Positions 1 to 58,084 of a DNA stretch of 58,084 bases are shown piece by piece. The first letter of the stretch is position 1; every line of letters begins with the position of its first letter. The position numbers and the translations under genes were made by a program. The notes beneath the pieces were generated by a model, which saw only the letters and a program-made list of their open reading frames with translations, was not told the DNA's origin and made no database searches. This DNA is from Natronorubrum sulfidifaciens JCM 14089. GTDB taxonomy: Archaea > Halobacteriota > Halobacteria > Halobacteriales > Natrialbaceae. The stretch is from assembly GCF_000337735.1 (NCBI RefSeq), contig NZ_AOHX01000001.1:1-58084 (forward strand), given 5' to 3'.

Positions 1-224
1 ATCGTCGACCCCGACCTCAACAGCAGCTATCTCGGTATGATAGCGGTCAGATCCGACGCAATTTCGGCGTGATCACCGTCTCAGTCAGTCGCTAAGCTAG
101 AACGGATGGGCCCATCACTCGTGGCAACGAGGATCGTTCGTGCACACTCGTCACCGAGCACATCGAGTTGAGCGGCTGTGTCAGGGGTTGATTCCGATCG
201 CGAGTTACTTGCTTGCATGGACAT
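1..224 (-). pseudogene. Decayed winged-helix transcriptional regulator (fragment)
   Basis: The minus strand from an ATG at 224 reads MSMQASNS..., then LDVLGDECARTILVATSDGP and stops after about 47 codons. This is the N-terminal helix of a haloarchaeal winged-helix family; compare LAVLDDEYAREILTNTSIEP in the intact gene at 36604. Past the TGA the same frame continues DGDHAEIASDLTAI, matching the wing region DGNHFSVYSANLDRL of that intact gene, before another stop. The recognition helix between the two blocks is missing. I infer an internal deletion plus stop codons. The gene may run past the window edge, so the 3' limit is not known. Confidence 0.55.
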
Positions 225-770
225 TGTCGTAGGTTCCTCTTTGTGGCCGTGTGGTGGTAGGTTCGCTCCGACAAGCGGGACCGAGACAGAGCAACTCGGA
301 AAGCGGTCCATCCCTATCGTGGGCACCACCAGTACGTTCCAGCACAACGATCGGTAAGCGATAGTGGTATTTTATAACGATGTACCTTATCCAGCGAAAT
401 AAGATCATTCTTCGGCGAAACTCCAGATTTCTATCGGGAAATGGCTGATTTCGAGGTCGATTTAGCGGTCAATATCGTGTTTGCAACTCGAATACAGGCC
501 AATACAGCTAAATTCGACGGAGGAACGGCAGTGTCGAAACGTCGCGAGTTGCCGGCACGACCCTGCTACAGCGACTGACTGGCCGGAAACTACGTATTTC
601 GCGGCTCCAGCACCACCCCGACAAATAAACAGTCTGCGTCCTTTATTCGCGTTTGCCCCCCTCGATAGGATGATGCTCGGATGCCTGTGGCAGTGTCGCC
701 GGTGATCGACCGCGACGGCCACCGCTAGACGACACTCGCCACATCGCATCCGCGTACCACCCCCACCACC
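225..770. other. Intergenic stretch, no supported gene
   Basis: Long open frames occur on both strands here, but their translations are Arg/Ser/Cys-rich and resemble no family. Nothing structural was recognised. The AT-rich patch around 360-400 could hold the promoter of the decayed regulator. Confidence 0.4.
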
Positions 771-962
771 ATGAAATCCACACAACACGACTGGAAGCCC
801 ATGGAATCGTCGACAGCAGGCGCACGCTGTCGAAACTGCGGTACACATGTTACCCAACAGTTCGCCCGCGTGTTCGGTGACAACGGTGACATCGTTCACG
901 GCTGCCCATCCTGTACGACGTACCGAGAAATGCAGTCCGGTGGCCATCTGCCAGGCAAGTGA
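771..962 (+). CDS. Zinc-ribbon miniprotein (DUF7563-like)
   Basis: This 63-residue protein has two Cys pairs: CRNC at residues 21-24 and CPSC at about 45-48, separated by THVTQQFARVFGD and a short GDIVHG turn. That is the layout of small haloarchaeal zinc-ribbon proteins of the DUF7563 type. It has no signal peptide or membrane segment, so it should be cytoplasmic. The function is unknown; proteins of this size often bind nucleic acid or partner proteins, which is inference only. It stands alone, with about 400 bases of unassigned DNA after it. Confidence 0.8.
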   Translation: MKSTQHDWKPMESSTAGARCRNCGTHVTQQFARVFGDNGDIVHGCPSCTTYREMQSGGHLPGK

Positions 963-1368
963 GCCACCACGAACAGTGCGGTGCCGATAAACGAGCGCTG
1001 TTTGGCCCGTTTTTCCCGATTGCAGCGGTGTGCCTCGAGACGCACTAACCGAAACGGAACGTGATCGACGACCAGTGCGACGACACACGTGCCGACTCAA
1101 TAGCTATTATCGGTTGGCTGAACTAATCAGTGTGATGTCGAATTAGGTAGATTATCCGAGGTTCCGATGTCCCGGGACACCTGCAGCTGTCGACAGACGG
1201 CTTGGCGGTCGTATTCCACACCTACTCTAGGTGGCCGACAGGAGTGTGTGCAGTCGGTGCCTAACGGCGGGGGCTAGTCTGCAAAAGTTAAAGTTAGTGG
1301 TCTGCGAAGCGTCACTGTACATGGTAGTTGGTGGACTAGTCGTCAATAACGCTCGCTCTTCCTGATCG
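963..1368. other. Intergenic stretch, no supported gene
   Basis: No credible coding frame was found. The run GCAAAAGTTAAAGTTAG near 1281-1297 is AT-rich and lies about 75 bases before the next start, so it may contribute promoter elements. No hairpin or repeat was noticed. Confidence 0.35.
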
Positions 1369-1872
1369 ATGTCTGTACAAACCAACCGTACCGAGTCACT
1401 TGCTGAAAGTGATGTGTTTCATATTCTCGGTAACGACAGACGTCGGTCGATCGTCCAGTTGCTCGCAGCCGAAGCCGGCCAAGTTGACGTCTCGGACATC
1501 GCCTCCGAAATCGCCGCCAACGAATCCGATACCACTCCCGTTCCGAACAACCTCTACAAGAGCGTCTACGTCTCCTTACAGCAGACACATCTCCCACAGC
1601 TACAAGAAGACGCCGTGATTGAGTACGATTCCGACGCAAAGACGATTCAACCGGGTCCGAACTTCGACGACGTGTTGCAGTATATTGACGGCCACAAAGA
1701 ACAGCAGTCGACGGCTCTCACACTTCATCTGGCGCTCTGTGTTCTCGGTCTTGTCGTGATCGCCCTCGCTGGACTCGGCATCCCACTGCTCTCGAGCATC
1801 GATCCCGTTCTCTCGAGTGTGCTCGTGTTACTGGCCGTTGCTGCGAGCAGTCTCTATCGACTATTGGGATAG
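1369..1872 (+). CDS. DUF7344-type winged-helix protein with two membrane helices
   Basis: This 167-residue protein begins with a winged-helix domain (about residues 12-105) with the family hallmarks VFHILGNDRRRSIVQLL, VSDIASEIAANE and YVSLQQTHLPQLQEDAVIEYD. Two hydrophobic segments follow (about 118-138 and 143-163), and almost nothing lies after them. Haloarchaeal DUF7344 proteins are presumed DNA-binding regulators; the C-terminal helices would tether this one to the membrane. A second protein of the same design is encoded at 11941-12540. It converges on the repetitive DUF7282 gene. Target genes are unknown. Confidence 0.85.
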   Translation: MSVQTNRTESLAESDVFHILGNDRRRSIVQLLAAEAGQVDVSDIASEIAANESDTTPVPNNLYKSVYVSLQQTHLPQLQEDAVIEYDSDAKTIQPGPNFDDVLQYIDGHKEQQSTALTLHLALCVLGLVVIALAGLGIPLLSSIDPVLSSVLVLLAVAASSLYRLLG

Positions 1873-1931
1873 CCGTCGGTGGCGTTCGAGTTGTAAAAAA
1901 AGACGTCGGACGGGCTGTGCCGTGACGGCCG

Positions 1932-3608
1932 TCAGTATACGACAGCAGCACCAATCAGCGATCCGGCGACAGCGGTGTCCTCAGCGTCTTCAGTGTCATT
2001 CTCGAGGCCGTCAGCCTCCTCGTGGACTGGCTGGTCTTCCATGGCATCCTCGAGGAGTTCATCGAGATCTTCGATGACCACGAAGACGGATATCTCCTCG
2101 ATGACAATGGTGTCGTCGGCAGCCTCGTCGTTCGTCTCCATCGTCACGTCGTCAGCATCGGACTCCGTTTCGACGGCGTCATCCTCGAGGCCATCAGCAG
2201 CGTCTTCATCGAGTTCATCGTCGGTTTCCGGTGTCATCTCCTGTGGCTCATCGACCGGGACGATCGTTAGCTCGTTGATAGTGACGTCGAGTTCGACGTT
2301 CTCGAGTTGGATGACAGTTCCCTCGTCGTCGTACATGTCGTCATCGGTGGCCATGTCATCGTCGTCTTCTGCAACGGGGTCGTCACCAGCGATCTCTCCA
2401 TCGTCCGCAACAGAGTCATCGTTGGCAGCGTCGACACCAACAGCATCCTCGCCGTCAGCCATATCGTCCGGTAGTTCACCGACGTAGACGTAGACGGTTG
2501 CCCGTTCGATGACGATCTCAATGACATCGTCCTCGGCGACTTCAGATTCGTCCTCGATTGGTTCGTCAACGGGTTGCTCGTCAGTCGGTTCCTCAGCAGG
2601 CTCCTCGTCGACTGGTTCGTCAATCGGTTCCTCAGCTGGTTCCTCGTCGACTGGTTCGTCAATCGGTTCCTCAGCTGGTTCCTCGTCGACCGGTTCGTCA
2701 GCCGACTTTTCCTCCGCAGGTTCCTCGTCGACTGATTCGTCAGTCGGCTTCTCCTCGGCTGGTTCCTCGTCGACCGGTTCGTCAGCCGGCTTTTCCTCCG
2801 CAGGTTCCTCATCGACTGGTTCGTCAGTCGGCTTCTCCTCGACTGGTTCCTCATCGACTGGTTCGTCAGTCGGCTTCTCCTCGGCTGGTTCCTCATCGAC
2901 CGGTTCGTCAGTCGGCTTCTCCTCGGCTGGTTCCTCATCGACCGGTTCTTCGGTCGGTTTCTCCTCGGCTGGTTCCTCGTCGACTGATTCGTCAACGGGC
3001 TCCTCATCGAGGGCATCATCGCCGTTCGCAACAGGGTCCTCGTCAGCATCACCGACAGTGACGACAGCCTGATCAGTCACCGGTTCGTCGTCAGCAGTCA
3101 GGTATGGGCCGTCTTCCTCACCCTCGGTCTCGACGAAATCGTACTCCTGATTCTCGTTCGTGTCGCGATGTGGCATCGCGATCAGCGTTTCATCTTCCTC
3201 GAGTGGCTCATCGAGCGTCACTTCGACGTTCTCGTGTGTGCCCGACTCGAGATACTCGGAGGTGCCAATGACGCTCTCGAGTACGTCGCCGACGAGCAGG
3301 CTACTGTCGTGGATCGTGACGAATCCACCGCTTGCCATCGTCACGTCGTCGACGACGACCGTCTCGCCGTCAGTCGTCTGATCGGAGAACGTTACATGGG
3401 CATCCTGTGCATCGTCCGCATCGGTTTCGGTCGGCTGTTCCTCATTCGGTTCGGTGTCCGGTTCGTCGGTTGCGTCGTCGTACTCATCATCGGTAGCTGT
3501 GTCCTCGTCGACAGTCGCAGCCGGTGTCGCACCGGCGACCATCGCCCCGCTCGAGCACACGAGCATCAACGCAGTAAGTACCACAAGTAGCTGATTGCGT
3601 GCAGTCAT
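1932..3608 (-). CDS. Secreted acidic DUF7282 protein with Pro-Val-Asp-Glu repeats
   Basis: The 558-residue product starts with a signal peptide (hydrophobic LLVVLTALMLVCSSGAMVAG). A DUF7282-like beta domain follows at about residues 65-190 (HVTFSDQTTDGETVVVDD, GGFVTIHDSSLLVGDVLES, ENQEYDFVETEGEEDGPYL). Residues about 205-345 are ten near-identical 13-14-residue units around VDEEPAEEKPTDEP. After that come three short beta-rich motifs (VIEIVIERATVYVYVGEL, VIQLENVELDVTINEL, IVIEEISVFVVIEDL) in acidic linkers, similar to segments in other haloarchaeal DUF7282 proteins. No C-terminal membrane anchor or PGF-CTERM is visible, so it is probably released or surface-associated. Its role is unknown. 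Confidence 0.85.
   Translation of the reverse strand: MTARNQLLVVLTALMLVCSSGAMVAGATPAATVDEDTATDDEYDDATDEPDTEPNEEQPTETDADDAQDAHVTFSDQTTDGETVVVDDVTMASGGFVTIHDSSLLVGDVLESVIGTSEYLESGTHENVEVTLDEPLEEDETLIAMPHRDTNENQEYDFVETEGEEDGPYLTADDEPVTDQAVVTVGDADEDPVANGDDALDEEPVDESVDEEPAEEKPTEEPVDEEPAEEKPTDEPVDEEPAEEKPTDEPVDEEPVEEKPTDEPVDEEPAEEKPADEPVDEEPAEEKPTDESVDEEPAEEKSADEPVDEEPAEEPIDEPVDEEPAEEPIDEPVDEEPAEEPTDEQPVDEPIEDESEVAEDDVIEIVIERATVYVYVGELPDDMADGEDAVGVDAANDDSVADDGEIAGDDPVAEDDDDMATDDDMYDDEGTVIQLENVELDVTINELTIVPVDEPQEMTPETDDELDEDAADGLEDDAVETESDADDVTMETNDEAADDTIVIEEISVFVVIEDLDELLEDAMEDQPVHEEADGLENDTEDAEDTAVAGSLIGAAVVY
2559..3000. repeat. Tandem 42/39-bp coding repeat
   Basis: Ten tandem units on the minus strand encode VDEEPAEE(K)P(T/I)DE-type blocks. 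Seven are 42 bp and three are 39 bp with the Lys-Pro step shortened. The units are nearly identical at DNA level, so unit number can change by slippage or recombination. Confidence 0.85.
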
Positions 3609-3766
3609 GTCTATGCCGTGAAGGCAGTCGCTAATCGAGATTTTACCACATAAACTGACACAGCGCTTTCGGCTCGTAACTGCATACTGTGCCTCCGGGC
3701 CGCAGTGCAGACTCTCGGTCTCGAGTGGAAAGCAACGGTTGGTGACAGATACAGCCCGCGATCACG

Positions 3767-4264
3767 TTACTCGCTTTTGGGCTGTTCAGGCGTCTGTGAA
3801 GCCGTCGGCTCGTGTCCCGGCAGACACACCAAGTTCTCACGTCCGAGCCGCAGTTTCGTGATTCGACCGTCCTCCTCGAGTTCGGCGAGGAGCCGGCTGA
3901 CTTTGGCTTTCGACCAGTCAACTGAGTCGACGATCTTCGACTGTTTCATCCGCCCGCCGTGTTCACGAACGAGCTGTTGTACCCGCTCTTGGTCGGTCAA
4001 GAACTCCTCGTCGTGTGGCTTCGACGTGGCGACGAACGTATTCTGGGCGGCGAATCGGTTCCGGGCCATGAGAACACCGCCGAGAAGTGCGAGGACGACG
4101 ATACCCACGAGTGCCGCGAGATGTGGACCCCATTCGAGCTGAAAGAGAGAGACAAGACCGAGTGTGACTGTCTCAGAACGGGTTCCAACACCGATGACGC
4201 CGCTGCTGCTCGCGATACCAGTGGAGGCGGTTATCGTAGCGACCCGCTGAAACGGTGTATTCAT
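3767..4264 (-). CDS. Membrane-anchored winged-helix regulator (MarR/DUF7343-like)
   Basis: This 165-residue protein has a single strong membrane helix at about 48-68 (HLAALVGIVVLALLGGVLMA), preceded by a Ser/Thr/Gly-rich segment. A cytoplasmic winged-helix domain occupies about 90-150: EEFLTDQERVQQLVREHGG, MKQSKIVDSVDWSKAKVSRLL and LAELEEDGRITKLRLGREN. The motif order (linker, helix, KQSKIVDSV recognition helix, wing) is that of haloarchaeal membrane-bound MarR-like regulators. I infer that it senses a cell-surface signal. No linked target is evident. An AT-rich run at about 4328-4350 may contain its promoter. Confidence 0.85.
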   Translation of the reverse strand: MNTPFQRVATITASTGIASSSGVIGVGTRSETVTLGLVSLFQLEWGPHLAALVGIVVLALLGGVLMARNRFAAQNTFVATSKPHDEEFLTDQERVQQLVREHGGRMKQSKIVDSVDWSKAKVSRLLAELEEDGRITKLRLGRENLVCLPGHEPTASQTPEQPKSE

Positions 4265-4782
4265 GGCGTCTCGATGGGACTGAGTTCGCTCACACTGCTC
4301 TGTATCATCACCATCACCTGTGAAAGTGTTTTTTATCGATCATTTATTGGTGTCCGTCTGCAATTCACCAGTTCTTGTATATCATTTCCCACACGATTCC
4401 AACTCGAGTCATCCACCCGATTTCGGTCACAGAGTGTCACATCGTCGTCGATGTCGTTGGTCGACTGCTCCGACACGGTGGCGTATCAGCGTGACCTCTG
4501 ACCGGGATACACCTGATGTGTGGATAAACGCAGTCGGACGTTCGCAATGGCTAGCGCGGATTCTCCTCGGTTCAGTTGGTAAGCAAATATTTCACTGACT
4601 AGTCCAATACGCGGAGTCTACAGTAGAACTGTATGTTTTCAGATACGTATCGGTGCCGCCGAACGTCAGCATAACCAATCGGCCAGCGACTCGACATCGG
4701 TATCGAACCGACCCAGTCGTACCGGAAGACGAGACACATCTTCGACAGTCCCGCAATGACCGTCACTGGCTACGATAGCGGT
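4265..4782. other. Intergenic stretch, no supported gene
   Basis: The plus-strand frame at 4320-4598 has no family-like sequence and poor codon bias. An AT-rich segment near 4328-4350 probably carries the promoter of the upstream-facing winged-helix gene. Nothing else was recognised. Confidence 0.35.
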
Positions 4783-5136
4783 TTACACGCCCGGGACGCC
4801 GACAGCATCGAATCCAGTCGCACCGACGAGTGCGAGGACATACAGAACGACCAGCACCGACAGCCACGCGACGATCGTAATTGCAGCAGCATCGACCCAG
4901 CCACCGGGGTATCGTGCATTGATCACCGCGAGATAGGCGATGAAGACGAGCAAGGGCCCAAGCAGCGGAATCCAGCCGAAAAAGAGCCCAACGAGACTCC
5001 AGACGATCGCCCCTAATAGGGCTGTGACGACAGCGTACGTGTAGTTTTCGGCGTCGACGATTACTTTTGCACCTGCGTAAATGCCGACAGCACCGATTAG
5101 CAGGCTCACGACGAAGACAACGAGGTTATCGATCAT
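4783..5136 (-). CDS. Small integral membrane protein, unknown function
   Basis: The 117-residue product is almost entirely hydrophobic, with four probable helices: about 4-24, 31-52, 56-72 and 83-106. It has short polar loops (DAENYTYAV, NARYPGGWVDAA). No catalytic or ligand motif is visible. Similar small four-helix proteins are common and uncharacterised in haloarchaea. It lies alone between a regulator and the epimerase gene and does not overlap either. Strong codon bias and clean hydrophobic periodicity support it as a real gene. Confidence 0.75.
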   Translation of the reverse strand: MIDNLVVFVVSLLIGAVGIYAGAKVIVDAENYTYAVVTALLGAIVWSLVGLFFGWIPLLGPLLVFIAYLAVINARYPGGWVDAAAITIVAWLSVLVVLYVLALVGATGFDAVGVPGV

Positions 5137-5198
5137 GGGCCACGCTGAAGCCGTGGCTACCGTTAGTTATCTTTCACCTACACTCACGGAAACGGTGC

Positions 5199-5252
5199 AC
5201 TATGAGCCGACATTGGTTCGATCTGTGTGTAACTCGGTTCAGTTGGTACGAG
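5199..5252 (+). repeat. Degenerate copy of palindromic repeat family II
   Basis: The segment has CTATGAGCCGAC at its left and ATCTGTGTGTAACTCGGTTCAG at 5221-5242. The second block matches the intact copy at 32109-32194 almost base for base. The central palindrome is missing, so this looks like a deleted relic. Confidence 0.5.
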
Positions 5253-5273
5253 AGAAACGACAGCGCCAGCCCC

Positions 5274-6242
5274 TTACATCGGATCAACGACGGAGTCGAC
5301 ATCGTCACCCATCGGCGACAGTCTCGTGCCGTCGACCAGCGATCGAATGCCGCACTCGAGGCTCACTCGAGGCTCGAAGCCAAGCGTCCGCGTTGTTCTG
5401 GAGAGATCGGCACCACTATGTCTGATATCACCCGGTCGAGACTCGTGATGGACGATCGGCGAGGACGAGTCGGTCACATCACGGATGAGTTCGGCTAGCT
5501 CATTGATCGACGTCCGAGAGCCCGTCCCGATATTGTACGCGTCGCCAACGTCGTCAGTGGTCGCTGCCCGCAGGTTCGCCCGAACGATGTCACTCACGTG
5601 GACGAAATCGCGCGTCTGCTGGCCGTCACCCTCGACCGTGATCGGTTCGTCTGCCCGTGCCTGCTCGAGAAACGTCGAGATGACGCCGCTGTATGGCCCC
5701 TGTTGGCGTAACCCGTAGACGTTGAAATACCGTAGCGCGACCGTCGGCAGGTCGTAGAGTTCCTCGTACAGTCGAGTGTACTGATCGAGTGCGAGTTTCT
5801 GCACGCCGTACGGGGAGGTCGGATCGGTCGACGCCGTCTCCGGAACCGGCAGTTCGGAGGGGTGGCCGTACACCGCCGCACTCGAGGCGACGACAACCCG
5901 CGCATCCTCCTGACGAGCCTGTTCTAAAACGAGGAGGCTCGCATCGAGGTTCGTTTCGTTGCTTCCACGCGGCGCATCGACACTCTGGGAGACGCTGACA
6001 ACCGCTGCATGGTGGAAAATAATATCGACGCCGCGAGCAGCCTGCTGGAGCGCGATCGGGTCGCGGATATCCCCATCGACAACGGTTACGTCCGCTGGGA
6101 GCCGTGAACGCTCGCCTGACGAAAAGTTATCGAGCACCCGAACCTCGTTGTGTGGCGCCAAGGCCTCCACGAGATGACTGCCGATAAAGCCCGCCCCGCC
6201 GGTCACGAGTACCGTCTCGTCACGAATCGCTTGCGAGTCCAT
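5274..6242 (-). CDS. NAD-dependent sugar-nucleotide epimerase/dehydratase
   Basis: The 322-residue protein is an extended short-chain dehydrogenase. The Rossmann motif TGGAGFIGSHL lies near residue 14, the conserved acidic turn VVDGDIRDP near 55, and the active-site pair YGVQK (Tyr-x3-Lys) near 146. The C-terminal domain carries FVHVSDIVRANL and the AYNIGTG motif. The family covers UDP-glucose 4-epimerases and dTDP-glucose dehydratases; the exact sugar cannot be read from sequence. The product probably feeds S-layer glycosylation or polysaccharide synthesis. It is monocistronic, with a divergent amidohydrolase gene upstream. Confidence 0.92.
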   Translation of the reverse strand: MDSQAIRDETVLVTGGAGFIGSHLVEALAPHNEVRVLDNFSSGERSRLPADVTVVDGDIRDPIALQQAARGVDIIFHHAAVVSVSQSVDAPRGSNETNLDASLLVLEQARQEDARVVVASSAAVYGHPSELPVPETASTDPTSPYGVQKLALDQYTRLYEELYDLPTVALRYFNVYGLRQQGPYSGVISTFLEQARADEPITVEGDGQQTRDFVHVSDIVRANLRAATTDDVGDAYNIGTGSRTSINELAELIRDVTDSSSPIVHHESRPGDIRHSGADLSRTTRTLGFEPRVSLECGIRSLVDGTRLSPMGDDVDSVVDPM

Positions 6243-6280
6243 TTCCTCGACACACCATGTCCGCTCCGTTTAGTATAGCA

Positions 6281-6318
6281 CTCGTACCTCGAGTATACCA
6301 CACTCCTAGCTCGAGTAT
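6281..6318. promoter_or_regulatory. Direct repeat upstream of the epimerase, possible operator
   Basis: CTCGTACCTCGAGTAT at 6281 recurs as CTCCTAGCTCGAGTAT at 6303, a 22-bp period, which is about two helical turns. It lies 40-75 bases before the epimerase start. CTCGAG is abundant in this genome, so the core alone is weak evidence; the flanking match strengthens it. Confidence 0.3.
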
Positions 6319-6449
6319 GAGCTGATTACCGGTCGTCTCGAGCGGAATCGGTTGCCGATCGGTTTCGTCGGGAAAGGTCACTCGAAAGAGCGAGTGCTGT
6401 GCGATCGGTCAACAGAAGGTATATGGACGGCGATTGGCAACGTCCGGCA

Positions 6450-7823
6450 ATGAGTGTCGATCTCGTCGTACGCAACTGTACCGTCGTTACCCCTGCCGGG
6501 CGAACGCCCGACGCGGGCGTCGCTGTCGAGGACGGAACCATCGTTGCCGTCGGCAGAAGCGACCGACTGCCCGACGCAGACCGGGTCCTCGACGGGAACG
6601 GGAACGTTCTGGTCCCCGGCATCATCGATGGTCACATCCACAACCGCGAGCCCGGACTCGAGTACAAAGAAGACTGGGAGTCGGCCACACGTGCTGCCGC
6701 CGCCGGCGGTGTGACGACCGTCGTTGGGATGCCAAACACCGACCCAGTGATCGACCGACCCGAGCACCTCGAGTTGAAGTTCGACCGCGGAGAGGCGTCA
6801 GCCCACGTCGACTTCCAGAGCTACGTCGTCGTCACATCCGAAAACCTCGATCTCATTCCGGATCTCGACGAGGCCGGCGCGCTCGGGTACAAAATCTTCC
6901 TCGGCTCCACAGTTGGCGACGTGCCGCCACCGAACGACGGCGAGATCCTCGAGGCGATGGAGCGAATCCGCAAGACGGGCAAGCGACTCGGCTTCCACGA
7001 GGAAAACGGCGAGATCATCGACCACTACACGGAGCAGTTCAAAACAGCGGGGAAGAACGACCCGATCGATCACTCCCACTCCCGGCCGGTCATCGCCGAG
7101 CAGGAAGCCGTCGAACGAATGCTCACCTTCGCCGAGGAGACTGGCGTCAAGGTCCACATGTTCCACGTCTCCTCGGGGTCGGCCGCCGAAGCCGTCGCCC
7201 GCGGCAAGGCTCGTGGTATCGACGTCACTGCCGAGACCTGCCCACACTATTTGTGGTTTACCGAGGAGGTCATGCGCGAGAAAGGGAATCCAGCACGGAT
7301 TCAACCACCCATTCGGGACGGCGACGAGCGAGAACGGCTCTGGGAGGTCGGCATCGACAACGGCGCGATCGACAGCATCGCGACCGACCACGCACCTCAC
7401 ACCCCCGAAGAGAAGAAAGTCGACGACCCCTTCGGGAACACCTGGGAGGCGATCTCGGGCTTCGTCGGCCTCGAGACCGAAGTCCCAGCGCTGCTCACCT
7501 TCGTCGATCAGGGCCGACTCACGCTCGAGGAGTGGGTCCGCCGCCACTCGACCCGTCCCGCCCAGATCTGGGGGCTGTACCCCAAGAAGGGGTCGCTGCA
7601 GGTCGGTACCGACGCCGACTTCACGATCGTCGACCCCGACCTCGAGTGGACACTCGAGGACGGCGACGAGCTGCACTCGAAAAATTGCGTGACGCCGTTT
7701 ATCGGTGAGTCTTTCACTGGCAAAGCAACGGCGACCGTCGTTCGCGGCGAGGTGGTGTACGAGGACGGTGCCGTGGTTGGCGAGGCGGGATACGGGACTC
7801 GAGTCGACGTAGACGACAGCTAA
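6450..7823 (+). CDS. Dihydroorotase-family cyclic amidohydrolase
   Basis: The product has 457 residues from the ATG at 6450; earlier ATGs in frame give non-family residues. Metal-site motifs are all present: DGHIHNREPG (His-x-His) near 58, the lysine in GYKIFLGS near 148 that is carboxylated in the family, FHVSS near 235 and the terminal Asp in ATDHAPH near 312. AAAAGGVTTVVGMPNT is the usual strand-helix signature. The fold hydrolyses cyclic amide bonds (dihydroorotate, allantoin or dihydropyrimidines). The HxHxREPG form favours a dihydroorotase-type substrate, but the neighbours are not pyrimidine genes; pyrD lies 6 kb away on the other strand. A T-rich run follows the stop. Confidence 0.88.
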   Translation: MSVDLVVRNCTVVTPAGRTPDAGVAVEDGTIVAVGRSDRLPDADRVLDGNGNVLVPGIIDGHIHNREPGLEYKEDWESATRAAAAGGVTTVVGMPNTDPVIDRPEHLELKFDRGEASAHVDFQSYVVVTSENLDLIPDLDEAGALGYKIFLGSTVGDVPPPNDGEILEAMERIRKTGKRLGFHEENGEIIDHYTEQFKTAGKNDPIDHSHSRPVIAEQEAVERMLTFAEETGVKVHMFHVSSGSAAEAVARGKARGIDVTAETCPHYLWFTEEVMREKGNPARIQPPIRDGDERERLWEVGIDNGAIDSIATDHAPHTPEEKKVDDPFGNTWEAISGFVGLETEVPALLTFVDQGRLTLEEWVRRHSTRPAQIWGLYPKKGSLQVGTDADFTIVDPDLEWTLEDGDELHSKNCVTPFIGESFTGKATATVVRGEVVYEDGAVVGEAGYGTRVDVDDS

Positions 7824-8006
7824 CTAAACAGATCCGTTTTCAGTCATTATCTTCGGTGGCAATGGCAAGCAGCGACAGCGCTCGAGCGGGTTCGTTCGGC
7901 ATCAGTAGCCCGTGATTGACACGCTCGAGAACAGTCAGCAAATCCGTAACGAGGTGGCTACCGTTTGTCGAGTTCCTCGAGGCTCCGTCTAGCGGTCTAC
8001 ATGGCT

Positions 8007-8020
8007 GTGTATATATACAC
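8007..8020. promoter_or_regulatory. Palindromic TATA element upstream of the TasA-like gene
   Basis: GTGTATATATACAC is a perfect 14-bp palindrome whose centre is an archaeal TATA-box core. It sits about 108 bases before the ATG at 8128, so either the leader is long or the palindrome is a regulator site. Confidence 0.45.
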
Positions 8021-8127
8021 CCCTCCATACGGTCGGTTCTGGTGTCTCACTCGGAGCGAGCGCCGACGGCTCGCCACGCGGCGACGCCGTGTCACGGCAG
8101 CCCGACTCCGACGTGGGGGAGACAACC

Positions 8128-9471
8128 ATGACAGACGAAAGCAGTTCAGTCTCGAGGCGAAACGTGCTCGCAGGACTCGGTACCATCGGTGTCGGTGGGG
8201 CACTCGTGGGTGCAGGCACGAGTGCGTTCTTCAGTGACGAACAACAGCTGCCGAACGAGATGGTCGCTGGCGAACTCGAGCTCAAACTCGACTGGCAACA
8301 GCGCTACTACGGTGCATCACAGGAGACGCGACCGCAGGATTACGGAGGTGCAGGACGGCCGTACGTCAACGCACACCCGGACCACGACAAAGACGGCGAA
8401 CAGTCGATCGTGGTGAACGACACGGAGTACAGATACGGTGAACTCGGCCGAAACATCGGCGACGACGAGATCGATTACTGTGCAGATCTCGATCAAGACT
8501 TCTACTTCGGCGAAAATCAAGACTCACTGATCGAGCTCGACGACATCAAGCCAGGTGATTGTGGCGAGATTACCTTTAGCTACCACCTCTGTGATAACGA
8601 CGGATGGATCTGGTTCCGAACGAAGAACAAGGACTACCCAGAGCCGAGTGAAGAACCACACCTCGTCGACGCGATCGAGGCAAAGGTGTGGTACGACGTG
8701 TACGAAAACGAGGACGAAGGTATCGAACAGGGAGACAATGAGCTCCAAGAGGAAAAAGAACCGCTGATCGCCCAAGGGTCGCTGCGTGACGTGCTTGAGG
8801 AACTCAACGAGACCAACGGTGGATTCCTGCTCAATCCCGATCCGCTGGTCGATCCAGATACGAACGATGAGAACAAAATCGACGGCTGCGTCGAACTCGA
8901 TACGATCGACGACGATCTCGAGGCCGTCGACGACGTCCAGCAGTACCTACGCGACCTCTTTGCGTCCTATCAAGAGAACGAACAGGACGGAGAGTACATT
9001 GAACTCGAGGGAGAAGGTGACGACGTAATCAGAATCTGGATCACCGGCCTGATCTATCAGGACGCGAATGATCCCACCTCCGAAGTCGTCGGCTTCGACT
9101 GGGAGAGCAACTACGGTATCTGTCGGACGAGAGTGAAAGGCGGTCCGGACGACGACGAGTTTACCGTCGAAGACTGTGCCTTCGAGGGAACGTCTGTCGC
9201 GCCGTTCGGTGCTGCACAAGGAACGAAGCGCTCCGGCGTCAGCAACTTCCAGTTCTGGTACTGTGAGGGTGTCGAGGAAGCGAAAGAACCAGAATGTTTC
9301 GAGGCATCGACCACCCACTACATCGGCTTCGAGTGGTGTCTCCCAGAAGGCGTCGGCAACGAGATCCAAGGCGACGCACTCGAGTTCGACTTCGGGTTCT
9401 ACACTGAGCAGTGCCGACACAACGACGACCCAACACCGTACTGGAACGAGGAAGAGGAAGAAAACAGCTGA
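8128..9471 (+). CDS. SipW-type signal peptide protein, TasA/camelysin-like secreted protein
   Basis: The product has 447 residues from the ATG at 8128. The N-terminus VSRRNVLAGLGTIGVGG continues into GTSAFFSDEQQLPNEMVAGELELK. This is the signature of SipW-dependent substrates: a Tat-like hydrophobic stretch, then A-F-F-S-D, an Asn and AGxLxL. The mature chain is acidic with several Cys (DYCADL, GDCGEIT, GICRTR, FEWCLPE) and Trp-rich beta segments. TasA and camelysin relatives form extracellular fibres or metalloprotease-like surface proteins in Bacillus; in haloarchaea the role is unknown. A signal peptidase and another substrate lie convergently downstream. A T-run terminator follows. Confidence 0.85.
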   Translation: MTDESSSVSRRNVLAGLGTIGVGGALVGAGTSAFFSDEQQLPNEMVAGELELKLDWQQRYYGASQETRPQDYGGAGRPYVNAHPDHDKDGEQSIVVNDTEYRYGELGRNIGDDEIDYCADLDQDFYFGENQDSLIELDDIKPGDCGEITFSYHLCDNDGWIWFRTKNKDYPEPSEEPHLVDAIEAKVWYDVYENEDEGIEQGDNELQEEKEPLIAQGSLRDVLEELNETNGGFLLNPDPLVDPDTNDENKIDGCVELDTIDDDLEAVDDVQQYLRDLFASYQENEQDGEYIELEGEGDDVIRIWITGLIYQDANDPTSEVVGFDWESNYGICRTRVKGGPDDDEFTVEDCAFEGTSVAPFGAAQGTKRSGVSNFQFWYCEGVEEAKEPECFEASTTHYIGFEWCLPEGVGNEIQGDALEFDFGFYTEQCRHNDDPTPYWNEEEEENS

Positions 9472-9490
9472 ACTAATCCCGTCGACAGAC

Positions 9491-9500
9491 GCGTTTTTTC
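9491..9500 (+). terminator. T-rich transcription terminator
   Basis: GCGTTTTTTC lies 20 bases past the stop of the TasA-like gene, followed by a second T-rich patch. Oligo-T runs of this kind terminate archaeal RNA polymerase. Confidence 0.5.
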
Positions 9501-10313
9501 CGTGTTTATTTACCCCGTTTCTATCGACAGTCTCAATCTCGGGCTGACTGTTTCTGTGCGCTGGATTACCGAAACACCTGCAGTCTACTATTCGGCACTT
9601 CTCGAGCAGCCCGTCATCAGCCGTGCTGAGTCAGAGACGGCCGCGTGACCATCGGCGTGAGACGTGATTGACGAGCGACTGAGAGGGGGTGCTGTCGTCG
9701 GTGACCGCCAATCGCCGATCCGTGGCTGGCGATCGGCGGGAACTCAGTACAACAGTCCCGATGAAACGGTGGTCTGTGAGAGTTGTCGTGTAGCTACCGT
9801 TCGATGACCGTATCGGTCATTTCAGTTGCGTTGGGTGTATGTTAGCACACTGGAGATGATTTCCAAACGACAACGCACAATGGAGCCGTCCTCGAGTCGC
9901 CGGGCCCGAAAGCTCGACAAAACCGCTCGAGTGTCAGCGGGTGCTGTCCGATAGGGACGGTGAGAGTCGCATCATGACTGAGCCACGTTCCGTGACAGCG
10001 GACAGTCACAGAATCGTGGACCCAGTGACGAACGCAGTGCTCACACTGATTGACCGACCGCCAGCCAGTGCTGTCGTGTCGGCCACTCTGCTGGGAGAGT
10101 CCAACCCAGTCGCTGACGTGACGGACTACGAGTGCGTATGTGCTGCTCGACAGCGCGACCAAATGGACTGTTGCAGTTGACTATCTCTGCTGCTGTTCAC
10201 TGGTCACGCGCTGGACGTATGCGAACGACAAGACGGGACTCGAGCGGTCACGTGTCGTACGGTTGAAAAGGAGTTGCCAGTGTAGCAGCCACTATGTGCC
10301 GTTCACACGGTGA
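9501..10313. other. Intergenic stretch between convergent genes
   Basis: It contains one copy of palindromic repeat family I (9680-9767). A plus-strand frame from 9974 to 10180 could encode 68 residues, but its third-position base use is no different from background, so no gene is called. The text AGTGTAGCAGCCACT near 10279 resembles the left end of repeat family II. Confidence 0.4.
9680..9767 (+). repeat. Palindromic intergenic repeat family I, copy A
   Basis: The core is CCGCCAATCGCC, 11 bases, GGCGATCGGCGG: a 12-bp hairpin with one mismatch. Outer arms GGTGCTGTCG and GTACAACAGTCCCG are partly complementary. It matches copies at 33296 and 56102 in core and right flank. Confidence 0.7.
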
Positions 10314-11258
10314 TTATTCGCCGTCGGTTTCATCGGTCTCATCCGACGGCGTGTCTTCGTCGCCATCATCAGTGGTATCGTCTTCCTCAACCACACCGTC
10401 GCTAGCGTCGTCATCGGAATCAGTCTCGTCTTCGGTATCGGAGTCATCTGTTTCGGTCCCGTCTTCGCCATCAGAACCGTCTGTTTCGGTCTCGTCTTCG
10501 GTATCAGAGTCGTCCGTTTCGGTCTCGTCTTCGGCATCAGAGTCGCCCGTTTCGGTCTCGTCTTCAGCATCCTCATCAACGGGATCGGCCTCGTCATCCG
10601 TCTCCTCACCATCGTCACCAGTGTCGTGTGCTTGTTCCTCGTTCTCGTCGGCGTTATCAGCGGTCTCATTTTCCTCGAGGTCGTTTTCATCGGTCTCGTC
10701 TGTGACCGTGTCCGGTTCAGTATCCCCATCGCCAGACGAGTTGCCATCCTCACGTTCGGTACTGGTCTCGTTTCGATCACCATCCAACTCCCCGTCACCG
10801 CCATCGTCGGTAGTAACGCTGGCTCCGCCTGGCCCACCACTGCGGACAGCTGCAGTTCCGCTGACGGAGCCGCTGTCAGCAGTGAGTTCGTACGTGTACT
10901 CGCCGCCAGCCAACTCGTTCGGCGGCACTGTAAGCGTTGTTTCAGCACTTTCTCCAGCCTCGAGTTGCAGTTCATCCGTCAGTGAAAGCTGTGCGATCTC
11001 GAGTGTGACCGAGACGGTCTGTGCACGATCGAGGTCGTTGGTAACGGTCACGCTGATCGGAGTCGCGCCACTGTCGCTGATTTCGAGTGTCCCTTCGTCG
11101 ATCGTGGTTTGCCACTCGTCGGCGGCGCTCATCTGATTCTCGGTGAACGAGTTGTGATCAGAGAGGACAGCCGTCGTCGGAGCGACTGCAGCACCACCAG
11201 CGACGGTGCCGATCAGTACGAGGACGACGGTCAGTCGAGTGATGGCTGTGGTTGTCAT
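10314..11258 (-). CDS. Secreted TasA-like protein with long Asp/Glu/Thr tail
   Basis: The 314-residue product has an N-terminal membrane/signal segment (LTVVLVLIGTVAGGAAVAP) followed by TAVLSDHNSFTENQMSAAD, a variant of the SipW-substrate motif also seen in the gene at 8128. Residues about 50-145 form a beta-sandwich-like domain: EGTLEISDSGATPISVTV, RAQTVSVTLEIAQL and LAGGEYTYELTADSG. The last 165 residues are a low-complexity acidic tail of ETETDDSDTED blocks with no membrane anchor. It overlaps the signal peptidase gene by 4 bases, which suggests that enzyme processes it. It is probably an extracellular or surface polymer subunit; function is unproven. Confidence 0.8.
   Translation of the reverse strand: MTTTAITRLTVVLVLIGTVAGGAAVAPTTAVLSDHNSFTENQMSAADEWQTTIDEGTLEISDSGATPISVTVTNDLDRAQTVSVTLEIAQLSLTDELQLEAGESAETTLTVPPNELAGGEYTYELTADSGSVSGTAAVRSGGPGGASVTTDDGGDGELDGDRNETSTEREDGNSSGDGDTEPDTVTDETDENDLEENETADNADENEEQAHDTGDDGEETDDEADPVDEDAEDETETGDSDAEDETETDDSDTEDETETDGSDGEDGTETDDSDTEDETDSDDDASDGVVEEDDTTDDGDEDTPSDETDETDGE
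10430..10600. repeat. Coding repeats of the acidic tail
   Basis: On the minus strand, units of about 30 bp encode ETE(T)DDSDTED-type blocks six times in succession with small changes. They lie inside the TasA-like gene and are prone to length change. Confidence 0.65.
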
Positions 11259-11944
11259 TCGGTCTCCTCCGTCGATGTCGTCTCGTCTTCTCGTGTCGGT
11301 GGCTCGGATACCGTCGTGTCTGTGTCACCTGCACCGACTGTGTGGGACTCGAGTACCGTCTCATCGGCTGGCTCCAATGCCGGTGGATCGTCGGCTGCCT
11401 CGAGTTCGGGTGGCCCAGCAGCCGAGAGATAACCGAACTCACGGAGCAACTGCAAGCTGCCCGAGGCGACGAGTGCGACACCGGGGGCGATTACGAGGAC
11501 GAGCAGTCCGAGACCCGAGCGAGCAAACAGGAGCAAGTGACCGAGATACGGAATATGCCAGTGGAGATCACCCTGTGCGTACTCGGCCGGGACGAGTCCG
11601 TCGTCCGGGTTGTCGTTAGCATCACCCTGCAACTCGAAGTAGCGCTCGCCGTCTTCCTCGACGATGTCGACGACTCTGTGGGTGACATAGCCCGAATCAT
11701 CGCTGCTCCCGTCGTGGAAGGTGACGACATCACCAGTCTCAATCTCGTCCGGTGAGACATCCTGCGTAACGATGACGTCACCCGGCTCGATTGTCGGGCT
11801 CATGCTTCCGGAGGTGACGATGTATGTATCGTCGCCACTGACGAGCCCCGGAACGGCGATTATCCCCACGAGCAACAGTAGGATCAACAGGCCGCCGCCG
11901 AGAAGGACAGTGAGCCCGGTTTTGACGCTCGAGTGTGCGTTCAT
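11255..11944 (-). CDS. Signal peptidase I, SipW-like
   Basis: The 229-residue enzyme has a membrane helix at about 9-34, then the catalytic block YIVTSGSMSPTIEPGDVIV with nucleophile Ser in SGSMSPT (about residue 46). YVTHRVVDI (about 87-95) places His where bacterial enzymes carry the general-base Lys; this is the ER/SipW form typical of archaea. A second helix (LLVLVIAPGVALVASGSLQL) lies near 150 and an acidic cytoplasmic tail follows. It overlaps both neighbours by 4 bases (ATGA), forming a three-gene operon with a SipW-type substrate and a DUF7344 regulator. I infer that it is the dedicated peptidase for the two substrates here. Confidence 0.9.
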   Translation of the reverse strand: MNAHSSVKTGLTVLLGGGLLILLLLVGIIAVPGLVSGDDTYIVTSGSMSPTIEPGDVIVTQDVSPDEIETGDVVTFHDGSSDDSGYVTHRVVDIVEEDGERYFELQGDANDNPDDGLVPAEYAQGDLHWHIPYLGHLLLFARSGLGLLVLVIAPGVALVASGSLQLLREFGYLSAAGPPELEAADDPPALEPADETVLESHTVGAGDTDTTVSEPPTREDETTSTEETE

Positions 11945-12540
11945 GCGTCCTCACCTCCTGTCTCGTTCGGTGGCATCCCGTTCGCACCGAGTTGCATTCG
12001 ACTGTCATGGCGAACGTGAACGAGAGCCGATGCAGTAAACAACACCGTCACGAGGGTCGTCCCCGCCAACGGTGGGATCAACGAAAACGGAAGCAGTCCC
12101 ACCCACATTCCGACGACGAAGCCAGTACAGAGAACACCCAACCCGAGATAATACTTGCTCCACGGAATATCGTCGTGTGGAACGACATCGAGATACACCT
12201 CGAGTTCCGATGCGGCGTCGGTAAGGACGACAGTTCCACGATCGGCATCGAACGAGATGATGTCACTGTCATCCAGTTTCGGCAAATGTGACTGTCGCAA
12301 CGCGGTGTAGACCCGCGTTCGTTGCTCGTAGGTTACCTCGGTCGTCGGGACACCGTTCTCCCAGGCGGCGATCTGTGCGACAAGTTCGCGCAGGTCAGCG
12401 ACGCCATCTGTCTGCTTGAGATAGTGCAAGACGTACCGACGGCGTCGGCAGCTCAGCATCTCGAACGCGACATCCTGAGACAGGTGTGGCGTTCGGTCTG
12501 CCGACTCACTAACTGGTCGTAAAGCGCCCGTCGACATCAT
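11941..12540 (-). CDS. DUF7344 winged-helix protein with two membrane helices
   Basis: The 199-residue protein has the DUF7344 winged helix at about 25-125: AFEMLSCRRRRYVLHYL, LRELVAQIAAWENG and YTALRQSHLPKLDDSDII. Two hydrophobic helices follow (about 130-150 and 155-178), then a short polar tail. It is first in an operon with a SipW-like peptidase and a TasA-like substrate (4-base overlaps), so it probably regulates that export system. It is a paralogue of the gene at 1369. Its start could be either of two adjacent Met codons. Confidence 0.85.
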   Translation of the reverse strand: MMSTGALRPVSESADRTPHLSQDVAFEMLSCRRRRYVLHYLKQTDGVADLRELVAQIAAWENGVPTTEVTYEQRTRVYTALRQSHLPKLDDSDIISFDADRGTVVLTDAASELEVYLDVVPHDDIPWSKYYLGLGVLCTGFVVGMWVGLLPFSLIPPLAGTTLVTVLFTASALVHVRHDSRMQLGANGMPPNETGGEDA

Positions 12541-13145
12541 TGCCCTGTGTGTCGAAGCGAGTCACCGCCCGTCGAATTACTCGTTCGCCACCGTGAAACG
12601 AGCGTGATACTCCCCATAGCTGCACGCCTGACTGATAGTACGGTTTTTCGCATACTCCAGACATCACATCAATTATGGTTAGTTATGGACAATGTAGACA
12701 GTCTCGAGCTTCGAGGAGTTCCAGTTTGGCAGCGACTAGAGATCGTTTTCAGACGGTTACGATCACGACGCTCCCGGCTCTCAGAAACGAATCGGTGCGA
12801 TAGACAGCCAAATAGTACGACTCAGCCGGTCTTCCGTCCCAATGGCCCACCGGTCATGAGGACGGAGTCGGTCACAACGGGCCGTGACGACAGCAGTCCG
12901 TCTCACTGGTGTAGTAACCGCAAAACGTCACTGCACATCACCCCGTACGACAGCTGTGCGATGCGTGTGTCAATCGCTTCAGTTGAGATTATCGGACGGG
13001 TTCGACACGACATCCAACCGTCGTCGACGTACTCGCACTCACGCTCAACGTGCCACACGGACCCGTGCGCGTTCTCACGCTGTGAAATTGTCAGCAGGTT
13101 TATATTCAGTACCGAACCAAACGGATTCGGTAGCTGTTCCGATCA
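12541..13145. other. Intergenic stretch with a palindromic repeat
   Basis: No credible gene: frames such as 12547-13149 give Arg/Ser-rich sequence without family features. The region holds the upstream DNA of the export operon, an AT-rich patch near 12665-12690, and a family II repeat copy at 12910-12993. Confidence 0.4.
12910..12993 (+). repeat. Palindromic repeat family II, diverged copy
   Basis: It opens with TGTAGTAACC, has CACTGCACAT, and CGACAGCTGTGCGATGCGTG matches CGACGGCTGTGCGATCAGTG of the copy at 30628. It ends CTTCAGTTGAGATTAT. Ends and centre are recognisable, with about one third of positions changed. Confidence 0.6.
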
Positions 13146-13364
13146 ATGACAGAAACAACTTCCGAACGCGACGAGACGAGCCAAGCAGAACGACTCCGAT
13201 CGGTGTATCTCTCCGTAACCGGCGACGCCGAGCCCGTCGTCGAATCACAACAAGAAGATTCACCAAGTCGAGAGATCCAGACGGAACGTGCCGACGGAGC
13301 CGTCGGCCCGGCTGAACTGCACGGACTCGACGATGCGATCGACGATCCCGGCCCTGCCGATTAA
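13146..13364 (+). CDS. Small acidic conserved haloarchaeal protein
   Basis: The 72-residue protein is rich in Glu, Asp and Ser (MTETTSERDETSQAERLRSV, then VESQQEDSPSREIQ). It has a short amphipathic stretch AERLRSVYLSVTG and the ending LDDAIDDPGPAD. No Cys pair or membrane segment is present. Codon use fits a real gene, and the start has typical leaderless context. It converges on pyrD with a 35-base gap. Function unknown. Confidence 0.6.
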   Translation: MTETTSERDETSQAERLRSVYLSVTGDAEPVVESQQEDSPSREIQTERADGAVGPAELHGLDDAIDDPGPAD

Positions 13365-13399
13365 CCGCCGTTATAGCCGATCGATGGCAACGGCTCGAG

Positions 13400-14470
13400 C
13401 TATTCGAGGCCTGCACCCACGGCGTCTTCGATCGAGGCGAAGCCATCCCGCTCGAGTAGCTCCACGAGCCCCTGATTGATCCGTTTCGCCGTCGAGGGAC
13501 CCTCGTAGACGAACCCGGTGTAGAGTTCGACAAGCGATGCACCGGCGCGGATCTTTTCATAGGCCGCTCCGGCCGAATCGACGCCGCCGACGCCAATGAT
13601 CGGTACGTCGCCGTCGGTGTACTCGGCGATCGTTCGAATGACCGCAGTGGATCGATCCTCGACCGGTTTCCCGCTGAGGCCGCCCCACTCCTCCTGGTTC
13701 GGGGACTCGAGACCGTCTCGAGTCGTCGAGGTGTTCGTTGCGACGATCCCGTCGAGGCCAAACTCCTGGACGATATCCACGAGGTCCAGAATCGAGTCGT
13801 CGGGCGAGTCAGGGCCGATCTTCACCAGAATCGGTTTGTCGGCGTCGTTTTCGGCCTCGAGCATCTCGAAGATCGCGCGAAGATGCTCGGGCGAGCCCTC
13901 GTCGAACTCCTCGGGCGTGTTCGGACAGGAGACGTTGACGACGACGTAGTCGGCAAACGGTGACAGACGGTCGAACACCCGCCGATAGTCCTCGATCGCT
14001 TCCGACTCACTCGAGGAGTTCATCTTTCCGATGTTTACGCCAAGCGGAAATCCAGGCGTCCCGTCGGTCTCGAGTCGCGATTTGACACGCTCCATTCCCT
14101 GGCCATTAAAGCCCATCCGGTTGATCATCGCCTCGTCCTCTCGGAGTCGGAACAGTCGGGGGCGATCGTTGCCCGACTGCGGATAGGGCGTGACGGTGCC
14201 GATTTCGACGAATCCGAACCCAAGCGCTTCGAGCGCGTGAGTTACTTCGGCGTTTTTGTCGAAACCAGCAGCGACGCCGACCGGGTTCGGAAACGTGGTG
14301 CCAAAGAGGTCAACCTCGAGTGCGGGATGGTCGTACTGATAGGCCGCTGCGAGCGCGTTTCGTGTCGGCCACGTCGACTGCGCCGCCCGGAGCGTCCGCT
14401 TCCCGAGATCGTGAGCCGTCTCGGCTGGAAGTTTGAACGCGAGGGGGCGAACTCGCGAATAGAGCGTCAT
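13400..14470 (-). CDS. pyrD: Dihydroorotate dehydrogenase, class 2 (quinone-linked)
   Basis: The 356-residue enzyme oxidises dihydroorotate to orotate in pyrimidine synthesis, passing electrons to quinone. The N-terminal amphipathic region YSRVRPLAFKLPAETAHDLG marks the membrane-associated class 2. FMN/substrate motifs follow: NPVGVAAGFDKNAE, GFGFVEIGTVTPYPQ, INRMGFNGQG, the catalytic loop VVNVSCPNT with Ser as base, GIVATNTSTTR and the phosphate-binding IIGVGGVDSA. Length is normal. It lies 74 bases downstream of the MmgE/PrpD gene on the same strand, but is probably functionally separate. Confidence 0.95.
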   Translation of the reverse strand: MTLYSRVRPLAFKLPAETAHDLGKRTLRAAQSTWPTRNALAAAYQYDHPALEVDLFGTTFPNPVGVAAGFDKNAEVTHALEALGFGFVEIGTVTPYPQSGNDRPRLFRLREDEAMINRMGFNGQGMERVKSRLETDGTPGFPLGVNIGKMNSSSESEAIEDYRRVFDRLSPFADYVVVNVSCPNTPEEFDEGSPEHLRAIFEMLEAENDADKPILVKIGPDSPDDSILDLVDIVQEFGLDGIVATNTSTTRDGLESPNQEEWGGLSGKPVEDRSTAVIRTIAEYTDGDVPIIGVGGVDSAGAAYEKIRAGASLVELYTGFVYEGPSTAKRINQGLVELLERDGFASIEDAVGAGLE

Positions 14471-14544
14471 TGGCAGCTATTCGGACCGGCGGCTAGGTAA
14501 ACGTCTCGAAGCTGTCGAACGACTGGAGCATCCAGACGAGTGGG

Positions 14545-15903
14545 TTACAGTTTCTCGAGGAGGCGACTCACGTCCGAGAGCGTTCGGAGCGTATCGAGGT
14601 CGGCACACGCGCCGTCGATATCGACAGCGTCGGGTGCATGCTCGGCACACAGCCGGAACTTCTCGTGGAGTTCGTCGTCGGTAAGCGGGTCGTCGTGCGT
14701 TCCCGGCGGCTTCGCCTGGAACTGCTCGTGGCGTTCTCCCGAGCGCGTCGTGATCTCCACGGTGGCGGCGTTCGAGTCGTAGGGCAACTCGTCGTCGACG
14801 ATCAGCGACACCTGTTCGCGAACGGACTGGACTGCCCGATCGTCGATACGCTCGTCGTCGAACGCCGCGAGATCGACGCGCTCTCGAGCGATGGCGCTCG
14901 CGATGAGATACGGCATCGAAAACTTCGCCTCGAGTCCCGTCGACGGATCGTCGTGGGCGAGTGCGTCGGCCGCACCTTGCGAGGCCGTGACAACTACGTC
15001 GTCGATCTCCTCGGCCTCGAGTCCATGTGTGTCCGCGAGTTCGCTTGCAGCGTAGATTGCAGCGTGGGTGTAGTAACAACAGGGATACTTTTTCACGTCG
15101 ATGCCGTCCTCGAGCAGCGACCATCGCGTTCCCAACTCGGGGAGTCGTTCGAAATCCGGTTGTCCATCGCCGCGATAGGAATCGAAAAAGCCGCGCTCGC
15201 CGTCGATCGCCGCCGAATCCGCTGTTGCACCCTCGCCGGCGAGCAGCGCCGCAGTCATCCCGGACCGTGCCGCCTGACCCGCGTGGATCGGTTTCGTCGT
15301 CGAACCGAAGTTGCGTTTGAGCCCGGCCGGCATCGAGGCAGCGATTCCGAGTGCGTGTTCGACGCGCGCCTGTGATAGCTCGAGCAGTTTCGCGACGGCC
15401 ACAGCGGCACCGAAGACGCCGAACGTCGACGTCGCGTGCCACCCGCCTTCGTAGTGGCCGGGGCTGATCGGCCGCGAGAGATAACACTGGGTCTCGAAGC
15501 CGGCGACGAAGGCCGTCAGGACGTCGCGTCCCGAGGCATTCTCCCGTTCGGCGACGGCGAGCAGCGGTGCGACCATCGGCACGCTCGGGTGGCCGTCCAT
15601 CGCTGCGAGCGCGACATCGTCGAAATCGAGCGCGTGGCCGCCAACCCCGTTGATGAAGACGGCATCCGAGAGCGGACGCGTTTCGTCTCGCCCGAGCAGC
15701 GTCGTTTCGCCGGTCCCATCACGGATCGCCGCCGTGGCGATCTCGCCGGCGTCGGCAGCCGCCCCCGCGAGCGTCACGCCGACGGTGTCCAGAATCGCCC
15801 GTTCGGCGAGCCGAAGCGCCTCCTCGGGGATATCGTCTGCCGATAGCGACGTGACGAACGTCGCGAGTTCACTGGCAGCCCGTCCCATGTCTGCATCGGT
15901 CAT
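14545..15903 (-). CDS. MmgE/PrpD family protein (2-methylcitrate dehydratase/cis-aconitate decarboxylase fold)
   Basis: The product has 452 residues from the ATG at 15903, chosen because the family begins close to SELATFVTSLSADDIPEEAL. Family landmarks are DTVGVTLAGA near 40, ALDFDDV near 90 with HPSVPMVAPLLAVAE, YEGGWHATSTFGVFGAA near 152, LKRNFGSTTKPIHAGQAAR near 200 and KKYPCCYYTHAAI near 275. The fold dehydrates 2-methylcitrate or decarboxylates cis-aconitate; which one applies is not decidable here. It lies 63 bases after the thiolase gene and probably belongs to the acyl-CoA module upstream. Confidence 0.88.
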   Translation of the reverse strand: MTDADMGRAASELATFVTSLSADDIPEEALRLAERAILDTVGVTLAGAAADAGEIATAAIRDGTGETTLLGRDETRPLSDAVFINGVGGHALDFDDVALAAMDGHPSVPMVAPLLAVAERENASGRDVLTAFVAGFETQCYLSRPISPGHYEGGWHATSTFGVFGAAVAVAKLLELSQARVEHALGIAASMPAGLKRNFGSTTKPIHAGQAARSGMTAALLAGEGATADSAAIDGERGFFDSYRGDGQPDFERLPELGTRWSLLEDGIDVKKYPCCYYTHAAIYAASELADTHGLEAEEIDDVVVTASQGAADALAHDDPSTGLEAKFSMPYLIASAIARERVDLAAFDDERIDDRAVQSVREQVSLIVDDELPYDSNAATVEITTRSGERHEQFQAKPPGTHDDPLTDDELHEKFRLCAEHAPDAVDIDGACADLDTLRTLSDVSRLLEKL

Positions 15904-15966
15904 GCTCGTCCTATCTGCCCGCATCAATATATACTGTCGGACGGGACGCGAAACCGTCGGACGAAC

Positions 15967-17154
15967 TCAGCGCTCCTCGAACAGCGCCATGATCGCGCCG
16001 CCGCCGCCGACGCTCATACCCACGAGTCCGCGTGAAACGTCGGGATCGTCCCGCAGCTGATAACCGAGGCTGGCGGTAAGCATCCCACCCGAAGCACCGA
16101 TCGGGTGCCCGAACGCGATCGCGCCGCCACAGGGATTCATCGTCTCGCGTGGGATCTCGAGGCGGTCCATAACGTACACCGACTGGGCAGCGAACGCCTC
16201 GTTGATCCAGAACGCATCGATATCGTCGACCGAAAGGTCGTTTTGCTCGAGCAGTTCGGCGACGACGTCACCGACAGCTTCGTTGAACTCGTCCGGATTG
16301 CGGTAGACGAGGTCGTAGTCGACAAGCGTCGCCATCGGCTCGAGACCGCGATCGGCGGCCGTCTCGCCGTCGGCCAGCAACACCACGCCCGCGCCGTCGC
16401 TGAGCTTCGAGGCGTTTCCGGGCGTGATGGTGCCGCCGTCGCGAAACGGTGTCGGGAGCTCGGCCAGCTCCGACAGCGTCGAGTCGGGTCGCGGGCCTTC
16501 GTCCCGCTCGACGCTGCCCGAGCGCGTCTCGACGGGAACGATCTCGTCGTCGAACGCGCCGGATTCGATCGCCTCGGCCGCCAGTTGGTGGCTCTTCATC
16601 GCGTACTCGTCCTGTGCTTCTCGAGCAACGTCCTCGCGGTCGACGAGCCGTTCGGTGATCTCGCCCATGTGGAGGTCGAGGTTGACGTCCCACAACGAGT
16701 CCAGCAGCATCGAATCCTTGAGTTCGACGTTGCCATGGCGTCGCCCCTTTCGATATCCGGGTAGAATCCACGGCGCGTTCGACATCGACTCGAACCCACC
16801 GGCGATCGCGAGATCTGCGCGACCGGCCGCGATCCGGTCGGCCGCGAGCGTAATCGCTCGCAGCCCCGAGCCGGAGGCTTCGTTAACCGTCGTCGCCTGT
16901 GTCTCGTTCGGTAGCTCCGACTTGATGACCGCTTGTCGACCGGGCACCTGTCCGATCCCGGCCTGAATGGCGTTGCCGAGAGCCACCCAGTCGATTTCGG
17001 TTTCGTCGATGACGACGCGCTCGAGTAAGTCATCGATGGCCGTTCGGCCGAGATCGACAGCCTCGACATCCGCGAGCGAACCGAGTAGCGTTCCGTGTGG
17101 CGTGCGCGCACCGTCGACGAGGACGATGTCGCTGCCGGGTTCAGTGTCGGACAT
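15967..17154 (-). CDS. Thiolase family protein, Ser at both classical Cys positions
   Basis: The 395-residue protein is a full-length thiolase with the two-lobed pattern: ARTPHGTLLGSLADVEAVDLG at the start, GNAIQAGIGQVPGRQA, NEAFAAQSVYVMDRL, GAIAFGHPIGASGG (catalytic His) and SVGGGGAIMALFE at the end. The nucleophile position, normally Cys in TVNxxCGSG, reads TVNEASGSGLRA (about residue 89), and the C-terminal CxGGG reads SVGGG. Serine-based active sites are reported for haloarchaeal-type beta-ketothiolases. It would cleave or form a 3-ketoacyl-CoA bond. It follows the tnpB relic and is likely in the same module as the CaiB, MaoC and dehydrogenase genes. Confidence 0.9.
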   Translation of the reverse strand: MSDTEPGSDIVLVDGARTPHGTLLGSLADVEAVDLGRTAIDDLLERVVIDETEIDWVALGNAIQAGIGQVPGRQAVIKSELPNETQATTVNEASGSGLRAITLAADRIAAGRADLAIAGGFESMSNAPWILPGYRKGRRHGNVELKDSMLLDSLWDVNLDLHMGEITERLVDREDVAREAQDEYAMKSHQLAAEAIESGAFDDEIVPVETRSGSVERDEGPRPDSTLSELAELPTPFRDGGTITPGNASKLSDGAGVVLLADGETAADRGLEPMATLVDYDLVYRNPDEFNEAVGDVVAELLEQNDLSVDDIDAFWINEAFAAQSVYVMDRLEIPRETMNPCGGAIAFGHPIGASGGMLTASLGYQLRDDPDVSRGLVGMSVGGGGAIMALFEER

Positions 17155-17391
17155 GGTGGGCCGTCAACGCGAGTCCGCATTAATGTTGTTCCAAGGACAT
17201 ACTCGGTTGGAGATGGGTTGCTCGAGTCTCGAGTGCCGAGCGACGGGAAAGATGGAGTCGATGTGGAGACAAAACTCCCTCTGACCACCCCTCACTTCCG
17301 GTCCAAAGTCACTGTATAGAGTCTCTGTCCGGGTTATTCGATCATATTCAGGAGAAAGAGAAGACAAACACACCCCTCGTTTTCAGTCAAC
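17155..17391. other. Upstream DNA of the thiolase gene and transposon end
   Basis: No gene is seen. The stretch contains the promoter side of the thiolase gene and, towards 17391, the flank of the truncated IS1341-type element. Confidence 0.3.
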
Positions 17392-17416
17392 AGCCTCGGG
17401 GCTTGACCCCGAGGCT
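17392..17416 (-). ncRNA. Terminal hairpin of the TnpB element (likely omega/reRNA 3' part)
   Basis: AGCCTCGGGG at 17392-17401 pairs with CCCCGAGGCT at 17407-17416 around a 5-base loop, a perfect 10-bp stem just past the tnpB stop. IS1341/IS605-type elements carry such a right-end hairpin, and RNAs overlapping the tnpB 3' end guide TnpB and have been reported in haloarchaea. The RNA limits cannot be read here. Confidence 0.5.
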
Positions 17417-17434
17417 TGTCGGTGAACTCCCGTT

Positions 17435-18313
17435 CTACCCCTCCAATCGAGGGGAGGCGTTGAAATCGCCATTTACGTTCAACGTTCCCGACTTCAGGGC
17501 CAGTTGACAGGTGGCCCATCCACCGCGAGACTTTTGCCCGCGATGGATATACGCACAGTATCGGTTTGCGATGTTCTTCGCCGCATTGTAGTCTGCGTTC
17601 ACCTCGTAGTCGCACTTGAGACACTCGAACGACTTATCCGAGCGGCTGTCCTCGTGGACAAACCCGCACTGCGAACACCGCTGGCTGGTGTATGCGGGAT
17701 TCACCGTATCCACGAACAGGACGGTGTCTTCCACCTTGTATTCCACCAGTTTGATGAACTTTGCAACTGCCCATTGCTGGAATTTCGCGGCGTTCGAGAT
17801 GCGTTTGCGGATGTGCTTCAGGTTCTCGAAGACGATCCCGTGCACATCCGAGCGTTTGGCTTCAGCGATCAGCTCGTTCGCACGGTTGTGGAGCCAATCG
17901 AGTGACCACTTCGAGAACCTATCTCCGATAGATTGGATTGTAAGGTGTGCCGAGCGCGTGCCGATTTGTTGGAGCCGACCTCGACGCTTCTCGAACTCGT
18001 TGCGACGGTGTGTGAGGTGATCCGCAGAACCGATGAATACTCCTGTCGAGGTGACAGCGAACGCGCCGTTCACGTTCAGGTCGACGCCGAGAACCACTCC
18101 GTTCTCGGAACCATCATCTTCGTGAGCGGCTTCTTGCCGTTCGCTGTCGGCATCACCAACGTGCTTCGTGGTGACGTGCAGATAGAACTCATCGGCCAGT
18201 TCGTCGTACTGTAGCGTGGCGTGTGAGGCGTCCCACTCGTCACTATCGTAGTAGCGACCAAATGGGGTTTCCTCACGCTTCGACTCTGGAGGAACGACGT
18301 ACTCGGGAAACAC
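17435..18313 (-). pseudogene. tnpB: 5'-truncated tnpB (IS1341/IS605-type, RNA-guided nuclease)
   Basis: The 292-residue frame opens with GTG directly after the CaiB stop codon and starts inside the family sequence (VVPPESKREETPFGRY corresponds to the middle of full-length TnpB). I estimate about 130 N-terminal residues are missing. The RuvC triad is intact: Asp in VVLGVDLNVNG, Glu in GIVFENLKHIR and Asp in NADYNAAKNIA. So is the zinc finger (CSQC and CLKC). The end, LALKSGTLNVNG, is typical. No tnpA is present. Losing the N-terminal guide-binding region should inactivate RNA-guided cutting. It separates two parts of an acyl-CoA gene cluster. Confidence 0.85.
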
Positions 18314-19492
18314 TCAGACCACGTCGTCGGCCCGCAACTGCTCGATTTCCGCACTCGAGTAGCCAAGCGCCGCCAACACGTCATCCGTATCCTCACCGAG
18401 GTCGGGCATCGGTTCGGCCGCGAACTCGAGCGAGTCGCTGTCGATCGGGGTGTCGATATAGGGAATCGGACCGTCCTCAGTCTCGAGGTCCTTGACCAGG
18501 TCCAAATGTTCGGTCTGTGGATGCTCGAGGACGTCGTCGAGGTGGTTGACGTCGCCCCACGGAATGCCGGCCTCGTCGAGCCGGTCAGCCCAGTAGTCCC
18601 GCGGCTGGTCGGCAATGAGCGACTCGATCGTTGGCTCGAGGACGTCGCGGTTTTCGACGCGGGCTTCGTTGGTCGCGAATCGCTCGTCATCGAGCAGGTC
18701 GGGTCGCTCGAGGACGGCGTCACAGAGCAGTTCCCAGTGGGCCTCGCTGAGGATCGCGAAGTTGATGTATCGGTCGTCGGCCGTCTCGTGGGGGCCGTAG
18801 GGTGTCAGCAGGTGGTGGCGCATGCCGATTCGCTCCGGAAGCTCGTCGTTGTGCCAGTACTTCTGTGGGAAGTAGCCGAGCCACGAGAGCATCCCGCCGA
18901 ACATCGTGACGTCGAGTTCTTGGCCCTCGCCAGTGCGTTCGCGATGGAAGAGCGCGAGCAGCGTCGAGATCGTCCCGTAGGTCGCAGCGTTGATATCACA
19001 GACGCTCAGTGGGATCTTGGCCGGGGCGTCCGGTGAGCCGTTCATCAGGATGAGTCCGGTTTCGCCCTGCATGACCATATCGTAGGCCTTCCGGTCGCTG
19101 TAGGGGCCGTCCCGGCCGTAGCCGGAGATATTCAGATAGATGATATCCTCATTGATTTCGCGAACGTCCTCGTAGCCGACCCCGAGACGGTCGACGACGC
19201 CCGGCGAGTAGTTCTGGACGACGATATCGGCTTCCTCGACGAGTTCGTGGAAGATTTCGGTTCCCTCGTCGCTCTTGAGGTTCAACTCGACACTCAGCTT
19301 GTTGCGGTCGACCCAGACGTGCGCCGAGGAGTCCCCATCGACGACCGAATCCCAGTGGCGGTTGACGTCGCCGACGCCGGGGCGTTCGACCTTGATGACT
19401 TCGGCACCGAAATCGCCGAGCAGTCGGGTACACAGCGGCGCGCTGATCCCGCTCTCGAGACTGACGACCGTGATGTCCTCGAGTGCGAGCAC
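18314..19492 (-). CDS. CaiB/BaiF family CoA-transferase (family III)
   Basis: The 392-residue enzyme moves CoA between carboxylic acids through an aspartyl-CoA intermediate. The catalytic Asp is in RKAYDMVMQGETGL, near residue 138. Other landmarks are SAPLCTRLLGDFGAEVIKVE near 16-35, VVQNYSPGVVDRLG, YLNISGYGRDGPYSDR and DVTMFGGMLSW. The overall pattern resembles itaconate- or mesaconate-type transferases, but the substrate is inferred. The gene begins 2 bases after the MaoC stop, so they are co-transcribed. The insertion relic abuts its stop; the last residues ADDVV may have been altered by it. Confidence 0.9.
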   Translation of the reverse strand: MLALEDITVVSLESGISAPLCTRLLGDFGAEVIKVERPGVGDVNRHWDSVVDGDSSAHVWVDRNKLSVELNLKSDEGTEIFHELVEEADIVVQNYSPGVVDRLGVGYEDVREINEDIIYLNISGYGRDGPYSDRKAYDMVMQGETGLILMNGSPDAPAKIPLSVCDINAATYGTISTLLALFHRERTGEGQELDVTMFGGMLSWLGYFPQKYWHNDELPERIGMRHHLLTPYGPHETADDRYINFAILSEAHWELLCDAVLERPDLLDDERFATNEARVENRDVLEPTIESLIADQPRDYWADRLDEAGIPWGDVNHLDDVLEHPQTEHLDLVKDLETEDGPIPYIDTPIDSDSLEFAAEPMPDLGEDTDDVLAALGYSSAEIEQLRADDVV

Positions 19493-19494
19493 GG

Positions 19495-20085
19495 TTACAG
19501 GTCCTCCGGCTGCGTGCCGATGCCCTCAGGCCAGCCCGGCGGCTCGGCGGCCGAGGGCTCAGCGTGGCTTCGTTTGAGGACCATCGGAGTGCGCTCGAGC
19601 GAGAGGACGAGGTCGCCGTGTTGGTTGTACGCCCGGAGTTCGGTTTCGACGATGCCGACGTGGTCCCGGGACTCGAGTTCGCGTTTGTGCAGCACCTCGC
19701 TCTCGGCGAAGATGGTATCGCCGTGGAAGACGGGGTTGTGATGGCGAATATCGTCGTAGCCGAGATTGGCTGTGGCGTTGACCGAAATGTCGATGACGCT
19801 CATCCCCACTGCGAGTGCGATGACGAACGTGCCGTCGACGAGCCGTTCGCCGAACTCCGTTTCGGCCGCGTAGGCCTCGTTAAAGTGCATCGGATTGAGA
19901 TTCATCGTGACGTTCGTCATCCAGACGTTGTCCGTCTCGGTGACAGTACGCCCGAACGGATGTTTGTAGATGTCGCCAACCTCGAAATCCTCGTAGTAGC
20001 GGCCGTGCCAGCCGGAGACGAGTTGCTTGTCGGTCGATTCGTCGTCAGTAGCGTCTGTATCGGTAGTATCGTCTGTATTGGACAT
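19495..20085 (-). CDS. MaoC family enoyl-CoA hydratase/dehydratase
   Basis: The 196-residue hot-dog-fold protein has GRYYEDFEVGDIYKHPFGRT near 29-48, the active-site helix MNLNPMHFNEAYAAETEFG near 60-78 and VDGTFVIALAVGMSV. These echo itaconyl-CoA and mesaconyl-CoA hydratases, where Asn-Pro-x-His marks the catalytic site. The N-terminal 25 residues are an acidic Asp/Thr-rich leader without structure. It lies between the acyl-CoA dehydrogenase (40 bases upstream) and CaiB (2 bases downstream), so it likely hydrates the enoyl-CoA made by the former. Exact substrate unknown. Confidence 0.88.
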   Translation of the reverse strand: MSNTDDTTDTDATDDESTDKQLVSGWHGRYYEDFEVGDIYKHPFGRTVTETDNVWMTNVTMNLNPMHFNEAYAAETEFGERLVDGTFVIALAVGMSVIDISVNATANLGYDDIRHHNPVFHGDTIFAESEVLHKRELESRDHVGIVETELRAYNQHGDLVLSLERTPMVLKRSHAEPSAAEPPGWPEGIGTQPEDL

Positions 20086-20125
20086 GGTTCGTGGGGTGGT
20101 TCTGGGAGTCGTCGTCAGTGAGTGT

Positions 20126-21364
20126 TCAGTACGACCGCGGGAGTCCGAGCACGTTCTCGCCGAGATAGTTCAGCGCCAGTTGCTGGGTGATCGGCACCAG
20201 CCGCGTCAGGCGGGCTTCTCGGAAGTAGCGTTCGACGTCGTACTCCCTTGCGACGCCGAACCCGCCGTGAGTCTGGACCGCTGCATCGGCCGCCTCGTAG
20301 GCCGCATCCGCGGCGAGGAACTTCGCTGCGTTCGCATACGCACCCAAATCGACATCCTCGTCCGAGGCGGCGCGATCCGCGGCGTTGTAGGTCAGCTGTT
20401 TTGCCGCCTGTAGGCGAGCGTAGGCCTCCGCCAGGGGGTGCTGTATCGCCTGATTCGAGCCGATAGCGCGGTCGAAGACCTCCCGGTCGGTGGCGTACTC
20501 GACCGCTCGCTCGAGTGCCAGTCGACCCAGCCCGATACACTCAGCGGCGATGACGAGTCGTTCCTCGTTCAGTCCGTCGAGCACCTGATAGAAACCTTCG
20601 CCCTCGACGCCAATGAGGTTCTCCGCGGGCACGCGGAGGTCGTCGAACCAGAGTTCGAACGAATGGACGAACTCGCTGGCCGATTTGGGGATCGGCTCCA
20701 TCTCGAGCGCGCCCTGTTCGTGGGCGTCCTCGAGGTCGACGAGAAACATCGAGATGCCGTGGGTTCGTTTCTCGACCTCCGACCGCGGCGTCGTCCGCGC
20801 GACGACGACGACGTAGTCCGAGACGTCGACGCGGGAGGTCCAGATCTTCTGGCCGTTGATGACGTACTCGTCGCCGTCTGTTGCCGCGGCTGCGTCGCTT
20901 CGTGCCTCGCTTTTCTCTGCACGCGTCTCGATCGCCGTCGAGTTCGAGCCCGCGTTTGGTTCGGTCAGTCCGAACGCTTGGATCGAACGCTCGCCGTTTG
21001 CGACGTGAGGAAGCAGGTCCGCCTTCAGTTCCTCGCTCGCGTATTCGACGATGGGCACGGAGTTGTAGACGCCGCCGTGGACGGCCTGTGCGGCGCTGAA
21101 GCCGCCGCCGTTGGCGGCGATTTCCTCCATCATGACGACGGTTTCCTGCGTTCCCATTCCCGCACCGCCGTACGCTTCGGGGACGAGAATCCCCATCCAG
21201 CCGTGGTCCGCGAGCGCATCGACGAACTCGTGTGGGTACTCTCCGTCGGCAGCACGTCGACGCCAGTACTCGTGGTCGAAATCCGAACAGATATCGCTGA
21301 TGCTCGAGCGAACGAGCTGTTGGCTCTCAGTGAGTGCAACCGCATCGTGCAGGAGTCTGGCCAT
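20126..21364 (-). CDS. Acyl-CoA dehydrogenase family protein
   Basis: This 412-residue FAD enzyme oxidises an acyl-CoA at C2-C3. It shows PEAYGGAGMG near 60, AFGLTEPNAGSNS near 130 (flavin/substrate loop), INGQKIWTS near 172, EERLVIAAECIGLGRLALE and VQTHGGFGVAREYDVERYFR near 365. The family's usual catalytic Glu in the C-terminal YEGT motif is not there: the end reads LVPITQQLALNYLGENVLG, as in a subgroup ending in LGLPRSY, where another residue may act as base. It is first in the minus-strand run leading to MaoC and CaiB. Electrons would go to ETF. Confidence 0.9.
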   Translation of the reverse strand: MARLLHDAVALTESQQLVRSSISDICSDFDHEYWRRRAADGEYPHEFVDALADHGWMGILVPEAYGGAGMGTQETVVMMEEIAANGGGFSAAQAVHGGVYNSVPIVEYASEELKADLLPHVANGERSIQAFGLTEPNAGSNSTAIETRAEKSEARSDAAAATDGDEYVINGQKIWTSRVDVSDYVVVVARTTPRSEVEKRTHGISMFLVDLEDAHEQGALEMEPIPKSASEFVHSFELWFDDLRVPAENLIGVEGEGFYQVLDGLNEERLVIAAECIGLGRLALERAVEYATDREVFDRAIGSNQAIQHPLAEAYARLQAAKQLTYNAADRAASDEDVDLGAYANAAKFLAADAAYEAADAAVQTHGGFGVAREYDVERYFREARLTRLVPITQQLALNYLGENVLGLPRSY

Positions 21365-21447
21365 CGGGTAGACCTCGTCAGGTCAGGAGAAAAACGTTGT
21401 GTCGCAGGCGGGCGATTCCTATCTCGTTGGCGGGACAGCAGGCCGTC

Positions 21448-21798
21448 TCACTCAGTGGCTCGCTGTTCGTACTCGTCACCGATACAGTCGGCGTTCGGGC
21501 CGAACTCGGACTCGAGAAGTGCCGGCACGTCTTCCGGTTGGACATCGGAGTACCACTCGTTGCGCGGTTGAATCGCAAGCGCAGTGCCACCCTCGCTACA
21601 GAGCCCCAGACACTGCGTCTCCGTCACTGAAATCGGCGACCAGAAGGCGTTGCGGTCGCGAAGCCAGGATTTGATTGCCTCAACAGTTTCTTTTCCGCCG
21701 GCGTCGGCACAGCAGGCGTACTCGCCGTCGCGGTCAGTCGTACAGACGAACACCTGCGCCTTGAGGCGCGTTCGCTGTTGGTCAGTGCGGCGTTTCAT
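21448..21798 (-). CDS. Thioredoxin-like [2Fe-2S] ferredoxin domain protein
   Basis: The 116-residue protein has the thioredoxin-like ferredoxin pattern: VFVCTTDRDGEYACCADAGG with three Cys near 18-31, and ETQCLGLCSEGG near 60-71 giving Cys-x3-Cys. These can ligate a [2Fe-2S] cluster. The final IQPRNEWYSDVQPEDVPALL is typical of NuoE-like and cobalamin-cluster ferredoxins. It lies 83 bases upstream of the acyl-CoA dehydrogenase on the same strand, so shared transcription is possible. The partner is unknown. Confidence 0.85.
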   Translation of the reverse strand: MKRRTDQQRTRLKAQVFVCTTDRDGEYACCADAGGKETVEAIKSWLRDRNAFWSPISVTETQCLGLCSEGGTALAIQPRNEWYSDVQPEDVPALLESEFGPNADCIGDEYEQRATE

Positions 21799-22098
21799 CT
21801 GTTGCCAGACCGAAGTGGAAGTCGAATCGAAACGGGGGCGTTCGTCGGCATGAATTTCGATTTTTGTTACTGAAACTGAGGTTGTAAACGTTGTGTTTCA
21901 TCAGATACGTGTCCCGTGTTCGCACACTCGATAGTCCGATGAAATTCAGCGTTCAGTTACAAGTACGGCGTATTGGTTGATATATTTGCGGGAACGTGAT
22001 ATACTAGTGAATGTATGACGAGCGACCGGGCCAACTGCCGGATAACGAAATTGTTTTCCTACGGGTAACGCTTGAGTCGACTATCAACGAGTCCATGA
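21799..22098. promoter_or_regulatory. Divergent promoter region upstream of the Mrp operon
   Basis: No gene is present. Two AT-rich patches occur: TTGATATATTTGCGG at about 21977-21991, a good TATA-like core, and GTGATATACTAGTG just after. They lie about 100 bases before the first Mrp gene. Confidence 0.45.
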
Positions 22099-23172
22099 AT
22101 GTCCAACGACGGTCACCAAGAAGGGGGGTTCGCCGTGGCGGCTGACCGACTACTCGTACCGCTGTCGGACACGGTGACCGTCCGACAAACGGTCGGCTAC
22201 GCGGTTCGATCCGGCCTCGAGCGCAGCGACGAACTCGAGGTTCATCTCGTCGTCGCGCTCCCACACGAGGCGGATTTACCCGAGAGTCGCCATCACACAG
22301 CGGACGCCGAAGAGTTGCTCTCAAAGGCGGCAAACTGGGTTCGAGAGGACGCGGGCAGCGCGTCAGTCACGGTCGAAACAGCACTGCTCGGAACGGATGA
22401 GTACCTCTTTGGCCCCCGTGACTTCGCCGACACGTTCGGCGACTACGCACAGGAACACGGGATCGATCTGGTGGTTCTCGACCCGGAGTACCAACCCGGG
22501 GCGACGGCTCAGATGCTCCAGTCGATCGAGCGCGAACTCGAGCGCGTCGGACTCGCCTACGACGAAGCGCCGGTCGAGCGACCGGCTCGCCACGAGCGGT
22601 TGGTCGGTGACGGAACCGAACGGTTCGATCGACTGTTCGCGATGTTCTGGATCTCCTACGGCTTCTATCTCGTACTCGGGGACCCAACGTACTGGTTCGA
22701 CCTCGTGACGGGAGCCGCAGTTGCCGGAATCGTCTCGGTGTCGCTTGCACAGATCACGTTCACGTTCCCGCTGGACCGTGTCCAGTCGCCGATCCGGACG
22801 GTCCGGTTTGCGTTCTACGTGCCGTATCTCCTCTGGGAGATCGTCAAATCCAACCTCGCGATCTCACTCGTCATCCTGCGACCATCGATGCCCATCGAAC
22901 CCACGATGACACGGGTCAACACCCGCGTCAGAAGCGGGCTTCCGCTGCTCGCACTGGCAAACAGCATCACGCTCACGCCGGGCACGCTCGTCGTCCGAGC
23001 CGACGACCAGCGGCTGCTCGTCCACACCCTGATTCCATCCGCACGCGAGGGGCTGTTCGATGGTGACCTCGAGCGGGCCATCAGGTTCGTCTTCTACGGC
23101 CGTGAGTCGGCAGCGATCCCGACGCCGCGCGAGCGCGGTGATACGGAGATCATCGGAGGTGACGACCAGTGA
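22099..23172 (+). CDS. mnhE: Mrp antiporter subunit E with N-terminal UspA-like domain
   Basis: The 357-residue protein joins a UspA-like cytoplasmic domain (about 14-165: DRLLVPLSDTVTVRQTV, VHLVVALPHEADL, IDLVVLDPEYQPG) to an MnhE domain (about 175-340). The second half has helices FAMFWISYGFYLVLGDP, FPLDRVQSPIRTVRFAFYV and LLWEIVKSNLAISLVIL, and the family signature LANSITLTPGTLVV. Bacterial MnhE is only about 160 residues, so the fused sensor-like domain is a haloarchaeal addition. It leads the nine-gene operon, and its stop overlaps the GTG of the next gene. The Usp domain could regulate transport; that is inference. Confidence 0.92.
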   Translation: MSNDGHQEGGFAVAADRLLVPLSDTVTVRQTVGYAVRSGLERSDELEVHLVVALPHEADLPESRHHTADAEELLSKAANWVREDAGSASVTVETALLGTDEYLFGPRDFADTFGDYAQEHGIDLVVLDPEYQPGATAQMLQSIERELERVGLAYDEAPVERPARHERLVGDGTERFDRLFAMFWISYGFYLVLGDPTYWFDLVTGAAVAGIVSVSLAQITFTFPLDRVQSPIRTVRFAFYVPYLLWEIVKSNLAISLVILRPSMPIEPTMTRVNTRVRSGLPLLALANSITLTPGTLVVRADDQRLLVHTLIPSAREGLFDGDLERAIRFVFYGRESAAIPTPRERGDTEIIGGDDQ

Positions 23173-23456
23173 TTCCGAGCGGAGTGACCATCGAGGAGAT
23201 TTTCCTCGGGGCGGCCGCGCTGTTCGTCGTCCTCGCGATCATGATGTTTTATCGTGCCGTCGCGGGACCGACGACTCAGGATCGATTGCTCGCGGTGAAC
23301 GTCCTCGGGACGAACACGGTCGTGATTCTCGCGCTGCTTGCGGCGGGACTCGACGAGCCGTGGTTCCTCGATATCGCGCTGATCTACGCCCTGTTGAACT
23401 TCCTGATGGCGATCGCTATCTCGAAGTTCACCGTTGAGCGAGGTGGTGTGCTATGA
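23169..23456 (+). CDS. mnhF: Mrp antiporter subunit F
   Basis: The 95-residue protein has three membrane helices (about 8-27, 40-60, 66-85). The family motif MMFYRAVAGPTTQDRLLAVNVLGTNT is split across the first loop, with the conserved Asp-Arg after GPT. It starts with GTG in an overlap with the mnhE stop (GTGA) and ends overlapping the mnhG ATG. The subunit is needed for assembly of the multi-subunit Na+/H+ exchanger in the cytoplasmic membrane. Confidence 0.92.
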   Translation: MIPSGVTIEEIFLGAAALFVVLAIMMFYRAVAGPTTQDRLLAVNVLGTNTVVILALLAAGLDEPWFLDIALIYALLNFLMAIAISKFTVERGGVL

Positions 23457-23785
23457 TCGAATCGCTTCGCTTCTGGGCGATTATCGTGCTCGTCGCCTTC
23501 GGCCTGTTCTTTACGTTCGTCTCGGCGGTGGGCGTGCTTCGACTGCCAGACGTCTACGCACGAGCTCACACCGCATCGCAGGCGGACACGCTCGGTGCTG
23601 GACTCGCACTCGCAGCCGTCGCGATCGCACTCGGCTGGCAGCACGCGACAGTGTACACCGTCCTGTTGCTGTTTTTCGTGTTCATCACGAACCCGACGGC
23701 AGCCCACGCGATCGCACGTTCCGCCGCAGAGAGCGGGATCGATCCATGGACGACCGACGATACAGAGGAAGGTGAGTCGAAATGA
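23453..23785 (+). CDS. mnhG: Mrp antiporter subunit G
   Basis: The 110-residue membrane protein has three helices and the MnhG signature GVLRLPDVYARAHTASQADT near residues 25-44, followed by a GAGLALAAVAIAL helix. A charged tail of about 15 residues ends the protein. ATGA overlaps link it to mnhF before and to the DUF4040 gene after, so translation is coupled. Confidence 0.92.
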   Translation: MIESLRFWAIIVLVAFGLFFTFVSAVGVLRLPDVYARAHTASQADTLGAGLALAAVAIALGWQHATVYTVLLLFFVFITNPTAAHAIARSAAESGIDPWTTDDTEEGESK

Positions 23786-24330
23786 GCCCGTTCGCACTGG
23801 TGCTGGCCCTGTTCATCCTGCTCACTGCGCTCGCAACGGCCCTGTTCCGAGACGTCCTCTCGGTGATCGTCGTCTTCGGTGCCTACAGCCTCGGCATGGC
23901 GATCCTCTATACGTACCTGCTTGCGCCCGACGTCGCGATGACCGAAGCCGCGATCGGAGCCGGCGTGACGACGATTCTGCTCCTGTTGACGATCGCGCGG
24001 ACGACCCGGCCACCGACCGACCGGCTGTTCGAAAAAATCGACGTGCCAGCGATCGTCGCCGTCGGCGCGTTCGTGCTCGTCTTGATGACGCTACTGCCGG
24101 ATATGTACGCCGTCGGTGTCGAAGACGCACCGATCTGGGGTGGCGGGGTGCTCGAGCAGACGCCCTCGCTGTACTACCTGCAGGAAACGTACGCTGATAC
24201 CGGTGCCCAAAACGCCGTGAGTGCAGTGCTTGCCTCCTACCGTGGGTTCGACACCTTCGGTGAGGCCGTCGTCGTCTTCGCGGCCGGGCTCGCCGTTCTC
24301 CTCGTCTTGAAACGGGAGGTGTTCACATAA
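23782..24330 (+). CDS. Mrp antiporter DUF4040 (MbhD/MnhA C-terminal-like) subunit
   Basis: The 182-residue protein has about five helices. The first part, FRDVLSVIVVFGAYSLGMAILYTYLLAPDVAMTEAAIGAG, is the DUF4040 signature with a conserved Glu in MTEAAIGAG. Bacterial MrpA carries this as part of its long C-terminus; here it is a separate gene, as in archaeal Mbh and Mrp complexes. The second part resembles the start of MnhB (DTFGEAVVVFAAGLAVLLVLK). It overlaps mnhG by 4 bases and abuts mnhB by 1 base. Confidence 0.9.
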   Translation: MSPFALVLALFILLTALATALFRDVLSVIVVFGAYSLGMAILYTYLLAPDVAMTEAAIGAGVTTILLLLTIARTTRPPTDRLFEKIDVPAIVAVGAFVLVLMTLLPDMYAVGVEDAPIWGGGVLEQTPSLYYLQETYADTGAQNAVSAVLASYRGFDTFGEAVVVFAAGLAVLLVLKREVFT

Positions 24331-24830
24331 TGTCTCGTGCAGAATCCTACGACGATACCTACACCGAAAGTCAGGTGATCATGACCTCGGTCAAGATCAT
24401 TGCACCGTTTATCCTCACCTACGGGATGTTCATGAGCCTCCACGGCGCTGATACGCCCGGTGGGAGCTTCCAAGGTGGTGCCATTATCGGCGTCACCGTC
24501 CTCATGCTCGCTTTCGCGTTCGGGATCGAACCCACCCGTCGGTGGCTGAAAAACTCCTTTATTGTCGGCCTCGTCACCGGCGGCGTCACCATCTTCATCG
24601 CCACCGGTCTCGCGACCATCGCACTCGGGGGCAACTTCCTCGAGTACGACCAGTTCACCGAAACCTTCGGCATCGCCCACTACTGGGGGATGGAAGCGAT
24701 CGAAGTCGGTGGCGTCGCACTGATCGTCGCGGGCATCGTCATCACGCTCTTTTTCGCGACCGCCGCGGGCTTTACGCCCAACCGTCGTGAAAACGACGGC
24801 CTCGAGACGGAGGTGAGAGACGATGATTGA
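24330..24830 (+). CDS. mnhB: Mrp antiporter subunit B
   Basis: The 166-residue MnhB-domain protein has four helices. The conserved loop GADTPGGSFQGGAIIGVTVL lies near residues 45-64, and PFILTYGMFMSLHG before it is typical. A polar C-terminal tail (NRRENDGLETEVRDDD) lies in the cytoplasm. Its stop overlaps the start of mnhC by 8 bases. Confidence 0.92.
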   Translation: MSRAESYDDTYTESQVIMTSVKIIAPFILTYGMFMSLHGADTPGGSFQGGAIIGVTVLMLAFAFGIEPTRRWLKNSFIVGLVTGGVTIFIATGLATIALGGNFLEYDQFTETFGIAHYWGMEAIEVGGVALIVAGIVITLFFATAAGFTPNRRENDGLETEVRDDD

Positions 24831-25206
24831 CGCTGCAGTCGACGTGCTGACGACGCGGTACGCCTATGCCCTGATGTTCGTCGTGATGGGCATCGGGATG
24901 TATATGATGATCGCAAACGAGAACCTCGTCAAGAAGCTGATTGGTGTCAACCTCTTCCAGACCGCGATCTTCCTGTTTTTCGTCGCGGTTGCCTACGTCG
25001 AGGGTGGAGACGCACCGATCGTGCCAGCCGACCCGAACCCGGGCGAGCTCGCGATGGCGAGTCCGCTCCCGCACGTGATCGTGCTGACCGCGATTGTCGT
25101 CGGGATCGCGCTGACTGCCGTCGGATTGGCACTGCTCGTCCGCATCTACGCGGAGTATGGAACCCTCCGCGAGGATACCCTTCGGGAGGTGCGTGCCGAT
25201 GAGTAA
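24823..25206 (+). CDS. mnhC: Mrp antiporter subunit C (NuoK-like)
   Basis: The 127-residue protein has three helices in the NuoK fold. VVMGIGMYMMIANENLVKKLIGVNLFQTAI matches the first two helices, and the third carries LTAIVVGIALTAVGLALLV with Thr-Ala-Val-Gly as in NuoK. The predicted loop GDAPIVPADPNPGE between helices two and three is short. It overlaps mnhB before and mnhD after by 8 bases each. Confidence 0.92.
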   Translation: MIDAAVDVLTTRYAYALMFVVMGIGMYMMIANENLVKKLIGVNLFQTAIFLFFVAVAYVEGGDAPIVPADPNPGELAMASPLPHVIVLTAIVVGIALTAVGLALLVRIYAEYGTLREDTLREVRADE

Positions 25207-26719
25207 CCTCGCCGAACTGCTGCCGGCCCTGCTGATCGCCGCGCCGATCCTACTTGCGACCGTGCCGATCGTACTCGGCCTTCGGTTTGACCGAACCGGC
25301 TGGTCCGTGGCTGCGATCACGACGACGGCGCTGTTCGCCGCGACGGCTTATCTCGCCGCCGCCGTCTACGAAACCGGCCGCGTCGTCCACGTCCTTGGCG
25401 GCTGGGGCGAACCACAGGGGATCGGCATCGAACTCGTCGCCGACGAGTTCTCCGTGCTGATCGCCCTCCTCGTTACGGTCACTGCGGCGGCCGTCCTCGC
25501 ATACACCCGCACCGGCGGCCCGCGCGGAAACACGTTCTACACCGGCTACCTGCTGCTCGTCGGTGGCCTGCTCGGTCTCTCGATGACCGGCGACGTGTTC
25601 AACATGTTCGTCTTCCTCGAGATCGTCGGGCTGGCGACCTACGCCATGATCGCCAGCGGCGACGGTCCCGAATCCGCAGTCGCCGCCCTGAAATATCTCA
25701 TCCTCGGCACGCTCGGGGCCTCGATGTACCTGATCGGTGTCGGCTTCCTGTTCATGGCGACCGGCGCACTGAACATGGACGTCCTCGGTGAGGCGATTCC
25801 ACAGATCGCCGACAACGGCGGAAGCGATCTGACGCTGCTCCGTGCGGCCTTTGCGTTCATCTTCGTTGGCTTTGCGCTGAAGGTGGCCCAGTGGCCATTG
25901 CACAGCTGGCAGCCCGATGCCTACCAGCACGCTCCTGACGGCGTCACCCCAGTGATCGCCGCCCTCGTCTCGACCGTCTCCGCGTACGCGCTCGGTCGAA
26001 TCATGTACAACGTCTTCGGACCCGAGTTCCTCACCGCGACGCCGTATCTGACCGAGATCGTTGTCACGGTCGGCGCTGTGAGCGTCCTCGCCGGGAGCAC
26101 GCTCGCCGTGATCCAACGCGACGTCAAACGCATGTTCGCGTACTCCTCGGTCTCGCAGTTCGGCCTCATCGTCGTTGCCTACGGCCTCGTCACACAGACG
26201 GCGTTCGTCGGCGCGGTCATCCACCTGATCGGCCACGGCGTCATCAAAGCCGGCCTCTTCATCGGGGCTGGCGTCGTCGCCGTCGGCTACGGTGCCCGAA
26301 CCGTCGATGAGTACGCTGGACTCGCCAGTAACCGGCCGTTTGCGGCCGGTTCGATCGCGCTCTTGCTGATCGCACTGATCGGCATCCCGCCGTCGGCTGG
26401 CTTCATCGGCAAGTGGTATATCGCCGTCGGCGCGGTCGAAGCCGAGCTGTGGCCCATCGCGATCGTTATCTTCCTCAGCACCATGCTGACGCTGGCGTAT
26501 TCGGCGCGGCTGCTCGAGAAGATGTATTTCACCCCAGCAACTGGCGTCGACTCGCCACACCCAGCAGGGGTTGCAACTGACGGTGGCAGGGCCGGAGCCG
26601 TCTCGATCGGCATGCTCGGCATCCTCATCGTGACAGCCATCGTCGCCATCGGGCTCGGCTTTGCGGGTGGTGCCTTCTTCGAGTGGCTCGAGCCGTTTAC
26701 TTCGGAGGTGTTCAACTAA
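25199..26719 (+). CDS. mnhD: Mrp antiporter subunit D (proton-conducting, NuoN-like)
   Basis: The product has 506 residues from the ATG at 25199; an upstream in-frame ATG lies inside mnhC. About 14 helices are predicted. The membrane Glu of the proton channel is in VFNMFVFLEIVGLATYAM (about residue 135), and the Lys sites are in GFALKVAQWPLHSWQPDAY (about 222) and VIQRDVKRMFAYSSVSQFGL. LIGHGVIKAGLFIGAG completes the antiporter-like pattern. This is one of three NuoL/M/N-like subunits in the operon. Confidence 0.92.
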   Translation: MSNLAELLPALLIAAPILLATVPIVLGLRFDRTGWSVAAITTTALFAATAYLAAAVYETGRVVHVLGGWGEPQGIGIELVADEFSVLIALLVTVTAAAVLAYTRTGGPRGNTFYTGYLLLVGGLLGLSMTGDVFNMFVFLEIVGLATYAMIASGDGPESAVAALKYLILGTLGASMYLIGVGFLFMATGALNMDVLGEAIPQIADNGGSDLTLLRAAFAFIFVGFALKVAQWPLHSWQPDAYQHAPDGVTPVIAALVSTVSAYALGRIMYNVFGPEFLTATPYLTEIVVTVGAVSVLAGSTLAVIQRDVKRMFAYSSVSQFGLIVVAYGLVTQTAFVGAVIHLIGHGVIKAGLFIGAGVVAVGYGARTVDEYAGLASNRPFAAGSIALLLIALIGIPPSAGFIGKWYIAVGAVEAELWPIAIVIFLSTMLTLAYSARLLEKMYFTPATGVDSPHPAGVATDGGRAGAVSIGMLGILIVTAIVAIGLGFAGGAFFEWLEPFTSEVFN

Positions 26720-28678
26720 ATGACTGAAGCGTCCATACTGCCGTTGGCCGCCGTCCTCGTGTCGGCGGTTGCGATGTGTCTGATCATCGCGTCGTATCGT
26801 TATCCGAACGTCCGCGAGGGCTGGTCGGTCGTCGCCGCACTGACGAAGTTCGGGATCGTCGCGAGTATGCTCCCGGGCGTCATGGAGGGGACGACCTACT
26901 ACTGGAGTCTCAGCGAGTCACTCGGCGTCGAGTTCCTCGCTGGAATCGACTTCGTCCTGCGTGCCGATCCGCTTGGCATGCTGTTTGCAATGCTCGCGAG
27001 CTTCCTCTGGATCTTCACTTCGTTCTACGCCGCCGGCTACATGCGCGGGCTGGACGAACACGCCCAGACCCGATTCTTCGCGGCCTTCGCAGCGAGCCTC
27101 TCGACGGCGATCGGGATTGCCTTCTCCGGGAACCTGGTGACGATCTTCATCTTCTATGAGCTGTTGAGCCTCGTCACCTACCCGCTGGTCGCCCACAACG
27201 AGGACAACGAGGCCCGCATCGCGGGTCGGAAATATCTCACCTACACGTTCTTCGGTGGCGGGGTCTTCCTGCTCGCCGGAACCGTGTTGGTCTACTGGCT
27301 CACCAGTAGCGCAGACCCTGCCGGAAACGCACATCTAGCGTTCGAATCCGGCGGTATCGAGATGCTGGCCGAAGCCGCTGCCGCAGATCCGGCTATCGCC
27401 CAAGCTGCGTTCTACCTCCTGATCGCTGGCTTCGGCGTCAAAGCAGCCGTGATGCCGCTTCACTCCTGGCTGGCCGACGCGATGGTCGCGCCGACGCCCG
27501 TCTCCGGACTGCTTCATGCGGTCGCAGTCGTCAAATCCGGCGCGTTCGGCGTCGCTCGAGTGATCCTCGAGGTGTTCGGGCCGGGTCTGATTCACGACCT
27601 GCCGCTGAACGTGCCCGCGATCGGTGAGGTCGGGTTGAACGTTCCGGTGGCGATACTCGCGGCGTTTACGCTCACTGCGGCGAGTATCATCGCGATGCGC
27701 AAAGACCACCTCAAGCGTCGACTCGCGTTCTCGACGACGGCACAGCTCTCTTACATCGTGCTGGGGCTGTCGATGCTCCATCCGTACGCGATCCTCGGGG
27801 CGCTGTTCCACATCCCCGCCCACGCGTTCGGGAAGCTCACCCTGTTCTTCTGTGCGGGGGCCGTCCACGTCGAAACCCACACAGACTACGTCAGCGAGAT
27901 GGCCGGCATCGGCAAACGGATGCCGCTGACGATGTCCGCCTTCGCCATCGGGGCGGCCGGCATGGCCGGAATGCCGCTGATCGCCGGCTTCGTCAGCAAG
28001 TTCTACATGCTGATCGGATCGGGAAGCGTCGGCGGCGGCTACTGGATCTTCGCGGCCGCACTCATCCTCTCGGGAATCCTCAACATCGCCTATCTCTGGC
28101 CGGTCGTCTACACGGCCTTCTTCGAGAGCGAGGACCGCCACGACGCCAAACCCGTCCTCGAGTTCCCACCGGGTGGCAAACGCGAGTCGTACTTCGCGGA
28201 CGACGAGTACGCAACCGACGGTGGCGAAAAGCCAGACTCCGGACACCCACAGCCCGCTGGCGATGACGACGAAAGCGAATCCAAAGGCGCTGGAACGCCG
28301 ACGGAGCTGGACGACGACGAGTACGAGTATGCCGTCGACAAGTATCCAAGCGACCACACGGCCTCTGACGACGATCACACCGATGACGGCCACGACGACA
28401 CTCACAACGACGCTCATGACGACCACGACGACCATCACCACGGCGGCCCACCAGCCAGTGGCTGGGCTCGTCACACCCCATTCAGCGAGAGCACGTGGCT
28501 CATACTCGTCCCGATCAGCATTATCGCGACGGGCGCAGTCACGCTCGGGGTGGTCCCCGACTACGCCGTCTTCCTCGATCTGGCGACCTACATCGTCGAA
28601 GGCGTCTTCGGGGTCGAATCGTTCGATGAGTTGCGTGGCCGCTCGCTTGCGGAGGCTCTCGAGGTGATCAACGAATGA
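26720..28678 (+). CDS. Second NuoL/M/N-like subunit with His/Asp-rich insert
   Basis: The 652-residue antiporter-type subunit has the channel Glu in VTIFIFYELLSLVTYPLV (about 143) and Lys sites in GFGVKAAVMPLHSWLADAM (about 242) and MRKDHLKRRLAFSTTAQLSY. PAHAFGKLTLFFCAGAVH follows. Between the last two helices (about residues 470-585) lies a hydrophilic insert of more than 100 residues ending in DDHTDDGHDDTHNDAH and DDHDDHHHGG, which looks metal-binding. That insert is not part of the standard fold. It starts directly at the mnhD stop and overlaps the last gene by 4 bases. Confidence 0.9.
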   Translation: MTEASILPLAAVLVSAVAMCLIIASYRYPNVREGWSVVAALTKFGIVASMLPGVMEGTTYYWSLSESLGVEFLAGIDFVLRADPLGMLFAMLASFLWIFTSFYAAGYMRGLDEHAQTRFFAAFAASLSTAIGIAFSGNLVTIFIFYELLSLVTYPLVAHNEDNEARIAGRKYLTYTFFGGGVFLLAGTVLVYWLTSSADPAGNAHLAFESGGIEMLAEAAAADPAIAQAAFYLLIAGFGVKAAVMPLHSWLADAMVAPTPVSGLLHAVAVVKSGAFGVARVILEVFGPGLIHDLPLNVPAIGEVGLNVPVAILAAFTLTAASIIAMRKDHLKRRLAFSTTAQLSYIVLGLSMLHPYAILGALFHIPAHAFGKLTLFFCAGAVHVETHTDYVSEMAGIGKRMPLTMSAFAIGAAGMAGMPLIAGFVSKFYMLIGSGSVGGGYWIFAAALILSGILNIAYLWPVVYTAFFESEDRHDAKPVLEFPPGGKRESYFADDEYATDGGEKPDSGHPQPAGDDDESESKGAGTPTELDDDEYEYAVDKYPSDHTASDDDHTDDGHDDTHNDAHDDHDDHHHGGPPASGWARHTPFSESTWLILVPISIIATGAVTLGVVPDYAVFLDLATYIVEGVFGVESFDELRGRSLAEALEVINE

Positions 28679-30525
28679 CCGAAATCGACATGTTGACCAT
28701 GGCGTACCCACCGCTGATCGTCTTTGCAGCGGCCCTGCTCGTGCTCGTCCTGCCACGGGTCCTTGGCTTTGCGCTCGGTGCGCTCAGTCTTGCGTCCGTG
28801 GTCGCAGTCGCACTGTTCGCTCCAGAGGGTGCACATCTGACGGGGACGTTCCTCGGATTCGCGGAGATACAGCCGTTCTACATCGACGACTTCACCCGAA
28901 TGATGGGTGTCGCACTCGGGTTCCTTGGCACCTTCGCCGTTATCTACGCCTACTCGAGTGAGGCGTCGAAGACGATGGCCGCGTTCGCACTCGCCTACGT
29001 CGCCAGCGCGATCGGTGCGGCATTCGCCGGTGACTGGCTCGTCCTCGTGTTCATGTGGGAGATCATGGCGCTGACGAGCACGCTGTTGGTCTGGCACTAT
29101 GGTGGCGACGCAGTCCGTGCGGGCTACCGGTACGCGCTCGCCCACGGGATCGGTGGCAGTCTGATGCTGTTCGCCGTGATTGCCCACTACGCGCAGGTCG
29201 GAACCTTCGCTTACGGCGAGGGTGTCGACTACGCTGATGCCGTACTGGCTGGTGGGATCGCCGACGGACTTCCACTCTTGCTTGCAGTGCTCGGGATCGG
29301 TGTCAACGTCGCGTTCGTCGGGTTCCACACCTGGCTGCCCGACACCTACCCCCGCCCACACTTCGCGGCGTCGGTGTTCCTCGCTGCTTTCACCACGAAG
29401 ACGAGCGCGTACGTTCTCCTGCGGGCCGTTCCGGAGGGGAACATCTACCTCGCGTACATGGGCGGCCTGATGGCCGTCTACGGCGTCGTCTTCGCCCTGC
29501 TCCAACACGACATGCGCGCGCTGCTGTCCTATCACATTCAGGCCCAGCTTGGGTACATGGTTGCCGGGATCGGTATCGGGACCACGATCGGTGCCGCCGG
29601 CGCGATGGGACACCTGTTCAACAACGTCCTCTATAAGAGCCTGCTGTTCATGGCCGTCGGGGTCGTCATCTACCGAACTCGAGAGAACGACCTCTACAAG
29701 CTCGGCGGCCTCTGGCGTGAGATGCCGCTGACCGCGATTGCCTTCTTCATCGGCGCGCTCTCGATTACCGCCGTCCCCGGCTTCAGCGGCTTCATCAGCA
29801 AGGGGATGGTGCTCGACGCTGCGTCAGGCTACTTCGGTGGCCCTGAACACCAAGCCCTGTACTGGCTGCTGTTCCTCGGGGCCATCGGCACGTTCCTCTC
29901 CTTTATCAAACTCGGCTACTACGTCTTCTTCCACGGCGAGAGCGACCGTGAGGTCCGCGATGCGAAACCGGGACAGACGACGGCGATGTTCGCTGTTGGC
30001 GGGGCATGTGTCGTCCTCGGACTGCCGGCGATCGGGTGGCCAGTGTTCACCGACCTGTTGCCGCTGGTCGATGGAGCCCAGTTCGCCGGGACGGACGGAC
30101 TCGAGACGCTCAACCCGTACAGTATGGGCCATCTGCAGGATTCGGCGATCCTCATCGCCATCTCCGCAGTCGGCTTCAAGATCATCCGCAAGCCGCTTTC
30201 GAAGCTCGACTACTCCGACCCGGCACTGATCGTCAACCCCGCAATGTACCACCTCGGTCGCGGAACGATGCGCGTCACGACGTGGACGTACGCCACCGTC
30301 GACGCCGCTGTCGTCAACGTCGTCACGAGCTGTTACTGGATCGGGAACAACCCCGTGCTGGCTGTCGATGCCGCTGCCCGCCGACTCCCGATGGTCGACG
30401 TCAAGGAACACCGCGCCGCAGACGGCGGTCATCCATCGACGATTCACCTTCGAACTGGGATCGGCACCACCGTTCTCCTGTTGACGATCCTGTTGACGGT
30501 CGTCCTCTGGCTGCTGATCAACTAA
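28675..30525 (+). CDS. mnhA: Third NuoL/M/N-like subunit (MnhA-type)
   Basis: The 616-residue protein has the channel Glu in WLVLVFMWEIMALTSTLLV (about 127), FHTWLPDTYPRPHFAASVFL near 221, LLQHDMRALLSYHIQAQLGYM near 280 and NNVLYKSLLFMAVGVV near 318. The C-terminal 130 residues are amphipathic (RKPLSKLDYSDPALI, GRGTMRVTTWTYATVD) with a last helix. It has the N-terminal part of MrpA only; the C-terminal part is the separate DUF4040 gene. This ends the operon; GTTTTC-rich sequence follows the stop. Confidence 0.9.
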   Translation: MTEIDMLTMAYPPLIVFAAALLVLVLPRVLGFALGALSLASVVAVALFAPEGAHLTGTFLGFAEIQPFYIDDFTRMMGVALGFLGTFAVIYAYSSEASKTMAAFALAYVASAIGAAFAGDWLVLVFMWEIMALTSTLLVWHYGGDAVRAGYRYALAHGIGGSLMLFAVIAHYAQVGTFAYGEGVDYADAVLAGGIADGLPLLLAVLGIGVNVAFVGFHTWLPDTYPRPHFAASVFLAAFTTKTSAYVLLRAVPEGNIYLAYMGGLMAVYGVVFALLQHDMRALLSYHIQAQLGYMVAGIGIGTTIGAAGAMGHLFNNVLYKSLLFMAVGVVIYRTRENDLYKLGGLWREMPLTAIAFFIGALSITAVPGFSGFISKGMVLDAASGYFGGPEHQALYWLLFLGAIGTFLSFIKLGYYVFFHGESDREVRDAKPGQTTAMFAVGGACVVLGLPAIGWPVFTDLLPLVDGAQFAGTDGLETLNPYSMGHLQDSAILIAISAVGFKIIRKPLSKLDYSDPALIVNPAMYHLGRGTMRVTTWTYATVDAAVVNVVTSCYWIGNNPVLAVDAAARRLPMVDVKEHRAADGGHPSTIHLRTGIGTTVLLLTILLTVVLWLLIN

Positions 30526-30775
30526 CGCGTCTTCGTTTTCTCGAGGTGCGACTCGACCGACCTCGAACCAGTCTGCAGTCGGTGGTGTCAAAAATCAACT
30601 GACAGTCGACAACCGGACGAACGGATACTATAGTAGCCACTGCAAGTCAGTGCGCACCTGATCGCACGACGGCTGTGCGATCAGTGTGTAAATAGTTGCA
30701 ATTGTTACTATAATCAAAACCACGCCGTAACGATCCGGACAGTCGGCGATCCGTGACTCGAGCCGTCCGGCAGTG
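30526..30775. other. Intergenic stretch with palindromic repeat II
   Basis: It separates the Mrp operon and the convergent recombinase gene. Apart from T-rich text just after the Mrp stop and the 85-bp family II repeat, nothing was recognised. Confidence 0.4.
30628..30712 (+). repeat. Palindromic repeat family II, copy 1
   Basis: The element runs from CTATAGTAGCCACTG to CAATTGTTACTATA, so the ends form an imperfect terminal inverted repeat. The inner GATCGCACGACGGC and TGTGCGATC pair as a hairpin. It has the same orientation as the copy at 32109, on the other side of the recombinase gene. Confidence 0.75.
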
Positions 30776-31918
30776 TCAGCTCTGCTCCGAGTGTTCATCG
30801 TGCTCGCTCGAGTCGACGTCGACGATCGGTGAGTACGTTTTCGGAACCGCGATCGTCCGCTCGAGTGCCGAGGTGCGTAAGGCGGGTTTCGACGCCGTGG
30901 CTTCGCGCCGGTAGTTGTCACCGTCGTGAGCCCCGCGGACGCCGCGTGGCGTCAGGTAGTCGCCGTCGACATCGATGTTCGCGTCCTTACAGAGCCGTTT
31001 GAGCACCGATCGAGCGCCTTCGGTTGTGATCGCCGGGGGCGCAATCGCGTGTTCGCGGGCGAGTTCGCTCGCCGTCGCCTCCGCACACAGCGTGTCGATT
31101 TCGTCGTTGTCGTAGCCACGCTCTGCCAGCACGTTTTTGACTCGACGAGCGATCGACGGCGCATGCCGGGTTGGAAACAGCGGCCAGTCGTTGGCCGGCG
31201 GATCGAAGACGACCCGATACCGTCGCAGCGGCGTCCGGGCCGGGCCGGGCAGTGGCACATCCTCGAGTCGCTGAGATTTGCCCAGCACGCGAATCGTGCC
31301 CGTATAGAAGTCGACGTCCTCCCACGTCGCCCCGCTGCGGCGCTCGTCGTCGGGGACGCTGAACAGTTCGGAACCCCGCACGCTCGAGTGGGCGAGCAAC
31401 GAGACCATTGCGTACTCGCGCAAGCGATTGCACCGCTCGTCGTGGTTATCGGCTGCCGTCGATGCCGCAAGTGTGCGGTCTCGAAGGTAGCGCTCGAGTC
31501 GGCGGCGCTGAGTCGCCGTCCAGCACTCGCTGTCCGGTCGCTCGTCAGCGGTCGGCAGCGTGGCCATGGCGTCGTCGGTCGCAGCCGGATTCGACTCGAG
31601 AATGCCGCCACGAACACACCACGAGAGAAACGCGCGGACAACCGCGTAGTACGTGCCAGCAGTCGAAGCCGTATACTCGCCGCGGTCGACTCGAGTGCGC
31701 AACTCAGTGGCGTAGGCGTGCATATGCTCGACGTCGAGAACGAACAGTGAGTGGACGTTGTGTTCGGCCTCGAGCCAGTCAGCCCAGCGTCGCAGGATCG
31801 ACTCGGCGTTGGAAGCGTACGTCCCCGCCCCCCTTCCGTCGGGATCGCCGACGGCTTTCCGCTGGAGGTAGGCGTCGACCGCGTCGACGATGGCGACGTC
31901 CGTCTCGGAGTCGGTCAC
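30776..31918 (-). CDS. Tyrosine recombinase/integrase, possibly with degenerate active site
   Basis: The product has 380 residues from a GTG at 31918 (VTDSETDVAIVDAVDAYLQR); an upstream ATG at 32029 would add non-family residues. A SAM-like core-binding domain (AGTYASNAESILRRWADWL, YYAVVRAFLSWCVRGGI) occupies about 20-135. The catalytic domain has the first Arg in LAHSSVRGSELF (about 200) and Lys in GKSQRLEDVPLP. Box II reads LTPRGVRGAHDG, where the usual His-x-x-Arg has lost the His, and ALRTSALE lacks the third His. The nucleophile Tyr is in PKTYSPIVD near 370. It is an orphan gene between two palindromic repeats. Confidence 0.8.
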   Translation of the reverse strand: MTDSETDVAIVDAVDAYLQRKAVGDPDGRGAGTYASNAESILRRWADWLEAEHNVHSLFVLDVEHMHAYATELRTRVDRGEYTASTAGTYYAVVRAFLSWCVRGGILESNPAATDDAMATLPTADERPDSECWTATQRRRLERYLRDRTLAASTAADNHDERCNRLREYAMVSLLAHSSVRGSELFSVPDDERRSGATWEDVDFYTGTIRVLGKSQRLEDVPLPGPARTPLRRYRVVFDPPANDWPLFPTRHAPSIARRVKNVLAERGYDNDEIDTLCAEATASELAREHAIAPPAITTEGARSVLKRLCKDANIDVDGDYLTPRGVRGAHDGDNYRREATASKPALRTSALERTIAVPKTYSPIVDVDSSEHDEHSEQS

Positions 31919-32108
31919 GGTTCGATCACTCCGTTGGTCGTGCCGGCAGCGACGCCGCGGATCATCTACTCGTACGGTACTGGTCCAGCACCCTAAATCT
32001 GTGTTTCGGTGTCGCCGATTGGTGGTCATTGGACGGTGGCCTCCGGACGACAACCGGCAATCCTGACAGCTATTCAGACTGTCACGCAGACCCACGGCTG
32101 CAAGCCTG

Positions 32109-32194
32109 CTATAGTAGCCACTGACCATCACTGCACACCCGATCGCATGACGGCGATGCAATCTGTGTGTAACTCGTTTCAGGTGTCACTATAG
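32109..32194 (+). repeat. Palindromic repeat family II, copy 2
   Basis: It begins CTATAGTAGCCACTGA and ends TCAGGTGTCACTATAG, giving terminal inverted repeats bounded by CTATAG on both sides. The core GATCGCATGACGGC and GATGCAATC partly pair. Length is 86 bp. Confidence 0.75.
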
Positions 32195-32661
32195 CCCGAC
32201 GGCGGTTCTGCAGCGCCCCCTCGAGAAGTTTCGACTCGTGCGCCGGACTGAATGTCGACTGTCGGTCCAAGCGTTTCCTCGTTGGGACCCTCCACAGAAA
32301 TTCTCCCAAGGATTGAAAAGCAACTTCGCGATGTTGAGAGGGAACCGTTCCTCACGAGTTCGGTAGTCAAACAGGAGGGTACAGATGGGCTACAGGGTGT
32401 GATCGGTGCCTTATCAGACAGATTGAATTACGACGTTGCAGTCGCAAAAAGACGATGTTAACTGGACACATGTTACTGTGCAGTATATCTAACTAAGGCG
32501 GGACAGCCGCTACCATACCAGTACGTGATCCCGACCGAGACCAGTTCCTCGAGAAGGGGCCGAGACAGTGCCCTTCCTCGCGTCGGCTGTGCGACGGCGT
32601 CGACATCCAACGGGCGTTTCTCAGGCCACCACCTGGCGTCCAGCTGTGCAGGAGTCAACGC
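32195..32661. other. Intergenic stretch with one doubtful small frame
   Basis: Apart from the uncertain 69-residue frame at 32252-32461, nothing is recognised. Base composition is less GC-rich than the neighbouring genes. Confidence 0.35.
32252..32461 (+). CDS. Doubtful 69-residue protein
   Basis: The frame from ATG 32252 encodes a plausible soluble helix (EILPRIEKQLRDVEREPFL, then GLQGVIGALSDRLNYDVAVA). Third-position GC is only about half, below neighbouring genes, and no family is recognised. It could be a small recently acquired gene, a relic or chance. It sits just beyond the repeat that borders the recombinase gene. Confidence 0.25.
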   Translation: MSTVGPSVSSLGPSTEILPRIEKQLRDVEREPFLTSSVVKQEGTDGLQGVIGALSDRLNYDVAVAKRRC

Positions 32662-33276
32662 ATGAGCATGCTCGAGCTCTTACCGCTAGTGTTCGTGATG
32701 ATTGCGGGACCGCAGATCCTTACTCCGATTTTCCTCGCGACGAGCGAAAACTGGCGCAAAAACTCCGCCGCGTACGTCGCTGGCGCATCACTCTCGATTT
32801 CCCTCATCGTCACGCTTGCATACGTGTTTGGCACCGGTACCGTCGGACAGGGCGCGTCGAACACGACGCTCAGTGCAATCGTTCTCGTCGCACTCCTGCT
32901 TGCGATGGTGAACACGTATCGAACCAGAAACGAGTCCGAGCCACCGCGATGGATGGGGAAACTCGAAACCGCAACGCCACGGTTTTCGTTCAGGCTCGGT
33001 TTTCTCCTGCTGGGATTTTTTCCAACCGACATCCTCACATCGGTCGCCGTCGGTTCTTATCTCGCGGCGAACGAAGCACCGTTGACGGACGCAATCCCGT
33101 TCATTTTGCTCACACTCTTGGTTCTGGCACTCCCATCGCTGACTCTGATTGCGTTTGGCGATCGCGCAGAGACGTTTCTCCCGAAGGCTCGAGACTGGAT
33201 GGACGAGAATTCGTGGCTCGTCAACGAAGCCGTAATCGTCTTTTTCATCGCGATGAGTTTGAACAATCTTTTCTGA
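32662..33276 (+). CDS. GAP/Sap family (LysE-like) membrane transporter
   Basis: The 204-residue protein has about six helices with the GAP-family layout: LLPLVFVMIAGPQILTPIFL at the N-terminus, a basic loop (TSENWRKNSAAYVAGA), and FRLGFLLLGFFPTDILTSVAV in the middle. Helices LPSLTLIAFG and AVIVFFIAMSLNNLF end it. The family is named for actinobacterial glycolipid-addressing proteins and is distantly related to LysE exporters; the cargo is unknown here. GGAG eight bases before the ATG supports this start. A family I palindrome follows 20 bases after the stop. Confidence 0.8.
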   Translation: MSMLELLPLVFVMIAGPQILTPIFLATSENWRKNSAAYVAGASLSISLIVTLAYVFGTGTVGQGASNTTLSAIVLVALLLAMVNTYRTRNESEPPRWMGKLETATPRFSFRLGFLLLGFFPTDILTSVAVGSYLAANEAPLTDAIPFILLTLLVLALPSLTLIAFGDRAETFLPKARDWMDENSWLVNEAVIVFFIAMSLNNLF

Positions 33277-33295
33277 TGAGTGACATTTTACTCCC

Positions 33296-33380
33296 TCATA
33301 CGGTTTACTGTCGTCAATTACCGCCGATCGCCAACCCGTTCTGGCGATCGGTGGGAAATTGGTACAACAATCCGTATCAG
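33296..33380 (+). repeat. Palindromic intergenic repeat family I, copy B
   Basis: The outer arms TCATACGGTTTACTGT and ACAACAATCCGTATCA form terminal inverted repeats. The centre CCGCCGATCGCCA (33321) and TGGCGATCGGTGG (33342) forms a 13-bp stem with an 8-base loop. This is the best preserved of three copies. Confidence 0.8.
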
Positions 33381-33539
33381 ACAGACAGTCAACCATTCAC
33401 CCAACGGTAGATCTACACAGTATCTGATCAGCCAATATTCTCCATCGAAGTGTTGTCAGAGATCCGGTCTGTGAAATTTGACTGTCAATATCACCTGAAA
33501 CGAGTTTTATGATATCTGACAGCGTACTGATGTGTGACC

Positions 33540-33944
33540 ATGAACATCAATTGGACAGCTGTACTCACTGGATTCGCCATGACCCTCGCGTTAGGGTTCA
33601 TCAGCGGCCTCGTCTATGTCGGATCGGAGGCCTCGGTCGTGTTGCTATACTGGGGCGGAATCGGACTCCTCGGCGGCCTCACCGCTGGCTACCTCGCTGG
33701 TGGTGCGGTGAGTTCCGGTGCGGTCCATGGCGGTCTCGCAACCGTCTTCGGGTCGTTGATCCTGTTAGCTATCGTGACGGTTACGTCCCTTCTGTTCGGG
33801 GGGCTCGTCGCGTCGTTCGGTGTGCTCGTCCTCGGGTTACTCATGCTCGTGTTCTACGCCATCCCCGGTGCCTTGGGAGGTGCAATCGGGTCGTGGGCAA
33901 AACACCGCAGAGCCACCCCGGAGCCAACGGGCGCACGAGCCTGA
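33540..33944 (+). CDS. DUF5518-type small membrane protein
   Basis: The product has 134 residues from the ATG at 33540; a GTG two codons earlier is equally possible. Four helices are rich in Gly and Ala: AVLTGFAMTLALGFISGLVYV, LYWGGIGLLGGLTAGYLAGG, LATVFGSLILLAIVTVTSLL and FGVLVLGLLMLVFYAIPGAL. This matches DUF5518 proteins, common in haloarchaea and uncharacterised. The gene is monocistronic; no binding motif is seen. Confidence 0.8.
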   Translation: MNINWTAVLTGFAMTLALGFISGLVYVGSEASVVLLYWGGIGLLGGLTAGYLAGGAVSSGAVHGGLATVFGSLILLAIVTVTSLLFGGLVASFGVLVLGLLMLVFYAIPGALGGAIGSWAKHRRATPEPTGARA

Positions 33945-34145
33945 GCGACCAGTCCCACAACAGTACAATCCTGATTTTACCGTGGCACGCTGGGACCATC
34001 ATCGGCAGTTGAGTTTCATTACTGGCATAACTCCCCTATTATTATCCTTGGAGATGTAGTCTGTCTCAGCATCTCTCACAAGCAAATAATTATCATATTG
34101 GCTAGGGGTGGGACGTATAATTGATAAGTAGACATTCACAAGTGC

Positions 34146-35177
34146 ATGAGTACAGACACGAAACGTTCGAAGCGGTTTCTCCTGATACTTGGGCTGCTAG
34201 TTGGACTGCTCTCGTTTCTGATCGTCCTGCCGTTTCTCACCTGGATTCTCGTCGCCGTGATCCTCGCGTACGCTCTCACCCCGATCAACGATCGGCTATC
34301 GCGTCGGTTTAGCTCGGGACTATCCGCCGGATTATCGATACTCATCGGTCTCTTTCTGATCGTTCTTCCGATCGTCATCATCCTCGGTGTTGCAGCGGGG
34401 CAGGCCCGTCAACTCTTCGCCGACTTCGAGCCCGGGAACGTCTCTCAACTCGACGACGTGATTGCAGATCGGTTCGGTGTCCAAGTCGATATCGCAACTC
34501 TACACGATGCATTCAGCGGTGCAGTCAAAACAGGTGCACGAGGCCTTGCTGGCAATCTCTTCAGTATTATCGGTGGACTCCCCGAACTCTTCATCGGGTT
34601 CACGGTCCTGTTTTTCGTCCTGTTTTACTTGCTGAAAGACGGGGAGCAAGCCGTTGCGTGGTTTCGGAGGAGTCTCCCGATTGAACCAGCCGTTCAAAAG
34701 GAACTGTTCGAGGGAACCGGTTTATTGCTCCACAACTCACTGGTCGGAACAGCCGCCGTCGCTGGCGCACAGGCAGCCCTCCTCGGCGTTGCGTTCCTCG
34801 TTCTCGGCCTTGGCAACGTTATTTTCTGGATCGTAACGACGTTCGTTGCAGCGATGATCCCGCTGGTTGGTGCATCGATCGTCTGGATTCCCGCGTCGCT
34901 CTATCTGTTCGTCATCGGTCGCCCCATTGCCGGAGTCGTGCTGTTTGTCTTTGGAGCAGTCGTCATCAGCACGGTCGACAATATCCTTCGCCCGATCGTC
35001 ATGCGACGCGGGACACAACTCAGTCCGGTTGTCACGATCATCGGTATTTTCGGCGGGATCACACTGTTCGGGTTTGTCGGTCTCTTTGTCGGACCGATCA
35101 TTCTCGGACTGCTGAAACTCATCATCGATATCTTCGTTCGGGAGTATCCCGAATCGGTACTCCTCGAGCAGGGGTGA
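34146..35177 (+). CDS. AI-2E family transporter
   Basis: The 343-residue protein has the two-block topology of the AI-2E (PerM/YdiK-like) family. N-terminal helices ILGLLVGLLSFLIVLPFLTW and TWILVAVILAYALTPINDRL come first, then a soluble middle part (about 90-135). IGGLPELFIGFTVLFFVLFYLL and the closing group FGAVVISTVDNILRPIVMRRG and VTIIGIFGGITLFGFVGLFVGP follow. Some members export autoinducer-2 or act as Na+/H+ antiporters; this one's substrate is not known. TATAATTGATAA at about 34115 lies 25-30 bases before the ATG and fits a TATA box. Confidence 0.9.
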   Translation: MSTDTKRSKRFLLILGLLVGLLSFLIVLPFLTWILVAVILAYALTPINDRLSRRFSSGLSAGLSILIGLFLIVLPIVIILGVAAGQARQLFADFEPGNVSQLDDVIADRFGVQVDIATLHDAFSGAVKTGARGLAGNLFSIIGGLPELFIGFTVLFFVLFYLLKDGEQAVAWFRRSLPIEPAVQKELFEGTGLLLHNSLVGTAAVAGAQAALLGVAFLVLGLGNVIFWIVTTFVAAMIPLVGASIVWIPASLYLFVIGRPIAGVVLFVFGAVVISTVDNILRPIVMRRGTQLSPVVTIIGIFGGITLFGFVGLFVGPIILGLLKLIIDIFVREYPESVLLEQG

Positions 35178-35414
35178 ACGTGAATTTTCGTATATCGCTA
35201 TACAATTCATAGATGGTGCAAATCGGCTACGTGTAAAATAGAGCCCTCGAGCCGACAGTATTTGCCCGTCTACCGAAAAGCAGGATGTACTTTGGATTAG
35301 TCCAGTAATCACAAGTACTCTTTCTGTCCACAACGCCGTCCGGTCATTGCAGGCGATGAATACCAGCAATTTCGGGGGGTTGTCCCGGCGAAACCCACAG
35401 CAGCCGATGAACCG

Positions 35415-35579
35415 TCAGGACGGATGTTGATGGCTGATCTTCTCGGCGAACTGACCGGGAACCGGCGTCCCACACTGGCTGCATTTCCAGCGCCGTCGCG
35501 TGAGCGCGTCCTCTTTCTCGAGGTCCTGTTTGAACTCCAAGCGCGCGCCACAGGTGCATCTGTAGGTCGTCCGAGTCAT
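35415..35579 (-). CDS. Zinc-ribbon miniprotein
   Basis: The product has 54 residues from the ATG at 35579. It has TYRCTCGARLEFKQDLEKED then RRWKCSQCGTPVPGQFAEK: a Cys-x-Cys and a Cys-x2-Cys pair about 22 residues apart, suited to one zinc ion. The upstream in-frame extension has unlike composition and was not used. It diverges from the hydrolase gene with 100 bases between starts. Function unknown. Confidence 0.7.
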   Translation of the reverse strand: MTRTTYRCTCGARLEFKQDLEKEDALTRRRWKCSQCGTPVPGQFAEKISHQHPS

Positions 35580-35680
35580 ACAGTATTGCTCGAGAGACAC
35601 GAGCCTAAATGGTGTGCTGGCACGCGATCGAACGGCGACGGACACAACGACTACGGCAGCACCGTCCGTGGATGAGATCA

Positions 35681-36391
35681 ATGACCGAAACGACACATCG
35701 GATTCCAGTCGCCAACGGCGAAGCCGTCGCGGCCGTCCACCACGACGCACCGAGCGACAACTGGCTCGTGTTCTGTCACGGCTTTCTCAGCGACAAACAC
35801 GGAAGCTACGAACACCGATGTCAGCGAGCGGTCGAGGAGGGATACAACGCCGTTCGGTTCGACTTCCGGGGCTGTGGCGAGTCCGATGGTCGATTCGTCG
35901 ACCAGACACTCAGTACCAAACTCGCCGATCTCCGTGCCGTCGTCGATCAGTTCGATCCCGAGTCGTACGTGCTCTTTGGCTCGAGTTTCGGCGGCAAAGT
36001 CGCGTTCCACGCCGCAGTACAGGACCCACGGATCGAGGCCGTGGTGACGCGAGCGCCCGTCACGTACAACGACGCGTTCGAGGCGTACCGCACAGCCGTC
36101 GAACACGACGGCGAGTACCAGTTCGAGACCGGCGACCGGATCGATCAGCGGTTTTTCGAGGATTTCGAAACGTACCGCTTTGCCGATGTCGAAGCCGAAC
36201 TCGACGTTCCGGTCGCGATCTTTCACGGCCGAGCCGACGACTCCGTCGACATCGCTCACAGCCTCGAGGCCGTGGCCCAACTCGAGACCGACGTGCTCTT
36301 CGAGGCGTTTGCGACCGACGGCCACCGATTTTCGAGGCCGGCCGAAGCACGGCTTCTCGAGCGGCTGTATCACTGGCTCGAGACGCAGTGA
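35681..36391 (+). CDS. Alpha/beta hydrolase
   Basis: The product has 236 residues from the ATG at 35681; an earlier ATG adds an Arg-rich stretch that does not fit the family. It shows LVFCHGFLSDKHGSYE (oxyanion loop), VRFDFRGCGESDGRF, the nucleophile elbow LFGSSFGGKVAF (Ser near 101), the acid in IFHGRADDSVD near 184 and the His in ATDGHRFSRP near 218. The triad is therefore complete. This is a soluble serine esterase/peptidase-like enzyme of the YdeN/prolyl-oligopeptidase-like type; the substrate cannot be stated. Confidence 0.88.
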   Translation: MTETTHRIPVANGEAVAAVHHDAPSDNWLVFCHGFLSDKHGSYEHRCQRAVEEGYNAVRFDFRGCGESDGRFVDQTLSTKLADLRAVVDQFDPESYVLFGSSFGGKVAFHAAVQDPRIEAVVTRAPVTYNDAFEAYRTAVEHDGEYQFETGDRIDQRFFEDFETYRFADVEAELDVPVAIFHGRADDSVDIAHSLEAVAQLETDVLFEAFATDGHRFSRPAEARLLERLYHWLETQ

Positions 36392-36603
36392 CGGACGATG
36401 TAGGTCACGCGGTTCAAAACTGGATCGACAGCGGTGTTCGGTCATTCATATACTCTATTACGCGATATCATTTCTCGCGTCGGTCGAGCTGTCGGCCCCG
36501 AGTCGGACGTCGATAGCCGAGTGTCCTGAGGGGAGAGACCGGATTTTCTCGTTCAGAAAAACCGGACCGTTTTTCATAGCGATACGGGAACGATGAGACA
36601 GCA

Positions 36604-36951
36604 GTGAGTGAGGAGACTGATCTATCGACTGTACTCGCCGTGCTCGACGACGAGTACGCACGCGAAATCCTCACCAATACGAGTATCGAACCAATGTCTG
36701 CCAGTACCCTGAGCGAGCGATGTGATGCGTCCTTGCCGACGATCTATCGGCGACTCGATCGGCTCGAGGAGTGCCACCTCGTGACCGAGGAAACGGAGCT
36801 CGCACCCGACGGAAACCATTTCAGCGTCTACAGTGCGAACCTCGATCGGCTCGAACTATCCCTCGAGGACGGCTCGTTTGCCCTCGAGTTGACCTACCGT
36901 GATGAGGATGTCGCCGACAAGTTCACCCGGTTGTGGGAGGGGATGCGATGA
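36604..36951 (+). CDS. Winged-helix transcriptional regulator
   Basis: The 115-residue protein starts with GTG. Helix one is LAVLDDEYAREILTNTS; the recognition helix is SASTLSERCDASLPTIYRRL followed by DRLEECHLVTEETE, and the wing is DGNHFSVYSANLDRLELSL. This is an ArsR-like haloarchaeal family. Its stop overlaps the start of the DUF7521 gene (ATGA), a pairing seen repeatedly in haloarchaea, so it likely regulates or signals through that membrane partner. A decayed relative lies at the start of the window. Confidence 0.88.
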   Translation: MSEETDLSTVLAVLDDEYAREILTNTSIEPMSASTLSERCDASLPTIYRRLDRLEECHLVTEETELAPDGNHFSVYSANLDRLELSLEDGSFALELTYRDEDVADKFTRLWEGMR

Positions 36952-37256
36952 GTCAGGTCGTCCGAATCGACGAGGCACCGGTGTTCGAACTGCTGACTGT
37001 CGCGAGTCTGTTTCTGGTTGCGCTACTGGGGACGCTCATCGCATATCAGGCCTACCGAGGCTATCGGCGCAACGACGCGACGTCGATGCTCTATCTGGCT
37101 GTCGGCTTGCTCCTGTTGACGCTCTGTCCATTTCTGATCAATGTAGCAGTGACAACGCTCGTCAGTCCGGGACAGGTCGTCACCGTGTTTCTGGAGAACG
37201 TGAGCCGACTCGTCGGACTCGTCGCGATCATGTACTCACTGTACGGCCACCACTAG
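36948..37256 (+). CDS. DUF7521 membrane protein
   Basis: The product has 102 residues from the ATG at 36948. Three helices: FELLTVASLFLVALLGTLIA, ATSMLYLAVGLLLLTLCPFL and VTVFLENVSRLVGLVAIMY. The basic motif YQAYRGYRRND after helix one is the family mark. It is co-translated with the winged-helix gene before it (4-base overlap) and is probably its membrane partner. No catalytic residues are seen. Confidence 0.85.
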   Translation: MSQVVRIDEAPVFELLTVASLFLVALLGTLIAYQAYRGYRRNDATSMLYLAVGLLLLTLCPFLINVAVTTLVSPGQVVTVFLENVSRLVGLVAIMYSLYGHH

Positions 37257-37450
37257 CGGTCTCTGTTGTGCTGGCTCACTGCATTCGAATCGGCGGGCGA
37301 AGGCAGGTTCGGATATCGACCACCGGCGGGGAGAGGGATTCGGTGCTCGAGCGCCGTCGATCGGCACCTCGAAGCGTTTCTGTGGGCCGAAGCGGGCAGG
37401 GACACTGGTCGGGGCCCAGCCGAACGGCATGGGCGGATTGTGGCCGTTCG
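37257..37450. other. Intergenic stretch, nothing recognised
   Basis: Convergent gap between the DUF7521 gene and the miniprotein at 37451. The translated frames resemble no family. Confidence 0.35.
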
Positions 37451-37621
37451 TCAGGGAACGGGAGAGACCTCGAGGACGATCTCAGTCACGCCGTGCGAGA
37501 GTCGGATGGTCGTCCCCGGACGCAGATTATGGCTGTCACCTAATAGTGCCACGAGCGCGTTTTCTGGCTCGGAAAATCCATGCAGCGAAACGGATCGAAT
37601 CGCCAGTTGCGTACGTAACAC
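37451..37621 (-). CDS. 56-residue protein downstream of the universal stress protein
   Basis: A GTG start at 37621 is preceded by GGAGG with 7-base spacing. The product, LRTQLAIRSVSLHGFSEPEN then LRPGTTIRLSHGVTEIVLEV, has alternating hydrophobic residues as in a small beta barrel. Third positions are strongly GC-biased, unlike the other frames. The open frame extends upstream to overlap the end of the universal stress protein, so the start could be earlier or the gene a remnant. Same strand and about 56 bases from that gene suggests an operon. No family was recognised. Confidence 0.5.
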   Translation of the reverse strand: MLRTQLAIRSVSLHGFSEPENALVALLGDSHNLRPGTTIRLSHGVTEIVLEVSPVP

Positions 37622-37677
37622 CGTCCCCACCTCCGGTTGTAATCGGCCGGCGATCAGCGGAATCGCAACCGGACCGG

Positions 37678-38079
37678 CTATTCGACGACGAGAACGGATG
37701 TCGGCGCCTTTCTCGAAACCTGCTCGGAGACGCTCTTCCGGAAGAAGCGCTCGATACCGCGATTCCGACCCATAACGATCAGGTCGACGTCGTGGTCGGC
37801 GGCGTAGTCGAGGATCGCCTGATGGCGAAGTCCGTGGGTGACCGTCGTTCGCACGTCGTCGATCCCGGCTTCCGTGGCCTGCGTTGCGACGTGATCGACG
37901 GCTCGTTCCCCGATGGGCTCGAGGTCCTCGAAGTCCATTCCCGGCGCGATTTCGGCGGAGTTGATGACGTACAGCGCGTGGACGGACGCGTCGTGAACGC
38001 GTGCGAGTTCGATCGCCTCCTCGATCGCTCGCTCGGTGTTCGGCCGACCGTCGGTCGGAATCAAAATCGTGTCGTACAT
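37678..38079 (-). CDS. Universal stress protein, UspA family
   Basis: The product has 133 residues from the ATG at 38079; upstream Met codons give Ser-rich sequence outside the family. MYDTILIPTDGRPNTERAIE opens the fold, VHALYVINSAEI follows, and the ATP-type loop GRNRGIERFFRKSVSEQV with VDLIVMG before it lies near 105-125 (Gly-x2-Gly-type, with Asn-Arg replacing one Gly pair). It ends APTSVLVVE as usual. Probably an ATP-binding stress protein that forms dimers. Confidence 0.9.
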   Translation of the reverse strand: MYDTILIPTDGRPNTERAIEEAIELARVHDASVHALYVINSAEIAPGMDFEDLEPIGERAVDHVATQATEAGIDDVRTTVTHGLRHQAILDYAADHDVDLIVMGRNRGIERFFRKSVSEQVSRKAPTSVLVVE

Positions 38080-38240
38080 ACGCCGTTCTTCGACGACGCC
38101 CGGCAAAAATATCCCGAAGCTGTCACTCGCGCTGGAGCTGGCCGTAGTACTCATCGGACGACCGGGTTCGACAGATCGAACGCGTACTGGTAAACTGGTG
38201 AACAGTCCATTAATATCAGTTGGCAACAAAGAGACCACGA

Positions 38241-39056
38241 ATGAGTGAGGACCAGTGCCGATTCACCGGTGACGCAAGGGTTCTACACGGGCGAGCAGTC
38301 AGGACACCACTTCCTGACGAAGCCGCCGAGCGGCTGTTCTACGAGAACATGATGACCATCGCGGACGGTCAAGAACGGAAGGCGGAGCTGCTTGCAGATC
38401 CAGATGTTCCGTTGTTGCAGGCGTACGAACTGGCGTTCGAGCGTATTGCCGAGAGTTTCAAACGGCGACTTCGCCATATCGCCGGCGAGAACTACGAGGA
38501 CGTTGCGATAGCATACTGCCGTGGTCACCGGAACGATCGGCTGGGGGAACTCACGTCGTACTACTACGAAGCGCTCTGGCGGATTCAACAGCGGCCGACC
38601 ATCACGGACATGCTCTTTTCACCGCTCATCGTACGCTATCCGGATAGCTTCACGGTGAACGTCCGGTTTGCCACCGGCTATACGACGACGGAGTCGATCC
38701 TGTACGAGTCACCGGAACATCTCACGGAGGAACTCGAGGACGAACACGCACGGACGTACCACGAAGAGAGCAGCTACTCACAAAAGCAGGCGGCGAAGTA
38801 CATCAAGGAGGCGGCACGGATCATCCGAGCGGAGTTTCCCGACCCCGAAACGACCCCGTTCGAAGAGCGAAAATACGGCGGCATCGTCGCAGCGGGTGGG
38901 CGGCGAGGAACGACGTTCTCGTCGCTGCTCGAGCGCGTCGAACCGGACCGGCAGCGGTTCACCGAACCGATCGACGAACCGACTTTGGTCGACGCGGGCG
39001 AGGAGGCAAAGCGAACGGAGCGGGAACTGCTTTGCGACGGCGACGTCATCCTCTGA
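38241..39056 (+). CDS. Conserved soluble protein, unknown function
   Basis: The product has 271 residues from the ATG at 38241. It has mainly helical sequence: ERLFYENMMTIADGQERKAE, LQAYELAFERIAESFKRRLR, ELTSYYYEALWRIQQRP and YSQKQAAKYIKEAARIIRAE, rich in Glu, Arg and Tyr. No membrane segment, Cys pair or nucleotide motif is evident. The C-terminal third (YGGIVAAGGRRGTTFSSLLE) may be a small alpha/beta unit. Codon bias is strong, so the gene is surely real. I do not recognise the family. Confidence 0.7.
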   Translation: MSEDQCRFTGDARVLHGRAVRTPLPDEAAERLFYENMMTIADGQERKAELLADPDVPLLQAYELAFERIAESFKRRLRHIAGENYEDVAIAYCRGHRNDRLGELTSYYYEALWRIQQRPTITDMLFSPLIVRYPDSFTVNVRFATGYTTTESILYESPEHLTEELEDEHARTYHEESSYSQKQAAKYIKEAARIIRAEFPDPETTPFEERKYGGIVAAGGRRGTTFSSLLERVEPDRQRFTEPIDEPTLVDAGEEAKRTERELLCDGDVIL

Positions 39057-39159
39057 GACGGTCTGCTGATCCGTCGGCGTCAATTCGTAACAGAGAGCCT
39101 GAAAACGACTTTCACGTGCAAGGCATGAGGGGACCAGCCAACACCGTGATCCGTTCCGT

Positions 39160-39372
39160 ATGAAAGTCGTCTACAAACCCGGAAACGCCTACGAAGAGAT
39201 CAACTGTTTCGACTTCCGTGAGTACGAACACGGTATCGTCCTCCACGACGAAGAGGGGTACAACATCGGCTACGTTCCCCACGAAATTCTGAGCCATATC
39301 GAACCACATCCGAGCGAAACAGTCGACTTCGAAGCCGGCCACCAGCCGGGAACGGACACAGACGACGAGTAA
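39160..39372 (+). CDS. Small conserved acidic protein, unknown function
   Basis: The 70-residue protein is [20 protein letters not shown] then [20 protein letters not shown], a compact beta-rich sequence that ends in an acidic tail. It has a single Cys. The pattern suggests a small beta-barrel or SH3-like fold, which is inference. It lies 73 bases before the cobyric acid synthase gene on the same strand. Confidence 0.6.
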
Positions 39373-39445
39373 CGAGACACGCACGGCCGACACACGACAA
39401 ACCGATAGGACGATACCCCGAGCCGCGCGAGGTATCCCCACGCGG

Positions 39446-41071
39446 ATGACACGGACGCTTCTCGTCGCAGGGACCGCAAGCCACGTCGGTAAGTCGACAG
39501 TGGCGGCCGGGCTCTGTCGGCTACTCGTCGATCAGGGGCTCTCGGTCGCCCCATTCAAAGCACAGAACATGAGTAACAACGCCCGGGTCGTCGTCCAGCC
39601 CGAGGCGGTCACAGGCGATGACACCGAACACGTGGACGACTCGAGTGCCGACCAGTGGGGAGAGATCGGCGTCTCCCAGTTCGTGCAGGCACAAGCGGCA
39701 CGCATGACGCCGACGACGGACTGCAATCCGGTGCTCCTCAAGCCCCGCGGCGACGGCGAAAGTCAACTCGTCGTTCAGGGCCACGCCCACGAACACGTTC
39801 CCGCCGGGGCGTACTACGAGGAGTACTGGACCGAGGCTCGCGCCGCAGCCGAGGAATCCTACCAGCGGCTCGCAGCCGACCACGACGTCATTATCGCCGA
39901 AGGTGCCGGCAGCATCGCCGAAATCAACCTCCACGATCGAGACCTCGCGAACGTCGAGACCGCCCAGTTCGCCGACGCCGACATCCTGCTGCTCGTCGAT
40001 ATCGAGCGCGGCGGGGCCTTCGCCAGTCTCTACGGGACGATCGAACTGCTGCCCGAGCCGCTCCGCGAGCGCATCGCGGGTGCGATCATCACCAAGTTCC
40101 GGGGCGATCCGACGCTGCTCGAGCCCGGGATCGAGGAGATCGAGGATCAGACCGGCGTGCCAATCCTCGGCGTGCTCCCCTACGACGACCCCGGCCTTCC
40201 CGAAGAGGACAGCGTCGGGCTCCCCTCGACGAGCGAACGCGGTGTGTTGGGCAACGAAGACGGCGTGCCCGACGACCAGCGGCTTACGATCGCCGTCCCC
40301 CGACTCCCGCGCATCTCGAACGCGACGGATCTCGAGGCGCTGGCGGCCGAGCCGGGCGTCTCGGTCGTCTTCGTGCCGGTCGAGACCGGTCCGACGAGCG
40401 ACACAGCGGCCCCGGCCGACGAATCGCTCGCGACCGTCGATGCGGACGCGATCGTGTTCCCGGGAACGAAAAACACCGTCGACGATCTGCGCGCGCTTCA
40501 CGAGGCCGGCTTCGACGACGCACTCGCCGCGTTCGACGGACCGATCGTCGGCATCTGTGGCGGCTACCAGCTGCTGGGCGAGCGAATCACGAACGCCGCC
40601 CTCGAGGGAACCGGCGACGACGACATCGTCGAGGGACTGGGGCTGTTGCCCGTCGAAACGCGATTCGAGGGCTCGAAACACGTCGAACAGACGACTGTGC
40701 CCATCGACGGCGATGCGACGCCGCTGCTCGCGGGCGCGACAGGGTCCGCCTCGGGCTACGAGATCCACGCCGGACGGACGCAGGCGCTCGAGGACGTCAG
40801 CCGGCCGCTGGGTGCTTCAAGTGCGGCCCGGAGCCGAATACTCGGCACGTATCTCCACGGGCTGTTCGACAACGAATCGGTTCGAAAGGCGTTTCTCGAG
40901 GCCGTCGCTTCGGAGGCAGGAATTGACTGGTCGACTGGGAACGTGGCTGAACACTCGGCATCGGCCGGCGAGACGCCGTCAGACCGCGCTGCGACGCTGG
41001 TCCGCGACCACGTCGACCTCGAGGCGCTGGGTGAGCCGTTCGAATCGAGCGGCGAGCAGCGGAGTCGGTAG
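39446..41071 (+). CDS. cbiP: Cobyric acid synthase (CobQ/CbiP)
   Basis: The 541-residue enzyme uses glutamine and ATP to amidate cobyrinate side chains b, d, e and g in cobalamin synthesis. The P-loop-like [20 protein letters not shown] starts the synthetase domain, with [13 protein letters not shown] for substrate binding and [11 protein letters not shown] near 150. The class I amidotransferase half has [13 protein letters not shown], nucleophile Cys near 371, and [11 protein letters not shown], His near 470. A longer acidic linker joins the halves. No other cob/cbi gene is in the window, so it is an isolated member of the pathway. Confidence 0.93.
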
Positions 41072-41091
41072 CGCGCAGTCGCCCGAGACGA

Positions 41092-41481
41092 CTACGCGGG
41101 CTGTTGTCGATAGGTTCCGAGCAGTTCCTCGAGGATAATACACTCCTGATCGGTCGCATCGTAGTGGGTGTCGATGAACCGCTCTGCGGCTTCGAAGTCA
41201 CCGCGTAGACCGTGTTTACGGACAGTGATTACGGCATCGAGGAAGAAGGTCCCGCCGTCGGTACCGAGGGCTTTGGCGTGGTCTGCCTCGGTGATGTCGA
41301 GTTCTGATTTGATCTCATCGAAGTTGAACGTCTTCACGTCGTGATCGCCGTTGATCAGTGTGAGGACGTACTCCGCGGAGAAGCGGTAGAACTCGGATTT
41401 GCTTTCGAACATACCGTCGTCGACGAGGGTATCGATCTCTTCGACGACCTCGTCCGGATATCTGACGGTATCTTTCGCCAT
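41092..41481 (-). CDS. Ribbon-helix-helix DNA-binding protein
   Basis: The 129-residue protein begins with a CopG/MetJ-type fold: DTVRYPDEVVEEIDTLVDDG, then FESKSEFYRFSAEYVLTLI. The beta strand residues T-V-R-Y and the Ser-Lys-Ser-Glu-Phe turn are typical. The second half (about 50-129) is an unrecognised helical region with DAVITVRKHGLRGDFEAAER. The layout (RHH then a long C-terminus) recalls haloarchaeal Cdr-type cell-division regulators, but identity is not established. Confidence 0.75.
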   Translation of the reverse strand: MAKDTVRYPDEVVEEIDTLVDDGMFESKSEFYRFSAEYVLTLINGDHDVKTFNFDEIKSELDITEADHAKALGTDGGTFFLDAVITVRKHGLRGDFEAAERFIDTHYDATDQECIILEELLGTYRQQPA

Positions 41482-41732
41482 ATCGCCATCTGCTCGCTAC
41501 GGACACATTATTGTTTCGAATAACTGTCAGCCAAGATACTGGTTTTTGGAAAACAGCTTACCCCGAGCAGACACATCGGAGAGAAGTAGGTTCGAGACGT
41601 CACAGTGAGTGTTATTGCCTGAGCACGCCGAATATCTACTCTCAACCGTTCTCTCGTCGTCACAAGGGGTCGAACCAGTCTGTTGCAACTACCTGCAAAT
41701 TTATTATTTATCGGACGCAAGTAGAGCGCGCA

Positions 41733-41984
41733 ATGGCAAACGAAGACGAACTCCGCGAGCAGATGATCGACGCGTTCGAAGGTGCCGACTACCCAATCTC
41801 GAGTCCAATGGATCTCGTCCCCGCGCTGCCGAACGGCCCCGGGACGAAATTCGAGTCCGGCGACTTCTCGGTCACCGCGATGGAACTGAACACGAAAACC
41901 TCCGGCGGCGACTTCCCCTACGACGACCCCGAGTCCTTCGTCGACGACATCATCGACGACCTCAAAGAACAGGGCGAACTGTAG
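41733..41984 (+). CDS. MTH865-like family protein
   Basis: The 83-residue protein reads ELREQMIDAFEGADYPISSP then GPGTKFESGDFSVTAMEL and ends PYDDPESFVDDIIDDLKEQG. This matches the MTH865 helical fold, a small archaeal family of unknown role with an EF-hand-like appearance. The start is the ATG at 41733 because the upstream in-frame extension has different composition. No partners are evident in this region. Confidence 0.85.
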   Translation: MANEDELREQMIDAFEGADYPISSPMDLVPALPNGPGTKFESGDFSVTAMELNTKTSGGDFPYDDPESFVDDIIDDLKEQGEL

Positions 41985-42411
41985 CTCGAGTCGCCACCCG
42001 CGGGCGACAACTATAGACGCGTTAACCGACCACCACGCCGCGGTATCGAACCAGTTTCTCGAGATTTGTATCGCCGAGTCGATACGAAGTCGACCAGTGC
42101 TCTCGAGGTCATCGCCACTGCAGAGGGTTTTCTACACAGTGTAAACGTTCTACACTGTGTAAACATTCCATACGGTGTACAGGGGCGACCAGTTCGGCAT
42201 GAGTCAGACTGAAAGACATCAACGGAAGCGGAGAAACTTATGTCGTGTTTACAGAAAGAGAGGGATATAGGTTGACAAGCACAAACGGCCGGCGACGCTG
42301 ATGGAATACCCGAGTCGGCTAACCAGTAGTCTTTTGTTCTGTCATTGTATTGGTTCCGAAAGACGCATCCGACTAATTACGATCGGCAACATCGTCTGCG
42401 CTACATCCTAT
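41985..42411. other. Intergenic stretch with operator-like repeats
   Basis: It holds three TACAC-type half-palindromes (42133-42180) and GTGTTTACAG at about 42247-42256, upstream of the Bat-type regulator. No gene is evident. Confidence 0.5.
42133..42180. promoter_or_regulatory. Triple TACAC-N-GTGTAAAC operator-like array
   Basis: TACACAGTGTAAAC (42133), TACACTGTGTAAAC (42151) and TACGGTGTAC (42171) follow each other at 18-20-base steps. Each has an 11-bp palindromic core, TACAC-N-GTGTA. A fourth, TACACTATGTAAAC, is at 44584. The set flanks the Bat-type regulator and may be its binding sites. Confidence 0.5.
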
Positions 42412-44427
42412 ATGACTGATGAGAACCGGCCCGGATTGATCATCCACGTGGCAGCCACCGACTCGAGTTCGCTCGAGAGACGGCTCCGCGAATCGACGAC
42501 CCTCGGCGTTCGATCGGTTTCACCGGAGGCTGCACTCGAGACCGTGTTCGGTTCCAAAACCGAAACTCGAGAGAAGGAAAGTTCGACATGTCCTGCCGGT
42601 GTCGTTGTCGAACTCGACTGTCCAACGCGGACGAAGGCGATACTCGAGCGTGCCACCACCCGGTATCCGGCTGCTCCGTCGGTCGTCGTTCCACCCTCGG
42701 GAAGCGAGACGCTCGCGGCGACCGCGCTACGGGCAGACGCAGACGAGTACATCCCCGCGGACCACGAGGATGATCCCATCGAACGGGTTCTCGAGACGCT
42801 TTCCTCGAGTCAGTCCACCGACACGGAGCCAGAGCAGACGGATCGAAAGTACCACCACATCCTCGCGAACGAACTGCCCGACGAGGCGTTCGTCCTCGCC
42901 GACGATGGGACCTACCTCAAGTCGAAAGTCCGCCCCGGAACGGCCGACCGCTACTCGGTCTCGGCTGACGAGTTGACTGGACACCGACTCGAGGACGTGT
43001 ATCCGGACGACACCGCAGCGAAGTTAGAAGGCTGTATCGACGAGACCCTCGAAACTGGCGATATCCAGTCGATCGAGTACACCGTCGAAGCGACCGACGG
43101 TCGCCGACGGTACGAGGGGCGTGTCGTCCCGATCGACGAACGGATCAATGGCCAACGGGCCGTCGTCTGGCTGGCACGCGATATCACCGAACGAGCCCGA
43201 CGCGAGCGACGACTGCGTTCACGACAGAACCAACTCGAAACGCTCAACAGGATCAATTCGGTCGTCGGGCAGGTTATCGAAACGCTGGTCGAAGCGCGCT
43301 CGAGAGATGCGATCGAACACGAGGTCTGTGCCCAACTCGTTGACTCGGAGCTGTACTGTGGGTCCTGGATCGCCGAGCGAACGGGCGAGGGTACGCTCAC
43401 CTACCGGAACGGGACGGGCAGTGCTGAAACGTACCTCGAATACGTTTCCGAGTCGGAGGTCGATCACGGGTGGCTCGCACGCCGCGCCGTCCAGACGGGA
43501 ACGATCCAGACACAGCCCGGACTGACGGAGAGCGAATCGGTTCCCGACCTGCTTCGGGAGGGCGCCCGCGAGGACGATGTGAAAGCCGCAATCGCCGTTC
43601 CGATCAGCTACAACGAATCGATCTACGGCGTCTTGACCGTCCTCGCAAGCCGTGAAGAAGCGTTTACTGAGGGTGAACAAGCCGGGTTCGGGCTGCTCGG
43701 TGAAACGATCGGGTTCACCATCATGGCCATGCGGAACCGCCAGTTGCTGTTTGCCGACACGGTCATCGAACTCGAGTTTCGAATCGACGGCGGCGACACC
43801 TTCTCGTTCGATCTCTCCAGAAAGTACGACTGTACCTGCTCACTCGAGTGGGCTGGAACGACATCGGGCGGACGGACGGTACAGTACGTTACAGTTGCAG
43901 GACTCGATTGTGAGACCGTCCTCGAGGCGGCAGACGCCCACGAGTCGGTCGAGGAGTGTCGACGGATACACGATGGCGGGGAGAGCTGTACGATCGAGTT
44001 GCGCCTCGCGGAGTCGGGTGTTCAGGCGCTTGCAAATCACGGGGCGACGATCAGAGAGATTACCGTCGAGGACGGAGTCAGCACCTGTCTGATCGAGGTC
44101 TCACAGGACGCGAACGTTCGAGAGATCGCGGACACACTAACTGTCGTCTACGAGAACGCCGAACTCGTTGCACGACGGGAAGTCGACCGCCCGGTCCGCA
44201 CGGCCGCCGAGCGGTGTAATCGAATCCTCGATCAGCTCACCGACCGACAGCTCACAACGTTGCGACTCGCATACTACAGCGGCTTTTTCGACTGGCCCCG
44301 AGAGAGCACGGGCGAAGAGATCGCCGAGTCGATGGACGTGACACCGCCGACAATGCACCAGCACCTCCGAAAGGGGCTCAAAACGGTTCTCGGTGAGTTC
44401 TTCGAAACAGATGGCGACGGACCGTAG
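42412..44427 (+). CDS. Bat-type sensor-regulator: receiver-like, PAS, GAF and HTH_10 domains
   Basis: The product has 671 residues from the ATG at 42412. Residues about 5-125 look like a degenerate receiver domain (GLIIHVAATDSSSLERRLRE, DEYIPADHEDDP), and a PAS domain follows at about 145-260 (DEAFVLADDGTYL, ARDITERARRERRLRSR). A GAF domain is at about 280-435 (KAAIAVPISYNESIYGVLTV), then the bacterio-opsin-activator domain (LEFRIDGGDTFSFDLSRKY). HTH_10 is at 610-665 (LTDRQLTTLRLAYYSGFFDWP, EEIAESMDVTPPTMHQHLRK). Haloarchaeal Bat proteins sense light or redox and control target genes directly. TACAC motifs lie on both sides. Confidence 0.9.
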   Translation: MTDENRPGLIIHVAATDSSSLERRLRESTTLGVRSVSPEAALETVFGSKTETREKESSTCPAGVVVELDCPTRTKAILERATTRYPAAPSVVVPPSGSETLAATALRADADEYIPADHEDDPIERVLETLSSSQSTDTEPEQTDRKYHHILANELPDEAFVLADDGTYLKSKVRPGTADRYSVSADELTGHRLEDVYPDDTAAKLEGCIDETLETGDIQSIEYTVEATDGRRRYEGRVVPIDERINGQRAVVWLARDITERARRERRLRSRQNQLETLNRINSVVGQVIETLVEARSRDAIEHEVCAQLVDSELYCGSWIAERTGEGTLTYRNGTGSAETYLEYVSESEVDHGWLARRAVQTGTIQTQPGLTESESVPDLLREGAREDDVKAAIAVPISYNESIYGVLTVLASREEAFTEGEQAGFGLLGETIGFTIMAMRNRQLLFADTVIELEFRIDGGDTFSFDLSRKYDCTCSLEWAGTTSGGRTVQYVTVAGLDCETVLEAADAHESVEECRRIHDGGESCTIELRLAESGVQALANHGATIREITVEDGVSTCLIEVSQDANVREIADTLTVVYENAELVARREVDRPVRTAAERCNRILDQLTDRQLTTLRLAYYSGFFDWPRESTGEEIAESMDVTPPTMHQHLRKGLKTVLGEFFETDGDGP

Positions 44428-44583
44428 CGGCGGTGTGAGCGGTCCGGGAGCAGGTCGTGTTTCGAAGTGGAAGACGGGTTTTGCGATCGCCGACGGTGCG
44501 GGAACGTCACATCCCGATAGCGTGGTCCCAGTCACCACCCACCGAATGTATCACGAAAGCCGACACTCACGAGATAATAACTG

Positions 44584-44597
44584 TACACTATGTAAAC
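44584..44597. promoter_or_regulatory. TACACTATGTAAAC operator-like site
   Basis: It matches the two repeats at 42133 and 42151 in 12 of 14 bases and lies about 100 bases before the small gene at 44697. Confidence 0.4.
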
Positions 44598-44696
44598 CCA
44601 AATGGCGATACAGAAAAGTCGACATTCTCCGAATAGGATGGAGACAGCGAGTACGTTCAGAGTGGTGCCCAACACTCGATCGGTGGAGGCCCAGCC

Positions 44697-44960
44697 GTGA
44701 TTGTGGACGCCCCCATCGAGACGCTTTATAAAGGATCGGACGGCCGCTACTACACAGACCACCAACTCACGAAGCGACTCGAGAGCGAGCGGTGGAAACG
44801 CTGTATTCGACAGCAAGAGCCGGATCGGCAACTGGTGGAGACAAGCGACGGATGCTTACTGCTGTTGACGGCCACTGACGTCCTCCCCGAGTGGGCAGAA
44901 CTCCGTATCGACGACCGCGGCGCTCGAGTCGTCGATACGCGGGGTCCGCGGCCAAAATAG
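44697..44960 (+). CDS. Small conserved protein, unknown function
   Basis: The 87-residue protein starts with GTG (a second GTG two codons later is possible). It reads IVDAPIETLYKGSDGRYYTD then LTKRLESERWKRCIRQQEPD, LLLLTATDVLPEWAELRIDD. Charged and beta-rich, with a single Cys and no membrane segment. A TACAC-type motif in its upstream region suggests control by the Bat-type regulator next door. Not a family I can name. Confidence 0.6.
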   Translation: MIVDAPIETLYKGSDGRYYTDHQLTKRLESERWKRCIRQQEPDRQLVETSDGCLLLLTATDVLPEWAELRIDDRGARVVDTRGPRPK

Positions 44961-45028
44961 TCGAACCGCTCGCCATCGAGTCCGCCGGCGCTCGCTGTTC
45001 AACTAGTCCGCCGACGGCAGGAAGCTGA

Positions 45029-45382
45029 CTACTCGTCGTCGTCGTGTTCGTCCTCACCGCGGACGAAGCCGGCCTGCGAGTCGCCACACTGTTCGCTGAT
45101 ATCCACGCTGGGTCCTTCGATGAGCGCTTCGAAATCGTCGACATCGTCGTACTGATCGCGGTAGACGAGTGCTGCCTTTCCCATCGACGTGATCTCGTAC
45201 AGTCCAGATCGTTCCGCCGGTCCGATCTTCCGTACAAGGCCGTAATCTTCGAGCACCGGGAGACGGGTGTTGATGTTCTTGCGGCTCTTTCCAGTGTGTG
45301 CAGCGAGATTCGTCGCGACGTTTCGTCCTTTGTCCTCGAGCTCTTCGAGGACCAAGAAATCAGTAGGTTGGCGGAGTTTCAC
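45029..45382 (-). CDS. PhiH1 repressor-like winged-helix protein
   Basis: The 117-residue protein has FLVLEELEDKGRNVATNLAA, then the recognition helix TGKSRKNINTRLPVLEDYG and GLVRKIGPAERSGLYEITSM. This is the phage PhiH1-repressor-like winged helix common in haloarchaea. Its acidic tail (GEDEHDDDE) is typical of halophiles. It is alone; AT-rich DNA upstream (about 45400-45425) contains its promoter. No phage gene is near, so it is likely a chromosomal regulator. Confidence 0.85.
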   Translation of the reverse strand: MKLRQPTDFLVLEELEDKGRNVATNLAAHTGKSRKNINTRLPVLEDYGLVRKIGPAERSGLYEITSMGKAALVYRDQYDDVDDFEALIEGPSVDISEQCGDSQAGFVRGEDEHDDDE

Positions 45383-45499
45383 TATCGTTCACTCTCATCA
45401 ACTACTATATTTCCAGTGGTAACTAATACTTTCGACTTCACCGTTTGTGTTTTATCAAACGCGGATTACCGGGTTCACGGAACGAAACAGCGTTCACAG

Positions 45500-46321
45500 T
45501 CAGGGTTCATCGCGCTCGAGTAAGCCGACACCGACCGACTCGAGCCAGCACAACAGCGTCGCAACCTCGGCGGGCGAGTCTACTCGACAGGAGGCCGCAG
45601 ACGGTTCGTCGCCGCCAACGCGGACACCGATGCCGTCGGGTTCGACCGTCCGGAACGCCGATTCGTCGGTGACATCGTCGCCGATATAGATCGACACTGT
45701 CCCTGGTGGCATCTCCGAAGCGATCAGCTCGACCGCGTTTCCCTTGCCCCAGGGGACCGATGGTCCGATTTCGAAGATCCGTTTCCCACCCGACACCTCG
45801 AGAGCATCACCACCGATCCGATCGACGACCGCATGTGTGTCTCGGCGAACGACCGGCCACAGAGCGGGCGGGACGGACCTGACGTGGACCGTTCCCGTCA
45901 GTCGCTTGTTTTCGATCCGGCAGTTCGGCACCGGCTCGAGCACTGTCTCGAGTGTCGCACACACCGCCTCGAGTCGTGACATCCGTTTGCGAGCGGCCGG
46001 GTGAACCATAACCGATCCCTCCCGCGAGAGTTCAAGTCCGTGGTTGCCGGCGTACGTCGTCGGGCCGTCGATGCGGTCGCGAACGTCCGCCAGTGCACGG
46101 CCGCTGACGATCGCCGTCGAGACGGCTGGAGTCGACGCAAGCGACGCCAGCGCGGCTTCGTGCTCCGGCAGCGGCTTCGCCTCGTCCGGGTCCTCGACGA
46201 TCGGTGCGAGCGTCCCATCGAAGTCCAGACAGAGCAGGAGGTGAGATGCCGCCGTAAGCGTCGACCGGAGTCGTGTCCGCTGTTGTTCGATCGGTCGAGG
46301 AGGGGATGTCGACGACATCAA
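45500..46321 (-). CDS. otsB: Trehalose-6-phosphate phosphatase (OtsB)
   Basis: The 273-residue HAD phosphatase removes phosphate from trehalose-6-phosphate. It shows CLDFDGTLAPIVEDPDEA near residues 33-50 (nucleophile Asp and Asp-x-Asp), TAIVSGRALADVRDR near 71, YAGNHGLELSREG near 91 and SIYIGDDVTDESAF near 219 for Mg binding. Its start lies next to the otsA stop, on the same strand, giving a two-gene trehalose operon. Trehalose would serve as a compatible solute or stress protectant. Confidence 0.93.
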   Translation of the reverse strand: MMSSTSPPRPIEQQRTRLRSTLTAASHLLLCLDFDGTLAPIVEDPDEAKPLPEHEAALASLASTPAVSTAIVSGRALADVRDRIDGPTTYAGNHGLELSREGSVMVHPAARKRMSRLEAVCATLETVLEPVPNCRIENKRLTGTVHVRSVPPALWPVVRRDTHAVVDRIGGDALEVSGGKRIFEIGPSVPWGKGNAVELIASEMPPGTVSIYIGDDVTDESAFRTVEPDGIGVRVGGDEPSAASCRVDSPAEVATLLCWLESVGVGLLERDEP

Positions 46322-48067
46322 TTACACCGACGACGATGGTTCGTGGGGGCCAAACTCCATGTCCGAATCGGAGTCGGTATCACGGTCCGCCCCCGAATCG
46401 GTGTCTCGAGTCGAATCTGAACGGTGTCGCTCGGTTTTGACGGCACGAATCCAGTCGAACTGGGTTTTCATCCACCACTCGAGGTTGCCGTCGAAGACCC
46501 GATTTCGGAGCGTGTTCATCCGGCGTTTCCGTTCGTGAGCGGGCAGTGAGACGGCCCGCTCGAGTTGGTGGGCGAAGCCGTCGATATCGGTCGGATCGAT
46601 GGTGAGCGCCTGCGAGCCGAGCGTCTCGTGTGCGCCAGTTTCCTGGCTCAACACCAACGTCCCATCGCCGTCGACGCTCGCCGCGACGTACTCCTGGGCG
46701 ACCAGATTCATGCCGTCGACCAGTGGACTGACGACCATCAGGTCTGCACGCCGATACAGCGCACAGAGCTCCGTGGCCGTGAGGTAGTCTTCAGTGTAGA
46801 CGATCGGGTCCCAGTCTTGGATTCCGAATCGCTGATTGATCCGCTTGACCTCGCTTCGGACGAGTTCGCCGTGTCGTTCGTACGTCTGAATCTCGGTTCT
46901 GGATGGTGTCGCCGTCTGTACGAACGTGAACTCGCCGTGCCAAGATGGATTCCACTCGAGGAACCGTTCGATCGCGGCGAGCCGTTCGGGAATCCCTTTC
47001 GTGTAATCGAGCCGGTCGACACCGAGGCCGATCACCGTCTCGCGTTCGATGTCGTATCGCTCGAGCAGCGACGAGAGCTGTGATGAGCCACTCGACCGTG
47101 CGTTCCGGTCGTAGGATTCGGTATCGACACCCATCGGTGTCGCGACAACGCGGGTCGTCTCGCCATCGTACGTGACGGTCCGTTGTCCCCAATCGACAGC
47201 GGCAGCCGGAAGTGACCGGTCGACGCAGTCGAGAAAGCGCTCGACGTATCGGTCGACGTGAAAGCCAAGCAGATCGTTCCCAAGCAGCCCCTCGAGAAGA
47301 CGGCGGCCCGCAGGACAGTGCTGGAACGTCGCCGCAGTCGGCCACGGAATATGCCAGAACTGGGCGACAGTGGTCGACCGTGGGACAGTTTCCCGAATCA
47401 TCCGCGACGCGAGTGCGAAGTGATAGTCCTGTAGCCAGACGACCGAGTCGGCCGTCGCATGTTCGCAGACTGCCTCGGCGAAGCGCTCGTTGACCGTTCG
47501 GTACCACTCGAGGTCGTTCGATCGGTGTTCGACGAGGTCTGTAAATCCGTGGCACAACGGCCAGAGAACGCGATTGCTGAACCCGTAGTAGTAGGAGTCG
47601 ACCGCTTCGTCCGACAGATCGATTCGCTGAAGGGTGTACGACGGGTCGTCCGGCGGAACGGCCACGCAGTTTTGCTCGTCGGCGACGTCGAAATCAGCGT
47701 CGCCGTCACCCCAGGCGATCCAGGTTCCCGCAGACTGCTTGAGAACGGGGTCGAGCCCGGCAGTGAGGCCGCCAGTCGGTTCGTCAACCGTGATCGAACG
47801 GTCGCCGGACTCGGCAGTCGGTTCGGGGGCTGCCCCGTCGGTCCGCGTCTCAACGGTAGCGGTGGCAGCCGACTGGTCATCACCGGCGGCCGACGCCGCG
47901 TCGTCGTACTCGTGACGGTACGGTTGGCGGTTCGAGACGACGATCAGGGAACTGGGACAGGTCGGGCCGTCTGCCCGTGATTCAGTAGTCTCACGGCCGC
48001 GTCGGTCAGCACGTGAGTGTCGGTCGCTTGGAGACGTCAACGACAGTCGCTCGTCGATAACTCGCAT
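46322..48067 (-). CDS. otsA: Trehalose-6-phosphate synthase (OtsA, GT20)
   Basis: The 581-residue retaining glycosyltransferase makes trehalose-6-phosphate from a nucleotide-glucose and glucose-6-phosphate. VWLQDYHFALASRMI near 211, FWHIPWPTAATFQHCPAGR, LLGFHVDRYVERFLDCVDRS, GLGVDRLDYTKGIPERLAAI near 343 and SPLVDGMNLVAQEYVA near 445 are all GT20 motifs. The first part carries an acidic insert (about 55-110: SAAGDDQSAATATVETRTDG) between the opening SLIVVSNRQPYRHE and the body, and the last 40 residues are acidic too. These make it longer than the usual 470 residues. otsB follows at once. Confidence 0.93.
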   Translation of the reverse strand: MRVIDERLSLTSPSDRHSRADRRGRETTESRADGPTCPSSLIVVSNRQPYRHEYDDAASAAGDDQSAATATVETRTDGAAPEPTAESGDRSITVDEPTGGLTAGLDPVLKQSAGTWIAWGDGDADFDVADEQNCVAVPPDDPSYTLQRIDLSDEAVDSYYYGFSNRVLWPLCHGFTDLVEHRSNDLEWYRTVNERFAEAVCEHATADSVVWLQDYHFALASRMIRETVPRSTTVAQFWHIPWPTAATFQHCPAGRRLLEGLLGNDLLGFHVDRYVERFLDCVDRSLPAAAVDWGQRTVTYDGETTRVVATPMGVDTESYDRNARSSGSSQLSSLLERYDIERETVIGLGVDRLDYTKGIPERLAAIERFLEWNPSWHGEFTFVQTATPSRTEIQTYERHGELVRSEVKRINQRFGIQDWDPIVYTEDYLTATELCALYRRADLMVVSPLVDGMNLVAQEYVAASVDGDGTLVLSQETGAHETLGSQALTIDPTDIDGFAHQLERAVSLPAHERKRRMNTLRNRVFDGNLEWWMKTQFDWIRAVKTERHRSDSTRDTDSGADRDTDSDSDMEFGPHEPSSSV

Positions 48068-48255
48068 TCGCTGCTATTGCACAGCCTCGTCTCGGGTTGG
48101 TTCGCGGCCTGCACCCGCATGGGTATCTAATAGCGTCCCGATACTGACCGAAATGGAGTGACGATCTACGCAACGTGACTATCCAGCGATCCTGACAGCC
48201 GATCGGCAGCGACTCATGACCAAACGTTCTTTCGGCCGATACCCGAATCGACGGT

Positions 48256-49455
48256 ATGGACGCTCCGTTCGCGACCCGAATACGCGACTGCAAACGCCGG
48301 CTTGAGGATGTCGACGCGGCGCTTTTGATCTGCTTTCCGAGCCCAAACCTGACCTACCTCACCGGATTCGAGGAGACGCCGTCGGAACGTCACCTGTTGT
48401 TGTTCGTTCCACGGACCGGCGATCCGGTTTTCGTCGCCCCAGCGATGTACGACCAACAGCTTGCAAGCTTGCCACTCGACTGTCGGTTCTGGAACGACGG
48501 CGACGATCCCGTCGAACTCGTCGACGATGTTCTCGAGGAGATCCTTGACCAGCCTCGTGGCGAACGGCAGACAACTGCTCGTGATTCCGCCGACCGATCG
48601 ACAGCCGACGACACGACGCTCCTCGTCGACGATCGGCTCTGGGCGACGTTCTCACAGGACCTCCGCGCCTGTGTCCCGAACGCGACGTTCGGGCTTGCGA
48701 GTACCGTCCTCGAGGAGGTTCGAATCCGTAAAGACGCCCGCGAACTCGACGCGCTCCGGCGGGCCGGGGCGGTCGCTGACCGCGTCTCACTCGAGGTTCG
48801 CTCGCGCGGGGAGGATTTGATCGGGATGAGCGAGAGGGAACTGGCGGGTGAGATTGAACGGCTCCTCGCATCCGCTGGCGGCGGTGAGCCGGCGTTTTCG
48901 ACGATCGTCGCGTCGGGGCCGAACGGCGCTCGGCCACACCACCACAGCAGCGACCGACCGATCGAGGTAGGCGATCCGATCGTACTGGATTTCGGTGCGT
49001 TCGTCGCGGCGGACCTCGAGGGTGGAACAGGTCGGTATCCGGGCGATCAGACGCGAACGATGGTGGTTGGCGAGCCCCCAGCCAAGTACAGGCAGGTGCA
49101 TGAAACCGTACTGCACGCCCAACAGGCCGCCATCGACGCCGTCGAACCCGGTGTCACCGCCGGCAGCATCGACCGCGCCGCACGGTCGGTCATCGAGGAC
49201 GCCGGCTACGGCGACGCGTTCGTCCACCGAACCGGGCACGGCGTTGGCCTCGAGGTCCACGAGCCACCCTACATCGTCGACGGCAACGACCGCGAACTCG
49301 AGCCCGGAATGGTGTTCAGCGTCGAACCGGGGATCTATCTCGAGGGCGAGTTCGGTGTCAGAATCGAAGACCTCGTCGTCGTCACCGACGACGGCGCTGA
49401 ACGGCTCAACGACTCGCCACGCGGCTGGGCTACCGGCTCGGTGGGCGAACAGTAG
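48256..49455 (+). CDS. M24 family metallopeptidase (Xaa-Pro dipeptidase-like)
   Basis: The 399-residue protein has an N-terminal creatinase-like domain (CFPSPNLTYLTGFEETPSERHL) and a pita-bread domain. Metal ligands: Asp in IVLDFGAFVAADLEG and in PGDQTRTMVVGEP, His in HRTGHGVGLEVHEPP and Glu in VEPGIYLEGEFGVRIED. The enzyme would cut Xaa-Pro dipeptides or oligopeptides in the cytoplasm. It converges on orc1, with two origin recognition boxes in the 105-base gap between. Confidence 0.92.
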   Translation: MDAPFATRIRDCKRRLEDVDAALLICFPSPNLTYLTGFEETPSERHLLLFVPRTGDPVFVAPAMYDQQLASLPLDCRFWNDGDDPVELVDDVLEEILDQPRGERQTTARDSADRSTADDTTLLVDDRLWATFSQDLRACVPNATFGLASTVLEEVRIRKDARELDALRRAGAVADRVSLEVRSRGEDLIGMSERELAGEIERLLASAGGGEPAFSTIVASGPNGARPHHHSSDRPIEVGDPIVLDFGAFVAADLEGGTGRYPGDQTRTMVVGEPPAKYRQVHETVLHAQQAAIDAVEPGVTAGSIDRAARSVIEDAGYGDAFVHRTGHGVGLEVHEPPYIVDGNDRELEPGMVFSVEPGIYLEGEFGVRIEDLVVVTDDGAERLNDSPRGWATGSVGEQ

Positions 49456-49467
49456 ATCACCTCGAAG

Positions 49468-49490
49468 ACACCCGGTTTCCGGTGAAACGA
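49468..49490 (+). repeat. Origin recognition box beyond the 3' end of orc1
   Basis: ACACCCGGTTTCCGGTGAAACGA is a full ORB (G-string plus dyad), same orientation as those upstream of orc1. It lies 13 bases after the M24 stop. Confidence 0.75.
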
Positions 49491-49527
49491 CCGAACGAAG
49501 GGGCGGCGACGAGCCGATCGGACAGGA

Positions 49528-49543
49528 CGTTTCCGGTGAAATG
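49528..49543 (+). repeat. Partial origin recognition box beyond orc1
   Basis: CGTTTCCGGTGAAATG keeps the ORB dyad without the G-string, 38 bases from the previous box. Confidence 0.65.
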
Positions 49544-49560
49544 TGCGAGAAAGGTACCGA

Positions 49561-50766
49561 CTACGTCTCGTCCGTCTCGACGAGCACTTTCCGGACGACG
49601 TCAGGGTCCTCGAGTAACTGATGTTCAGTGTAACTCCCCTCCGCACTCCCACCGCTCTGTCGGGACTGTTCGATGATATCGAGAAACGCGTGTTCTTTCA
49701 GCAGATCCCGAACACGGCGCAACGAGAGCGTATCGGAGCCTTCCTGACGACAGATCTCCTCGTAGACATCGTAGATACGTGTCGTCCGGAACCCGTCTTC
49801 GTCCGTGCTGTTGAGTGCAAGCACCGCAAGCGCCTGCAAGACGTACCGTGAGTGTGGCGTCGATCCCCGAATGAGCTCTCGAAACCGATCAGTTTCGGCC
49901 CGCTCACGGGCCTGCACGACGTACTCTTCGCGGACGGTTTCGTTCCCGGTTGACTGTGCGATCTCACCCGCATACCGAAGGATGTCGATCGCCTTCCGCG
50001 CGTCGCCGTGTTCTCGAGCGGCCAGTGCCGCAGCGCGCGGGATCACAGACGAGTCGAGGACCCCGTTTTTGAACGCATCGCTGCGAGCCTGCATGATCTC
50101 GCGGAGTTGATTGGCGTCGTACGGCGGGAAGACGAACTCGCGTTCACAGAGACTGGATTTGACGCGCTCGTCCATCCGATCTTTGTACTTGATCTTGTTG
50201 CTGATCCCGATCACACCAATCTTACACGACTCGAGTTTGCCGGCCTCGCCCGCACGCGAGAGTTGCATGAGAATGTCGTCGTCATCGAGTTTGTCGACCT
50301 CGTCTAAAATAATGAGGACGACCTCGTACTGGGTATCGAGAACCTTCCAGAGGCGCTTGTAGTACGTCGACGTGCTGAGTCCTTTATCAGGGATCTTGAT
50401 ATCAGTGACAGCAGAGTCGTTCAGCGAATGCGCGATCGTCTGGACCGCCTGTGTCTCCGTACTGTCTTGTGCGCAGTCGACGTACGTGAACTCGGCCGTG
50501 ACACCCTCTTCTTTGGCAACACGGACGAGTCGTTCGGAGATATGTTTGGCACAGAGCGATTTGCCGGTGCCAGTTTTCCCATAGATGAGCAGATTGCTTG
50601 GGCTTTGGCCGAAGATTGCCGGATTAACTGCGTTTGCGAGCTCAGCAATCTCGTCGTCTCGGCCAACGATCCGCCCCTCCTCCGGGAGGTGATTGATCTC
50701 GAGCAGTTCTTTGTTCTCGAAGATAGGATCGTCACGGGTAAAGAGGTCATCGCCGGAACTCGACAT
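49561..50766 (-). CDS. orc1: Orc1/Cdc6 replication initiator ATPase
   Basis: The 401-residue AAA+ protein binds origin boxes and helps load the MCM helicase. Walker A is YGKTGTGKSLCAKHISERL near 62, Walker B VVLIILDEVDKLDDDDIL near 147 and sensor-1 KIGVIGISNKIK near 182. Arg residues follow in VKSSLCEREFVFPPYDANQL. A C-terminal winged helix spans about 300-400 (PHSRYVLQALAVLALNS, RVRDLLKEHAFLDIIEQ). The gene reads away from the origin, its ATG only about 10 bases from an ORB, so it is probably autoregulated. This is the primary oriC1-type arrangement. Confidence 0.95.
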   Translation of the reverse strand: MSSSGDDLFTRDDPIFENKELLEINHLPEEGRIVGRDDEIAELANAVNPAIFGQSPSNLLIYGKTGTGKSLCAKHISERLVRVAKEEGVTAEFTYVDCAQDSTETQAVQTIAHSLNDSAVTDIKIPDKGLSTSTYYKRLWKVLDTQYEVVLIILDEVDKLDDDDILMQLSRAGEAGKLESCKIGVIGISNKIKYKDRMDERVKSSLCEREFVFPPYDANQLREIMQARSDAFKNGVLDSSVIPRAAALAAREHGDARKAIDILRYAGEIAQSTGNETVREEYVVQARERAETDRFRELIRGSTPHSRYVLQALAVLALNSTDEDGFRTTRIYDVYEEICRQEGSDTLSLRRVRDLLKEHAFLDIIEQSRQSGGSAEGSYTEHQLLEDPDVVRKVLVETDET

Positions 50767-50775
50767 GGATCATAG

Positions 50776-50797
50776 ACACCACGTTTCCGGTGAAACG
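50776..50797 (+). repeat. ORB 1
   Basis: ACACCACGTTTCCGGTGAAACG, with the full dyad, 10 bases upstream of the orc1 ATG. Confidence 0.9.
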
Positions 50798-50910
50798 TCT
50801 TTACTGTTTGGGATTGGAGCCGGCAAACCGTTGAGAGTGGAATAATAGGGAGTTAGAGGCGCTCTCGAGAAGGTACATAAGCAAACTGGTAGCTCGGTGG
50901 AAATTGGAGC

Positions 50911-50938
50911 ACACACACACCACGTTTCCGGTGAAACG
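50911..50938 (+). repeat. ORB 2, long G-string
   Basis: ACACACACACCACG is followed by TTTCCGGTGAAACG. Among the strongest boxes. Confidence 0.9.
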
Positions 50939-50954
50939 GAAAATAGGTGGGTTC

Positions 50955-50972
50955 GGGTTCCAGTGGAAACGG
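50955..50972 (+). repeat. Degenerate ORB
   Basis: GGGTTCCAGTGGAAACGG keeps the dyad pattern with mismatches. Confidence 0.45.
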
Positions 50973-50980
50973 GGGTTCGG

Positions 50981-51000
50981 ATTCACCGGAAACCGGGTGT
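50981..51000 (-). repeat. ORB in reverse orientation
   Basis: ATTCACCGGAAACCGGGTGT points the opposite way to the other boxes on this side. Confidence 0.75.
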
Positions 51001-51136
51001 GTTGAATACGACTCATTGAGGAAGCGGCCTATGAGAGGTTCTAGGCAGGAATTACGGACAATAAGCAGAAAACAGAAGAGCTCGAGACGTCTCGAGTTGG
51101 GCTGACCTCAACAGAACGAGCTCGATTGCAGTCAGT

Positions 51137-51170
51137 AGACCACGTGACCACAGAGCAGACCACGTGACCA
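51137..51170. repeat. Two direct repeats inside the origin
   Basis: AGACCACGTGACCA occurs at 51137 and 51157, a 20-bp period, with a CACGTG palindrome in each. Not an ORB; role unknown. Confidence 0.7.
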
Positions 51171-51290
51171 ACGAACAACTGAGCCACAGAGCGACGAGAA
51201 CAGCACTACTGTGGAAATTCATCGTGTGAGTTCAGATGAGAGTACGATAACCGACAGAACAACTCGTGGTGAGACGCCACACTCGAGAGC

Positions 51291-51305
51291 GATTTCCGGT
51301 GAATT
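51291..51305 (+). repeat. Mini-ORB
   Basis: GATTTCCGGTGAATT has the ORB dyad only, at the edge of the unwinding region. Confidence 0.6.
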
Positions 51306-51309
51306 GTCC

Positions 51310-51520
51310 GATATTGACTTACGTCAAAGTCCTATTTCATATGGGACTTAATGGACTATTGGTTTAGTGGTTACTTATAGATAACTATACTATCAGCATG
51401 TATCATCGTAACCAAAGTCATCTTCGTGGTTAATTCCAGACGTTCCATCTTGGATAAGTGCATGCACTAAATTAGAATTTTAAGATTGTATCCGGTAGAG
51501 GCGTATTTTTATTGGTGAAT
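51310..51520. other. AT-rich duplex-unwinding region
   Basis: The longest AT-rich run in the window. It contains the inverted repeat TTGACTTACGTCAA at 51314-51327 and the perfect palindrome AGTGCATGCACT at 51457-51468, then AATTAGAATTTTAAGATTG. It sits between the two ORB groups. Confidence 0.8.
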
Positions 51521-51627
51521 GCCTGACGAACTCTGTGGATGATATGACTAACTTGCCTTTCAATAACGGCATATTCCATTCCTACGATGGTTCGTTTCTG
51601 CTTGCCTCACCCCCCCTTGTTCGTGGC

Positions 51628-51655
51628 GTTTCACCGGAAACGTGGTGTGTGTGTG
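51628..51655 (-). repeat. ORB 3 with long G-string
   Basis: GTTTCACCGGAAACG is followed by TGGTGTGTGTGTG, opposite in orientation to ORB 2. Confidence 0.9.
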
Positions 51656-51733
51656 CGACGTGTCGAGCACCGATCTCACCTGAGTTCTTGATTTCGACTG
51701 GGGGCACGCTCCACCCCATCCCCCTCTCGAGGC

Positions 51734-51757
51734 GTTTCACCGGAAACCCGGTGTGTG
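51734..51757 (-). repeat. ORB 4
   Basis: GTTTCACCGGAAACCCGG then TGTGTG. Confidence 0.9.
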
Positions 51758-51902
51758 CGCGCACCGGTAGCCATCGAAAATTCGATCCGACTAACCAATC
51801 TCTCGTCCTGCCGTCGTGTGCTTCTTGGACGCTCCGTAGTTGTCCGTGCTCGAGCCCACCCTCGAGCACGGAGATCTGTCTCGAGATTCCACCGAACCTC
51901 TC

Positions 51903-51924
51903 GTTCACCGGAAACGTGGTGTGT
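51903..51924 (-). repeat. ORB 5
   Basis: GTTCACCGGAAACGTGGTGT, then GT; complete apart from one lost T in the left arm. Confidence 0.85.
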
Positions 51925-52057
51925 CCCTCCGGACGGCCGGTCGTCGATATACGTCGACGGCGTGATCTGGTAGCCGCTTTTTTCCTCGACTGGTCTTGGT
52001 AGTCTACTCTTCTCGTTTCGAACGCGTGTTTCACCACTGCAGTTGTCTCTCTGTCAT

Positions 52058-52079
52058 GTTCATCGGAAACCCGGTGTGT
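52058..52079 (-). repeat. ORB 6
   Basis: GTTCATCGGAAACCCGGTGT then GT; one change in the dyad. Confidence 0.8.
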
Positions 52080-52145
52080 CTCTCGACGAGTACTCTGGTG
52101 TTGGGATCTCTCTCCTTGTCGCTAAGACTGTCTGCTCTTGTTGAA

Positions 52146-52166
52146 ATTCACCGGAAACGCGGTGTG
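52146..52166 (-). repeat. ORB 7
   Basis: ATTCACCGGAAACGCGGTGT then G; outermost box on this side. Confidence 0.85.
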
Positions 52167-52295
52167 GATCTAGTCGACCGTAAGTCATACCGTTGGACAG
52201 CAGTCAGTGAGAACTCGGTCGCGAATTCGCGGCAGTCATCTTCGGGGACGGCCGCAGTAGTGCAACCGTCCTTCGAATAGTTCTGTCCGACAGTA

Positions 52296-52472
52296 TCAAT
52301 AGTAGTAGAGTCCGACCTCGTGTCCACAGTTTCGACACGTCGTTTCCGTTCCCTGTAGTCGGTTCGAGTCGTTCGCTTCATCGATTCCTATTCCTGATGG
52401 GAGGGTTGCATTCACGGCCGAATCGCATTCCGGACAGCCGATACGCATATCTGCTTGATCTGATTGAGACAT
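52296..52472 (-). CDS. Zinc-ribbon miniprotein beside the origin
   Basis: The product has 58 residues from the ATG at 52472: MSQSDQADMRIGCPECDSAV, and later TTCRNCGHEVGLYYY at the end. Cys pairs at 13/16 and 46/49 are 30 residues apart, a one-zinc ribbon. Codon use and a clean stop support a real gene. It reads towards the origin and lies 130 bases from the last ORB; a link to replication is possible but not shown. Confidence 0.7.
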   Translation of the reverse strand: MSQSDQADMRIGCPECDSAVNATLPSGIGIDEANDSNRLQGTETTCRNCGHEVGLYYY

Positions 52473-52643
52473 CTCTCGGGCGTATTCGACTGTCGATGAT
52501 AGTTATACTACACGTACGTTCGGATTCGGAACCGTTTCGGTCGATTCCAGGAGAGTAGGACGATGTTTCAGCTACCAGACGACCATCAGTTCACACCGCT
52601 CGTATTTGAGAGTCACTGGCTGCCGTCTGAGACTCCGGTTATC

Positions 52644-52660
52644 TGATCACCCGGTGATCA
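52644..52660. terminator. Palindromic hairpin between the zinc-ribbon gene and the lipoprotein gene
   Basis: TGATCACCCGGTGATCA is an 8-bp perfect dyad with a 1-base centre, about 95 bases beyond the end of the lipoprotein gene. It may be a terminator or a protein site. Confidence 0.35.
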
Positions 52661-52756
52661 CTGCTTGCTGTCCGATGGTCAGAGCGCAGATGTGGTGCTA
52701 ACCGATCTTTACAGCCTCTTCACATAACTCTCATCTCACACCACCCTCGACTCATA

Positions 52757-53911
52757 TCACTTCTCGTAGCTGTACGTTACCTCCTCGAACTCGAAAAACG
52801 CCGTCTCGTAGCCGTCATGTCGTGACACCTGCGGTGGTGAGTCGACGCCGATCGTTATTTCATCGCCTGCCTCGAGTGCGTCGAGTTCGAGTCCGTAGTG
52901 GTGGCCGAACTCGTGGTCGATCGTCTCACGTAGTGGTTTGTTCTCGAGAACGAACGTCCCGTCTCGTGAGATCGTTGCGCTCAGGGCTGCAAGCGGGAGG
53001 ATGCAGTCGTTGTATGGGGTTCGTTTACAAACGACTAGGTACTGATTGTCATCTGAAATTCGATCGACATCACTCACGAGAGCGGTGAGCTCGGCGTCGG
53101 CGCTTCGTTCGGTTCCCAGTCGCTCGCCGGGCAACGAGTCGATCGGGGGGCCAGCCGACGTGGGTGGATGACCGAGTTCACCGAAGCTTTCGGGACTGGC
53201 GATTCCGCCGTGATCGTGATCGTCGCCGTGCTCGTCGCCGTGGCTTCCGTGGTCGCTGTGATCCATCAACGGGAGTGCATCACGGCTGCCGCGGCGCTCC
53301 TCGGCGATCAGGTCGTACTCGAGGTCGTGGATATCCGACCGTTCGAACTCGAACTCGATCTCGAGTGTCGTTGCGCGTTCGAACCGGGTTTCGAACCCCC
53401 CGCGCCCGTCGACGGTGAGTGGACCGACCTGAATGCGGGCTGTGTAGGTTCCTTCCTCCGGAAGTTGGATGTTGTCGCCGTAGTGAAAGCCCATCCGCTG
53501 GGAGAGCATCGGCCAGGGAGTGAACTGTCCGTCGACCGACTCGCCGTCGTGGAGCAACTCGAGGCTCGTATTCACCGGAAGGACGGTGTCCGTTTCGGTG
53601 TCCCAGACGGTGAGCATGAGATGCATACTGTCGTTGGCATCGACGTCGACCTGTTCCGTGTCCCCGGCAACGAGCCAGAATCGGTGGGGGAGCGTATAGC
53701 TCAATTCGACGGCGTACTCGCCTTCGCCCGCACGCCCGTAGCTCTTCATTTCCTCGCTGCCCGCGGGGAGATAGACGGCATCGGGTCGATTCTCGACGAG
53801 CGGCGGGTTCGACCAGGCTGATTGTTCTTCGAAGCCGAGTCGCTCGAGACAGCCGGCAACGCCGATACTGCCGGCCACGGCTGTTCCACGCAGAAAGCCC
53901 CGACGGTGCAT
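52757..53911 (-). CDS. Tp34/P19-like (DUF7350) secreted lipoprotein
   Basis: The product has 384 residues from the ATG at 53911: MHRRGFLRGTAVAGSIGVAG then CLERLG, a Tat signal with a lipobox ending in AGC (Cys near 22). The domain at about 30-190 has YAVELSYTLPHRFWLVAG, MHLMLTVWDTETDTVLPVN, HYGDNIQLPEEGTYTARIQV, matching iron/copper-binding Tp34/P19-like beta sandwiches with conserved His and Met. A His-rich loop (MDHSDHGSHGDEHGDDHDHG) lies near 215-234, followed by a second beta domain. It diverges from the SCO gene; a role in metal supply is inferred. Confidence 0.8.
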   Translation of the reverse strand: MHRRGFLRGTAVAGSIGVAGCLERLGFEEQSAWSNPPLVENRPDAVYLPAGSEEMKSYGRAGEGEYAVELSYTLPHRFWLVAGDTEQVDVDANDSMHLMLTVWDTETDTVLPVNTSLELLHDGESVDGQFTPWPMLSQRMGFHYGDNIQLPEEGTYTARIQVGPLTVDGRGGFETRFERATTLEIEFEFERSDIHDLEYDLIAEERRGSRDALPLMDHSDHGSHGDEHGDDHDHGGIASPESFGELGHPPTSAGPPIDSLPGERLGTERSADAELTALVSDVDRISDDNQYLVVCKRTPYNDCILPLAALSATISRDGTFVLENKPLRETIDHEFGHHYGLELDALEAGDEITIGVDSPPQVSRHDGYETAFFEFEEVTYSYEK

Positions 53912-54084
53912 TACGCTCGAGTTGGGGGTGCGGTGACAAAACGCCTGTTGGTTCACTGCTCGAATGGGTTTCGAGTCGCACTCGACGCCGGTTCACGGTT
54001 TCTGGCCCGTTATGTTCGATTACTGACTGAATGTTCGGTGGTTGAACCAACGGACATTTGATCCCGCGTTTCTACGAATTACGT

Positions 54085-54819
54085 ATGGAACGGCGGACAT
54101 ATCTTCGCTCGCTCGGGGTCGCCGGTGTTGCTGGTGTTGCTGGCTGTCTCGATACGCTTGATGGGGCAGTATCCGGCGATGATAGCAGAACGGTCCTGTC
54201 GCCGTCCGACGACCACCCGTCCGATCCGCCGTACCCGAGCCACGGTGACGAGTTCCCGTCGTTTTCGATCCCCGATCCAATCGCAGAGACGACCGTCTCG
54301 CTCGACGATTTCGTCGGTGAGCGCCCGTTCGTGATGACGTACTTCTTTACGTCGTGTCCGGACGGGGCCTGTCCTGCCTTACTCTTGCGACTGCGACGGG
54401 TACAGGAAGATGCCGCCGAACACGGCTACGAAGACGATATCGGCCTGCTCGCGTTTACGTTCGATCCCGAACGGGATACATCGCCTGTTCTCCGAGAGTA
54501 CGCCAACGAACAGGGTATCGATTACGAGGCTGACAACTGGCAGTTCCTCCGACCCGATACCTACGAGGAAGCCGAGTCACTGACAGTCGATACCTTCGGG
54601 ATGGCACTCAGGCGCATCGACGATGACGACGAGCACGAAGAGAGCGACCACGACGACCACGACCACGGTGAGTACACCTTCGCTCACAACAATCGGGTAA
54701 CACTCGTCAACGAGGATGGAATCGTCGAACGCGCGTACCCGAGCGCGGTACTCTCCGAGCACGCAGTCGATCCTGAGACGGTCGTTGAAGACACCAGAAC
54801 AGTCGTGGGGGTGGAGTAA
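54085..54819 (+). CDS. SCO family copper chaperone/thiol protein, lipoprotein
   Basis: The product has 244 residues from the ATG at 54085: a Tat-like start (RRTYLRSLGVAGVAGVAG) and a lipobox Cys near 21. The thioredoxin-fold SCO signature is FFTSCPDGACPALLLRLRRV near 98-117, with Cys-x4-Cys where SCO proteins normally have Cys-x3-Cys. LLAFTFDPERDTSPVLREYA and the late GEYTFAHNNRVTLVNEDG follow; the last contains the third copper-ligand His. An Asp/His-rich loop (EHEESDHDDHDHG) lies before it. It should deliver copper to, or reduce, the CuA site of cytochrome oxidase. It is 2 bases from the TlpA gene. Confidence 0.88.
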   Translation: MERRTYLRSLGVAGVAGVAGCLDTLDGAVSGDDSRTVLSPSDDHPSDPPYPSHGDEFPSFSIPDPIAETTVSLDDFVGERPFVMTYFFTSCPDGACPALLLRLRRVQEDAAEHGYEDDIGLLAFTFDPERDTSPVLREYANEQGIDYEADNWQFLRPDTYEEAESLTVDTFGMALRRIDDDDEHEESDHDDHDHGEYTFAHNNRVTLVNEDGIVERAYPSAVLSEHAVDPETVVEDTRTVVGVE

Positions 54820-54821
54820 CG

Positions 54822-55397
54822 ATGCGCCGACGGGAGTTTCTCGCCGGCGTTGGAAGCGTTGGCGTCGTCGCTGGTGCCGGTGCAGTTGCCGTCTATGGGC
54901 TTCCATCCACTGATTCGTTGCGTGACGGCGATGGCGAGGGCGACCGCTACGACCCGCTCGAGATCGAAACCATCGATGCGCCGGGAAGCGACGCCGGAAC
55001 GATACAGGTCCCGGACCCCGACCAACCGACGTTCGTCGATTTCTTCGGGACGTGGTGTGCGCCGTGTATCGAACAGATGCCGGCACTCGCCGAGGCCAAC
55101 GAACGAATCGGCGACGACGTGGTTTTCTGCTCCGTTACCAGCGAGAACGTCGGCGACGGTGGCGCACTCTCCGAGGCAGAACTCGTCGAGTGGTGGGACG
55201 ACAACGACGGCAACTGGACGGTCGGGCTCGATCCGACAGCCGAGTTGACGGCACGGTATCTCGAGGGTGGGTACCCGTCGGCCGTCGCGATCGACGCGTC
55301 GGGACGCGTCCAGTGGGCCGACTCCGGCGTCAAAACTGCGGACGAACTGGTCGCTGGGATCGAACAGGCACTCGAGGCCGACGCCGGTGATGAGTGA
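54822..55397 (+). CDS. TlpA/ResA-like thioredoxin
   Basis: The 191-residue protein has a twin-arginine start (MRRREFLAGVGSVGVVAGAG) and is exported. The thioredoxin site VDFFGTWCAPCIEQMPALAE near residue 75 has Cys-Ala-Pro-Cys, and the cis-Pro turn is in YLEGGYPSAVAID near 150. It lies between SCO and CcdA, the membrane reductant supplier, so it probably reduces apocytochrome c or SCO on the outside of the membrane. The next ATG is 2 bases past its stop. Confidence 0.9.
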   Translation: MRRREFLAGVGSVGVVAGAGAVAVYGLPSTDSLRDGDGEGDRYDPLEIETIDAPGSDAGTIQVPDPDQPTFVDFFGTWCAPCIEQMPALAEANERIGDDVVFCSVTSENVGDGGALSEAELVEWWDDNDGNWTVGLDPTAELTARYLEGGYPSAVAIDASGRVQWADSGVKTADELVAGIEQALEADAGDE

Positions 55398-55399
55398 GT

Positions 55400-56068
55400 A
55401 TGATTGATGGATCGCTCCCACTCGCGTTCGCGCTCGCGGCGGGCGTTGCGACGTTCTTTTCGCCGTGTGCTTATCCGCTCTTGCCGGGTTACGTCGGATT
55501 CTACGTGAGCCAGACCGAAGGTGAAGAGGCGTCGCTCTCGGGAGCACTCAGCCGCGGGCTCGTCGCCGGGACTGGTGCGCTCGTCACGTTCGGTGTCTTG
55601 CTGGTCGCTGCGTACTGGATCGGGCATTCGACGCTGTCGAACATCACGCTGTTCGAGCCGATCGTCGGAGGGATTCTTGTCGTCTTCGGACTCTTGATCG
55701 TGTTCGATCGGGCTCCGTCGCTGTCGATCACACTCCCGAAACGCCGCTCGAGCGTGCTTGGCTTCGGTATCTTCGGGGCCGGGTATGCGCTTGCGGCTGC
55801 CGGCTGTGTCGCGCCGCTGTTCGTCGCCGTCATCGCACAGGCGCTTTCCCTGCCGCCGCTGTCGGCGGCACTCGTCCTCGGTACGTACATCGGCAGCGTT
55901 GTCGTGTTGATGATTTCGCTGACCGTCGCCACGGGGATGGGACTCGTCGCAAGTGCCGGCCGTCTGGCAGCACACAGCGGTGCGCTCAAGCGAATCGCGG
56001 GCGTCGTCATGATCATCGCTGGTTTCGGCCAGCTGTATCTCTCCATCGTCATCCTCGACGTGATCTGA
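55400..56068 (+). CDS. ccdA: Cytochrome c biogenesis protein CcdA/DsbD-like
   Basis: The product has 222 residues from the ATG at 55400 (a GTG just before overlaps the TlpA stop). It has six helices and two conserved Cys, in VATFFSPCAYPLLPGYVGF near 22 and ALAAAGCVAPLFVAVIAQAL near 135, each in the first helix of a three-helix repeat. It carries electrons from cytoplasmic thioredoxin across the membrane to TlpA. Last gene of the run; a family I palindrome begins 34 bases after the stop. Confidence 0.9.
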   Translation: MIDGSLPLAFALAAGVATFFSPCAYPLLPGYVGFYVSQTEGEEASLSGALSRGLVAGTGALVTFGVLLVAAYWIGHSTLSNITLFEPIVGGILVVFGLLIVFDRAPSLSITLPKRRSSVLGFGIFGAGYALAAAGCVAPLFVAVIAQALSLPPLSAALVLGTYIGSVVVLMISLTVATGMGLVASAGRLAAHSGALKRIAGVVMIIAGFGQLYLSIVILDVI

Positions 56069-56101
56069 TCACGTTCGACCGAGCCACTCCGTTTCTGCCG
56101 T

Positions 56102-56187
56102 CTCATACGGATTGCTGTCCCGATGTCTCGCCAATCGCCGACCCGTGCTGGCGATCGGCGGTCAGTGACTCCAGTAAATCGTATCAG
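56102..56187 (+). repeat. Palindromic intergenic repeat family I, copy C
   Basis: It begins CTCATACGGATTGCTGTCC and ends GTAAATCGTATCAG. The core CGCCAATCGCCGACCCG then CTGGCGATCGGCGG forms the family hairpin. The left end matches copy B in most positions. Confidence 0.75.
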
Positions 56188-56266
56188 TGATCGCTACAGC
56201 AAGGCGTGTCGAGACGTTCGCTTGCAAGCAGACCGACTGTGTTGGTCGTCACTGTAGCGATACCCA

Positions 56267-56386
56267 ATGGATTCGAAACGACCCGACGTTCGATTGGACG
56301 ACTCGCCGGACGAGGACGGTCTCGTGACCAAACGCGACGAGTCACGCTCGGTTCTCGAGCGGATTCGATCGTTCCTCCAGTCGTAG
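56267..56386 (+). CDS. 39-residue microprotein
   Basis: The frame from ATG 56267 reads MDSKRPDVRLDDSPDEDGLV then TKRDESRSVLERIRSFLQS: a charged head and an amphipathic C-terminal helix. Third positions are GC-rich. It could be a true haloarchaeal small protein; a chance frame is not excluded. No Shine-Dalgarno is seen, so it may be leaderless. Confidence 0.45.
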   Translation: MDSKRPDVRLDDSPDEDGLVTKRDESRSVLERIRSFLQS

Positions 56387-56447
56387 CGTCCCCGACTGCA
56401 CGAGTCCTGCACCGGATGGGGCCGTGCCAGTCAGTACCATGGACTAA

Positions 56448-56660
56448 TCACTCGAGCAGTCCGAGATCGGTCGCAACGAGGTCGGCGATCTGGTCGGCGA
56501 TGTCGGGATCGACTGTGGCGATGTCGTCGCCGTTGTGCAGTTGTTCGTTGTGTCGTTCGATCGCGTCAGCCACAGCGTCGAGTGGCACGCGAGAGGTCGT
56601 TTCACACGCATCACAGACGATCGGGACCCCGGGATCGCCTGACTCGGTTCCGGCTGTCAT
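56448..56660 (-). CDS. Small acidic protein with a Cys pair
   Basis: The 70-residue protein has VPIVCDACETTSRVPLDAVA with a Cys-x2-Cys near 16-19, then AIERHNEQLHNGDDIATVDP and a helix DIADQIADLVATDLGLLE. The single Cys pair and His-x-Glu region could bind zinc; two proteins might share one metal. It has strong haloarchaeal codon use. Function not known. Confidence 0.65.
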   Translation of the reverse strand: MTAGTESGDPGVPIVCDACETTSRVPLDAVADAIERHNEQLHNGDDIATVDPDIADQIADLVATDLGLLE

Positions 56661-56765
56661 TGGGTGGATCTCTCGAGCGGATTGTCAAAGACCCACTGAT
56701 CTCACGTGAGTGAGCCGCTGAAAACGGTGCTCGAATGTGTGCTGGTCGGGTTCGTTCGGATTCCG

Positions 56766-57725
56766 TCAGCGTCCCCACCGACGGGACCCGAACAGTGCGG
56801 CGAGTGCCAGCGCAACGAGTGCAGCAGCGACGCCGAATCCGGGAAGTTCGTCGCCGGAGCCTTCATCACCGTCGACGTCATCCGTCTCGCCCGTCCCGTC
56901 CGTGCTCGAGGATGATGAGGAACTGTCCTCGTCTTCCGAGACGGGATCGCCGTCGGCACCGGTCTCCTCGCTATCGAGTTGGAGGACCGCAACGACCTGT
57001 CCGTGTGAGCCCTCGGGGTAGTAGGTCCAACTGCCACCGGCCTCCTCGTACGGCTCGGCAGCCTCGATTGGATCGATGTCGGTATCCCACGTGTCGTGTG
57101 CCTGTTGAATGTAGCCAACGACTTCGATTCTGTCGGCGTGTTCGCCGTCGATGTCGACTTCGCCGTACTCGACGGTTTCATCCTCGGGAAGTCCGTGGAA
57201 CTCGAGACAGTGGCTGTCCATATACCCGTCACCCTGCGGGAGGTCGTCGGTCGTGCCGAATTGATCAGCGTCGAGTGGCCGGTCGTAGTGATCGGTCAGC
57301 GGATAGTGGACGGTTATTGGGTCGGCATGGCTGTGCCACGACGTCGATGCACCGGTGGGCAACGTTACCGTCGTATTCGGAACGGTTTCACCGACGATCG
57401 GTTCTCCGGCTTCGTTGAGGAGTGTCACACAGATTTTTGCGGACCCATCACCGAGATATGGCTCCCGATACTCGTCGCGCGGGTTAACGTAACTGACCCA
57501 GTTGCCGTCACTCGCTTCGTAGTATGGGTCGTCTGGCCCGGGTGCCAGTTCGACGTACGCGTCTTCGGAGACGTTCAGTTCAGTGTCCGAATCGGGCGGC
57601 ATGACGTATGGATTCGCCGCCGAACTGTCGCTTGCACCCCCGACTGCACCGACTCCGACCAGTCCGATACAGAGCACGACGAACAGTCCCGTTAGCATGA
57701 ACATTCGCGATCGGTCCATAATCAT
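56766..57725 (-). CDS. PGF-CTERM surface protein
   Basis: The 319-residue protein has a signal segment (FMLTGLFVVLCIGLVGVGAV; the start may be either of two Met codons two positions apart). The body (about 35-255) is rich in Tyr, Asp and His: AYVELAPGPDDPYYEASDGN, STSWHSHADPITVHYPLTDH, MDSHCLEFHGLPEDETVEYG. A Ser/Asp/Thr spacer follows, then GDELPGFGVAAALVALALAA and a basic end SRRWGR. That is the PGF-CTERM tripartite signal, read by archaeosortase A, which moves the protein onto a lipid anchor. The His/Tyr-rich domain is unrecognised. Confidence 0.85.
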   Translation of the reverse strand: MIMDRSRMFMLTGLFVVLCIGLVGVGAVGGASDSSAANPYVMPPDSDTELNVSEDAYVELAPGPDDPYYEASDGNWVSYVNPRDEYREPYLGDGSAKICVTLLNEAGEPIVGETVPNTTVTLPTGASTSWHSHADPITVHYPLTDHYDRPLDADQFGTTDDLPQGDGYMDSHCLEFHGLPEDETVEYGEVDIDGEHADRIEVVGYIQQAHDTWDTDIDPIEAAEPYEEAGGSWTYYPEGSHGQVVAVLQLDSEETGADGDPVSEDEDSSSSSSSTDGTGETDDVDGDEGSGDELPGFGVAAALVALALAALFGSRRWGR

Positions 57726-58084
57726 TCACCACACCACAGCTGATCCGAGGTCGGTCGGTCACACCAAACGTGGTGTTGCTCAGGACGGTCGTTTGTCCGT
57801 CGGTCCGAGGACGTGAACTGCTGTGCACTCGGTTGTCGTCGTATCATCGAAGATGATTGTCACGTATTAGTTTGTATATATATGCTGTCTACCCGTGGGT
57901 AATACGCTATTACAAGCCGGTAATCAATGACTATACGCCGAAAATCGCTGCTTCGACACTCAAGTCATGTCCGCAGTCGCCGAGTCGTGGTCATACTGCC
58001 GGACAGAACTATTCAACGACCGGTCGCGCTACTGCGGCCGTCATCCACGGAGACGGCCGCGATTTCGCGACTGGCGTTTTACTG
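57726..58084. other. Upstream DNA of the PGF-CTERM gene and window end
   Basis: TTTGTATATATATGCTG at about 57871-57887 has a strong TATA core about 150 bases before the start of the PGF-CTERM gene; it could serve either strand. An open frame begins at 57968 and runs off the window, but its Arg-rich sequence is not family-like. Confidence 0.4.

Follow-up and report, generated by a model that had tools for sequence, protein, structure and literature searches.

A four-gene accessory cassette of Natronorubrum sulfidifaciens encoding a SipW-class peptidase and a TasA-fold protein, proposed to form an extracellular fibre

We analysed a 58,084-nt stretch of the Natronorubrum sulfidifaciens JCM 14089 genome (the window), in which, at positions 8128-12540, the plus-strand gene for a protein termed S1 (8128-9471) converges on three minus-strand genes encoding a protein termed S2 (10314-11258), a SipW-class signal peptidase (11255-11944) and a DUF7344 protein (11941-12540). 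The set was recovered as the first-pass annotation had placed it. Each junction between the minus-strand genes is a 4-nt overlap, which indicates an operon. The cassette as a whole extends from 7824 to 13187, flanked by an allB/pyrC-type gene at 6399-7823 and, at 13400-14470, by the pyrD side; these flanks are kept in relatives. The order DUF7344-peptidase-S2 facing S1 is repeated in eight other genomes, which places the arrangement beyond chance. In each of the nine cassettes S1 and the operon converge, and a single operon of the tapA-sipW-tasA type was not found; the position of S1 outside the peptidase operon counts against the reading of the set as a fibre cassette.

Within Natronorubrum, the cassette lies between pyrD and the allB/pyrC-type gene in five of ten genomes. 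In the other five, all four genes are missing at the site with the flanks retained, and the distance from pyrD to the allB/pyrC-type gene is about 430 bp in two of these cassette-free genomes. The four genes are thus one accessory unit, present or missing together at one site. In N. bangense and N. aibiense the cassettes are plasmid-borne, on replicons of about 210 kb.

The peptidase (229 aa) has two membrane segments and the Ser/His/Asp motifs SGSM, THRV and GDAN, and matches the archaeal signal peptidase I (S26B) model TIGR02228 with 94.1 bits (cut-off 51.85). The description of this enzyme as SipW-like is borne out, in that it is the most SipW-like of the three archaeal-type peptidases of the genome (87.5 bits against the Bacillus SipW model NF046067; its two paralogues score 33.6 and 16.6), though it lies under the equivalog cut-off of 190 and is not SipW by that rule. 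The DUF7344 protein (199 aa) matches PF24035 with 105.5 bits (cut-off 27.8) and carries hydrophobic segments at 131-176, near its C-terminus, in agreement with its earlier description as membrane-linked. Its closest orthologues adjoin a SipW-class peptidase, and a sequence search of solved structures gave no match. In our reading it probably contains a winged-helix domain, and from its place in the operon we propose that it is a membrane-bound regulator of the set.

S1 (447 aa) begins with a Tat-like SRRNVL sequence followed by a SipW-type motif, GTSAFFSD...N..AGELEL. The AFFSD...N..AGELEL segment, annotated at first pass as a SipW-substrate motif, was found again, and the model for SipW-dependent-type signal peptides (TIGR04088) is matched narrowly, at 19.2 bits against a cut-off of 19; the same model is matched by all 30 aligned S1 relatives, with E values up to 0.1. 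The TasA equivalog model NF046066 did not match the window S1 and matched two of the 30 relatives (best E 0.0017). A search of the PDB with the S1 sequence matched only the signal region of 9p0a. The predicted S1 model (mean pLDDT 75, with residues 1-45 below 50) has the TasA fibre 8aur as its top structural match in the PDB, with Z 9.1 over 158 aligned residues (14% identity, rmsd 5.3 Å) and a second-best score of 6.5. Further matches include the Pyrobaculum bundling pili (7ueg, Z 6.1) and a Sulfolobus thread (Z 5.5); Foldseek alone returned nothing at E < 0.001 with this model. Thus, S1 is predicted to adopt a TasA-type jelly-roll fold, and we propose that it is the main fibre subunit; the model confidence, the Foldseek result, the identity and rmsd of the TasA alignment and the narrow TIGR04088 match count against a fibre.

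S2 (314 aa) has a hydrophobic N-terminus, an Ig-like beta domain (about residues 51-140) and an Asp/Glu/Thr tail with 51 D, 36 E and 26 T among its 165 residues, which is exactly the length given at first pass. Its annotation as a second carrier of a SipW-substrate motif stands in part: the AVLSD...N..SAAD sequence is present, and no family model, TIGR04088 (cut-off 19 bits) included, scored above its cut-off with the window S2. Among the nine S2 orthologues TIGR04088 matches two (best E 0.024), and the TapA model TIGR04087 matches one (E 0.023) and not the window S2. The acidic tail varies from absent in one orthologue to 165 residues. This sub-threshold motif and unconserved tail count against a fibre cassette. 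A fold search with the S2 model found generic Ig-like domains, mainly of GH3 enzymes, and many unrelated proteins; as the model is poor (pLDDT 57), we draw no function from the fold. S2 could be a membrane-anchored envelope protein with a coincidental motif, neither a substrate of the peptidase nor a component of a fibre, as the lack of a model above its cut-off and the commonplace Ig-like domain would allow; we regard this as a serious possibility, short of an even chance, and it is compatible with a fibre built of S1. What speaks for a functional motif is that only M1, S33 and N41 are invariant in the nine orthologues, with S33 and N41 inside the SipW-like motif, despite divergence to 22-42% identity elsewhere. 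Moreover, the S2 gene holds the same position in the eight other loci, always after the peptidase gene. We propose that S2 is a minor partner or anchor.

S1 appears to be the most changeable gene of the cassette. Compared with N. bangense, S1 is 38% identical and the peptidase 87%, and compared with another cassette (genome G005) the values are 82% and 63%, respectively. The landmarks KPGD, GNEIQ and FYTEQCRHN are kept in relatives. There are signs of allele exchange at S1 with the peptidase and regulator retained, and the variability fits an exposed fibre subunit. Alternatively, S1 could be a camelysin-like protein of variable sequence, secreted or at the surface, such as a surface antigen or adhesin, that is matured by its dedicated peptidase and does not polymerise. 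The Pfam match of S1 to Peptidase_M73/camelysin (PF12389, 31.0 bits against a cut-off of 22.5) covers residues 11-55 only, the N-terminus of that model; S1 relatives range from about 220 to 636 aa, some with vWA domains, and so look more like adhesins than like uniform subunits; and the window holds one S1-family gene. Yet TasA, which has the closest fold, forms fibres, the matches next in rank are also assembled archaeal structures (filaments or tubes), and the vWA-bearing members could serve as adhesins at a fibre tip. We therefore consider a non-polymerising S1 unlikely. A check for virus origin with PHROGs gave no match for S1 or S2.

The co-occurrence search, which the first-pass annotation proposed and named as a possible refutation, came out in its favour and links the peptidase to S1. 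In 61 haloarchaeal genomes, an S1-family gene lies within 6.2 kb of the SipW-class peptidase in 25 of 25 cases (Fisher P 7e-14), and complete genomes without S1 also have no SipW-class peptidase. Weaker peptidase matches adjoin an S1 gene in only 2 of 45 cases, one of them a partial SipW-like match and the other a second peptidase match in a cassette-bearing locus. A scan of the whole genome collection with the peptidase as query returned only N. bangense and distant bacteria. Together with the SipW-like character of the enzyme and the TasA match of S1, this co-localisation upholds the coupling of a SipW-class peptidase to a TasA-fold substrate. That the enzyme is instead an extra general signal peptidase, historically linked to S1 and S2 while a housekeeping enzyme matures both, is very improbable in view of this coupling, even though one of the two other peptidases of the genome, encoded between Orc1/Cdc6-like and DNA polymerase D small-subunit-like genes, is probably a housekeeping enzyme.

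Conserved elements precede both halves of the cassette. Upstream of S1 lies the promoter element GTGTATATATACACCC (8007-8022, plus strand), with a TATA sequence within a 12-bp palindrome. The form GTGTATATATAC is found upstream of S1 in all nine cassettes, and 6 of 41 genomes each contain a single GTGTATATATACNCCC, always upstream of S1, with no control matches. The operon is preceded by the conserved CATAACTAACCATAATTG (12670-12687, minus strand), found as CATAACTA in nine of nine cassettes.

The S1 leader (8040-8127, plus strand) is structured (z -3.6; 1 of 200 shuffles equally stable): it contains a CTCAC/GTGGGG pairing as well as GGCAGCCCGACTCCGAC, which is T-arm-like but decayed. An intact T-arm is ruled out here, as model R1 gives at most 5.4 bits; the leader holds at most a decayed version. 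Outside the window we encountered, unexpectedly, a leader element resembling a tRNA T-arm: all 27 matches of at least 30 bits in the 61 genomes lie in fimbrial gene clusters of TasA or Taf type. In leaders of S1 relatives the T-arm is paired in 15 of 15, with two covarying pairs, and the acceptor 5' strand reads CCCAY in 15 of 17 (5.0 expected), with a pairing probability that is not significant (P 0.066). Rfam gave nothing above the gathering score on six loci with the element. ARAGORN calls two of the elements tRNAs (L047 and L052); ordinary tRNA genes are ruled out, since the same element, its middle part varying, is found repeatedly just ahead of pilin genes. The element resembles t-elements, which are substrates of RNase P and tRNase Z. 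We tentatively speculate that the leaders of haloarchaeal fibre genes mimic tRNAs and that these two enzymes cut the pilin transcripts there, and that the window cassette is a single-subunit relative with a decayed element; this seems to us possible rather than probable. Such a leader would comprise a UUCRANY-loop T-arm, an acceptor-like strand reading GGTGGG and, directly before the start codon, a CCCC/GGGG hairpin, would be repeated between successive pilin genes, and would be common to two different pilin families. The cuts would yield mRNAs of one gene each, protected by a hairpin at the 5' end, and would set subunit ratios.

The cassette shares with the Bacillus subtilis tapA-sipW-tasA operon a SipW-class peptidase, a TasA-fold main protein with a SipW-type start motif and a second small secreted protein. 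It differs in that S1, which has an RR signal, large insertions and about double the length of TasA, is encoded separately and convergently, that S2 is Ig-like and acidic-tailed without a TapA family match in the window protein, and that a DUF7344 gene lies within the operon. The structure of a TasA-like bundling pilus from Pyrobaculum has been solved (7ueg; cited in PMC9674648). This pilus, of AbpA from P. calidifontis, is a TasA-related archaeal filament among the top matches of S1, but it belongs to another phylum, its subunit is much smaller and no sequence match to S1 is detectable. Taf-type haloarchaeal fimbriae (NCBIfam TafA/TafC/TafE; pilin 9p0a) likewise combine DUF7344, an S26B peptidase and a pilin with an RR signal, and the same genome has such a locus on contig C37. 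However, their pilin family is distinct, similar to S1 in the signal region only (E 0.045), and the Taf-locus peptidase (33.6 bits) is not SipW-class. Loci of other haloarchaea with S1 arrays (L044-L055), which N. bangense and N. aibiense also have, share the S1 family and the SipW-class peptidase but usually have tandem S1 genes, a peptidase of mostly about 330-390 aa, other minor proteins and T-arm-like leaders. The remark that the archaeal version is little described is partly incorrect. A search of the available literature on haloarchaeal SipW/TasA loci and on TafA/TafE found no paper; 7ueg and 9p0a are solved, the Taf families are in NCBIfam, and in RefSeq one S1 relative already carries the name 'SipW-dependent-type signal peptide-containing protein', and genes of the N. 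bangense S1-array locus are called SipW-dependent or signal peptidase I.

We consider it likely that the four genes are a discrete accessory cassette for an extracellular TasA-like fibre, which resembles an archaeal counterpart of the Bacillus biofilm-fibre system. Like the gene identities, the peptidase-substrate coupling, the all-or-none presence and the TasA fold of the S1 model were computed directly; they support this reading, as do the shared gene order, the promoter element, the S1 variability and the second, Taf-type locus of the genome. S1 would be exported, by the Tat route as its RR-containing signal suggests, and the adjoining peptidase would cleave its signal just ahead of the FFSD segment, as motif and co-occurrence indicate. 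The mature protein, a predicted TasA-type beta-sandwich, may then polymerise, by analogy with TasA, through a flexible N-terminal segment that each subunit donates to its neighbour. S2, a small Ig-like protein whose acidic tail is disordered, probably depends on this peptidase too for maturation and may act as starter, cap or anchor in a TapA-like role, and the DUF7344 protein, with its probable DNA-binding domain and membrane anchor, would control the set.

The fibre cassette would connect haloarchaea with the machinery that makes the Bacillus biofilm fibre. It is compact, with four genes, and since half of the genomes sampled in one genus carry it, the cassette-free sister species allow a clean comparison. 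The signs of allele exchange suggest that S1 is possibly a diversifying surface structure, maybe under virus or partner pressure. If the tRNA-like leaders are indeed processing signals, t-elements would have a new role, within messenger RNA.

The first-pass annotation placed a SipW/TasA-like export locus at 8128-12540, and the gene calls confirm its four genes there. S1 (8128-9471, + strand), the proposed TasA-fold fibre subunit of 447 residues, faces a three-gene operon on the - strand, comprising the DUF7344 gene (11941-12540), the signal peptidase gene (11255-11944) and S2 (10314-11258), the 314-residue proposed minor partner, with overlaps of 4 nt between neighbouring genes. S1 passes the models for the SipW-dependent signal peptide (19.2 bits, cut-off 19) and camelysin (31.0 bits, cut-off 22.5), and the DUF7344 protein is clear of its family cut-off (105.5 bits, cut-off 27.8).

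The order DUF7344-peptidase-S2 facing S1 is repeated in eight further genomes (loci L036-L043), and seven of these eight cassettes have flanking genes in common with the window. Both pyrD and an allB/pyrC-type gene flank six of the other cassettes; L042 is flanked by pyrD and an epimerase gene. Five other Natronorubrum genomes have kept pyrD and the allB/pyrC-type gene and lack all four cassette genes, the gap between the flanks being ~430 bp in two of them. The cassettes of N. bangense and N. aibiense are carried on plasmids of ~210 kb. Some cassettes contain an extra gene between S1 and S2: the product of L041:6140-6667 (+ strand) is, from a reading of its sequence, presumably a DoxX-like membrane protein, and L038:9059-9595 (- strand) is a similar ORF. 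Among 61 sampled haloarchaeal genomes, with a peptidase threshold of 50 bits or more, the S1 and SipW-class peptidase families co-occur, as the first-pass annotation had expected: they are found together in 19, neither is found in 40, and the peptidase is never found without S1 (0/61). In two genomes S1 is present but no peptidase hit is strong: one of these genomes is incomplete, and the other has a partial hit at a distance of 2.3 kb. S1 lies within 6.2 kb of every SipW-class peptidase hit (25/25). The fold of S1, this co-occurrence and the presence or absence of the cassette as a unit strengthen the central idea of a SipW/TasA-like export locus; the cassette would form a fibre, and the DUF7344 protein would be its putative regulator.

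The structure of S1 was predicted from 30 sequences. The model has a well-ordered core, with pLDDT below 50 for the first 45 residues, and the closest structural match of this predicted structure is the TasA fibre (8aur; Z 9.1, 158 residues aligned). The lower-scoring hits include an unrelated enzyme (Z 6.5), Pyrobaculum bundling pili (6.1), cannulae (6.1) and the Sulfolobus thread (5.5). Foldseek alone returned no significant E-value for the model, and the TasA equivalog model did not match the window S1. Most of the invariant columns in the alignment of S1 relatives belong to the signal region, to a segment with KPGD or to the C-terminal stretch N...Q.RHN. Some relatives carry an inserted von Willebrand A domain (L047:2766-4409, L055:1724-3631 and others) and are possibly tip adhesins.

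S2 of the window is above the cut-off for none of the family models searched. Orthologues occupy the same position in all eight other cassettes (22-42% identity), with an invariant serine and asparagine in the SipW-like motif, and the peptidase may process S2. An Ig-like sandwich with a disordered tail is predicted; the tail has the 165 residues first annotated, 113 of them D, E or T, is absent in L042, and makes up almost the whole L043 protein. The TapA model has a hit in a single orthologue (E 0.023), and a TapA-like role of S2 is a guess.

At 94.1 bits the window peptidase is above the cut-off (51.85) of the archaeal signal peptidase I model, and the same genome encodes two further archaeal-type peptidases, on contigs C37 and C31. 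The Bacillus SipW model gives 87.5 bits for the window enzyme, 33.6 for the C37 enzyme and 16.6 for the C31 enzyme. Because all three fall below the equivalog cut-off of 190, the label 'SipW-class' is justified for the window peptidase, and 'SipW' is not. The C31 peptidase is probably a housekeeping enzyme; its neighbours, named by reading the sequences, we take to be an Orc1/Cdc6-like gene on one side and a DNA polymerase D small-subunit-like gene on the other. A second fibre-type locus (C37:44000-58000, L069) encodes a DUF7344 protein, an Ig-like protein, its own 389-aa peptidase and a Taf-type pilin homologous to the solved haloarchaeal pilin 9p0a (E 1.7e-19). DUF7344 proteins are almost ubiquitous in the sampled genomes, the copies closest to the window's adjoining the peptidase. 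Of the 45 weaker peptidase hits, at least 37 lie no more than 10 kb from a DUF7344 gene; the pairing of DUF7344 and an accessory peptidase is therefore a theme wider among haloarchaea than this cassette.

Upstream of S1, the promoter element GTGTATATATAC is present in 9/9 cassettes. Of 41 genomes searched with the fuller pattern GTGTATATATACNCCC, six, all cassette-bearing, contain it, once each and always upstream of S1; the remaining genomes and the reversed control have no match. In the window this palindromic TATA element, GTGTATATATACACCC, lies at 8007-8022. The operon is preceded by CATAACTA (12670-12687, and at the same place in L036-L043; 9/9 cassettes), a possible regulator site. Identities between the window and N. 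bangense are 87% for the peptidase, 84% for DUF7344 and 38% for S1; the corresponding values for another genome, G005, are 63%, 76% and 82%, and the window's flanking genes are nearer to those of N. bangense. Because the ranking of L036 and L039 by S1 similarity to the window is the reverse of that by peptidase, DUF7344 and flanking genes, while the S1 promoter and leader are almost identical between the window and N. bangense, these comparisons suggest that the S1 body may have been replaced or exchanged between cassettes, as with variable surface structures.

Tandem S1 arrays, accompanied by a longer SipW-class peptidase, occur in other haloarchaea, among them N. bangense, where the array is on a second plasmid. 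Many array S1 genes and one cassette S1 (L041:4218-4258, +) are preceded by GGCGGTTCGACTCCGCC, which has the form of a tRNA T-arm and is followed by GGTGGG and, in most, by a CCCC/GGGG hairpin just before the start codon. Further copies lie at L047:2718 and 4477, L048:5627, L049:747, 3588 and 5300, and L055:1679 and 3687, on the - strand at L050:11575 and 13430, L052:11631 and 13531, L053:9915 and L054:11718, and in G056:C6 and G017:C62. The window S1 leader has a stable fold (z -3.6); an intact T-arm-like element there was rejected, the leader-element model giving 5.4 bits at most. The T-arm stem is paired in 15/15 aligned copies, with two covarying pairs. CCCAC/CCCAT, which can pair with GTGGG, is found upstream in 15 of 17 (5.0 expected); the computed acceptor-like pairing was not significantly higher than in shuffles (P 0.066). 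In the 61 genomes the leader-element model has 27 matches that reach at least 30 bits, and by position every one of them lies in a fimbrial gene cluster, namely S1 loci and the Taf-type pilin loci of G056 and G017. The element precedes pilin genes of both types. In Haloferax, RNase P and tRNase Z cut the tRNA-like structures known as t-elements, one of which lies upstream of 5S rRNA and fixes its 5' end (PMC4326828). By analogy, the leader element may be a t-element serving mRNA processing; if it were cut in the same way, a single mRNA per pilin would result.
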